Below are positions 1-43,631 of a DNA stretch of 43,631 nt, piece after piece. Below the pieces are notes generated by a model. The model was not told the origin of the DNA and did no database searches. It saw nothing but the letters and a program-made list of their open reading frames with translations. The position numbers were made by a program, and so were the translations under genes. Source of the DNA: Chloroflexota bacterium (GTDB lineage Bacteria; Chloroflexota; UBA4733); NCBI GenBank assembly GCA_023381555.1, contig JAMCRV010000093.1, positions 1 through 43,631 of the forward strand, written 5' to 3'. Position 1 is the first letter of the stretch, and each line of letters opens with the position of its first letter.

Positions 1-352
1 GCTGATAGACCGGCATGTTCGCGTGCTTGCCCTTGATGTCCCAGAGAGCCATGTCGACACCGCTCAGGGCATTGCCAAGGACCGGGCCATTGCGCCAGTA
101 GGAGCTCACGAACGAAGATTGATAGATGTCCTCGATTCGTTCGGGGTCTTTGCCGATGAGGAATGGGCGTAGATAGTCGTTCACGGCACTGGCCACTGCG
201 AGTGGTCGCTGAGTGAAGGTCGCGCACCCCCAGCCATAGAGACCTGGTTCGCTCGTTTCCACCTTGACGACGGCGAGCCGGATGCTATTTGGCGCGGTCA
301 GTACGACCTTCACATCGGTGATCTTGAGATCTGGCACTCCTCGTTCGCTCAC
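1..352 (-). CDS. Mannonate dehydratase / RspA-like enolase-superfamily protein, 5' part only
   Basis: This frame is missing from the ORF track because the gene runs off the left edge; I translated it by hand. About 117 codons are present. They contain blocks typical of the N-terminal capping domain and first barrel strands of the ManD/RspA branch of the enolase superfamily: [69 protein letters not shown]. Family members dehydrate D-mannonate or D-gluconate to 2-keto-3-deoxygluconate with Mg2+, though some have little activity. The metal ligands and catalytic residues lie beyond the edge, so activity cannot be judged. I chose GTG at 352 because GGTGGAG precedes it at normal spacing; a second GTG at 337 is possible. 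The product would feed the KDG kinases and KDPG aldolase at the other end of the window. Confidence 0.85.
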
Positions 353-662
353 GTCCCACTCCACCCTTCGAGCACTTCACCGTTCTGACCCGCACTGTCA
401 AGACCGATTGTAGTGACCGTATGACCTTCCTGCGAGAGCAGCGCCACGGCGATCGCCCACGTGCCGGCAAAGTAGTGAATAGGCAGTCTTCTTACAATCG
501 GCGGCGCTGCCCGGCGCTCATGCCACGCACGATACTTGCCGGCGTATCTTTTACCGTGTCTTCAACCCAGATGCAGGATAGTCACCAAGGTGTACTGCAC
601 AGTGCGGAGTGGCACTTTTCAGAAGTGCACGCACGGCGCGAAGTCTGTGAAAGGAGTTCACT
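353..662. other. Divergent intergenic region between the ManD-like and SQR-like genes
   Basis: No gene is clearly supported here. On the minus strand a frame stays open for about 70 codons and ends in a TGA overlapping the GTG of the ManD-like gene (GTGA). Its translation (for example GTWAIAVALLSQEGH) is unlike any family I recognise, and it lacks a good start, the first in-frame GTG being at 447. It could be a relic or chance. A TACAAT box on the minus strand (407-412) is a weak -10 candidate for the ManD-like gene. Two dyads lie upstream of the plus-strand gene: GCAC-A-GTGC (597-605) and GCACTT-ttcag-AAGTGC (612-628). They could be operators. AAGGAG at 651-656 is the ribosome binding site of the gene at 663. 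Confidence 0.4.
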
Positions 663-1928
663 ATGAGTGCCACTGGAGTCCCCAGGGCGGTTGTTCTTGG
701 CGGTGGCTTTAGTGGTTTGGAGGCAGCATTTCTCCTCCGTCAGCGGCTTGGTGACAAGGTGGACCTGACGCTGATCTCCGATCAGGAGGAGTTCATCTTC
801 AAGCCCAACACCATCTACATTCCGTTCGGCTTGGATCCACGCTCACTTGCCATTCCTCTGGCGCTGCCATTGAAGCGGAAGAAGATCCAGTTCGTGCAGG
901 CGCACGCTCACGAAGTGGACCCCGTCGCAAAGCGCGTGGAAGCCGACCACGCTGCCTACCCGTACGACTACCTCATCGTCGCCACGGGTGCGACGATGCG
1001 TCCTGAGGAGATCCCAGGCCTCGGAACATACGCGAAGACGATCTTTACTCCCACCGCGATGCTTGAGCTGCGACCTGCCTTCCACGACTTGCTCACCGCG
1101 GCTGTGGAAGGCAAGCGCCAGCGGGTGCTCTTCGTTGTGCCGCCCAACAACAAGTGCTCCGGACCACTCTATGAGATGATTATGATGCTCGATTCGTGGC
1201 TCCGTAAGCACGGCGCGCGGGGGCACGTCGACCTTATCTGGACGACGTACGAGCACTCCTTCATCCAGGCATTCGGACCGCGCCTGCATACGACCGTGCT
1301 CGGCGAGTTCACACAACGCAAGATCGAGGGGCATACGGATTTTGTGGTAGAGAAGATCGAGCAGGGCAAAGCAATCTACCGCAATGGTGAAGAGGTGCCG
1401 TTCGATCTCCTGGTGTCTTTCCCTCCATATGCGGCGGCTACGGCTTTTCCGGGGTTGCCTGCTGATGAGCGCGGGTTCCTCCAGACCGATCAGGACACCC
1501 GACAGGTTCGCGGTTTTCCGGAGATCTATGCCGTTGGTGATGCCGGCGACTTTCCTGTCAAGCAGGCCTTCCTGGCATTTCTCCAGGGCGACGTAGCCGC
1601 CGAGCGGATTGCAAGTCTGGTGCAGGGGCGGATTCCCGAGGTGACCTTTGATCCGGTGAGCATGTGTGTCATGGAGGAGTTCAATCGGGCGACTTTTGCG
1701 CAAGTGCCCTTGCGCGTCACAGGCAGGCCTGATCTCCCTGTGGAAGTCCGGCCAGAGGCAATGGGAGACTATCGCGTAGGAACGTCACGAGCCTGGCGTG
1801 CCGGCAAGGCGATGCTTGGCATGTACCTTCCGTGGCGTTTCCGGGCTGGAAATCCTTTCCATAGCGGCTTGCCGTGGAGAGGCATGGAGCTGGGCCTCAA
1901 GGTGATGTCCACTGTGCTGGCAAGCTGA
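663..1928 (+). CDS. Sulfide:quinone oxidoreductase-like FAD/NAD(P) oxidoreductase
   Basis: A 421-residue two-dinucleotide-binding flavoprotein. The N-terminal FAD motif is VVLGGGFSGLEAA (residues 10-22), the ATG segment (YLIVATGA) is near 104-110, and the second FAD contact (IYAVGDAGDFPVKQA) is near 288-302. Two cysteines sit where sulfide:quinone reductases and flavocytochrome c sulfide dehydrogenases keep their redox-active pair: C165 in NNKCSGPLYE and C335 in SMCVMEEF. Type II NADH dehydrogenases lack these, so sulfide oxidation with electrons passed to membrane quinone is the best guess. No third catalytic cysteine near position 128 is seen, as in some SQR subtypes. The ATG is preceded by AAGGAG at good spacing. 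The gene stands alone and ends before a strong hairpin. Confidence 0.78.
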   Translation: MSATGVPRAVVLGGGFSGLEAAFLLRQRLGDKVDLTLISDQEEFIFKPNTIYIPFGLDPRSLAIPLALPLKRKKIQFVQAHAHEVDPVAKRVEADHAAYPYDYLIVATGATMRPEEIPGLGTYAKTIFTPTAMLELRPAFHDLLTAAVEGKRQRVLFVVPPNNKCSGPLYEMIMMLDSWLRKHGARGHVDLIWTTYEHSFIQAFGPRLHTTVLGEFTQRKIEGHTDFVVEKIEQGKAIYRNGEEVPFDLLVSFPPYAAATAFPGLPADERGFLQTDQDTRQVRGFPEIYAVGDAGDFPVKQAFLAFLQGDVAAERIASLVQGRIPEVTFDPVSMCVMEEFNRATFAQVPLRVTGRPDLPVEVRPEAMGDYRVGTSRAWRAGKAMLGMYLPWRFRAGNPFHSGLPWRGMELGLKVMSTVLAS

Positions 1929-1978
1929 CAGCCCATCTGGCGATGCTCTTCTTTCGTCAGTTACGGGCCGGCGGTGAT

Positions 1979-2009
1979 AGCGGGGAAAACCTCAGGGGTT
2001 CTCCCCGCT
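1979..2009. terminator. Strong hairpin between convergent genes
   Basis: The arms AGCGGGGAAAACC and GGTTCTCCCCGCT pair over 13 positions with one G-T/A-C type mismatch around a 5-nt loop (TCAGG). It lies between the SQR-like gene and the convergent methyltransferase. There is no T-run, so it may act as a bidirectional or factor-assisted terminator, or as an mRNA 3'-end stabiliser. Confidence 0.6.
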
Positions 2010-2082
2010 TAGCCCTGGATGTACTTTCGTGGTGCGGGTAATCCGTGCTGACGACAGCAACGGTACGGTGTCAACAGATGTC

Positions 2083-2685
2083 TCACGCGTTGGCGCGTGG
2101 CTCAGCGATCACTGCGTACGTAGGCTCGATGCTTTGCGGGGGAGGAGACCCGGGAAAGAAGGTGGGAGCGAAGGCCGTGAACCCTGCGGCTGCAGCTTCA
2201 GCGACCACAACTCCGGGCGTGAGCCGGTGCGGCGATGGATCGTCTCCAGGCACGTGCCACTCGATGACGAGGAGTCTACCATTCGGGTGTAGCACCCGCC
2301 GGACCTCTGTCAACACGAGTATGCGCACGGGAGGTGTGAGGTCGTGGAGGAGCAAGGCGACGATCGCGGCATCGAGTGAGTGGTCCTTGAGGGGCAGGTT
2401 TGTAGCGCTGGTCTCCACGACCTGGACGTTGCCGAGCCCTCGCTCGCGTGCCTTCGCGGCGACGTAGCGGGTCATGGCAGGCTCTTGATCGATTGCCCAG
2501 ACAGTCCCCTTAGGGCCGACGCGCTCGGCGGCGGGCAGCGTTAGGAATCCCGGCCCGCATCCAATGTCACCAACGGTCGCTCCTGCGGCGATCCGGACCA
2601 ATGACAAAAGAGAGTCAGGCGGCGACAATCGTTCTCGATCAGAGCCGCTCAGTTTCTCGATCCACTCCTGGTCAAAACGGGGCAT
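2083..2685 (-). CDS. Class I SAM-dependent methyltransferase (UbiE-like fold)
   Basis: 200 residues. The SAM-binding motif I is VGDIGCGPGFLTLPAA (about 58-73), followed by the acidic end of strand 2 (VWAIDQEP, about 82-89) and the motif-IV-like DAAIVALLLHDL (about 110-120) with VRRVLHPNGRLLVIEW after it. This is the Methyltransf_11/25 layout. The substrate cannot be read from sequence. A GGAGGA sits 9 nt before the ATG inside the end of the upstream reductase gene, only 5 nt apart. It is therefore probably the last gene of the glcDEF-metF operon. Coupling to a methylene-THF reductase hints at one-carbon metabolism, but that is inference from position only. Confidence 0.75.
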   Translation of the reverse strand: MPRFDQEWIEKLSGSDRERLSPPDSLLSLVRIAAGATVGDIGCGPGFLTLPAAERVGPKGTVWAIDQEPAMTRYVAAKARERGLGNVQVVETSATNLPLKDHSLDAAIVALLLHDLTPPVRILVLTEVRRVLHPNGRLLVIEWHVPGDDPSPHRLTPGVVVAEAAAAGFTAFAPTFFPGSPPPQSIEPTYAVIAEPRANA

Positions 2686-2690
2686 GCTGC

Positions 2691-3659
2691 TTAGTCCTCC
2701 TCCACGCGTGAACGCGACTTCTTTGGGGTTAGCACTGGCTTTGACCGGTCAGGCCGGGGCAGAAGTTCCGCTCCTTCCACTACGTGGGGAATCGCCTTGC
2801 TCCAGTTGATAGTCATGAGGTGGACGCCGGCAACTCCAGGTATCGAACGGAGGATACGAACGGTTTCAATTGCGAGCTTGATCCCTTCTCCCGCAGGATC
2901 TGGGGCATTGCGCAGGCGCGCGATCACTTGATCGGTGATACCGATACCGTTGACGTGCTCTCGCATATATAGGGCTGACTCCACAGAACGTACGAGCATC
3001 ACACCAGCGAGTACCGAGGACCGCTCTGTAATGCCCAGCGACTGGGCATCCTTCATCCAGCATTCGAAGCGAGCCACATCGAAGACTGGTTGCGTCTGGA
3101 TGAATTGAGCACCGTGCTCGATCTTTCGTAACGTACGATCGGGAGATTCGATGTTCGGGTTGGCGACGGCACCGACAAAAACCTGAGGTGGCTCGCGAAG
3201 GGGGGTTCCCGATGAGAAGGTGGCTTCATCACGCATCGTACGCAATGCTTCGAGGAGCTTGAACGAGTTGAAATCAGGAACGTTGCGGGCATCGGGGTGA
3301 TCGCCGAGCTTCGGCGGATCTCCAAGTAGCGCGAGGATATTGCGGACGCCGAGAGAGGCCATCGAGAGCACGTCTGACTGTAGAGCGATGCGATTGCGGT
3401 GCTGGCAGGACATTTGTACGACGGCCTCATAGCCGTGCTGTTCGAGGATGATGCCAGCTCCCCAACTGGACATGCGCGCCAGACCACGCTGATTGTCGGT
3501 TACATTGATAGCGTCGACAAAGCCGTTAAGATGGCGTGCTGACCGAACGACTAAATCGCTACTGGCGCCCTTCGGAGGAGCGATCTCGCCAGTGACGACG
3601 AATGCGCCAGCCCGGAGTAAGCTCTGCAGGTGACTGACGGGTGCAGGATCTCTAGTCAT
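2691..3659 (-). CDS. metF: Methylenetetrahydrofolate reductase
   Basis: 322 residues, a normal length for the bacterial single-domain enzyme, a TIM barrel that binds FAD. It reduces 5,10-methylene-THF to 5-methyl-THF. Visible blocks: VVTGEIAPPKGAS (about 20-32), AINVTDNQRG (about 51-60), VQMSCQHRNRIALQSD (about 80-95), ILALLGDPPKLGD (about 107-119), VGAVANPNIE (about 161-170) and GAQFIQTQPVFDVARF (about 183-198). The conserved QTQ/D and GD segments fit MetF. The start ATG overlaps the stop of glcF (ATGA), so translation is probably coupled. Linkage to glycolate oxidase suggests use of C2-derived one-carbon units (glycolate to glyoxylate to glycine to methylene-THF); this link is inferred. Confidence 0.88.
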   Translation of the reverse strand: MTRDPAPVSHLQSLLRAGAFVVTGEIAPPKGASSDLVVRSARHLNGFVDAINVTDNQRGLARMSSWGAGIILEQHGYEAVVQMSCQHRNRIALQSDVLSMASLGVRNILALLGDPPKLGDHPDARNVPDFNSFKLLEALRTMRDEATFSSGTPLREPPQVFVGAVANPNIESPDRTLRKIEHGAQFIQTQPVFDVARFECWMKDAQSLGITERSSVLAGVMLVRSVESALYMREHVNGIGITDQVIARLRNAPDPAGEGIKLAIETVRILRSIPGVAGVHLMTINWSKAIPHVVEGAELLPRPDRSKPVLTPKKSRSRVEED

Positions 3660-4966
3660 ACGGAGCGGTAGGCTTCATCGAGCAAATCCACAATGTGCAG
3701 AACGCGCACGCGCTTGCCTTGCTCGCGTAAGCCAGATGCGACCTGCATAATGCAGCCAGGGTTCGCCGAAATAATGGTATCGGCCCCGGTCTGCAGGGCA
3801 TTCTTGAGCTTGCGCTCCAGCAGCCGCCGGGAAAACTCGGGCCGGATGACGTTGTAAATGCCAGCAGAGCCGCAGCAGAGCGAAGACTCTTCCATCTCTA
3901 CAAGACGGACCCCGGGAATCTTGGCGAGAAGTCGTCGCGGTGCTGCTGTGATTCGCTGAGCGTGTGCCAGGTGGCAGGGCTCTTGATAGGTCACGACCCG
4001 GTCGAGGCGTCCGGGTGGCACGAGGTCAAGCGTGTCCAGGAACTCGCTGACGTCGCGAACAGATGCGGAGAAGCGCTCGGCGCGCCTGGACCACTCAGGA
4101 TCGCCGTGGAAGAGGTGACGGTACTCCTTGAGTGCAGCACCACAACCTGCTGCATTGACGATGATGGCATCGAGCTCGAGCCGCTCGAAAGCCACAATGT
4201 TCCGCTTGGCATTCTCACGACCGGTGCCGGCTTCTCCAGCGTGAAGGGCTAAGGCGCCGCAGCAGCCCTGATCGGGAACGGCGACAACCTCGCAGCCGTT
4301 GCGCGCCAGCACACGTGCGGTGGCCTCATCGGTAGGGGCAAACGCCGTAGACATGATGCAGCCGGTGAAGAGCCCGACGTGGTGATGGGGGCTACCCTGC
4401 GGTTGCCAGCGCTGGCCCGAGGGGATGACGAAGCGCAGAGGCACCTCGGGCAAGAGCGCATCTTGTTTGTCGAGCCCCAACAGCTTGAGCATCCCTGTCC
4501 TGCGTACCAGAGTCCGCAGCCCGGAGTGCTGGTAGAGGGCGATGGCGCCAGAGGCGAGGCGAAACATCCGCATGTCTCCGAAGACTCTGACGAAGATGAA
4601 GGTGCGGAACATTCGCTGCCAGAGGGGGCGCGGATGCGCTTGCTCTATCTGGGCACGGGCCGGCTCGACAAGCTGGCCATACTGTACTCCAGATGGGCAC
4701 ACAGCTTCACAGGCGCGACAGTTGAGACACTGATACATCTGCTCGCGAACGACGGCCGCGCGCAGATCAAGCCGGCCGTCCGAGACGGCTCTCAGCAAAT
4801 GAATACGCCCTCTTGGTGAGGACGCCTCACTGAAGGTCAACTGGTACGTAGGACAAGTCGGCAGGCAGAATCCACATTGGACACACCGGTCGATGATGCT
4901 CCGTGGCGGAGCATCGATCTCTGTGAAACCCATCGCCTTTGCTGTTGGGGCCGTCACTATTGCCAT
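3656..4966 (-). CDS. glcF: Glycolate oxidase iron-sulfur subunit GlcF
   Basis: 436 residues. Two ferredoxin-type 4Fe-4S motifs lie at the N-terminus: CVQCGFCLPTCP (about 28-39) and CLNCRACEAVCP (about 79-90). Two cysteine-rich CCG domains follow: FTGCIMS ... QGCCGALALHAGE (about 200-250) and YQEPCHLAHAQR ... SSLCCGSAGIY (about 330-375). This is the standard GlcF/GlpC layout. It carries electrons from the flavin subunits to the quinone pool at the inner face of the membrane. AAGGGGAG precedes the ATG at short spacing. It lies 40 nt after glcE and overlaps metF by 4 nt. Confidence 0.92.
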   Translation of the reverse strand: MAIVTAPTAKAMGFTEIDAPPRSIIDRCVQCGFCLPTCPTYQLTFSEASSPRGRIHLLRAVSDGRLDLRAAVVREQMYQCLNCRACEAVCPSGVQYGQLVEPARAQIEQAHPRPLWQRMFRTFIFVRVFGDMRMFRLASGAIALYQHSGLRTLVRRTGMLKLLGLDKQDALLPEVPLRFVIPSGQRWQPQGSPHHHVGLFTGCIMSTAFAPTDEATARVLARNGCEVVAVPDQGCCGALALHAGEAGTGRENAKRNIVAFERLELDAIIVNAAGCGAALKEYRHLFHGDPEWSRRAERFSASVRDVSEFLDTLDLVPPGRLDRVVTYQEPCHLAHAQRITAAPRRLLAKIPGVRLVEMEESSLCCGSAGIYNVIRPEFSRRLLERKLKNALQTGADTIISANPGCIMQVASGLREQGKRVRVLHIVDLLDEAYRSV

Positions 4967-5006
4967 CCGTCTCCCCTTGTCCGCACTGCATCGCTATCCA
5001 TAGTGT

Positions 5007-6305
5007 CTAAAGGTGGCCAATGAAGCGGCCCCGATTGAGTAGGCGGTGGGGATCGAACTCTGCCTTGATGCGTCGCATGAGATCGAATCCAGAGGGCAGC
5101 TGACCCCAAAGGTTGACCTCGCCTTTCAGGTTGCCGGGTGCTGCCAGAATGAGCGCATTCGCGTGTCCTTGTGTGAGAGACTCCCATAGCGGCCGGAATG
5201 CTGCCGTGAGATCGCTGCCAGCCAATCGGGCGAAGAGGGTACCATCGCCCGCGTGAGCCACCACGCTGCAATCCAGGTTGTTGCTATGGGCCAAACTTGT
5301 GACTGTACTGACAAGGTTTGACAATCCACTGGGCTGAACCGAGATGCGGATCAGCACTCCTTCGTTGCTGGCAGTTCCCGGACTGATGAATGAAGCACAG
5401 TCTTGCCACAACTCTTGCGCTTCTGTAGCACCTAGCGTTGTCGTACGACATCCGTGAGAGTCAGCCAGACGGTGAAGGTCGGTGAGCTTGCGCTGAGCAC
5501 CCGCTTGTGACCCCGTGATTCGCTCCGCGAGGCGCCAGTCGGTGGCTTCATCGCGAAGTGACGAAGGGCCCAGCAGCTCGATGCTATCCAGTGAGAGCTG
5601 CGAGGTTGCTAAGGTCGCCGCCAGTGACAGAAGTGCGTTCAGAGGACCTGTTATAACAGTCGTGATGTCGACGGGTCGCTGGGTGAGCACCTTGAAGTTG
5701 AGCCGGAGGAGAACTCCCAGTGTCCCTAAGGCTCCGAGATGGAGCTTCATCAAGTCGTAGCCTGACACGTTCTTGACGACCTGACCGCCCGCCTTCGCAA
5801 CCGTTCCGTCAGCGTAGGCGATCACTACGCCAATGAGGAGATCACGATAGCTACCAGTCCCAAATCGGCGCGGCCCTGTCAGATTGGCTGCTACGAGACC
5901 ACCGATAGTAGCCCGATCGGTGCCGGCCGCATCGAACGGGAGCATCTGACCGTGCGCCGCAAGTGCAGCACTGATCTGAGCGAGGGTGCAACCTGCCTGA
6001 ACGGAGATCGTGAGATCTGCTGGCTCGTAGGTGATGATCCTATTCAAGCCGCGCGTCGATAGGACGATGTCAAGCACCTCGGGAGGGTACCCAATCTCTT
6101 GCAAGGTCCCGCCCCCGTACGGAGCGAGCGTCAGCTGACGAGCGCTGGCAGCTTTGAGAGCGGCCGCGACCTCCTCCTCAGTGGTGGGGAGGAGCACAAC
6201 CCTCGGGGCGACGCCTTGAATCGAAAACTGCTCGGTGGCCGCGCCAGACAGCGAAGGACACCCAAAATCCGTGAGATCGAAGGGAGGTGTGGCCTCAGAC
6301 GGCAT
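5007..6305 (-). CDS. glcE: Glycolate oxidase FAD-binding subunit GlcE
   Basis: 432 residues with a PCMH/VAO-type FAD-binding domain. PTTEEEVAAALKAA (about 40-53), the nucleotide loop LAPYGGGTLQEIG (about 61-73), PADLTISVQAGCTLAQISAAL (about 95-115) and GTDRATIGGLVAANLTGP (about 128-145) are typical. GGQVVKNVSGYDLMKLHLGALGTLGVL follows near 170-200. It is shorter than GlcD and lacks most of the FAD-oxidase C domain, as GlcE does. It pairs with GlcD to oxidise glycolate to glyoxylate. It overlaps the 3' end of glcD by 11 nt, and GAGGGG precedes its ATG. Confidence 0.9.
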   Translation of the reverse strand: MPSEATPPFDLTDFGCPSLSGAATEQFSIQGVAPRVVLLPTTEEEVAAALKAASARQLTLAPYGGGTLQEIGYPPEVLDIVLSTRGLNRIITYEPADLTISVQAGCTLAQISAALAAHGQMLPFDAAGTDRATIGGLVAANLTGPRRFGTGSYRDLLIGVVIAYADGTVAKAGGQVVKNVSGYDLMKLHLGALGTLGVLLRLNFKVLTQRPVDITTVITGPLNALLSLAATLATSQLSLDSIELLGPSSLRDEATDWRLAERITGSQAGAQRKLTDLHRLADSHGCRTTTLGATEAQELWQDCASFISPGTASNEGVLIRISVQPSGLSNLVSTVTSLAHSNNLDCSVVAHAGDGTLFARLAGSDLTAAFRPLWESLTQGHANALILAAPGNLKGEVNLWGQLPSGFDLMRRIKAEFDPHRLLNRGRFIGHL

Positions 6306-7740
6306 AGATCCCCTCTTTGGCCAGCCGGGCGGCTACTCGCTGATCCCGCACTTCACCACAGCCGCGCAATGGAGGAAAGATCTTGTCCGGGTTGAATAGC
6401 TGACGCGGGTTGAAACAGTCTCTCAGCCGGGCCATCACTGCGAGGTCTTCTGTCGTGTACAGGAAGGCTATGTGTTCCCGCTTTTCGAGGCCGATACCGT
6501 GTTCGCCCGACACAACACCACCCTTTTCGACACAGAACCGCAAGATCTCCAAGCCACCACGGAGCGTTCGCTCGATGTTGGTCGGATCCTGGCGATCGAA
6601 GAGAATGTTGGGGTGGAGGTTGCCATCCCCCGCGTGGAAGACGTTTGCGATTGGGAGACGGATGTCGCGGGATACCTGTTCAACGAACTGAAGCGTCTCC
6701 GGAAGCTTGGTCCGTGGTACAACGCCGTCCTGGATGTAGTAGTTCGGTGCAAGGCGTCCGAGCGCCCCGAGCGCTCCCTTTCGCCCGGCCCACAGGGCAG
6801 CACGCTCGGCTGCGCTCCGCGCTCGTCTGACCTCGCCGGCACCGTGATTGCGACAGATGGTTGAGACTTGATCGACGAGCTCTTCGACGGCTTCGCGCAA
6901 GCCATCAAGCTCAACGAGCAGCACGGCGCCCGCATCAGGAGGGTAGCCGGCGTGATACGCAGCCTCGATCGCCTGACAACACAGCCCGTCCATCATCTCC
7001 AGTGCCGCGGGAATGATCCCAGCACCGATGATCGCTGAGACAGTGTTGGATGCCTCATCGACTGATCTAAAGATTGCGAGGAGCACTTGTGTATCTTCTG
7101 GCAGCGGCGTGAGCCGTACCGTGACCTCGGTAGCGATCCCGAACGTGCCCTCCGATCCCACAACCGTGCCTGTCAAGTCCAATCCGTGCTGATCGCCATC
7201 AGCTCCAGACGTATGGATGACATCTCCCGTAGGAAGGACTAGCTCGAGGTCGAGGATGTGATTAGTCGTTGCACCGTAGGAAAGGCAGTGAGGCCCCCCC
7301 GAGTTCTCAGCGACGTTGCCGCCAATGGTACACACCTTCTGACTTGAGGGATCGGGAGCGTAGAAGAAGCCCGCATGTTCCGTGTAATGAGTGAGATCAG
7401 CATTGATCACCCCGGGCTGGACGGTCGCCCGCCGATTCGCATAGTCGATTGACAAGATGTGGTTCATTCTGGTGGTGACGATGACAATGCCGCCTTTAAT
7501 TGCTATTGCGCCACCAGAGAGGCCGGTGCCTGATCCACGCGGCACTACTGGCAGGTCAAAACGGTTGGCGAGCTTGACGATCTCCACAACTTGCTGCGTC
7601 GTCTGAGGCAACACTACAGCAGCCGGGAGGTGACGGTCGAGCGAGGCGTCGTACTCATACACGAGCAACTCTGCAGGATGGCTCACGACACTGTCTGCAC
7701 CAACGATATTCTGGAGTTGAGAGATGAGATCATTGTGCAC
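6295..7740 (-). CDS. glcD: Glycolate oxidase catalytic subunit GlcD (FAD-linked 2-hydroxyacid dehydrogenase)
   Basis: A VAO-family flavoprotein. The FAD site is LPVVPRGSGTGLSGGAIAI, with QPGVINADL and the long IGGNVAENSGGPHCLSYGAT loop after it, then TGTVVGSEGTFGIATEVTVRL. The C-terminal catalytic cap has NVFHAGDGNLHPNILFD and SGEHGIGLEKRE, which carry the substrate and metal histidines of GlcD and D-lactate dehydrogenases. Substrate may be glycolate or D-lactate; glcE and glcF next door favour glycolate oxidase. The track starts at 7794, but no ribosome site precedes 7794 or the ATG at 7764. GTG 7740 has GGAGGA about 10 nt upstream and gives a normal 481-residue protein. Confidence 0.92.
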   Translation of the reverse strand: MHNDLISQLQNIVGADSVVSHPAELLVYEYDASLDRHLPAAVVLPQTTQQVVEIVKLANRFDLPVVPRGSGTGLSGGAIAIKGGIVIVTTRMNHILSIDYANRRATVQPGVINADLTHYTEHAGFFYAPDPSSQKVCTIGGNVAENSGGPHCLSYGATTNHILDLELVLPTGDVIHTSGADGDQHGLDLTGTVVGSEGTFGIATEVTVRLTPLPEDTQVLLAIFRSVDEASNTVSAIIGAGIIPAALEMMDGLCCQAIEAAYHAGYPPDAGAVLLVELDGLREAVEELVDQVSTICRNHGAGEVRRARSAAERAALWAGRKGALGALGRLAPNYYIQDGVVPRTKLPETLQFVEQVSRDIRLPIANVFHAGDGNLHPNILFDRQDPTNIERTLRGGLEILRFCVEKGGVVSGEHGIGLEKREHIAFLYTTEDLAVMARLRDCFNPRQLFNPDKIFPPLRGCGEVRDQRVAARLAKEGIYAV

Positions 7741-7818
7741 GGATTTGCTTTCCTCCAGGACCATTGTACTGAGCAGGCCGCGAACTTGCAGCATCGGAGA
7801 GCTTGTTGTCGTATTGCC

Positions 7819-9213
7819 TCATGCGCGAGTGGAATTCAGCACCCGCCAGAAGGCTTGGGCGTAGGCCTTGTAGCCAGTGTCGCTCGGATGGAAACCGTCG
7901 GCCGAGGCCAGATTGGGATGGGTAGGTAAGAGTTGCACCGAGGGAGTGTAGAGGTCGACGAGCAGCACGTGGTCCGCCTGAGCCTCTTGCGCAATGATGG
8001 TGTTATATGCCTGGACGAGTGCTTCCGCGGGAGCACGCAAGATCACTGGGATGGCGGGAGCGAGACCCAAGTCGGGCAAATTCGCCAGCGCCACGACTGC
8101 TGGATGAACAGCAAGGATGCCTTGCATCAGCAGATGGAGCTGCCGTTGGAACTCGTCTGGCGGAACGAGATCGAGGAGATCGTTGCCACCAGCGGTGACG
8201 GTCACGAGGAAAGGCGCAAGCTCGCGAAGCTTCGGCACTTCACTGGTTACCATCTGCGCTGTGGTTGCGCCGCTGATACCGAGATCATCTATCACGACCG
8301 CTGGGAAGACCCGTTGAAGATCACCGCCAAGCACAGCAGGGTAGCTGAGCTTCGGGGAAGAAGCTCCTATGCCCAGTGCGTCGCTCGCGCCGATCGCCAC
8401 ATACGTGAGCTGGGCCAGTTCATCGGCGCGGGCCGGTACCAGGGCAATGGATGGAACTGTGCCTGCTGCCTTGAGGATGTCGCCAGCGTTAGCAACTGTC
8501 ACTGTGTTCGCCGCGGCCCAGGGCTGCGCTGTCAGCCAGAGCTGGAGCACGGCACGCTGGCAACGGACAGCGAGTAGCGGGCCCTCGTCTGTCACTGGCG
8601 ACATTGGCAGACCGTACTGTGCGAGAGGGTCTGCAACCCGGTAGTAGGCCGCTTTCAGTGCAGGTGATGCGTCGAGAAAGCGCAGGTGTCGCGTTACTAC
8701 TTGTGGCCACTGGAGTCCGGAATCAGGAGCGGTCGATGCAGGTGGTGGAGTGAGCCAGCGTGTGGCAAGCCAGCTATCGAGCCCCTGATTGTGGAGCACA
8801 TCGAGAACGTTCGCGAGCTGCACAGTGTGGCCATCCCACTGCAAAACCCCCTTCTGTAGGATCTGGCTCGGAAGCCCTTGCCAGAGGAACACCTGGCTTA
8901 CTGGGTAGCCAAGCTGTGATACCCCGCCGTACTGCTGAAAGGCCGTCGCGAAAGGGATGCCGTGGGCGTCAGTCAGGGCATAGCCGGTGTTTCCAGCTCC
9001 CCCCTCTCCGTTCGCCTGCTGGTAAAAGTGCCCGTCTGGCAGGGGATAGCCGGCAGCGGCTGCCAAGGCTGAGGGTAATGAGAACATCGTGAGCAAGAGT
9101 GGCAGAAGCAAGGCTATGAGCCACCGCGCTACGATCTGTCCATCGCGATTCAGCCTCACTGACGCGTGATGGGGTTGACATCGTCGTAGAGGGAATCCAT
9201 TCGGGGCCGTCAT
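7819..9213 (-). CDS. Secreted SGNH-family hydrolase (GDSL-like lipase/esterase)
   Basis: About 464 residues from ATG 9213. A basic N-region is followed by a hydrophobic stretch (WLIALLLPLLLTMF) and an ALA/AAAG cleavage-type site, so the protein is probably exported. A region with an LGFP-like motif (FQQYGGVSQLGYPVSQVF) follows. The C-terminal half has the SGNH blocks: YVAIGASDALGIG (block I, serine in GAS rather than GDS), a glycine in DDLGISGAT (block II), TVTAGGNDLLD (block III) and DGFHPSDTGY (block V, Asp-His). Substrate is unknown. The track ORF runs on upstream into the ABC-F remnant without a stop; I judge the true start to be 9213 or a GTG near 9159. Neither has a strong ribosome site. 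It lies 79 nt upstream of the chosen glcD start. Confidence 0.78.
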   Translation of the reverse strand: MTAPNGFPLRRCQPHHASVRLNRDGQIVARWLIALLLPLLLTMFSLPSALAAAAGYPLPDGHFYQQANGEGGAGNTGYALTDAHGIPFATAFQQYGGVSQLGYPVSQVFLWQGLPSQILQKGVLQWDGHTVQLANVLDVLHNQGLDSWLATRWLTPPPASTAPDSGLQWPQVVTRHLRFLDASPALKAAYYRVADPLAQYGLPMSPVTDEGPLLAVRCQRAVLQLWLTAQPWAAANTVTVANAGDILKAAGTVPSIALVPARADELAQLTYVAIGASDALGIGASSPKLSYPAVLGGDLQRVFPAVVIDDLGISGATTAQMVTSEVPKLRELAPFLVTVTAGGNDLLDLVPPDEFQRQLHLLMQGILAVHPAVVALANLPDLGLAPAIPVILRAPAEALVQAYNTIIAQEAQADHVLLVDLYTPSVQLLPTHPNLASADGFHPSDTGYKAYAQAFWRVLNSTRA

Positions 9214-10424
9214 TGTTGCACTGGCTCGTTCCTCAGTTGCACGTCTCAGCTTGGTTATGACGATATTCTCCAGAACTTCCTCTCCCTGCTCAACCACCGT
9301 CACTATTCCCCTAGTCAGCGCCCAGACCCGGGTCGAGGTGTGCTCCAGAAAGGCACGGTCGTGAGTCACGGTAATGCTGGTTCCTGGAAATTTCACGAGT
9401 GCCTCCTCTAGCCGCTCACGTGCCGGAGTGTCCAGATGGTTGAGTGGCTCGTCCAGGAGGAGCAGATTGGCACCTGAGAGCACCAGCAGAGCAAGCTGAA
9501 GGCGTTGCCGCTCACCAAGGCTGAGCTGCCGTACGGGCGTAAACACGTGGTCACTGCCAAACAGAAAGAAGTGGAGAGCCCATCTGACGCTCGAGGCGCC
9601 GCTCACGCACTTTTGCTTGGCGCGCTCCCTTCTTGGCTTTCTTGAGGATTACGAAGTCGATCGTCGAGGCTTCCGTGTGCCTAGCGCGCTCTTTCTCGCG
9701 CCGAATCTGGTCTTCAATGCGCTCACGCCAGCGTTGTTGCTGGTTGTAGCGTTGCCATTCCTCTTCCTGCTCTCGCTCTCTTGTACGCATCGTAGCCGCC
9801 GTGGTAACTCTTTAGCTCCGCATTCTCGAGAGCAAAGATGCGGCCGGCCACCCGATTGAGCAGAGTGCAGTCGTGTGACACGACGACCGCTGTCCCGTCG
9901 TAGCTCTGCAAGAACTGCTCGAGCCAGCGAACACCTGTGATATCGAGATGATTTGTTGGCTCATCGAGGAGTAGGAGATTGGCTTCTGAGAGCATCAGCG
10001 CAGCCAGTGAGAGTCTCGTCAGCTGACCGCCGCTGAGTGCCGCGAGGTCCGTCGTCGCATCCACGCTGTCAAGATCGAGCTCGTGAAGCGTGTGATGCAA
10101 CTGCGAGAGTGTTGCACCGGTAGCGGGGGCCCGGCGCTCCTTTGGGTTAAGCCAGTAGTATCCGAGCTCGCTGAACAGGCCGGCAGCAATGCCAGTCAAG
10201 CCGGATGCGTCTTGCGGGAGGTAGCCGATGATCGTTCCTGGTGCGAGGCTCACGGTCCCGCCGTCTATCGCTGTCAAACTGGCCAGTGCGCGCAGGAGGA
10301 TGGTTTTGCCGCTGCCGTTCGCTCCGACAATGCCCACTCGCTCGCGAGGACCAACTTTGAAATGGGTGCGGTCCAGGAGGACCCGCCCAGGAACCGACAG
10401 TGTCAGATTGTGCGCTTCAAGCAT
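9214..10424 (-). pseudogene. Broken ABC-F type ATPase (Uup/EttA-like ribosome-associated family)
   Basis: The N-terminal ABC domain is intact in the 9723-10505 frame, best started at ATG 10424 after GAGG. It has Walker A GANGSGKT, signature LSGGQLTRLSL, Walker B LLLLDEPTNHLD and switch VVSHD. The ABC-F linker (REREQEEEWQRYNQQQRW ... RERRLERQ) continues in another frame. The break is in a GA run near 9770-9785; adding back one GA gives a smooth YKREREQEEEW. A second break near 9570-9590 drops from the linker straight into the end of ABC domain 2 (FLFGSDHVFTPVRQLSLGERQRL, LLLLDEPLNHLD, VTHDRAF), losing roughly 100 residues including the second Walker A. Both lesions should inactivate it. The reading frame then runs into the SGNH gene. 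Confidence 0.85.
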
Positions 10425-10871
10425 CAGGGGCCTCACATTGGACAGGGGTGCGCAGGTCAGTGGGGATAGGCTTGCGAAAGATACTCGATGCACGCGGTTG
10501 CGCACCCCATGAAGCCACGGCGACGCGGGAAGGACTCACCTCTCTCGCAACTGCCGCGCTTTAGCTCAACAAGAGTACGCCCACATCGCCCAGTCTGTTC
10601 TGCTCAGCAGGAGAAGACAGATCTGTCGCTGCTGTGCGCAGTGGGGCCTGACTGGTCGCGGTGGGCAATCGGCGGCGAGGTGAAACCTGCCAGACGTTGG
10701 GCTGAGCGAAGAGGCTACGGGGTCAAAGACAGCGCGGGAAGACACGGCGGCAGCCGCGTTCGTGTCTGCAACGACTACTGAGGCGAGAGTTGAGCGCACG
10801 AGAGCGGCATGGAGGTACGCATCGCCGTACAATGGCGTGCAGTACGAGGTCGGTGAAGGGATTATTCGTCC
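10425..10871. other. Intergenic gap, divergent promoter region of rfbB
   Basis: ORFs in both directions here (for example 10566-10832 minus) have no recognisable motifs and look like chance frames. I looked for a T-box, cobalamin or TPP leader and saw no convincing core. GTACAATGG near 10827-10835 contains a TACAAT -10 candidate for the plus-strand gene, with no good -35. GGTGAAGGG at 10852-10860 is the probable ribosome site of rfbB. The first 81 nt (10425-10505) are only the upstream extension of the ABC-F track ORF. Confidence 0.4.
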
Positions 10872-11903
10872 GTGAAGAAGTTACTCATCACTGGTGGGGC
10901 CGGGTTTATTGGCAGTAACTTCGTGCGGCACGTAGTTCAGAAGTCACCAGACTACCAGGTTACCGTGCTCGACAAGCTCACCTACGCCGGCAACCTCACT
11001 AACCTAGATGGCGTCCTCGATGGTGCCCGTGTCCGCTTCGTCCAGGGAGACATCTGTGATCCAGCGATAGTAGACCCGCTCGTGAGGGAGCACGATGCCG
11101 TTGTGAATTTTGCAGCGGAAACGCACGTCGACCGGTCGCTCCTGAACCCTGGCGCCTTTGTGCAGACGGACGTGTTCGGTACGTATGTGTTGTTGGAGGC
11201 GTGTCGTCGCGCTGGGGGGACTCGTATGGTGCAAGTGTCCACCGATGAGGTCTATGGTGACGTGCCGCCAGGAACGCAGTCACTGGAAACCGACCGCCTC
11301 AATCCACGCAGCCCGTACTCAGCCAGTAAGGGTGGTGGTGACTTGCAGTGCCTTGGCTTCTTTCACACGTACCAGGTTCCTGTGTCCATCACTCGGGCTG
11401 CGAATACCGTTGGACCGTTTCAGTATCCTGAGAAGCTCGTGCCTCTCATGAGCACCAATGCAATCCTGGGTCTACCTCTACCGGTATACGGTGATGGCCA
11501 GCAGGTGCGGGACTGGCTGCATGCATCTGATCATTGTGCCGCGATCGACCTTGTCCTGCATCGTGGAACTCCGGGGGAAGTCTACAACGTTGGTGTTGGC
11601 TATGAGCGTCCGAACGTCGAGGTCGTGGAGCTGATTCTCACAGAGCTGGGTGCACCACGGTCGCTCATCCGTCACGTTGCTGATCGGCAGGGGCACGACC
11701 GCCGCTACAGTCTCGACTGCCAAAAGGTGCGGGCGCTTGGTTGGTCCCCTACCTATACCTTTGAGCGCTGCATTCGCGAGACGGCGAGGTGGTATGCGGA
11801 GCACCGACCATGGTGGGAAGCCATCCGTGCACGAGTGGATTTTCAGAGTTACTATCGGCAGAACTATGAGCACCGATTGCAGCCGGCAGCGCCGCCTGCA
11901 TAG
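10872..11903 (+). CDS. rfbB: dTDP-glucose 4,6-dehydratase
   Basis: 343 residues, an extended short-chain dehydrogenase. The NAD loop is TGGAGFIGSNF (7-17). Family markers: VLDKLTYAGNL (about 32-42), NFAAETHVDRS (about 77-87), VSTDEVYGDV (about 124-133, with the Asp-Glu pair used for water removal) and SPYSASKGGGD (about 149-159, catalytic Tyr and Lys). RAANTVGPFQYPEKLVP and YGDGQQVRDWLH are also standard. It converts dTDP-glucose to dTDP-4-keto-6-deoxyglucose for rhamnose or other deoxysugars. No rmlA, rmlC or rmlD is adjacent. GTG start with GGTGAAGGG about 11 nt upstream. Confidence 0.93.
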   Translation: MKKLLITGGAGFIGSNFVRHVVQKSPDYQVTVLDKLTYAGNLTNLDGVLDGARVRFVQGDICDPAIVDPLVREHDAVVNFAAETHVDRSLLNPGAFVQTDVFGTYVLLEACRRAGGTRMVQVSTDEVYGDVPPGTQSLETDRLNPRSPYSASKGGGDLQCLGFFHTYQVPVSITRAANTVGPFQYPEKLVPLMSTNAILGLPLPVYGDGQQVRDWLHASDHCAAIDLVLHRGTPGEVYNVGVGYERPNVEVVELILTELGAPRSLIRHVADRQGHDRRYSLDCQKVRALGWSPTYTFERCIRETARWYAEHRPWWEAIRARVDFQSYYRQNYEHRLQPAAPPA

Positions 11904-11924
11904 CTGTTGTGATTGGCGGAGACG

Positions 11925-12701
11925 ATGCTGCTCGTTGCGGATATTGGGAACTCGCAGACGGTGTTTGGGCTCTATTCCGATGAGACGCTCGTGGAGCAGT
12001 GGCGGCTGCACACCGATCACCAGCGATTGCCGGATGAGTGGGGGGCTACTCTGCTCACTCTGATGTCGAGCGCTGGGTTGGTGCGCGAAGTCGTCGATCA
12101 TGCTGCAATCGCCAGTGTTGTTCCTCCAGTGACACCAGCCTTAACGGTAGCCTTGGAGCGGCACCTTCGCTGCGATGTCTGGGTGGTCACTGCGTGCGAT
12201 ATACCGTCAATCCGTCTCGATGTCGATGAGCCGCTTGCAGTTGGTATAGACCGTCTGGTCAATGTATTCTCCGCACGCCAGCTGGCTCGGGGACCGTTAA
12301 TCGTGGTGGACTTCGGGACCGCTACGACCTTCGATGTGCTTAGTGCTGATGATGCCTTTCTCGGAGGAGCCATTGCTCCTGGTCCGGGGATCGCGGCAGA
12401 GGCGCTGTTCTCGCGAGCGGCGTTGTTGCCCCGGATCTCGCTTGCTGCACCGCCGCGTGCTATAGGGCGCACCACGGTTACCAACATGCAATCGGGTCTT
12501 GTCTTAGGTTATGCCGCCCTGGTTGAAGGTTTGGTGACGCGTATGCTTGCAGAGCTCGGGCAACGTGCCACCGTGTTTGCCACAGGTGGTTGGGCGGAAA
12601 CACTCGCTCCGCTCTGCAACGGTATCGATCGTGTTGAGCCAACCCTTACGCTTCAAGGCTTAAGAACGCTCTGGGAGCGGTGCAAAGGTAGGCGGTCGTG
12701 A
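11925..12701 (+). CDS. coaX: Type III pantothenate kinase
   Basis: 258 residues from ATG 11925; the track's TTG start at 11913 adds only MAET. The ASKHA-type phosphate motif LLVADIGNSQTVFGLY opens the protein. GIDRLVNVFSAR (about 105-116), VVDFGTATTFDVL (about 124-136, catalytic Asp and PHOSPHATE 2 loop) and GGAIAPGPGIAAEALFSRAALLP follow. FATGGWAETLAP near the C-terminus completes the family pattern. It phosphorylates pantothenate, the first step of CoA synthesis, in the ATP-promiscuous, CoA-insensitive type. It overlaps coaBC by 4 nt, so steps 1 to 3 of the pathway are translationally linked. Confidence 0.93.
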   Translation: MLLVADIGNSQTVFGLYSDETLVEQWRLHTDHQRLPDEWGATLLTLMSSAGLVREVVDHAAIASVVPPVTPALTVALERHLRCDVWVVTACDIPSIRLDVDEPLAVGIDRLVNVFSARQLARGPLIVVDFGTATTFDVLSADDAFLGGAIAPGPGIAAEALFSRAALLPRISLAAPPRAIGRTTVTNMQSGLVLGYAALVEGLVTRMLAELGQRATVFATGGWAETLAPLCNGIDRVEPTLTLQGLRTLWERCKGRRS

Positions 12702-13921
12702 CGAGCTCGGTCGTAGGTTGCCGCATCGCGGTGGCTGTCTGCGGAGGCATCGCAGCTTACAAGGTTGCTAGCCTGGTCAGCCAGCTGGTGCGACTTGACG
12801 CACAGGTGGATGTGCTGATGACGGAGGAGGCGAAGCGATTCGTCTCTGCGCTGACATTTGGAGCACTGACGCATCGTGCTGTCCACGAAGATCCCTGGCA
12901 ACTCGATAACCAGGGAGAGATTGCTCACATTGCCCTCGCGCGGAGTATCGATCTCCTCGTTGTAGCCCCCGCCACGGCCCATACTCTTGCGCGACTCGCC
13001 CACGGCCTTGCTGACGATGTCGTGACCCTCATTGCGCTAGCGACGCCAGCGCCGGTTCTCCTAGCGCCGGCGATGGATGCTGGGATGTATGGACATCCGG
13101 CAGTGACGGAGAACGTCACGACGCTGCAACAGCGCGGTTATCACGTTGTGGGTCCCCGATCCGGCCGGCTTGCTTCAGGGCTAACCGGCTTGGGGCGGCT
13201 GGCCGAGCCAGATGAGATTGTTGCGGCCGTGGAGGCGCTGTTGCACTGGCGTCGAGACCTTGCTGGCGTCCGTATCGCAGTGACTGCGGGTGGTACGCAA
13301 GAGCCTATTGATCCAGTACGGTTCATTGGAAATCGCAGCTCGGGAAAGATGGGATACGCCATTGCCCAGGCCGCGGTGGAACGAGGTGCAAATGTCACAC
13401 TAGTCAGTGCTCCTACGTCACTCCCGGCGCCACCGCGAGTGACGCAGGTGGCGATTCAGACCGCACTCGAGCTGCGTGAGGCGCTTCATGGTCTCCTGGA
13501 TCAAGTAGATGTCATTATTCAGGCGGCCGCCGTCGCGGACTATAGGGTAGCGGACCCAGAGACCACCAAGATCAAGCGTTCCGGTGAGGCACTCGTGCTT
13601 GAGCTCGTGGAGAATCCCGACATCATTGCCGGGATTGGGGCGCTGCCGCAGCATCCGCTTCTTGTAGGATTTGCGGCCGAGACAGGTGCTCACCTGGATG
13701 AAGCGCGGGCAAAGCTGCGACGGAAGGGACTCGATCTGATCGTGTTCAATGACGTCTCGAAGCAAGGCAGTGGCTTTGGGTCTGATATGAATGAGGTGAC
13801 ATTAGTCCCTGCGCGCGGAGAGCCAGAAGTGCTCCCATTGCTGCCGAAGCTCGATGTGGCGCACCGGCTCCTTGACCGCGTGCGCGACATGCTCCAAGCG
13901 AGTGCCCGTAGCGTTTTGTGA
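12698..13921 (+). CDS. coaBC: Bifunctional phosphopantothenoylcysteine synthetase/decarboxylase CoaBC
   Basis: 407 residues. The N-terminal FMN-dependent decarboxylase has AVCGGIAAYKVA (about 9-20), IAHIALARSIDLLVVAPATAHT with the active-site His, and APAMDAGMYGHPAV. The C-terminal synthetase has VTAGGTQEPIDPVRFIGNRSSGKMGYA (about 195-221), QAAAVADYR and the KIKR lysine (about 290-295). It couples 4'-phosphopantothenate to cysteine, then decarboxylates. In the decarboxylase flap, where E. coli Dfp has an essential cysteine (LACG type), this reads GRLASGLTGLGRL, with serine. GTG start overlapping coaX (GTGA). Confidence 0.93.
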   Translation: MTSSVVGCRIAVAVCGGIAAYKVASLVSQLVRLDAQVDVLMTEEAKRFVSALTFGALTHRAVHEDPWQLDNQGEIAHIALARSIDLLVVAPATAHTLARLAHGLADDVVTLIALATPAPVLLAPAMDAGMYGHPAVTENVTTLQQRGYHVVGPRSGRLASGLTGLGRLAEPDEIVAAVEALLHWRRDLAGVRIAVTAGGTQEPIDPVRFIGNRSSGKMGYAIAQAAVERGANVTLVSAPTSLPAPPRVTQVAIQTALELREALHGLLDQVDVIIQAAAVADYRVADPETTKIKRSGEALVLELVENPDIIAGIGALPQHPLLVGFAAETGAHLDEARAKLRRKGLDLIVFNDVSKQGSGFGSDMNEVTLVPARGEPEVLPLLPKLDVAHRLLDRVRDMLQASARSVL

Positions 13922-14009
13922 CGTGTGGCATACTAAGGAAGCGTGGGGTTCTAGAAGTACGGGATCCGGGCGACTGGGTAAGATGCTGCGAAGCTGAGGA
14001 GCAGAAAAA

Positions 14010-14201
14010 TTGGCTGGCAAGAGGGACGTTGCAACCTCCAAGACGAACGTAACTGCGCGTGACAAGTCTGCGCGTTCGACTGGCCATACGTGTAGCAAGT
14101 GCGCAAAGCCGATCACCGACCGTGATCTGCTGATTGTCAAGCAGCTTGGTGGTTGGACAACATCGACGTATCATCGCGATTGCTATCGTCTGGCGAGCTA
14201 G
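14010..14201 (+). CDS. Small CxxC/HxxC putative zinc-binding protein
   Basis: 63 residues from a TTG start with GAGGAG about 7 nt upstream. A basic, Thr/Ser/Lys-rich N-terminus (about 1-25) is followed by a compact motif: CSKCAKPITDRD, then a gap of about 20 residues, then TYHRDCY. Two cysteines plus a His and Cys would make one LIM-like or treble-clef zinc site. I do not recognise a named family. The ribosome site, gene spacing and a strong terminator just after the stop argue that it is real. It lies about 88 nt after coaBC, so it may be in the same transcript. Function unknown. Confidence 0.65.
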   Translation: MAGKRDVATSKTNVTARDKSARSTGHTCSKCAKPITDRDLLIVKQLGGWTTSTYHRDCYRLAS

Positions 14202-14217
14202 ATTGGAAATCTAGCTC
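14194..14217 (+). repeat. Perfect 11-bp hairpin over the stop codon
   Basis: CGAGCTAGATT-gga-AATCTAGCTCG pairs perfectly. The TAG stop of the small zinc protein lies inside the left arm. It directly precedes a second, terminator-like hairpin. Confidence 0.7.
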
Positions 14218-14221
14218 GAGG

Positions 14222-14255
14222 AGAGGCAGCTAAGGGTGCCCTTGGCTGCCTCTTT
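14222..14255 (+). terminator. Rho-independent-type terminator
   Basis: AGAGGCAGCTAAGG and CCTTGGCTGCCTCT pair over 14 positions with one G-T type pair and a short GTGC loop, followed by TTTGT. It ends the coaX-coaBC-small-protein transcript and protects the convergent rlmD-like gene. Confidence 0.75.
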
Positions 14256-14338
14256 GTACTGTCCGCTACGTGCAGTGAAGCTGGACACTGAGTAAGCGCA
14301 CTCGCGTTGGCGCACCCCGTTCTGACCTATGAGGCGCC

Positions 14339-15727
14339 TCAGTGCGTGCTCTCCTGGCAAAGCAGAGTGACGGTCTCGATGTGGTACGTCTGAGGGAACA
14401 TATCGACGAGCTGGACCCATCGCACGGCCCAGCCACGGGACACCATGAGGCGGAGATCACGAGCGAGATGGGCAGGCTCACAGGACACGTAGACAAGCCA
14501 GCGAGGCGAGCCATGGGAGAGTGCCTCGATCAGCTCAGACGAGAGCCCGGAGCGGGGTGGGTCGATCACGGCGAGGTCGACCCCTTGGATCAGCTCTGGA
14601 GGGGGGCGAAGCGCATCTCCGCGATGCAATGAAACCTTCTCGTTGAGCCCGCGCTCAGCAAGCGTCATGCGTCCCAGGCGAACAGCTTCGAACGCGATCT
14701 CGATGCCGTCGACGTGGTCAACGAGTTCAGCAACACCCACAGCGAACAGTCCTACTCCACAGAAGAGGTCGAGGACTGTGCGGGCACCAGTTTCCTCAAC
14801 CGCTCGGCGCACGACCTCGAGCAGCGCCTGTGCTTGTTCAGTGTTCACTTGAAAGAAAGTTCGCGGGCCGACCGCGAACTGCTGCCGTCCGACGTCCTGA
14901 AGCAGTGTCGCCTCACCCATCAGCACGTCAACGTCTGGCTGGCGGTGCACCTTGGGCTCGTGGCGCGTGCCACTGAGCCGGACCACCCCTTGGACGAAGG
15001 GACATGCCTCTGCAAGAAGCTGAGCGAGGCGCTTGGATTGCCGGAGAATGCCAGTGGTTGCCCAGAAGATGACAAGCGCTCGTGCTTCTGTCGAGGTTGT
15101 CCCAATGCGGATCGCAATCTCCTCGATACCTGTTGATCTGTCGCGAAGAATGGCTTCAGCAAGTGGTGCTTGCAGGCTCCCGAGAGCACGGTTGATGAGA
15201 GGATGGCTGATGAGGCATTCCTGGATGGGAATGACGTCGTGCGCGTGGGACCTACGAAATCCCAGCTTGCCGCGCTCGTCAACGATGAATTGCGCGACCG
15301 ACCGGTAGTGCAGTGGATGAGTAGCTGCTACTGGTGGCAACACCGGGACACCGCTCAGGTGGCCCAAGCGCTGGAGCGTGTCGCGCAGAATCTGCTCTTT
15401 CTGACGCACTTGCTCGTCATAGGGCAAGTGCTGCCATTGACAGCCGCCGCATCCAGCTTCAACGTATGTGCACGGCGGCGTGACACGGAGTGGCGAAGGG
15501 TCGAGGAGTTGCACGATACGACCCCGAGCGGCGCCGCGGACCGTTGCTATGCCGCCAAGCTCGGCACGGTCGCCCGGAGCGCCACCTTCCACGAAGACGG
15601 CTTGTCCATTATCCAGCCGGAAAACAGCCTCGCCTCCCAGAGCCAGACCGCGAGCTGTTCCTATTGCCGTCTGCGCCTGCGGCGCATCATCACGTCGTGC
15701 TGGGATGTGGTGAGGGGAGTCGCTCAC
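14339..15727 (-). CDS. RNA m5U methyltransferase, RlmD/TrmA (RumA) family
   Basis: About 462 residues from GTG 15727, which has a GAGGGGGG stretch upstream; the track GTG at 15769 has none. The N-terminal part resembles a TRAM domain (DNGQAVFVEGGAPGD). An iron-sulfur-type cysteine set follows: CTYVEAGCGGCQW, then CLISH further on. The SAM domain carries VLDLFCGVGLFAVGVAE (motif I), DGIEIAFEAVR, LAVIDPPRSGL (motif IV) and the catalytic VYVSCEPAHLARDL. This transfers a methyl group to C5 of uridine in 23S rRNA or tRNA; which uridine cannot be told. It lies 70 nt downstream of gatB. Confidence 0.88.
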   Translation of the reverse strand: MSDSPHHIPARRDDAPQAQTAIGTARGLALGGEAVFRLDNGQAVFVEGGAPGDRAELGGIATVRGAARGRIVQLLDPSPLRVTPPCTYVEAGCGGCQWQHLPYDEQVRQKEQILRDTLQRLGHLSGVPVLPPVAATHPLHYRSVAQFIVDERGKLGFRRSHAHDVIPIQECLISHPLINRALGSLQAPLAEAILRDRSTGIEEIAIRIGTTSTEARALVIFWATTGILRQSKRLAQLLAEACPFVQGVVRLSGTRHEPKVHRQPDVDVLMGEATLLQDVGRQQFAVGPRTFFQVNTEQAQALLEVVRRAVEETGARTVLDLFCGVGLFAVGVAELVDHVDGIEIAFEAVRLGRMTLAERGLNEKVSLHRGDALRPPPELIQGVDLAVIDPPRSGLSSELIEALSHGSPRWLVYVSCEPAHLARDLRLMVSRGWAVRWVQLVDMFPQTYHIETVTLLCQESTH

Positions 15728-15796
15728 TAGGTCGACCCCCCTCGTGGTTGCTCTCGATGCTGTTGACACGGTGTCATCTGCAGCACAGCATGAGCG

Positions 15797-17256
15797 CTAC
15801 GATTGCACGGTAGCGCGCCGTCGGTCCAGCGCTTGGCGCAGGAGATCCCGGACAATCGCGGGGTTGGCCTTACCGCGGGTCGCTTTCATGACTGGACCGA
15901 CGAATGAGTTGAATGCTGCCTCCTTGCCACTGAGGTAATCAACGAGCGCCTTGGCATTGGCGTCGATTGTCTCCTCGATGAGAGAGACGAGGGCGTGTGT
16001 GTCGCTCACCTGCGCCAGGCCCTCCGCCGCCACAATGGAGCCGGCTGATACATCCGTGTCCAGCATCTTGGCCAAGACCTGCCGCCCAATTGATGTAGAA
16101 ATTGTGCCGTTTTGGACGAGCGCGATGAGCGCAGTAAGGCGCGCCGGCGTGACTCGACTTGTCTCGAGTGACTCGCCCCGGCTATTGAGCAGTCCGAGTA
16201 GATCATTGAGGAGCCAGTTCGCTGCTGGCTTCGGAGGCGCTCCGTTGTGCACCAACTCGTCGTAGTAGCGAGCAAGCGAGACATCTGCTGCGATGACACT
16301 AGCGTCCCCGCTGCTGAGGCCAGCGGTCGAGATGAGTCTCTGCCGCCGAGCTTCTGGCAACTCAGGGAGTGAGGCACGCAGGGCATCGATCTCAGCCTGT
16401 GACAGTATGAGCGGTGGCAGATCCGGCTCCGGGAAGTACCGGTAGTCGTGAGCAAATTCTTTGGTACGCTGACTGACAGTGATACCGCGATCATCTAGCC
16501 AGCCACGAGTCTCCTGCACCAGGTGCTGCCCCTGTTCCAACGCTTGAGTCTGACGTGCGATCTCATACTCCAGGGCTCGCTGTACTGAACGGAAGCTGTT
16601 GAGATTCTTGATCTCGACCTTTGCCCCGAACTCGCTCTCGCTCTCTGCACGCAGGGAGATATTCACATCGAAGCGCAAAGCCCCTTCCTCCAGGTTGCCA
16701 CTCGCCACGCCGATAGTGACCAGCACGAGTCGGAGAGCCTGTAGATACTGGCGGGCTTCCTGAGGCGTACGTAGATCAGGCTCACTCACGATCTCCATGA
16801 GTGGGACGCCACTACGGTTGATGTCGATCAGGCTCTCGCCTTCGCCGAGCTCACCAGTGACGTGGGTGAGCTTTGCCGTGTCTTCTTCCAGGTGAATACG
16901 ACGGATTCGGACGCGGTGTGGCTCACCGTCTGTTGTGATGTCCAGATAGCCGTGAATGCAGAGCGGATTATCATACTGAGAGATTTGATAGCCTTTGACC
17001 AGATCGGGGTACGGATAGTTCTTGCGATCAAAGCGGCTAAAGGTGTTGATAGTACAGTTCAAGGCCAGGCCAGAGAGGATAGTGAAGCGGACCGCCTGAG
17101 CATTGATGACCGGCAGGACACCAGGAGCGCCCATGCAGACGGGGCACACGTGGGTATTTGCTAGCGCATCTGCGTAATGTGCCGAACAGCTGCAAAACAT
17201 CTTGCTGACCGTACGAAGCTGGACGTGGGTTTCTAAGCCAATGGTCGGGAGATAGC

Positions 17257-17260
<4 letters not shown>
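15797..17260 (-). CDS. gatB: Aspartyl/glutamyl-tRNA(Asn/Gln) amidotransferase subunit B
   Basis: 487 residues, full length. The opening IGLETHVQLRTVSKMFCSCS and HVCPVCMGAPGVLPV include the zinc-type cysteines. FDRKNYPYPDLVKGYQISQYD, VRIRRIHLEEDTAKLTH, DINRSGVPLMEIVSEPDL and GAKVEIKNLNSFRSV are the kinase-like catalytic landmarks. The C-terminal YqeY-like tail (about 410-487) binds tRNA. It makes Gln-tRNA(Gln) and/or Asn-tRNA(Asn) from misacylated precursors together with GatA and GatC, which are not in this window. The ATG overlaps the aminotransferase stop (ATGA). Confidence 0.96.
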
Positions 17261-18453
<1,193 letters not shown>

Positions 18454-18515
18454 CAGTGCACTCCACTCGCTTCTTTGGCCGAGTATAGCGCTTCTCCTCT
18501 TCGTCACGCACTTGA

Positions 18516-20171
18516 CTACACCTCGGTGAGGACGGGCAAGATCATGGGGCGCAGCCGGGTTCGTTGGTAGACGAACGCGGCGACGCTATCCTTCACTGCT
18601 TCAGCAAGAATCCGGATTTCTGGCTCGCGCTCGACCCAGCTTGTGAGCACGTGAGACACACGCCCCTCGGCATCGGCAAGGAACGAGCCATCCCGATCAA
18701 ACGGGAAGCCCCGAGCGAAAATCTGAGGCGAGCGGATCACTCGACCAGTTGAGCGGCTCAGAGCGGCGGCAACGACGAGGACGCCGTCGTTCGCAAGTGC
18801 GCGTCGGTCTCGAAGAACGATTCCATCGACCTCTCCAACGGTGAGTCCATCGACGAGCACAGCCCCAGACTCCACTGTTCGTCCGAGGCGAACAGTGTCG
18901 GGCTCTACTTCGATGGCGCGGCCAATCTCTGGAAGAATGACGCGGTCAGGATGAATACCGTGCTCTTCAGCAAGATAACGGAACAGCATCATCATGCGGT
19001 ACTCACCGTGCATCGGAACGGCATAGTGCGGCCGTAATAGGTCTAGGAGCTGGCCGATCTCCTGGCGCGAAGCGTGTCCGGATGAGTGCAAATTGGGTGT
19101 GACCGGCGGATAGAACACGCGGGCACCAGCGCGGAAGAGGTTATCGATAATAGCGCTCACTGTTGTCTGGTTGCCTGGAATGGGCGTGGCAGAGAGCACG
19201 ACCGTGTCACCCTTGCGCACACGCAGCTGACGGTGCTCTCCGATAGCCATCCGGCCCAATGCCGACGACGGTTCTCCCTGGCTCCCTGTAGTGAGGAGGA
19301 CCACCCGGTGCTCAGGAAGACGCTCTGCCCGCTCAATAGAAATAAGCAGTTCGTCCGGAACCGTGAGATAACCACCCTCCCTCGCAATGCTGATGTTGCG
19401 CTCCATGCTCCGTCCCGCGACAGCAATGAAGCGCCCCAGCTCATCGGCAGCGGTAAGCACGGAACCAATCCGCGCGAGGTTCGATGCAAAGGTGGTGAAA
19501 ATCACACGACCTTGCGCGCCTCTGAGGATGTCACGGAGCGAATCTGCGACGACACTCTCCGAGGGTGTCGGCTCGGGAGACTCGATGCGCACGGTGTCGG
19601 ATAGGAGAAGGTGCACGCCTTCGCGGGCGATCTGGCGGAGGCGACGCATGCCGAGACGTGGCATCTCTTCGAGCTTGAAATCGCTCGTATGAACGATGAT
19701 GCCTGCCTCGCTACGAATGATCAGACCGGCGGCATCCGGAATGCTGTGTCCGACCGGAAATAGCTCGATCGCGATGTGACCAAGCTGGAGGGTGGCACCG
19801 AAGTCCACCTCGTGGAGGGTGCACAGCTTTTCAGCCTTGTGCTCCTCGAGGCGGGCGCGTGCCATCCCGAGCACCAGGCGCGAACCGTACACGGGAATCG
19901 GCGTGCGGCTCCCTATCTGGTTGAGCACGTAGGGAAGTCCGCCGAGGTGATCTTCGTGGCCGTGGGTGATGACGATTCCGCGCAAGCGGGCCGCACGCTC
20001 TGCCAGGTAGGAAACGTCTGGAACAATGAGGTCAACACCAGGGAGCTCTTCATCGGGGAATTGAACACCAGCATCGATGAGGATCAGATCCTCACCGCAC
20101 TCGAGGAGGAGACAGTTCTTACCGACCTCTCCCACCCCGCCTAGTGGTATGAGTGAGTGCTTTCTCTTCAC
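18516..20171 (-). CDS. rnj: Ribonuclease J
   Basis: About 551 residues from GTG 20171, which follows AGGAGG; the track ATG at 20201 would place that site inside the gene. Metallo-beta-lactamase motifs are present: LIPLGGVGEVGKN, LIDAGVQFP, the zinc box ITHGHEDHLGG, PVGHSIPDAAG, HTSDFK and a beta-CASP block (FTTFASNLARI, VLLTTGSQGEPSSALGRM, LHSSGHASRQEI, PMHGEYR). A C-terminal oligomerisation domain follows. It degrades and processes RNA by 5'-to-3' exo- and endonuclease action. It heads the rnj, aminotransferase, gatB, rlmD-like operon. Confidence 0.95.
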   Translation of the reverse strand: MKRKHSLIPLGGVGEVGKNCLLLECGEDLILIDAGVQFPDEELPGVDLIVPDVSYLAERAARLRGIVITHGHEDHLGGLPYVLNQIGSRTPIPVYGSRLVLGMARARLEEHKAEKLCTLHEVDFGATLQLGHIAIELFPVGHSIPDAAGLIIRSEAGIIVHTSDFKLEEMPRLGMRRLRQIAREGVHLLLSDTVRIESPEPTPSESVVADSLRDILRGAQGRVIFTTFASNLARIGSVLTAADELGRFIAVAGRSMERNISIAREGGYLTVPDELLISIERAERLPEHRVVLLTTGSQGEPSSALGRMAIGEHRQLRVRKGDTVVLSATPIPGNQTTVSAIIDNLFRAGARVFYPPVTPNLHSSGHASRQEIGQLLDLLRPHYAVPMHGEYRMMMLFRYLAEEHGIHPDRVILPEIGRAIEVEPDTVRLGRTVESGAVLVDGLTVGEVDGIVLRDRRALANDGVLVVAAALSRSTGRVIRSPQIFARGFPFDRDGSFLADAEGRVSHVLTSWVEREPEIRILAEAVKDSVAAFVYQRTRLRPMILPVLTEV

Positions 20172-20288
20172 TGCATGGTTCCCCTCCTGTTTGGCGCACA
20201 TCTAGCGGCCGGGGTGAGAACGAGGTACGAGCTTCGCCTCAGGCTCACCGTCAGGTCACAAGCACAAGGCCCCGTCGTGACCTTTCGT

Positions 20289-20318
20289 GCTATAGATGTA
20301 CCGTAGATTTGGTGTAAA
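20289..20318 (-). promoter_or_regulatory. Sigma70-type promoter candidate for the rnj operon
   Basis: On the minus strand TTTACA (20318-20313) is followed after 18 nt by TATAGC (20294-20289). This leaves a leader of about 110 nt before the GTG at 20171. It overlaps the start region of the divergent phosphatase gene. Confidence 0.45.
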
Positions 20319-20348
20319 GTGCCCTTTCGAGATTGGGGAAGACTCAGC

Positions 20349-21197
20349 TTGCACATAGCAGCCTACGGACTCTCTGAGCGTAACACCTCTCCTGACAAGC
20401 CGAACGAGGATGCGTTCACCATCCATCTGGACGGTAGACGTTGTGTGCTCGTTGTTGCTGATGGCGTGACTCGCTCACCTCGAGCGGACGGCTCGTATCC
20501 TCAGCCTTCGGGGGCACAGCTCGCTTCACGCATTGTTGCTCAGACACTCGCGGCCTATCTCGCGGATGTTGAGGAAGCACCCGACTTCCGGCGAGCATTC
20601 CAGGTGGCCAACATCGCCGTGGACCAACTCAACCGCACGCATCGTGTCTGGGAACGACTCGACTACGAGGAATACGACTTATTCGGCGCTGTGGCCACTG
20701 CGGTGGTCATACAGGGCCGCGACCTCTTCTGGGGGCACATTGGAGATTCGTGCCTTCTCGTCCATGATGAACGCACACCAGTGCAGCAGCTGACTCCTGA
20801 TCAGGTCCGGGCAGCGATGGACCGGCTCAACCGGCTGCAGTCTGATGAGCTTGATGGAAAAAGCCGGTTGTATTATAGCCGGGCCCGGCTACGGAATCAC
20901 CCCCAGGCCCAGGCATCGTACGGAGTTCTCACTGGTGAGGGCAACGCTCTGGCGTACGTAGACCACGGTCGTAGAACGCTTACTTCTGGAGCAACGGTGT
21001 TGCTCTGCTCCGACGCTCTCACCTGCTTGCGACGAGAAGACCCCACTGGGTGGCGAGAGATCCAACCTCTTCTCCAGGATATTTCCTGGGAGCAGATTGG
21101 ACCGAATCTGCTAGCGACTGCCCGGCAGCGTGAGAAAGACGGGCATCTACGATCCGATGACAAGACAGTCATTGTCGCTCGGGTGATCGCCGCCTAG
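20349..21197 (+). CDS. PP2C-family protein serine/threonine phosphatase-like protein
   Basis: About 282 residues from TTG 20349, which has GGGGAAG upstream; the track GTG at 20319 adds ten residues. PP2C metal-binding blocks: PNEDAF, LVVADGVTRSP, LFWGHIGDSCLLVH and RSDDKTVIVARV at the C-terminus. The aspartates of VADG, GDS and DDK are in place. The middle has an insertion rich in Arg/Tyr (SRLYYSRARLRNHPQAQA). It probably removes phosphate from proteins in the cytoplasm; no kinase gene is adjacent. It is transcribed away from rnj. Confidence 0.82.
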   Translation: MHIAAYGLSERNTSPDKPNEDAFTIHLDGRRCVLVVADGVTRSPRADGSYPQPSGAQLASRIVAQTLAAYLADVEEAPDFRRAFQVANIAVDQLNRTHRVWERLDYEEYDLFGAVATAVVIQGRDLFWGHIGDSCLLVHDERTPVQQLTPDQVRAAMDRLNRLQSDELDGKSRLYYSRARLRNHPQAQASYGVLTGEGNALAYVDHGRRTLTSGATVLLCSDALTCLRREDPTGWREIQPLLQDISWEQIGPNLLATARQREKDGHLRSDDKTVIVARVIAA

Positions 21198-21232
21198 CCG
21201 GCACGTGGACGTACACGCTTGCATCCAGCCAC

Positions 21233-21457
21233 TTAGTGATTGGACGATGTCGACCTATACCCTCCACCCCCTTGTGAGGGAGAGAAAGTTTCCGGACACG
21301 GCATGCAAGTCGTCACTGAGCCATCATTTCCCAAAGACACGTGCGAAGCGCAGGGGAGACAAATTGTCCACCTTCGAGAAGAAATGGGCTCGGCGATCTC
21401 GAATGCGGGATAGAGTGATGGACGCCCGCAACAATCACACGTCGAAAACCAACGCAT
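21233..21457 (-). CDS. Small zinc-ribbon-like protein
   Basis: The track lists a longer ORF (21233-21613), but an ATG at 21457 is preceded by AAAGAGGT at ideal spacing and gives a 74-residue protein. It starts MRWFSTCDCCGRPSLYPAF and continues with RRWTICLPCASHV. CxCC and CxxC knuckles about 25 residues apart look like a four-cysteine zinc ribbon; CMPC is a further pair. The tail is Gly/Ser-rich and unremarkable. It lies on the strand opposite both neighbours. Family not recognised. A palindrome-rich leader lies upstream. I consider it likely real but unproven. Confidence 0.5.
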   Translation of the reverse strand: MRWFSTCDCCGRPSLYPAFEIAEPISSRRWTICLPCASHVSLGNDGSVTTCMPCPETFSPSQGGGGYRSTSSNH

Positions 21458-21855
21458 AAAACTGACCTCTTTGTCAACGGTGAACGTCATAGCCTCTGAC
21501 AGAGGCTGAGTAACACGCCAATGTGATCCCTTGCTGAACGTCCTATCACCCATGATGCAGATTATCTGCCGGATCGCAAGTGTAGTACCGGTGTCCGCGG
21601 GACACAAATTCAAGCCGTTAGTACTGTCTAGCTTGCTTTTTATTATAACGCTGACAAATCAGTGCGTGCCGAGTAGTGATGGGGATGTGGGGGCAGGCGC
21701 TGCTCGCCTCCACTCGTGGGACCATAGCTGAGCTCGGGAATCGACCGTCGGTATCCATATTTTCAACGCCCGTCCTGACGCCTCGTCATCCGCTGGGTTC
21801 GGAGATGAGCGAGCTTCTCACCTCCTGAGACACATGTCACTCAAGTCAGGACGCA
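21458..21855. other. Palindrome-rich intergenic region
   Basis: No further gene is supported here. On the minus strand, TATAAT (21647-21642) in an AT-rich patch is a good -10 with no matching -35. Between it and the zinc-ribbon ORF lie three perfect dyads, listed separately. The plus side leads to the beta-lactamase-like gene, whose AGGA lies just before ATG 21856. No clear plus promoter is visible. A small CTGA-caaa-TCAG stem is near 21651. Confidence 0.45.
21491..21605. repeat. Three perfect inverted repeats in tandem
   Basis: AGCCTCTG-A-CAGAGGCT (21491-21507), GCAGAT-T-ATCTGC (21557-21569) and GTGTCC-gcg-GGACAC (21591-21605) are each perfect. They have different sequences, so they are not copies of one operator. 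They could be separate protein sites or stems of a structured minus-strand leader RNA for the zinc-ribbon ORF. The first lies about 34 nt before that ORF's ATG. Confidence 0.55.
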
Positions 21856-23238
21856 ATGAATGAGAGTCCTCGGGGTGACTGCTCTCCCACTCTAGTTAGC
21901 ACGTCGATAGCACATGCCGCACAATTGCAGCTTGCAGTGACTGCGTGGAATAGTGCACTGGTGCTCCATGCAGCGCATTGCTCCGTTGAGCGAGGCGACT
22001 GTGAAGGACAGAAAAACGTGGTAGCCAGGGTGGAGTGGCCTGCGGCAGTCGAGGCCTCGGATGGTAGGAGTATGACACTCCACTATCGATTCACTCCATT
22101 AGCGGTGGTTGAAGGGAGGGCGGCTCGCGAGCGTCAGCGCTGGCTGGTGAATCTGCGCCTGGTGATGTGCCTTGTCCTCGTGCTAACGGGGTCTGCCCTG
22201 TGGCTCCGAAGCAGCCGGCCGTCTACGGTCGACACGCCGATATCCGTCCAAGTGTCACGGCCGCACGATCCCAGCAAGGCTCTCATTACGGAGCTAGCAC
22301 CTCCTGAAGTGATCCCCAATCCTATTGTCGCGGGTCCAATTGAGTCTGGTGCTGGCCTTACAGACGAGCACCCTCTACGATCCCTCCTCATCCCTCACGA
22401 TCGCTCTCAGTCTGCGCGAGCGGCAGTTCATGCAAACAAGGTGGAGACCGCCCTGCAAGACTCCTCTGCAGCACCACCGCTTGACACTGCGGGCTTGAAG
22501 CAAGCGCTCGAAGCACTGTTGGCGACGACGAGCGGCACGTATCAGGTCAGTGTCGTCGACCTCACTACCGGCCAAGAGCTTGATATCGGCTCAGACGAAC
22601 CGACTGATGCCGCGAGTGTCAACAAAATGGAGATCATGGCAGCCGTCTTTCACGAAGCGGAGCTCGGACATCTCAGCTTGCAAGACCGCGTGACGATTAC
22701 GGCGAGCGACATGCAGAACTACGGCACGGGTGTGATCCGGTATCAGCCAGCGGGTGCCGCGTATTCGATCCAGGATTTGGTGAAGCTAATGATCGAGCAG
22801 AGTGACAACACCGCATCATACGTCTTGGCACAGCGCCTTGGCGTCGCGAATATCGACGCGCTCATTCGTCAATGGGGGCTCAAGGTCACCGATGTGGGCC
22901 CAGACGTGTCAACGGCGCGTGACGCGGCCCGTTTCCTGACGTTGTTGTACCGAAGGAAGCTTGCTACCGAGAGCGATACTGCAAAGATGCTAGACTACCT
23001 CGCGCACACGCAGTGGAATAGCCGTATCCCTGCTGGGGTGCCGAGCAGCATCGTTGTCGCACATAAGATCGGAAATCAGGTCAATGTCGAGAATGATGCA
23101 GGGATTGTCCTCTTGCCGCAGCGACCATACGTCTTGACTATTTTTTCGTCCGGTGTGCCCGGAGATGCTGCAGATCCTGTGGAGCAGCAGATTTCACGCA
23201 CCGTGTACACATTTGAGCAGCGAGCCCAGCGCGTCTAG
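21856..23238 (+). CDS. Membrane-anchored class A beta-lactamase-like serine hydrolase
   Basis: 460 residues. The first 95 or so residues have no recognised fold. One membrane segment (LVNLRLVMCLVLVLTGSALWL, about 97-117) is followed by a Pro/Ser-rich linker and a C-terminal Beta-lactamase2-type domain from about 210. The catalytic triads are visible: SVNK (S254, K257), SDN at 316-318 and KIG at 404-406 for the KTG box. The placement implies an outside domain. It may be a penicillin-interactive peptidase or esterase rather than a drug-resistance enzyme; I see no clear deacylating Glu of the omega loop. The next gene, VanW-like, is 12 nt downstream. Confidence 0.78.
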   Translation: MNESPRGDCSPTLVSTSIAHAAQLQLAVTAWNSALVLHAAHCSVERGDCEGQKNVVARVEWPAAVEASDGRSMTLHYRFTPLAVVEGRAARERQRWLVNLRLVMCLVLVLTGSALWLRSSRPSTVDTPISVQVSRPHDPSKALITELAPPEVIPNPIVAGPIESGAGLTDEHPLRSLLIPHDRSQSARAAVHANKVETALQDSSAAPPLDTAGLKQALEALLATTSGTYQVSVVDLTTGQELDIGSDEPTDAASVNKMEIMAAVFHEAELGHLSLQDRVTITASDMQNYGTGVIRYQPAGAAYSIQDLVKLMIEQSDNTASYVLAQRLGVANIDALIRQWGLKVTDVGPDVSTARDAARFLTLLYRRKLATESDTAKMLDYLAHTQWNSRIPAGVPSSIVVAHKIGNQVNVENDAGIVLLPQRPYVLTIFSSGVPGDAADPVEQQISRTVYTFEQRAQRV

Positions 23239-23250
23239 GTGGAAGAAGGC

Positions 23251-25494
23251 ATGTCTCGTCGAGTACTTTCTGGAGGTCTTCTCACTGTCGCAGGAATCCT
23301 CGTCTTATTGCTCGTCACCGGTGTCGCTTTGGAGGGAGCTCATCTCGGCCGGATCTATCCGGGTGTGTCCGCCGGAGGAGTTGGCGTCGGAGGATTGACG
23401 CCAGACCAGGCTACAGCCCGGCTCCAGACGTCAATTCGTGGACCTCTCGATAAGTCTCTAGCACTCTCGTACGGTAACCGTGTATGGCACGTATCGTTCT
23501 CCCAACTTGGGCTTCAATACAACGTAACCTCGACCGTGAATGCTGCCTATCGGGTCGGACGCAATGCAGGCTTCGTCGAGCGCATTGGCGCTCAGTTCTT
23601 GCTACCGGTTCTCCGCCCTAGTGTTCCTCTCAAGTACAGTGTGAACGAGACTGCGCTCCAGCGTGTTGTTGATATCCTTGCCCAGCAGATTGACCAGCCA
23701 CTTCAGGATGCCCGCGTCACATTGACAGGTGCAGACGTCAAGATCATTCCCGCTCAAGAAGGACGGCTGCTGAATCGCCAAGCGATGCTCACTGAGCTGC
23801 ATCAACGCTTGAGCACGTTATCAACGCAGCCGGTTGCGTTACCTGTCGCGGTGCAGCAGCCGGTGACAACAAACGCCGATGCGGGCAAAGCCGTAGCCAT
23901 TGTCAAGCAGTGGACGGCACACGACATCACGCTCGTGTCGCCCCGCGGGACTGCGACCTTGAATCGTGACAGCATTGCTGGCGCCATCAGGCTCGCGGCA
24001 CTGCGAGGGGCCGGGAGCTTGCAGCCTGAGATCGATACGGCAATCCTTCGACAGCTCCTCGCTCCACTAGCACAGCAGGTACACCAGCCACAAAAAGATG
24101 CGACGTTTGCCGTGACAGACGGTACCCTCACGATGACGCAGTCGGGACAAGATGGCGAGGCACTCGACCTCACCGCTGCGGTCCAGGCGATGACACAGGC
24201 GATCACGAGCGGCGCGACCTCGGTACAACTGCCCATTGTGATCCAGCATCCAGCGCTGTCGGGTCTGCAGAGCGTACAGAGTACGGCTACAGAGGTGGAA
24301 GCGCTGACGCATCAGCCGGTCGAGCTCAAAGCCGGTGATCAGTCGTGGACGTTGTCGCCAGCTGATCTCTCGCGATTCGTGACGCTTGCAGTGACCGGGC
24401 AGGGAGCACAAGAGCAGCTTACGGCGTCTGTCGATACCCAGAGGCTTCAGAGCTTTGTGAGGACGCTCGCTGGCAAGATCGACCAGGAGCCGCACGATGC
24501 GAGGCTTGCGTGGCAAAATAGCGCTCTCGCTGTTGTGACTCCATCCAAGGCTGGGCGAATGCTGGATGTTGCAGCGGCGGTAACCGCTGTCCAGCAGGCG
24601 ATGTCTGGCACACATCGCGTCGTTGACCTTCCCGTGACTGTCGTGCCGCCCAAGGTCAGTTCTGATCACCTCGATCAGCTTGGGATCAAGGAAGTCGTCG
24701 CCGCCGGCACCTCGAACTTCTCTGGCTCCAACACCTCGCGCTTGCAGAACATCCGGAGAGGCGCACAGCTCATCGATGGAATGGTGATCGCTCCTGGCGC
24801 TGTTTTTTCCTTTGATCAGACGGTCGGGGATATCTCTCCGGCGAATGGTTTCACCGACGGTCTCGTTATCCTCGGGCACCGTACAACTGAGGGCATTGGG
24901 GGTGGAATCTGTCAGGTGTCAACGACCCTGTTCCGCGCTGCGTTCTGGGCGGGACTGCCAATCGTTGAGCGGCACGATCATTCGTATGCCGTTCCCTACT
25001 ACACTCAAGGTGGCTATCCGGAAGGGTTTGATGCCACCATTTACTCACCAACCCTGGATCTGAAGATCAAGAATGACACGCCCGCCTATCTGCTCATCCA
25101 GACCAACATGAACGTGGCGACCAATATGCTGACCGTGACACTCTATGGCACGAAAGTCAACCGTCAGGTCAAGCTGATCGTCGGTCCGGTTACCAATCGC
25201 ATTCCGCACCCACCAGACCGGCGAGAGTACGATCCGAACTTGCCGAAGGGTGTGGTGAAGCAGGTCGACTGGTCGCACGATGGGTTTGACACATACATTG
25301 AGCGGGTTATCTATCAAGGCAGCAAACAGGTGAGCACCGACGTGTTCCGGTCTCATTACCTGCCTTGGCAGGCGGTGTACTTGATCGGTACCGGAGGAGC
25401 TCCTGCTCCAACAGGGGGCACAACGACCACGAGCACAACAACGCCCGCCGCCACACCATCTCGGGCTCGGGTTGGAACCAAGGTAACGCGATGA
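23251..25494 (+). CDS. VanW family protein with PG-binding-type repeats
   Basis: About 747 residues from ATG 23251, preceded by GGAAGAAGG. An N-terminal signal-anchor helix (GGLLTVAGILVLLLVTGVAL) is followed by YPGVSAGGVGVGGLTPDQA, the usual opening of VanW/YoaR proteins. Repeated PG_binding_4-like units fill about 45-480 (phrases like DARVTLTGADVKIIPAQEGR and DATFAVTDGTLTMTQSGQDG). The VanW domain spans about 490-690 (FSGSNTSRLQNIRRGA, VFSFDQTVG, GGGICQVSTTLFRAAFWAGL). A Thr/Pro-rich tail follows. The family is found in glycopeptide-resistance and cell-wall contexts, but its biochemical role is not established. It overlaps yggS by 4 nt. Confidence 0.9.
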   Translation: MSRRVLSGGLLTVAGILVLLLVTGVALEGAHLGRIYPGVSAGGVGVGGLTPDQATARLQTSIRGPLDKSLALSYGNRVWHVSFSQLGLQYNVTSTVNAAYRVGRNAGFVERIGAQFLLPVLRPSVPLKYSVNETALQRVVDILAQQIDQPLQDARVTLTGADVKIIPAQEGRLLNRQAMLTELHQRLSTLSTQPVALPVAVQQPVTTNADAGKAVAIVKQWTAHDITLVSPRGTATLNRDSIAGAIRLAALRGAGSLQPEIDTAILRQLLAPLAQQVHQPQKDATFAVTDGTLTMTQSGQDGEALDLTAAVQAMTQAITSGATSVQLPIVIQHPALSGLQSVQSTATEVEALTHQPVELKAGDQSWTLSPADLSRFVTLAVTGQGAQEQLTASVDTQRLQSFVRTLAGKIDQEPHDARLAWQNSALAVVTPSKAGRMLDVAAAVTAVQQAMSGTHRVVDLPVTVVPPKVSSDHLDQLGIKEVVAAGTSNFSGSNTSRLQNIRRGAQLIDGMVIAPGAVFSFDQTVGDISPANGFTDGLVILGHRTTEGIGGGICQVSTTLFRAAFWAGLPIVERHDHSYAVPYYTQGGYPEGFDATIYSPTLDLKIKNDTPAYLLIQTNMNVATNMLTVTLYGTKVNRQVKLIVGPVTNRIPHPPDRREYDPNLPKGVVKQVDWSHDGFDTYIERVIYQGSKQVSTDVFRSHYLPWQAVYLIGTGGAPAPTGGTTTTSTTTPAATPSRARVGTKVTR

Positions 25495-26192
25495 GTGTCG
25501 TTAGCGATCGCGTGCAGGCTGTCCGGGAACGCGTTGCGGCTGCCTGTCATCGAAGTGGGCGATCTCCTTCCAGTGTCACCATCATCGCAGTCTCGAAGAC
25601 CTTTGCGCCCACTGCCGTGCGGCAGGTAGCAGAGTGCGACATCAAGGACTTTGGTGAAAACCGTGTGCAGGAAGCGCGTGCCAAGATCGTACAGCTTACT
25701 GACCTCGACCTACGGTGGCATATGATTGGGACACTCCAAGTGAATAAGGTCGCGACGGCACTGGGTTTGTTTCATCTTATTCACTCGATTGACGGCATTG
25801 ATCTCGCTCAGTATCTGAGCGAACGGCAGCAGCGGCGCGGCACGGCCGCTCACCCGGTGGACGTGCTGCTTGAGGTAAATGTCAGTGGTGAGACGACCAA
25901 GCACGGTTTTGCACGCAGGGCAGTGCGCACTGCATCTGAGAGCATCGCCCAGCTGCCAGGGCTGCGACTCCGTGGTCTCATGACAATGGCGCCGCCAGTG
26001 GCACGGCCTGAAGAGGCTCGCCCCATCTTCACAACGTTACGAGACCTCCGGGATGAGCTCAGTAGGATTCCTGGCCTAGAACGATGTGTCGAGCTGTCCA
26101 TGGGTATGAGCCAGGACTTTGAAGTCGCAGTCGAGGAAGGCGCGACGATGATCCGGCTGGGGACGGCCATCTTCGGACCGCGAACAGCGTAG
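25491..26192 (+). CDS. yggS: YggS/PROSC family PLP homeostasis protein
   Basis: 233 residues from ATG 25491, which overlaps the VanW stop (ATGA); the track start at 25365 is too far upstream. The PLP lysine is in IIAVSKTFAP, followed by FGENRVQEA, LRWHMIGTLQVNKVA, VNVSGETTKHGF, LRGLMTMAPP, LSMGMSQDFEVAVEEGATMIRLGTAIFG. All are hallmarks of the single-domain alanine-racemase-fold proteins that carry and balance PLP and have no known enzymatic activity. Linkage to proC, yggT and yggU is a common bacterial arrangement. Confidence 0.95.
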   Translation: MSVVSDRVQAVRERVAAACHRSGRSPSSVTIIAVSKTFAPTAVRQVAECDIKDFGENRVQEARAKIVQLTDLDLRWHMIGTLQVNKVATALGLFHLIHSIDGIDLAQYLSERQQRRGTAAHPVDVLLEVNVSGETTKHGFARRAVRTASESIAQLPGLRLRGLMTMAPPVARPEEARPIFTTLRDLRDELSRIPGLERCVELSMGMSQDFEVAVEEGATMIRLGTAIFGPRTA

Positions 26193-26213
26193 TTGGAGAG
26201 GGGGTGTGGATAG

Positions 26214-27041
26214 GTGGTCGGCCGTTCAGAAGGTCAACAGTTTGATCTTGCTGTGATCGGCGGCGGAGCCATGGGAGAAGCATTCGTCGCTGGCCTCTTG
26301 CGAGAGATGGGGAGACAGGCGCCTGATCGAGTGCTCATGGTCGAGCCGGTCGATGCGCGGCGGGATCATCTCGCAAAGACACTAGGCGTTGCGGTACGAC
26401 GATCCATCGATGCGTCTGTCAGTAAAGCCGGGCTTGTGCTGCTGGCCGTCAAGCCGCAGCAGTTTAGGGCTGTGGCGGGGGAGCTCCAAACATTCGTGAC
26501 GGCGCAGCAGACCGTGCTCTCGTTGATGGCTGGGGTTCCACTGAGCAGCGTCTGTGATGCCCTTCACTGCGACCGCGGCGTACGACTAATGCCGAATGTG
26601 ATGTGCAGAGTGGGGGCAGGCATGATTGTGTGGATTGCTACCTCCAGTGTGCCTGAGCAGCATAAGCAGTTTCTTCGAGCGTCATTTGACCGGCTTGGCG
26701 CCGCGATCGAAGTAGCTGATGAAAAATATGTCGATATGGCGACAGCAGTTTCTGGAAGCGGACCAGCATTCGCTTTTCTCGTGCTGGAAGCGCTCACCGA
26801 CGCGGCCGTGCACGTTGGCTTCCCAAGGGATCAGGCGACGGTTCTTGCCCGGCAGACGGTGCTGGGAGCGGCAGTGCTGCTGCGCGAGACCGATCAGCAT
26901 CCAGCGGTTCTCAAGAACTCGGTCACATCACCAGGAGGGACGACCGCCGCGGGATTGCTCGTGCTGGAGCAACGAGGGGTCCGTGCTGCCATTGAAGAGG
27001 CTGTGCTCGCTGCCTATTCCAAGACGCAACATCTGAGGTAG
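26214..27041 (+). CDS. proC: Pyrroline-5-carboxylate reductase
   Basis: 275 residues. The Rossmann loop is LAVIGGGAMGEAFVAGLL (about 12-29). AVKPQQF (about 78-84), VRLMPNVMCRVGAGM (about 122-136), ATAVSGSGPAFAFLVLEALTDAAV (about 179-202) and NSVTSPGGTTAAGLLVLE (about 239-256) are the ProC signatures. It reduces pyrroline-5-carboxylate to proline with NAD(P)H. GTG start with a GAGGGGG stretch about 10 nt before. Confidence 0.95.
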   Translation: MVGRSEGQQFDLAVIGGGAMGEAFVAGLLREMGRQAPDRVLMVEPVDARRDHLAKTLGVAVRRSIDASVSKAGLVLLAVKPQQFRAVAGELQTFVTAQQTVLSLMAGVPLSSVCDALHCDRGVRLMPNVMCRVGAGMIVWIATSSVPEQHKQFLRASFDRLGAAIEVADEKYVDMATAVSGSGPAFAFLVLEALTDAAVHVGFPRDQATVLARQTVLGAAVLLRETDQHPAVLKNSVTSPGGTTAAGLLVLEQRGVRAAIEEAVLAAYSKTQHLR

Positions 27042-27079
27042 AGTGTAAGAGAGGACCTGCGAGTTCAGGAGGCATGGAG

Positions 27080-27340
27080 ATGCTCTTATTCGTGATCGCG
27101 CGTGCAGTGAGCTATCTCCTGCAGATACTCATGTTCGCCATCGTATGTCGCGCGCTACTCTCCTGGTTCATGCCCACAGTCGACAATCCCATCATGCGGA
27201 TTCTCTATGAGGTAACGGAGCCTATCCTCGCGCCACTGCGGAGAGTGATTCCCCTCATAGGCGCCATCGACATCACGCCTATTGTGGCACTCTTCCTCTT
27301 GCAGATCTTGCAACAGTGGTTGGCTCGGAGCCTCACCTGA
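27080..27340 (+). CDS. YggT family integral membrane protein
   Basis: 86 residues from ATG 27080; AGGAGG is 7 nt before this ATG and would be only 1 nt before the track's ATG at 27074. Two membrane helices are visible: LFVIARAVSYLLQILMFAIVCRALLSWF (about 2-29) and IDITPIVALFLLQILQQWL. Between them is the conserved NPIMRILYEVTEPILAPLRRVIP. YggT proteins are linked to cell division, cell shape and osmotic responses, with no defined activity. Confidence 0.9.
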   Translation: MLLFVIARAVSYLLQILMFAIVCRALLSWFMPTVDNPIMRILYEVTEPILAPLRRVIPLIGAIDITPIVALFLLQILQQWLARSLT

Positions 27341-27342
27341 GC

Positions 27343-27675
27343 GTGCACCGACCGATGGCCCGGTTGGCTGGGACGAGCATCCCTACAAGCACCATCGCTG
27401 TTTTGGTTCATCCTATGAGTCCTCGCGCTGTGGTGTGCTGGCGCAGCGATGGAGCACTCAAAGTCGCTGTAAGAGAGCCGGCTCAGGACGGGCGGGCCAC
27501 CGCCGCAGCGTTGCGAGCGCTGAGCGACGCTCTCGGCGTCGACAAGAGCGCAGTGCGTCTCATCAGTGGGGCAGCGTCGCGCCGCAAAGTGGTGCGGGTG
27601 ATTGGGGTGACGCTGAAGGATCTCCACAGCCGCATCAGCGGGGTTCCGGCTGATGTCGCGGAAGAAGAGCGATGA
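27343..27675 (+). CDS. DUF167 / YggU family protein
   Basis: About 110 residues from GTG 27343; ATG 27355 is an alternative and the track start at 27316 lies inside yggT. Family blocks: IAVLVHPMSPRAVV, ALKVAVREPAQDGRATAAALRALSDALGV (the KV..PP.xGKAN-like block, with DGRAT instead of GKAN) and VRLISGAASRRKVVRVIG. Small alpha/beta proteins of unknown role, commonly beside yggT. The stop overlaps the ATG of hisS. Confidence 0.85.
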   Translation: MHRPMARLAGTSIPTSTIAVLVHPMSPRAVVCWRSDGALKVAVREPAQDGRATAAALRALSDALGVDKSAVRLISGAASRRKVVRVIGVTLKDLHSRISGVPADVAEEER

Positions 27676-28946
27676 TGTATCGCCGTCCTACTGGAACAGA
27701 AGATCTGCTTCCAAACCAACAACCGGCTTGGCGTTTTGTCGTCAGCACGGCTGAGGATACGGCTGCGCGCTTCGGATATGGCCGGATCGATACACCAACC
27801 TTTGAGGAGACGGCCTTGTTTGTCCGTGGCGTCGGTGAAGGGACCGATCTCATCGAACAGGAGACATATACGTTCGAGGACCGTGGCGGATCCAAGCTCA
27901 CGTTGCGGAGTGAGGGCACGGCACCGGCAATGCGCGCGTATCTCCAGGACGGCTTACAAAGCGCGCCCACTCCTGTGCGGTTGTACTACGTCACATCGAT
28001 CTTTCGCTACGACCGTCCCCAGCGCGGACGTCTTCGCGAGCATCACCAGTTTGGATCTGAGGCCATAGGGGAAGCCGATGGGGCGATGGACGTCGAGACT
28101 ATCAGCATGCTGGCGAGCTTCTACCGGAACGTTGGGTTGAGATCGGTGGCACTGCAGCTCAACAGTATCGGTGATGCGCTGTGCCGCCCAGCTTATGTCG
28201 AGTTATTGAAGCGCTACTATCGCCCGCACCTGGATGAGGTGTGCACAAACTGCCGGGTGCGGTTTGAGAAGAATCCACTGCGCTTGCTTGACTGCAAAGA
28301 GGATCGATGCCAGCCCATCATCGCTCAGGCACCGAAGCCAGCAGAGCATCTGTGCTCGGGTTGTCGGGACCACTTCGAGCGGGTGCAACGATTGCTCACA
28401 GCGCTCGGGCAGCCTTTCACGCTCAATGATCGACTCGTCCGCGGTCTCGGTTACTACACGCGCACCGTGTACGAATTCTACGGCACCCGCGAGGGCGCTC
28501 AGGCTGCCCTGGGCGGTGGAGGACGCTATGATGGCCTCATCGAGGAGCTTGGAGGAAAGTCGACACCTGCAGTAGGCTTTGGCTGCGGTTTGGAGAGGGT
28601 ACTGCTGACGCTGAGAGAAGAAGGGCATGAGACCATGGCGGCGCCTGGCATCGACGCTTACGTCTGCCATGTAGGGTCTGAAGCCCAATCGTGGGCGCTA
28701 CAGGTTGCGGGCCGGCTCCGCGACCACGGCTTGCGCGTGGTAACAACTCCTTCTGACCGCCGCGTCCCGGCGCAGCTGCGCCAGGCCGAGCACTATCGAG
28801 CACGATACGCCCTCATCGTGGGTGAAGAAGAAGCTCGAACTCATACCCTGTCGTTACGGTCAATGGCGACGCGCGAGGAGCGCCGCAACTTATCCCTGGA
28901 GTCAGTCACCCAGCTCTTGCTGAGCAGTGTGCCGGACCCGCAGTGA
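27672..28946 (+). CDS. hisS: Histidyl-tRNA synthetase
   Basis: 424 residues, class II synthetase. MYRRPTGTEDLLPNQ opens the protein. Motif 1 lies near FGYGRIDTPTFEETALF and motif 2 is YYVTSIFRYDRPQRGRLREHHQFGSEAIG. Histidine-binding blocks are LVRGLGYYTRTVYEFY and AALGGGGRYDGLIEELGG, and motif 3 is AVGFGCGLERVLL. The anticodon-binding domain (about 325-424) includes GRLRDHGLRVVT and YALIVGEEE. HisZ paralogs lack this full set, so hisS is favoured. It overlaps genes on both sides by 4 nt. Confidence 0.95.
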   Translation: MMYRRPTGTEDLLPNQQPAWRFVVSTAEDTAARFGYGRIDTPTFEETALFVRGVGEGTDLIEQETYTFEDRGGSKLTLRSEGTAPAMRAYLQDGLQSAPTPVRLYYVTSIFRYDRPQRGRLREHHQFGSEAIGEADGAMDVETISMLASFYRNVGLRSVALQLNSIGDALCRPAYVELLKRYYRPHLDEVCTNCRVRFEKNPLRLLDCKEDRCQPIIAQAPKPAEHLCSGCRDHFERVQRLLTALGQPFTLNDRLVRGLGYYTRTVYEFYGTREGAQAALGGGGRYDGLIEELGGKSTPAVGFGCGLERVLLTLREEGHETMAAPGIDAYVCHVGSEAQSWALQVAGRLRDHGLRVVTTPSDRRVPAQLRQAEHYRARYALIVGEEEARTHTLSLRSMATREERRNLSLESVTQLLLSSVPDPQ

Positions 28947-29917
28947 AGACCATCGTTGGCGACGTGCGCATCGTGCCGGTCAAAGTCGTCCTGCTGCTGC
29001 TCCTCAGTGGCTTGGCTCTCAGTGGCTGTGGCGCCCAGAGGTTAGTCGATCGGATTCTCCTGACTCCCACAGATGCGACACCGGGTACTGGCCAGCTCAT
29101 ACCAGTGGTGACTCCTCAGCCGACGCCGACTCCGTTTCCCATAGTGGCCCGGCCAATGGCCGTGAATCTGCTGCGCGAGAGCGTAAAGCCAGGAGAGGAT
29201 CAGCAGATCGAGGTCACTGGTACCCCCGAAATTTTCGTGAACATCATTGTCACCTATGCCAATGGAGATCAGCGCACGCCTGGCACACATCTGGGTGCAC
29301 AGCTCGATCTCAATGGCACGTTCCTTGATCGCTGGACGGTGGAGGAGCCCGTACCTGGCGGAACTGCGAGCGTCCTTGTGGAGAACGTCAGCAATGGTCA
29401 GACCATCACTGCTTCCTTCACGATCGATGCACCCAGCTGGGGATCACCACCGCGACAGGGACCCGCGCCAATCACAGGGTATGTGCCCTATGGCACTCCC
29501 GGAGCAGGGATTGTTGTGGTGACACCCGTGCCGGCTCCTCGTCTCGAGTCGTTGGTCACGCCTATAGCGACTGCCACCCCAAAAAATCAGGCCACGGTGT
29601 CTCCCAATGCCCAGCTTCACGTGATGGCGTCGGTAAGCTCTGCGATCGTTGCCAATGGCCAGCCGGTCACTGTGGTCGGACAGCTCGCCGATGCTGCTGG
29701 TCACGGTGTGAGCGGCGCCCACATGTTTGCGATTGGCCATCTACCTACAGGAGCGTCTTCTGTCTGGATTGCGAATGCTACGAGCGACAGTGCGGGCCGC
29801 GTAGCGGTAACGGGCAGAGTCACTGGCGTCAAGTCGGGATCACTGGTCACCGTCGACGTCTTCATGACCTATGGCGGGCGTAGCTACCGAGGAACTACTT
29901 CCTTTCACGTACGTTGA
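28943..29917 (+). CDS. Secreted lipoprotein of unknown function
   Basis: 324 residues. The signal peptide (VVLLLLLSGLALSGC) ends in a lipobox LSGC, so the mature protein starts at a lipidated Cys near residue 29. A Pro/Thr-rich spacer (TPQPTPTPFPI) follows, then two beta-rich segments: about 72-160 (VTGTPEIFVNIIVTYANGDQ), and about 225-324 (PVTVVGQLADAAGHGVSGAHMFAIG), which looks like an Ig-like or bacterial adhesion-type fold. The end GRSYRGTTSFHVR fits such a domain. Function unknown. GTG start overlaps the hisS stop. Confidence 0.8.
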   Translation: MKTIVGDVRIVPVKVVLLLLLSGLALSGCGAQRLVDRILLTPTDATPGTGQLIPVVTPQPTPTPFPIVARPMAVNLLRESVKPGEDQQIEVTGTPEIFVNIIVTYANGDQRTPGTHLGAQLDLNGTFLDRWTVEEPVPGGTASVLVENVSNGQTITASFTIDAPSWGSPPRQGPAPITGYVPYGTPGAGIVVVTPVPAPRLESLVTPIATATPKNQATVSPNAQLHVMASVSSAIVANGQPVTVVGQLADAAGHGVSGAHMFAIGHLPTGASSVWIANATSDSAGRVAVTGRVTGVKSGSLVTVDVFMTYGGRSYRGTTSFHVR

Positions 29918-29995
29918 CTGTAGTGTCGCGCAGTTGCCGAGATCGGTTGCTCCGACTATGCTGCCGGGGTGAGCGCTGGTGAGTGGAGGGTGAAC

Positions 29996-30961
29996 GTGAC
30001 CGGAGATTCCGAATTTCGACAGGCCGTCGTGCTTGGCACTGGACAAATGGGCCCGGGAATCGCTCTCACCCTCGCGCGGGGTGGACTTGACACTGTGTTG
30101 CTCAGCCGCACCCCTGGGGGCGCTGCCAGAGGCTTCAACGTGGTTCAGGGGCTCATTCGCTTCTGGACAGACGAGCGCATCATTGCGCCTGACGAAGCTG
30201 ATGCTGTGCTGCAACGCATCAGCACGAGCAGCGACCGTGATGCTGCCATTCGACCTGCTGACCTCGTAGTCGAGTCGATAGTCGAGGATCTGACCGTCAA
30301 GCAACAGCTCTTCACAGAGCTCGAGACACTGACTGGTCCTGCTGCAGTGCTCTGTTCCAACACGTCGGGACTGCGCATCAGCGATATCGCACAGCGCATG
30401 CACCGGCCACAGCGGGCCTTTACGACGCACTTCTGGAATCCGCCTCACCTGGTCCCACTCGTGGAGATCGTGCTTGGTGAACAATCAGATGCAGCCCTCG
30501 CACAGAAAGTGCGGGGGCTGCTCCAGAGATGCGGGAAGCGACCCGTGATTGTGCGGAAAGACGTTCCCGGACAGCTTGGCAACCGGCTCCAGCACGCGCT
30601 GATTCGTGAAGCGCTGTTCATGCTAGAGGATGGGATTGCCAGCGCCGAAGACATCGAAGAGGCACTGAAAGCGGGGCCCGGTCTGCGCTGGCCAGTCTAT
30701 GGTCCCTTCGAGCATAGTGATCTCGTGGGGCTTGACCTCACGCGGGCAGTGCAGGCAAGTGTGCTCCCGGCACTGGCACGAAATACCGAGCCTGCGAAGC
30801 TGCTCGACCGCTTGCTGGAGCAGGGCAAATCTGGGACGGGGAGCGGCGAGGGAATCTACTCGTGGAGACCAGGCGATGTCGCCCGCGTTGTGGCGCGACG
30901 CGATGCCTTTCTCGTCGAGCAGCTGCGCCGCAGCCGGACTGGAGATGAGGAGCGCACGTGA
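29996..30961 (+). CDS. 3-hydroxyacyl-CoA dehydrogenase family protein
   Basis: About 321 residues from GTG 29996, which has GGAGG at good spacing; the track GTG is at 29969. The NAD loop is AVVLGTGQMGPGIALTLARGG. LVVESIVEDLTVKQQLFTELE, AVLCSNTSGLRISDIA and HFWNPPHLVPLVEIV (catalytic His with the Asn-Pro-Pro signature) are typical. The C-terminal domain begins near KDVPGQLGNRLQHALIREAL and ends with GIYSWRPGDVARVVARRDAFL. It would oxidise a 3-hydroxyacyl-CoA or a related 3-hydroxyacid; HxxNPPH-type members include 3-hydroxybutyryl-CoA and lambda-crystallin-like enzymes. It is joined to lutC by a GTGA overlap. Confidence 0.87.
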   Translation: MTGDSEFRQAVVLGTGQMGPGIALTLARGGLDTVLLSRTPGGAARGFNVVQGLIRFWTDERIIAPDEADAVLQRISTSSDRDAAIRPADLVVESIVEDLTVKQQLFTELETLTGPAAVLCSNTSGLRISDIAQRMHRPQRAFTTHFWNPPHLVPLVEIVLGEQSDAALAQKVRGLLQRCGKRPVIVRKDVPGQLGNRLQHALIREALFMLEDGIASAEDIEEALKAGPGLRWPVYGPFEHSDLVGLDLTRAVQASVLPALARNTEPAKLLDRLLEQGKSGTGSGEGIYSWRPGDVARVVARRDAFLVEQLRRSRTGDEERT

Positions 30962-31533
30962 CGTCGACAGTGTCTCCGAATAGTGAAGCTTTTGCCGAGC
31001 GAGCGCAGCGTGCCGGATGTGTGATCGAGCGTCTGCTACCTGCTGAGAGCGGAGAGGCAGTCGCTGCTCAGCTTCTCGAAGTCTGCACGCGTCTGAGTGG
31101 AGTTTCCCGCCCTCGTTTTGCGTTTGCCCCGAGTGTAGCCCAGGACTATCCAGAACTCGTGGAGGCGCTTCGCGTCACGACCGCCGGACCTCACGGTGAC
31201 GTTGACGAGCTGCGGCAGGCTCACGTGGGACTCTGCGTTGCTCGCGCAGGTCTGATGGAAACGGGATCGGTGGTGCTTGCCGGCGAGGCTCCCGAGGAGC
31301 GCCTCGTCTGGCTTGTTCCTCGCATTGCTGTGGTATTGCTGGACGAGCTCAGCATCGTGCCCGGTCTGGATGAAGCGCTGACTCTGTTCGGAAGCCATCG
31401 GGAGTGGGGAGCTTTCACGCTAGTCACCGGACCCAGCCGCACGTCTGACGTCGAGCGCGTGCTCACTGTGGGAGTGCAGGGGGCGGAAACCTTCGTAATC
31501 GCCTTGGTCGCAGGCAGGAATGAGCAGAAATGA
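30958..31533 (+). CDS. lutC: LUD-domain protein, lactate utilization protein LutC
   Basis: 191 residues. The conserved LUD C-terminal block is clear: AGLMETGSVVLAGEAPEERLVWLVPRIAVVLL (about 94-125), then TLVTGPSRTSDVERVLTVGVQGAE (about 154-177). LutC acts with LutA and LutB in iron-sulfur-dependent oxidation of L-lactate to pyruvate. GTG start overlaps the dehydrogenase; its stop overlaps the lutBA ATG. The three genes therefore form one translationally coupled set. Confidence 0.9.
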   Translation: MTSTVSPNSEAFAERAQRAGCVIERLLPAESGEAVAAQLLEVCTRLSGVSRPRFAFAPSVAQDYPELVEALRVTTAGPHGDVDELRQAHVGLCVARAGLMETGSVVLAGEAPEERLVWLVPRIAVVLLDELSIVPGLDEALTLFGSHREWGAFTLVTGPSRTSDVERVLTVGVQGAETFVIALVAGRNEQK

Positions 31534-33731
31534 CGGCGGAAGCCAGAGACAGCCAGCCGTTCGCACAGCGATACGCTGCCGCTCTTCGCGATCGGCGCCA
31601 GCAAGGGAACCTGTTGCAGTTCCAACGCGCCTGGGCGCGGGACAGAGACGCGGCTTTCGCAGATCAGGATTTCTCGGTCCTGCGCGAGCGGCTCAAAGCT
31701 GCGAAGAATGCGGTACTGCGCGATCTGGATCAGTGGCTCGACCGCTACCAGGTCGCAGCAGAGGCCAATGGTGCCATAGTACACCGGGTTCGCGATGCCC
31801 GTGAGGCCTGTGAGCGCGTGCTCGCAATTTGTGCTCAGGAACACGTCTCAACGCTCGTCAAGAGCAAGAGCATGGTGAGTGAGGAAGTAGAGCTGAACGC
31901 GTTCCTCGGCGAGCACGACGTGACGGCCGTTGAGAGCGACCTTGGTGAGTGGCTGGTGCAACTTGCCGGTGAACGGCCGTCACACATGGTCCTCCCCTTC
32001 ATTCACAAGGATCGAAGACAGGCGGCGGCGCTCGTGCGCACTGCGACCGGAGGCAGCTTCGAGGGAGATGACGTCCCTGCAGTTGTTCATAGAGCCCGCG
32101 ATGCGATCCGGGAGCACTTCTGGACCGCAGGTGCCGGACTCACCGGCGCCAATGCTTTGGTAGCCGAAGATGGATCGGTCGTCCTCGTGACCAATGAGGG
32201 CAATGCCGATCTCACGGTGACAGTACCCCCTGTTCACATCGTTTTGGCGGGCATCGAGAAGATCATCCCGAGCCTCATGGATGCTGCGACGCAGCTGAGG
32301 CTGCTCGCTCGCAGTGCCACGGCGCAGCGGATTACAGTCTACACTACCTTCATTCGCAAGCCTGCACCAGAGCACCAACTGCACATCGTCCTCGTCGATA
32401 ATGGCAGAAGGACCATGGCGGCGGATTCGCGTTACCGTGACGCTCTCCGGTGCATCCGCTGTGGTGCGTGCGCCGATGCCTGTCCTCCGTATCAAGTCGT
32501 TGGTGGCCATGTATTTGGCCACATCTACTCTGGAGCGATCGGACTCGTCGTTACTCCTGCACATCACGGCCTTGCAGCTGATGCTGGGCCGCAGTCACTG
32601 TGCATCAGCTGCAACGCCTGCCAGACGGTCTGCCCCGTAGACATTCCCCTCCCCCAACAGATCCTTGACCGGCGGGCTGAGGTCGCTGCTGCTCAAGGGG
32701 CACCTGTGTCTTTGCGCGCCATGATCGAGCTGTGGAAGCATCCTGCAGTTCTTGATCGTGCGATACGCTCGGCCGGGCGAATTGCGGGTGTGGTCAGTAG
32801 GGGTGGGCAGTGGATTGACGTGCCGTCTTCACTGACGAGCATCCCCTTTCTCGCGCAACAAGCGAGCTGGAGAAGCCTACCCACTCCTGCCTCCCGACCA
32901 TTCCGGGACCGTCCTGAAGCTCGGACGGTCCCGGCTTCGAAGCCACAAGTCAAGTCCGTACTGGCCGGGAAGCGGATCGCCTTCTTTGCTCAGTGCTTGA
33001 CGGATCGCTTTTGGCCTGAGCAAGCAGTAGCTGTAGCTTCGACGCTGCGACTCTTCGGTGCGGAAGTGGTGTTTCCGCGCCATCAGCACTGCTGTGGCCT
33101 TCCAGCACTCGATGCGGGAGACAAGGCCGCAGCACGGCAGATGCTGCAGCAGACTATTGAGGTGCTCGAGTCCACTGGTGCCGACTTCATCGTGAGTGGT
33201 GCAGGCAGTTGTGTGGCGATGCTGACCTACGATGCTACCCACGTGCTCGAGAGCGACCCGGCTTGGCAGCGGAGGGCTGAGCGTCTAGCCAGGCGAATGG
33301 TGAGCTTCACGCACTTGCTTGCGTATGACGCAGAGCTCGTGCCTGGTTGCTGGGATGATGGTCAACGGCAGCCTGTTGTTGTGCATGACTTCTGTCAGGC
33401 TCGATACGTCTTGAAAGATGCCGAGGCGCCACGCCGGCTGCTCACCGGTTACCTTGGCTGCGAGATCTTGGAGCTGTCCGAAATAATGTGCTGTGGCTTC
33501 GGTGGCTCGCGGTCGGGCTTGTATCCTGACCTGGCGAAGGCAATCGGTGCACGCAAGCTCGAGAGTATCCGGCAGACCGGCGGCACGACCGTAGTGACTG
33601 ACAACCCTGGGTGTATTGCGCATCTCCGGTCGATGATCCGGAAGCAGGGTGGGTCGGAGCGCGTACTCCACATCGCTGAGTTCGTGTGGGCACGTATCAG
33701 CTCTCTTCCCTCGTCTACACCAAGGGCTTAG
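31530..33731 (+). CDS. LutB-LutA fusion: LUD/ferredoxin protein joined to CCG-domain subunit
   Basis: 733 residues, against about 475 for LutB and 240 for LutA when separate. The LUD domain (about 60-290) has ALVAEDGSVVLVTNEGN. Two 4Fe-4S motifs follow: CIRCGACADACPPY (about 306-319) and CISCNACQTVCPVDIP (about 357-372). A linker leads to two CCG domains: FFAQCLTDRFWPE ... HQHCCGLPALDAG (about 482-525) and VVHDFCQARYV ... EIMCCGFGGSRSGL (about 615-660), as in LutA. It should oxidise lactate or a similar 2-hydroxyacid with LutC. The last residues ...STPRA-stop are created by a transposon insertion; the codons before it are native. Confidence 0.9.
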   Translation: MTAEARDSQPFAQRYAAALRDRRQQGNLLQFQRAWARDRDAAFADQDFSVLRERLKAAKNAVLRDLDQWLDRYQVAAEANGAIVHRVRDAREACERVLAICAQEHVSTLVKSKSMVSEEVELNAFLGEHDVTAVESDLGEWLVQLAGERPSHMVLPFIHKDRRQAAALVRTATGGSFEGDDVPAVVHRARDAIREHFWTAGAGLTGANALVAEDGSVVLVTNEGNADLTVTVPPVHIVLAGIEKIIPSLMDAATQLRLLARSATAQRITVYTTFIRKPAPEHQLHIVLVDNGRRTMAADSRYRDALRCIRCGACADACPPYQVVGGHVFGHIYSGAIGLVVTPAHHGLAADAGPQSLCISCNACQTVCPVDIPLPQQILDRRAEVAAAQGAPVSLRAMIELWKHPAVLDRAIRSAGRIAGVVSRGGQWIDVPSSLTSIPFLAQQASWRSLPTPASRPFRDRPEARTVPASKPQVKSVLAGKRIAFFAQCLTDRFWPEQAVAVASTLRLFGAEVVFPRHQHCCGLPALDAGDKAAARQMLQQTIEVLESTGADFIVSGAGSCVAMLTYDATHVLESDPAWQRRAERLARRMVSFTHLLAYDAELVPGCWDDGQRQPVVVHDFCQARYVLKDAEAPRRLLTGYLGCEILELSEIMCCGFGGSRSGLYPDLAKAIGARKLESIRQTGGTTVVTDNPGCIAHLRSMIRKQGGSERVLHIAEFVWARISSLPSSTPRA
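33712..33721. repeat. Left copy of 10-bp target-site duplication
   Basis: CGTCTACACC, repeated exactly at 36837-36846. With four preceding bases (CCCT) the identity extends to 14 bp; the CCCT at the right copy belongs to the element end. It lies in the last codons of lutBA. Confidence 0.75.
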
Positions 33732-33739
33732 CCATCACG
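33723..33739 (+). repeat. Left terminal inverted repeat of the ISAs1-type unit
   Basis: AGGGCTTAGCCATCACG. It also supplies the current stop codon of lutBA (GCT TAG). Confidence 0.6.
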
Positions 33740-33780
33740 ACCTCCTCCACGCGGCCGCAGCCGTCCGACCGCCCCCAACT

Positions 33781-34221
33781 CTACCCGCTCACGCGGGTGA
33801 TGAAATTGCCCTGCTGGCGTCCGAGGGCCTGCTCGTCCACGGCGCGAAGCGGCGGCCGTCCCGCCGCGGCCAGGTCACGCTCGCGGCCAGACAGGGCGGC
33901 GAGCACCTCGGCCCGCAGGTTCCCGACGAGCGCGTTGTCCGCGCTCACCGTGCCCTCCCCAACCGTGGAACGCTCACTGCGATACCTCCTCGCACCTGCA
34001 GACCGCTTCCGGTCGGACGCGCCGTCGGGAGACTCGGGCAGGACCCCGAGGTCGACTGCCGCCTGATGGGTCATGCGGGCCAGCTGTCCTGCACCAATCA
34101 TCGCCACCTTGGCAGACGCTGTCCGACGGAAGCTCGCTCGAGATCTCGCCCGTGAGACCAGGTCGCTCTGGCTGTCCGGTACAGAATGCGGGACATGTCC
34201 CGGATCGCGGAGCATGGTCAT
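33781..34221 (-). pseudogene. Chimeric remnant: purK-like start joined to a CpaF/TadA-like N-terminus
   Basis: One open frame of 146 codons whose ATG overlaps the icd stop (ATGA). The first part contains KVAMIGAGQLARMTHQAAVDLGV, the nucleotide-loop opening of PurK (N5-carboxyaminoimidazole ribonucleotide synthase). It breaks off at once into LPESPDGASDRKRS. The later part (VSADNALVGNLRAEVLAAL ... AAAGRPPLRAVDEQAL) resembles the N-terminus of actinobacterial-type CpaF/TadA pilus ATPases. It has its own GGGGAGG ribosome site before a GTG, and is cut off by the internal IS end at 33812. The PurK match is fairly clear; the CpaF match is tentative. Neither part could be functional. Confidence 0.55.
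33796..33812 (+). repeat. Internal copy of the right IS end
   Basis: GGTGATGAAATTGCCCT, identical over 17 bp to 36820-36836 and in the same orientation. With the left end at 33722 it outlines a 91-bp IS remnant with both ends. Confidence 0.75.
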
Positions 34222-35675
34222 TGCCCCTGACCGAGGGAAAATCCGGCCTTGCCGTCGAAGGTGAACAGTCCTTCGGTCTTGATGAAGGGGAGCCCGGCGG
34301 CAGCCAGACGGCTCAGCAGATCAATGACCTGTTCGTATGGCACGGGGCGGTCGGGTGAGTGACCCTGGAAGCGGCAGCGCCAGTGATCCACGCAGAAGGT
34401 TTCGGGAATACCACCCGGGTACACCTTCTGGCCCCTGTTAGTGATCATCACGAGCCTCAGATCCGGCCCAGCATTCGCTTCGAGAGCCTTGGCCAGCTCT
34501 TCGACCGACGCCTGCGAGTCGATAAACACGTCGATCCCAACCAATTCCTTTCGAGCACGTGAACGCTCCGAGACATGGACGGCAATCCTCTCTGAGTTGG
34601 ACGGATATCTGGCGGCCTTGAGCGTCTTCGGCATCTCTCCCAAGCGGGCGATGACCGCGTCTGCAAACTCGGCAGTGCCGACCCTTGCTCTGGAGACTGC
34701 CGGATCGTAGATGTCGTAGGTGTGCATGCCGTCCTCGATCGTGCGAAGCCAGGCGTTGTGGACCCGCGCAGCCGCCTCGGCTTGGCCGATATGGACGAGC
34801 ATCTGAACCGCCCCGAGTAGCAGGCCGGAGGGGTTGGCTACGTTCTGACCGGCTCGCCGAGGTGCAGAACCGTGGATCGCCTCGAACATGGCGATCTCGC
34901 CACCGATGTTCGCACTGCCGGCAAGCCCGACTGAGCCTGCGATCTGCGCTGCTACGTCGGAGAGGATGTCCCCGTAGAGGTTCGGCAGGACGATGACGTC
35001 GAAGGCCTCAGGGGTGTCGGCAAGCTTGGCAGCACCGATGTCTACGATCCAATGCTCGGACTCGAGGTCCGGGTACTCGGAAGCCACCTCGTCGAAGACC
35101 CGGTGGAATAGGCCGTCGGTCATCTTCATGATGTTGTCCTTGGTAAAGCAGGTCACCTTGGACCGTCCATAGCGGCGCGCGTACTCAAAGGCATACCTGA
35201 CGACCCGCTCGGTCCCCGGGCGGGTGATGAGCTTGAGGCACTGGGTGACGTCTTCGGTTTGGCGGTGCTCGATCCCGCCGTAGAGGTCCTCCTCGTTCTC
35301 GCGGATGATCACTACGTCCATGTCGGGATGCTTGGTCGCGACGAATGGGGAGTACGACGGGCAGGGCCTCACGTTGGCGAAGAGACCGAACGCCTTACGG
35401 ATAGTCACGTTCAGGCTCTTGAACCCTCCACCCTGGGGGGTCGTGATGGGAGCTTTCAGGAACACTTTGGTGCGCCGCAAGGACTCCCAGGCTTCCGGGT
35501 CGATGCCTGCGGTGTTCCCCTGCGCGTAGACCGCCTCGCCGATACGGATTGTCTCCAGATCGAGATCAGCGCCTCCGGCTGTGATGATCCGAAGGGTGGC
35601 CTCCATGATCTCCGGGCCGATGCCGTCGCCGTATGCGACGGTGATCGGAACCGGCTCAATGGCATCAATGCTCAT
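34218..35675 (-). CDS. icd: NADP-type isocitrate dehydrogenase, long Thermus-type form
   Basis: 485 residues from ATG 35675, which has AAGGAG 6 nt before; the track TTG at 35711 is less likely. The catalytic core (about 1-330) has VAYGDGIGPEIM, the substrate loop SLNVTIRKAFGLFANVRP, IIRENEEDLYGGIEH, KDNIMKMTDGLF, DVIVLPNLYGDILSD and FEAIHGSAPRRAGQNVANPSG. A C-terminal extra domain (about 370-485) with LVGIDVFIDS, LRLVMITNRGQKVYPGG, CVDHWRCRF and FTFDGKAGFSLGQGQ marks the long type known from Thermus thermophilus and Rickettsia. It oxidises isocitrate to 2-oxoglutarate. The gene is intact inside an ISAs1-bounded segment. Confidence 0.93.
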   Translation of the reverse strand: MSIDAIEPVPITVAYGDGIGPEIMEATLRIITAGGADLDLETIRIGEAVYAQGNTAGIDPEAWESLRRTKVFLKAPITTPQGGGFKSLNVTIRKAFGLFANVRPCPSYSPFVATKHPDMDVVIIRENEEDLYGGIEHRQTEDVTQCLKLITRPGTERVVRYAFEYARRYGRSKVTCFTKDNIMKMTDGLFHRVFDEVASEYPDLESEHWIVDIGAAKLADTPEAFDVIVLPNLYGDILSDVAAQIAGSVGLAGSANIGGEIAMFEAIHGSAPRRAGQNVANPSGLLLGAVQMLVHIGQAEAAARVHNAWLRTIEDGMHTYDIYDPAVSRARVGTAEFADAVIARLGEMPKTLKAARYPSNSERIAVHVSERSRARKELVGIDVFIDSQASVEELAKALEANAGPDLRLVMITNRGQKVYPGGIPETFCVDHWRCRFQGHSPDRPVPYEQVIDLLSRLAAAGLPFIKTEGLFTFDGKAGFSLGQGQ

Positions 35676-35707
35676 CTTCTGCTCCTTGGTCATAGTCGGG
35701 TGTGCAC

Positions 35708-36106
35708 TCAATGGCGGTCATCACGAAGCAGGCAGAGGGGAAAAGCTGGGATGCCCTCGAACTCTTCCAACTGGGCCAGCCGTGACCATCGCAGTGAAGC
35801 AGGTAAGCGGGTCAGGAGCTCCCAGATCGCTTCGTCGGTCATGTGGACGTCGTCGCGGCGGGCAGCGAAGCGCAACTGCAGCGCGTCGTCTTCTCTAGCG
35901 CGAAACGCTGTTTCGTCTAGCCCCTCTTCCAGGGCGGCTACTAGGCGCAGGTGGGTGGCGCTTGCCGCAGAGCGGGCCATTGCCAGCGCCTGGCCCTCGC
36001 CGCGTGGTCGTTCCATCCACAGGTCGATCCCCACTACTCGCCGCCGCCGACATGCTGCCCGCGTCGAGGCGCTCAGTTGGGTGCTGGGTCCGTCGAGGTT
36101 GTCCAT
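35708..36106 (-). CDS. Stand-alone homolog of the isocitrate dehydrogenase C-terminal domain
   Basis: About 132 residues from ATG 36106 with GGAG 6 nt upstream; longer starts up to 36166 exist. By eye it lines up with the last 115 or so residues of the adjacent icd product: RRVVGIDLWMER vs KELVGIDVFIDS, THLRLV vs PDLRLV, DALQLRF vs DHWRCRF, then exactly 21 residues to ELLTRL vs DLLSRL, and EEFEGIPAFPL vs FTFDGKAGFSL. No catalytic domain is attached. It ends 32 nt before icd on the same strand, so the two are probably co-transcribed. It could be a partner, regulator or decaying duplicate; function is unknown. Its 5' region abuts the IS remnant. Confidence 0.6.
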   Translation of the reverse strand: MDNLDGPSTQLSASTRAACRRRRVVGIDLWMERPRGEGQALAMARSAASATHLRLVAALEEGLDETAFRAREDDALQLRFAARRDDVHMTDEAIWELLTRLPASLRWSRLAQLEEFEGIPAFPLCLLRDDRH

Positions 36107-36153
36107 CGTGCGCTCCATCACATACGAACTGTAACTCAGCATATCGGGTTCGC

Positions 36154-36819
36154 AGACGGCGAGCAAGAATCGGGACTGCCGGTCAAGGACAATCAGCCCG
36201 CGCTGGAAGCCGGCATTGCCGGCGCTTTTTCCCCGCTGCTCGCGCTCACGCCTGATCCGACGGTGCCGCCGGTCCTGCCGATCTAGCGTAGCGCGCGTGG
36301 CAAGAGCGCGGCGCCACGCTTACCATCGCCGTGGATGCCCCGGCCAAGGCCCAGCACGGGCGCTTGGAACGGCGCATCCTCTGGGCGCTCGCTGATCCGG
36401 CCCAGAACGTCCGCGTGGGCGACATCGGTAGCCTCGGGGAGCCATGGTCGCACGTTCAGCAACTCTGCTTGATCGAGCGGCGGCGCATCCGCCAGACCAC
36501 CGGCGAGGTGGAGACGGAGGTCACCTACGCCGTCACCAGCCTCCCCAGCGACCGCGCGGACGCCACGGACTTGCTCGCCTTCGCGCGGAGCCATTGGGGC
36601 ATCGAGAAGAAGGTCCATGACGTCCGCGACGTCACCTTTGACGAGGATCGCTGCCACATCCGCGCCGGCGCCGCGCCCCAGGTCTTCGCCGCCTGCCGCA
36701 ATCTCGCTGTCGCCTTGCTCCGCCGCTGTCACCGTGGCAATATCGCCGCCGCCCTGCGCACGAACGTCAGCCGCCCCCACCGCGCCGTCCACCTCGTCTT
36801 CGCCCGCGGCCAACCCTGA
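36154..36819 (+). pseudogene. ISAs1-family transposase remnant (C-terminal part, frameshifted)
   Basis: Two frames make up the remnant. The first (about 36154-36286) reads LPVKDNQPALEAGIAGAFSPL, the VKxNQ block of ISAs1 DDE transposases, then hits a stop. The second (track ORF 36331-36819) reads HGRLERRILWAL, VTYAVTSLPSDRADATDLLAF, RSHWGIEKKVHDVRDVTFDEDRC, APQVFAACRNLAVALLRR and NVSRPHRAVHLVF, which is the family's C-terminal end. The N-terminal half is missing. GC content is high. Not functional. Confidence 0.88.
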
Positions 36820-36836
36820 GGTGATGAAATTGCCCT
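36820..36836 (+). repeat. Right terminal repeat of the ISAs1-type unit
   Basis: GGTGATGAAATTGCCCT directly after the transposase stop codon and directly before the right target copy. Confidence 0.75.
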
Positions 36837-36846
36837 CGTCTACACC
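36837..36846. repeat. Right copy of 10-bp target-site duplication
   Basis: CGTCTACACC, identical to 33712-33721. It is also the left arm of CGTCTACAC-N15-GTGTAGACG (36837-36869), so the insertion target was one arm of an inverted repeat, probably a transcript-end hairpin after lutBA. Confidence 0.75.
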
Positions 36847-36855
36847 TGACTAAGC

Positions 36856-36885
36856 TTGACGTGTAGACGGTGACACAGGTAGGAT
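36856..36885 (+). promoter_or_regulatory. Promoter of tRNA-Glu
   Basis: TTGACG (36856-36861), 18-nt spacer, TAGGAT (36880-36885); the start point would fall a few bases before the tRNA. The -35 overlaps the right arm of the inverted repeat next to the transposon. Confidence 0.6.
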
Positions 36886-36898
36886 GCCAGAGCGTCGG

Positions 36899-36972
36899 GC
36901 CCCCATCGTCTAGCGGCCTAGGACATCACCCTTTCAAGGTGGAGATCGCGGGTTCGAATCCCGCTGGGGGTA
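36899..36972 (+). tRNA. tRNA-Glu (anticodon TTC)
   Basis: 74 nt including the discriminator A. Acceptor GCCCCCA pairs with TGGGGGT, with a G-T pair at the end. The D-arm region is TCGTCTAGCGGCCTAGGA. The anticodon arm is TCACC-CTTTCAA-GGTGG with anticodon TTC. The T-arm is CGCGG-GTTCGAAT-CCCGC. No CCA is encoded. The 209 nt after it (to 37181) show no gene, terminator or second tRNA that I can support. Confidence 0.95.
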
Positions 36973-37181
36973 CTGCCACGCCGGTCAAGTGGTTGCCCTC
37001 TTCTGGAGGCACAGAGGTCCAGTCCCGCCTTCTGAGGGGGGCGGATCACTTGGTTGGCGCTCTAGAAACAGGAAACAGACGGTACCGGAGAGCACGCCTG
37101 AAGACCTGGCGCAGATTCGCGGTAACGAAGATGCTCGCCAGTCTGAGACGAACGGGCTAGTCCAGCGCTAGGCTCGTGAGT

Positions 37182-37463
37182 TTAGTAGTGGAAGCGTGCC
37201 TGTAAGAACTGGATCCGGTCCGCCTGGACCAGGTAGACCAGGCGGTGCTCCTGAGTCAGGCGGCGCGACCAGATATCCGGACCAAGGTGTTTCAGTGGCT
37301 CCGGCTTCCCGATGCCGCCAAAAGGGTCGCGCAGGATGGCTTCTATGAGCGTCAGCACGCGCAGAGCAACAGTGCGATTGGTCTCCACCCAGTAGGTGAG
37401 ATCCTCACGGAAGTCTGGTTGGAGCACGGCGTCCCGCTGCCGCAGTGAGGCCTTAGTCTCCAC
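37182..37463 (-). CDS. yoeB: Txe/YoeB family mRNA-interferase toxin
   Basis: 93 residues from GTG 37463; GTG 37427 (VLQPDFRED) is an alternative that matches the usual family length of about 85. The RelE-fold signature is almost canonical: FREDLTYWVETNRTVALRVLTLIEAILRDPF, GIGKPEPLKH, WSRRLTQEHRLVYLV and the C-terminal QARFHY with the catalytic His-Tyr. The toxin cuts mRNA on the ribosome. Its start lies inside the antitoxin 3' end, the usual overlap of this pair. One Asp-type variation (HLGPDIWSRR) is near the usual DLSGYWSRR position. Confidence 0.92.
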   Translation of the reverse strand: METKASLRQRDAVLQPDFREDLTYWVETNRTVALRVLTLIEAILRDPFGGIGKPEPLKHLGPDIWSRRLTQEHRLVYLVQADRIQFLQARFHY

Positions 37464-37734
37464 TCAGACCTAACTCTTCGCGGAGTTTCTCGACGGTGAT
37501 GACTTCCCCGGCACCCTGGCGCGCCTGCTCAATAGAGCGCAGCAGCCGCTCGGCATTCCGTGGCGAGCTGAGGAGATGGGCCGTCTCTTGGAGAGACGAC
37601 CATTCCTCTTCTGCCACCAGCACGACGGGTTGCTTACCACGCCGCTCGATCACCACGACCTCACGATCATTGACCGCCCGGTCAAGCAGTGCTGCGAGGT
37701 GTTCCCGCGCTTCGGTATAGCTCGTGCGCACCAT
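37453..37734 (-). CDS. yefM: Phd/YefM family antitoxin
   Basis: 93 residues from ATG 37734, which has GGGAG at good spacing; the track ORF start at 37857 lies beyond the promoter and is wrong. MVRTSYTEAREHLAALLDRAVNDREVVVIERRGKQPVVLVAEEEWSSL is the YefM/Phd DNA-binding and dimerisation domain. ETAHLLSSPRNAERLLRSIEQAR is the toxin-binding tail. It neutralises YoeB and represses its own promoter, which carries a TGTACA-type palindrome. Confidence 0.93.
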   Translation of the reverse strand: MVRTSYTEAREHLAALLDRAVNDREVVVIERRGKQPVVLVAEEEWSSLQETAHLLSSPRNAERLLRSIEQARQGAGEVITVEKLREELGLSGD

Positions 37735-37751
37735 GGTAGTTCTCCCTTTCC

Positions 37752-37785
37752 GTACAGATATACTGTACAGAACTGGGAGTAACAA
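37752..37785 (-). promoter_or_regulatory. yefM-yoeB promoter with overlapping operator
   Basis: On the minus strand TTGTTA (37785-37780), a 17-nt spacer and TATATC (37762-37757) form a good promoter. The perfect dyad GTACAG-TATAT-CTGTAC (37752-37768) covers the -10. TGTACA is the core hexamer bound by E. coli YefM-YoeB; here one half is TGTACA and the other CGTACA, with centres 13 bp apart. Confidence 0.72.
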
Positions 37786-37944
37786 CGCAAGTAGGAAAAA
37801 GGAGAGATCATGCGCACCACGCCGGCAACGTTGTCCCTGGCCGCCCGCATCCACCACCCACGCAGCCAGGATCGCTGCACAGTTTGAGAGGAATCAGCGC
37901 TGGCACACCCCAGTCGCCTCGCAGTGTTGTGCGTCAGTAGATTG

Positions 37945-39051
37945 CTACACGTGACCGGTGGCGTGGAGGACCCGCTGGTACGCTTCGAAAGTGGTAGCAG
38001 CGCACTGTTTCCATGTGAAAGTCGCCGAGCGCTGTGCCCCTGCTTCCGCAAGCTCCGCTCGCTGCGCCGGATTCGTGGCGAGCTGGACGATGGCTTCGGC
38101 GAAGCCGGCCGGTGATTCATTGCCAACGAGCAGACCAGCGCCTCCAACCAGCTCGACAAGCGCTGTGCCGCTTGTCGCGATGACAGGCGTTCGCGACACC
38201 ATGGCATCGAGCGTTGGTAGTGAGAAGCCTTCGTAGGCAGAGGTCGTGACGTAGAGATCAGCGGCCGCGTAGAACGCGGGAAGGAGATCGCCTGACACGC
38301 CGTCGAAAAAGCGCACCGGCAGGTTGGGATGCTGCTGAAGGGCAGTGAGCGAGAGCCGGCGCCAGCGTTCGCTGCCAGCTCGCCCGACACGCCAGAGTCG
38401 GAGCTTCACACCGAGTCGCTGTGCATCAGCCAGGGCGTCCAAGAGGAGTGGAATGCGCTTGCGTGGCAGCTCGCTCCCCACGTTGAGCAACGTGATGGCC
38501 TCGCTCTCCGCTTCGCTGCCGATGACTGGCGCCAGGCGTGCTACGGCTTCAGCCTTGCCCCACACTCTGGAGACAGTTGGGCCTTCCGGCGTCACCTGAA
38601 CTTGCTTGTCTGTCCAGCCCAACCGGCGCACGAGCGTATCCTTCGTGAACTGACTAGGCGTCAAGATGAGCTGGCTTTGCCGGCGCATGAGCAGCAATGC
38701 CATACGGAACAGAGTGCGGTCCAGGAGGGTCGAATGAGCCCGATCGTACCGGCAATAGAGAGCTCCAAGGTCGTGCACCGTGGTCACGATGGGTAGAGCT
38801 TGCCAGGTGCGCCCGGAGCGTGGCAGCGCTCTGTGCAAGTGCGACGAGAGCACGTGTGCGAGCTCTCCACCAGGAGCCGGTGCGAGCACGGGCAGCAGTG
38901 CCGAGAGGTCACGTCCCAGCACCTTCTTCCCTTGCCGGGAACCGATTCGCTCCGGTGTCACGCGGGAGCCGAGTGCTCGCAGGAGCTGCTGTTCATACTG
39001 CCCGGTTCCGCTGTGGGGATTGAGTGGCAGTCCGACGTAGGTCACGCGCAC
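37945..39051 (-). CDS. GT4-type glycosyltransferase (GT-B fold)
   Basis: 368 residues. The N-terminal half starts MRVTYVGLPLNPHSGTGQYEQQLLRAL, with the Gly-rich acceptor loop, and has VTTVHDLGALY. The C-terminal nucleotide-sugar half has LLNVGSELPRKRIPLLLDAL, VRFFDGVSGDLLPAFYAAADLYVTTSAYEGFSLPTLDAMVSRTPVIATSGTALVELVGGAGLLV, which is the EGFxLPxLEAM and GxAxLVGxAG pattern of GT4. The sugar and acceptor are unknown. It is cytoplasmic, with no membrane helix. GTG start with GGGGAG 7 nt before. The 123-nt gap to eda shows nothing clear. Confidence 0.85.
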   Translation of the reverse strand: MRVTYVGLPLNPHSGTGQYEQQLLRALGSRVTPERIGSRQGKKVLGRDLSALLPVLAPAPGGELAHVLSSHLHRALPRSGRTWQALPIVTTVHDLGALYCRYDRAHSTLLDRTLFRMALLLMRRQSQLILTPSQFTKDTLVRRLGWTDKQVQVTPEGPTVSRVWGKAEAVARLAPVIGSEAESEAITLLNVGSELPRKRIPLLLDALADAQRLGVKLRLWRVGRAGSERWRRLSLTALQQHPNLPVRFFDGVSGDLLPAFYAAADLYVTTSAYEGFSLPTLDAMVSRTPVIATSGTALVELVGGAGLLVGNESPAGFAEAIVQLATNPAQRAELAEAGAQRSATFTWKQCAATTFEAYQRVLHATGHV

Positions 39052-39174
39052 ATTGGAACTCCCCGGTGACCACTCCAGCCAAGCCTGCAGGGCGCTAGGC
39101 GCAAGGTGGGCTGGCTCGTCCTCTGACAGTGTAGCCGGAGTCTGGGAGACTGGTCTCGATAGTGTGGCACGGTG

Positions 39175-39840
39175 TCAGGGCCGGCGATTGCTGACCACAA
39201 TGGAGATGAAGCTGCGAGCGTTTTGAGTGATGGCTTCCCACTGCCCAGAGTTCACCAGCTCGGGCTTGACCAGGTTGCTGCCAACGGCTAGAGCGACGGC
39301 TCCGGCAGCTAGGAACTCCGCGGCGTTTTCGAGAGAGACTCCACCAGTGGGAACGATGCGGACCTGTGGAAGGGGAGCAAGAACCTCGCGGAGATAGCGA
39401 GGGCCACCCACGCTCGCCGGAAAGAGCTTGACCCAGTTCGCTCCAGCTTCCCATGCGGTGAGAATCTCAGTGGGTGAGAAGGCCCCACAGATGATTGCAA
39501 TCCCATAGCGACGGCAGAGCTCGATGGTAGAAAGGCGGAGAGTTGGCGTGACGACGAACTGTGCTCCGGCAGTGATCGCCGCGCGTGCACTCTCTGGATC
39601 GAGAACGGTGCCCGCGCCAATCAGCAGGCGATCGCCGTGGCTTGCAACAAGATTACCGATGACATCGATGGCATGGCGATTGGTCAGGGTGAATTCGACG
39701 CAGCGCACTCCACCTAACAGCAGGGCATCGGCCAGTTGCTGTGCGGAGCTCAAATCATCGAGGCGGACAACCGCAGTGATCCCCGTGTCTTCGATCCATG
39801 TGACGCTCGGTCGGTCCGCTTCGGAGAATTTATCTGCCAT
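39175..39840 (-). CDS. eda: KDPG/KHG aldolase
   Basis: 221 residues, class I TIM-barrel aldolase. ITAVVRLDDLSSAQQLADALLLGGVRCVEFTLTN carries the general-base Glu. LLIGAGTVLDPESARAAITAGAQFVVTP, ICGAFSPTEILTAWEAGANWVKLFPAS (Schiff-base Lys in VKLFPA) and VRIVPTGGVSLENAAEFLAAGAVALAVGSNLV follow. It cleaves 2-keto-3-deoxy-6-phosphogluconate into pyruvate and glyceraldehyde-3-phosphate. It lies 10 nt after the second kinase, as the last gene of the operon. Confidence 0.94.
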   Translation of the reverse strand: MADKFSEADRPSVTWIEDTGITAVVRLDDLSSAQQLADALLLGGVRCVEFTLTNRHAIDVIGNLVASHGDRLLIGAGTVLDPESARAAITAGAQFVVTPTLRLSTIELCRRYGIAIICGAFSPTEILTAWEAGANWVKLFPASVGGPRYLREVLAPLPQVRIVPTGGVSLENAAEFLAAGAVALAVGSNLVKPELVNSGQWEAITQNARSFISIVVSNRRP

Positions 39841-39850
39841 GCTTGCTCCC

Positions 39851-40820
39851 CTATCTCAGGACCTGACGTGCTCCGTGGGCGAGGAACTCGCTAAGCTCTT
39901 CGCGTGTGATGGTGCAAAACTCTCCTGGAATCGTATGTTTGAGTGCTGCAAGGGCAGCCCCTTGATTGAGTGCCAAGTGTAGGTCGTTTGTGAGCAAGCC
40001 GTCGATGAAGCCAGCAGCGAAGGCATCACCACCACCCAGCCGATCGGCGATCTCGAAGGAGATCAGCTGCGACCGATGGGTCCCTGCTCTTCCGGATGCC
40101 AGCGCGGCAATTGAGCCGCGCAATCCACCGTCTTCGCTGCGTTCTGTGAGGATCGTCCATTCGACGCCGAAGCGCCGGCAGAGTTCTTCAGCTGCAGCCT
40201 CCGGGGAGCCACGTAGATGGAAAAACGTCTCCAGCGCTTCCGCACTGGCAAACACTACCGAACAGTGCGGAAGCAAGCGCTCGTATGCTTGTGCCGCCTG
40301 GCTGGCGGACCACAATCGAGAGCGATAGTTGAGATCGAACGTGGTCGTGATCCCCTGTGAACGAGCAATACGCAAGGCGTGCTCTACCGTTGCGAGGCTT
40401 TCAGCGGACAGAGCCGCTGTGATGCCTGACGTGTGAAAGATGCGGCAAGTTGCGAGGACTACTTCCCATGCGACATCACGTGGATGCAACGTGCTCGCAG
40501 CGGAGCCAGCGCGGTCGTAGACGACTTGTGAAGGACGAGGCGCCAGGCCCTGTTCATAGAAGTAGAGCCCAAGACGCTCGCTAGACCACACCGTGTGCTC
40601 GACTTGGACGCCGTGCTCGCGCGCTGTGCTGGCGACGAGCCGTCCGAGAGGGGACGTCGGGAGCTTGGTGACGAAAGCGACACTCCTGCCGAGGTGGGCG
40701 AGGGCGGCAGCGACGTTCAGCTCTGAGCCGCCCACTACTACTTCAAACCTTGTTGCCGATTCGAGACGGCCGTAACCAGGAGGAGAAAGTCGCAGCATGG
40801 CTTCACCCAACGCCACAACC

Positions 40821-40828
<8 letters not shown>
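39851..40828 (-). CDS. PfkB family sugar kinase, KDG kinase type
   Basis: 325 residues. VVALGEAMLRLSPPGYGRLESATRFEVVVGGSELNVAAALAHLG is the typical KdgK opening. FDLNYRSRLW and FEIADRLGGGDAFAAGFIDGLL (anion hole and catalytic Asp, with GGGD instead of GAGD) complete the family. It probably phosphorylates 2-keto-3-deoxygluconate to KDPG for the aldolase next door. It overlaps the upstream kinase gene by 8 nt. Confidence 0.88.
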
Positions 40829-43056
<2,228 letters not shown>

Positions 43057-43091
43057 TCAGTGATACTGGTCCTCGCGCCGTGCGACGACGC

Positions 43092-43125
43092 AGGCAGTGT
43101 ACTGCCTCCCCGTAGCCATGGGCAA
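43092..43125 (-). promoter_or_regulatory. Promoter of the eno operon with a 16-bp palindromic operator
   Basis: On the minus strand TTGCCC (43125-43120), 18-nt spacer, TACACT (43101-43096). The perfect palindrome AGGCAGTGTACTGCCT (43092-43107) covers the -10. A repressor of the sugar-acid operon could bind here; no regulator gene is in view. Confidence 0.55.
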
Positions 43126-43149
43126 TTATGGACGGTGAGTGCCACCAGG

Positions 43150-43631
43150 TCAGGGAATCCAGCGCACCCCCTCTTGGGGTACAGGTGATGCTTCGTTCAA
43201 ACGTCCTCGGTGGTCGCGATCGATGAGCAGCCTCTGTATGCCGGCTGCAAACGTTACTTCGGAGTCATCGACCGGCTCGTAACCGATCACCTCACGGGCA
43301 TTGGCGATGCTCCAGAAGGCTCGCGTATTGTTGGAGATGCCGTAAAAGATCTGGAAGGGCACACCCCAGCGGTTGCGAATGTCTCCAGTCTCGATGCTCT
43401 TGACCACCAGTTGCTGGAAGTCCCGATCGCTGATCCAGGCGCCGAGATCGCGCCGGTAACCGACAGGGTTATCTTCAAAGGCCGTAGGTGAGATGAGGCG
43501 GGGAGCGCCGATGCGTAGCATCACGGCTTCTACTGGCCGGCCAGTGATGCCACTGGCATAGACAAAACCGAGCTGTTCGATGGCTATTTTCGCCCACCCG
43601 TACCAGTTGTCGGAATAGGGAGGATCCTCCG
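43150..43631 (-). CDS. NAD-dependent epimerase/dehydratase family, uronate dehydrogenase-like, 3' part
   Basis: About 160 residues; the 5' end is beyond the window. Read back past the track ATG, the frame continues with EDPPYSDNWYGWAKIAIEQLGFVYAS, giving the catalytic Tyr-x3-Lys of extended short-chain dehydrogenases. VEAVMLRIGAPR, GAWISDRDFQQLVVKSIET, FQIFYGISNNTRAFWSIANAREVIGYEPVDDSE match uronate dehydrogenase-like enzymes, which oxidise glucuronate or galacturonate to aldarolactones. The NAD loop is outside the window. A role in hexuronate breakdown fits the KDG/KDPG genes beside it. Confidence 0.8.
   Translation of the reverse strand, partial: EDPPYSDNWYGWAKIAIEQLGFVYASGITGRPVEAVMLRIGAPRLISPTAFEDNPVGYRRDLGAWISDRDFQQLVVKSIETGDIRNRWGVPFQIFYGISNNTRAFWSIANAREVIGYEPVDDSEVTFAAGIQRLLIDRDHRGRLNEASPVPQEGVRWIP

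Follow-up and report, generated by a model that had tools for sequence, protein, structure and literature searches.

Why should the gene for an isocitrate dehydrogenase (IDH) that carries its own extra C-terminal domain be preceded by a small separate gene for what looks like the same domain? The question is raised by an ORF directly upstream of icd in the stretch of DNA analysed here (43,631 nucleotides, hereafter the window; Table 1), which an earlier note had read as a copy of the C-terminal domain of the icd product. On its profile matches, the neighbouring enzyme is a subfamily IV, Rickettsia-type IDH: it matched PF00180 (1e-91) and PF18324 (2.5e-40) in Pfam, passed the NCBIfam cut-offs of both NF006673 (768.9 bits; cut-off 509) and TIGR02924 (707.6 bits; cut-off 561), and matched the Thermus thermophilus enzyme (PDB 2D1C) at E=1e-118. 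The ORF holds a PF18324 domain only and, as the note had said, lacks a catalytic core (PF00180). Its stop codon lies 32 nt from the ATG of icd on the same strand, from which we infer that the two genes are probably read from one transcript, in agreement with the co-transcription proposed earlier.

Table 1. Features of the stand-alone gene and the neighbouring icd in the window
Feature	Position	Strand	Remarks
icd, full-length subfamily IV (Rickettsia-type) isocitrate dehydrogenase	34218..35675	-	485 aa, with its own C-terminal PF18324; assigned by profiles (see text)
AAGGAG, Shine-Dalgarno of icd	35682..35687	-	from the sequence; before ATG 35675
Stand-alone PF18324 (IDH C-terminal / second-clasp domain) gene	35708..36106	-	132 aa; domain residues 22-123
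1-nt deletion in the window copy	35740..35750 (near 35745)	-	relative to L004, L005 and L032; DNA and protein alignments
GGAG, Shine-Dalgarno of the stand-alone gene	36113..36116	-	6 nt 5' of the ATG
TATGCT, candidate -10 hexamer of the stand-alone gene	36138..36143	-	~31 bases 5' of the start codon; by comparison

We confirmed that the ORF encodes, as a protein of its own, a homologue of the second clasp domain, the extra C-terminal domain of subfamily IV IDH. The 132-aa form of the window protein matched PF18324 at E=2e-5 with 25.1 bits against a cut-off of 25, which is marginal for this copy alone; a longer form of the same ORF scored 24.5 bits, and the homologues at loci L004 and L032, taken singly, also stayed under the cut-off. 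Across the family, all 15 intact members matched PF18324 at E<1 (best, 6.8e-7). When the window protein was compared with the whole PDB, the sole match up to E=10 was Thermus IDH (2D1C residues 383-490; E=3.7e-4), and a profile built from the 15 intact relatives found the same region (residues 385-490; E=7e-9) with the next match at 0.24. Profile-profile comparison of the stand-alone proteins with fused domains returned a probability of 98.9% (E=1.2e-17). BLASTP aligned the ORF with the domain of the neighbouring icd product at 29% identity (E=1e-5), and in the multiple alignment the two were 18% identical.

The predicted fold points the same way. AlphaFold2 gave a mean pLDDT of 75.5, with most of the core above 80, from an alignment of stand-alone sequences only, and 79.8 when fused domains were added to the alignment; both models have the order beta-alpha-beta-beta-alpha-beta. 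In Foldseek, 2D1C was the single match below 1e-3 for either model, and the stand-alone-only model matched its C-terminal domain at E=1e-7 with a probability of 1.00. The weak further matches include ACT-type regulatory domains, among them the yeast acetohydroxyacid synthase (AHAS) complex (6u9d; E about 0.03). No ACT family appeared among the Pfam matches of any of the 15 members, and the beta-alpha-beta-beta-alpha-beta order is common to many unrelated ferredoxin-like folds, so that it lends weak support to an ACT likeness.

The gene family is real and under purifying selection. Between the window gene and its L004 homologue, dN/dS was 0.25-0.28 (bootstrap 0.17-0.45) in the proposed frame and 0.9 and 1.3 in the other two frames. 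Ratios of 0.20-0.40 were found among four intact members, 0.065 for the pair L095/L096, 0.19 for L102/L103 and 0.63 for L032/L093; the ratios for more distant pairs are rough, since synonymous sites there are near saturation. The corresponding values for icd were 0.02-0.10, and the stand-alone gene thus evolves faster than the enzyme, yet is constrained. Chance resemblance or a wrong reading frame was ruled out by the profile, fold and codon statistics.

The fused domains share a near-invariant RGxxV[YW]P motif and a QG tail, with R, G and V present in 100% of 35 fused domains. In the stand-alone proteins this motif is not conserved and the QG tail is absent. They have invariant residues of their own (R21, T51, H52, R83, H88, D91, A93, E96, W107, E114 and E115), of which T51, H52, H88, E96, E114 and E115 are invariant polar residues not found in fused domains. 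In a domain tree that took in the three stand-alone sequences known at that stage, these grouped in a single clade (100/100) whose stem measured 3.24 substitutions per site, and the neighbouring enzymes' own domains fell in another clade. Grouping the stand-alones with their neighbours' domains was marginally rejected by the AU test (p-AU 0.04), their exact placement being unsure given the long branches. The tree and the AU test together disfavour a recent tandem duplication of the end of the neighbouring icd. Because the ORF lacks RGxxV[YW]P, we consider it a diverged relative rather than a plain copy, which corrects the earlier note; the homology that the note proposed stands. The 18% identity and the separate clade show that it does not derive recently from the neighbouring enzyme's domain.

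The same observations bear on the suggestion that the free protein is an exchangeable copy that takes turns with the built-in domain in the IDH clasp. Such an exchange would fit the shared fold and the apparent operon with the full enzyme. It sits poorly with the separate, long-stemmed clade, the marginal rejection by the AU test and the loss of the motif and tail of the fused domains, and we consider it very improbable.

How widely, then, is the gene pair found? A pattern scan of 85,462 genomes yielded two relatives; whole-genome searches added those of genomes G236 and G711 and then a cluster of roughly twelve in the order to which G711 belongs, part of the same phylum as L004 (depositor label Actinobacteria). 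For most genomes in the order-wide search no more than ten candidates were scored, which makes the member counts minimum values. The stand-alone gene lies directly upstream of icd at 14 loci, namely the window and 13 others from at least two phyla (L004, L005, L032, L073, L093-L097, L100, L102, L103 and L105); at L100 the icd ATG overlaps the stop codon of the stand-alone gene (ATGA). A 41-bit remnant precedes icd at L106. Profile matches were thus found and the pair is conserved in other genomes, two of the points on which the earlier note had staked its reading. At L102 and L103 the stand-alone proteins have a ~30-residue insertion in the middle loop, and the icd reading frame runs upstream, out of frame, over the end of the stand-alone gene. 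Other candidates were set aside: the Ktedonobacter-like matches at L035 and L054, which are an overlapping MarR-like gene, were treated as chance, as was L052, which comes from the same genus and matches the same part of the query; L049 was a chance match; and at L050 icd is cut by the contig end.

Among 397 genomes of one order, the same type of icd was found in 14 of the 16 genomes (at least 16) with a stand-alone gene vs. 22 of the 381 others (Fisher p=2e-14, a test that assumes independent genomes, an assumption that does not hold here). In G1004, one of the two stand-alone genomes in which the icd type was not scored, the start of an icd lies at a contig end. Many of the close icd relatives lack a stand-alone gene; the closest Chloroflexota icd genes, for instance, have none upstream. 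Mapped onto the icd tree, presence of the gene is clustered but requires seven changes, which implies that loss or transfer has been common. In G236, the pair lies beside a murE that shares 88% identity with a congener's murE, which marks the contig as native; this genome also has an ordinary fused IDH elsewhere, and the pair was not found in the incomplete assemblies of its congeners G443 and G444. These observations suggest that G236 acquired the pair as a unit. A plasmid-borne gene was considered and rejected, as there was no plasmid match.

Not every copy adjoins icd. Intact copies distant from it occur after ilvD (L098, codirectional), divergent from ilvD (L099) and, at L101, close to a Sua5-like gene; the copy that adjoins ilvD divergently at L104 is fragmentary. 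The copies at L098, L099 and L104 all lie around 1500-1900, and the ilvD genes beside them, for dihydroxy-acid dehydratase, were recognised by eye from the translations. Together with the -10-like and leader sequences kept even at L098 and L101, the six invariant polar residues, which look like a specialised site, and the ACT-type domains among the weak next Foldseek matches, these loci could be read to mean that an IDH tail gave rise to an independent ACT-like metabolite sensor or regulator with a non-IDH target, for example branched-chain amino-acid synthesis (ilvD), its linkage to icd reflecting shared control of carbon flow instead of physical contact. We find this doubtful: 14 loci lie directly upstream of icd against three or four elsewhere, the three genomes with intact non-adjacent copies (G1186, G1202 and G1250) carry the same icd type on other contigs, and no single alternative partner is conserved.

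We next consider expression of the window gene. Relatives begin at the equivalent of the ATG at 36106, which by this comparison is the start, and most have GGAG or AGGAG before it. Where the window has TATGCT, most relatives have TATGAT, TATACT or TATAAT, which makes it the probable -10 hexamer; a generic promoter scan returned no promoter at its threshold before the stand-alone gene, so that this assignment is by comparison alone. The conserved leader of the family (at window 36107-36150, minus strand, and the matching place in relatives) consists of TATAnTGA, then A[GA]TTCG, then GGAGC, and occurs also at some loci where the stand-alone gene is distant from icd; in addition to a plain promoter, it might include an operator or RNA element. 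Directly upstream of the gene is a DDE transposase remnant (PF01609; 36331-36819), which suggests rearrangement at this edge of the operon. Nearby are a tRNA-Glu (TTC) gene on the plus strand (36899-36973) and, on the minus strand, a gene pair for a YoeB-like toxin and a Phd/YefM antitoxin (PF06769 and PF02604; 37182-37857).

Within the window's own lineage the stand-alone gene appears to be decaying. The 1-nt deletion in the window copy turns the conserved C-terminal ..FxPLPxL into ..FPLCLLRDDRH. The nearest relative (L005:4001-4450), whose icd is 98% identical to the window's, has a 4-nt insertion that shifts the frame and an in-frame TGA, and is probably a pseudogene as read from a low-coverage metagenome-assembled genome (about 3x). 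The gene is also reduced in G1043. The deletion and the broken L005 copy make the window a poor representative of the family. One might go further and take the window ORF itself for a decaying relic with little or no present function, as the lost PLPxL tail, the frameshift and stop at L005 beside a nearly unchanged icd, a window/L005 dN/dS of 0.75 (bootstrap 0.38-1.8) and 6 nonsynonymous vs. 4 synonymous changes on the window branch, too few to decide, would allow. Still, the frame is open across the whole domain, the ribosome-binding site and -10-like sequence are retained, the family overall is under purifying selection, and the L005 sequence has the low coverage mentioned above. We therefore judge the relic explanation unlikely.

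What would a free clasp domain do? Thermus IDH has a larger clasp-like structure built by its extra C-terminal region, and clasp regions have roles in oligomer formation and in signalling (PMC3521221). A clasp domain that is free, under selection and encoded in front of icd is best read as a trans-acting subunit, and its homology, fold, purifying selection, conserved gene pairing and co-occurrence with the icd type make service to IDH in trans, as a clasp or regulatory subunit, the most likely role, which we infer with moderate confidence. Counting against an IDH subunit are the intact copies distant from icd, the many icd relatives that lack the gene, the broken L005 copy and the reduced gene in G1043, as well as the missing RGxxVYP motif and QG tail, which in fused domains may contact the enzyme. 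As we picture the trans-acting subunit, the free domain would be made from the same transcript as IDH, bind the enzyme in trans, with the clasp layer of the built-in C-terminal domains as the likeliest site, and alter its oligomer state or activity as a small regulatory or structural subunit. It might act on metabolite binding, like the ACT-type small subunits of AHAS, and would be specialised for this role rather than interchangeable with the built-in domain. A more tentative extension, possible but speculative, is a two-component bacterial IDH in which a full-length subfamily IV catalytic chain is joined by a separately encoded, specialised clasp subunit that senses a metabolite via the family's own T-H, H and E-E residues and controls entry into the oxidative branch of the TCA cycle, the two genes moving together between phyla.

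The domain and the enzyme are known; the separate-gene form and the ORF-icd pair were not found described. A literature search, with most subscription papers outside its scope, found no description of a PF18324 domain as a separate gene or of such an IDH gene pair, and no statement of what the second clasp domain is for, though this domain sets subfamily IV IDH apart. The gene pair points to a subunit that helps or controls an enzyme of central metabolism and of which we found no description. A free domain under selection beside IDH also offers a direct experiment, in which the domain is supplied or removed and IDH is measured; should it bind, we would know of no earlier case of a small regulatory subunit acting on a bacterial IDH at the isocitrate branch point.

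Among known systems, the closest is the C-terminal domain of T. thermophilus IDH, which is homologous over the full length and is the top match in both sequence and structure. The 2D1C domain and the stand-alones have in common the VGxD strand, LRL, LRF, the I-LL helix and the W--L-KL-EFDG strand. In Thermus, however, the domain is covalently part of a 495-residue enzyme, whereas in the window family it is a free protein that has its own invariant residues and neither the RGxxVYP motif nor the QG tail. The neighbouring icd belongs with subfamily IV (TIGR02924, NF006673) and has its own PF18324, from which the stand-alone gene was not recently derived. The ACT-domain small subunits, such as the AHAS regulatory subunit, offer a possible analogy as small beta-alpha-beta-beta-alpha-beta proteins encoded beside a catalytic partner, but no sequence homology to them was detected. 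Finally, the subfamily IV core resembles the heteromeric NAD-IDHs of subfamily III (PMC3521221). In mitochondrial IDH3, catalysis and regulation fall to different polypeptides, which clasp domains hold together; in contrast to the lone clasp domain of the window family, its regulatory subunits are full-length IDH paralogues.
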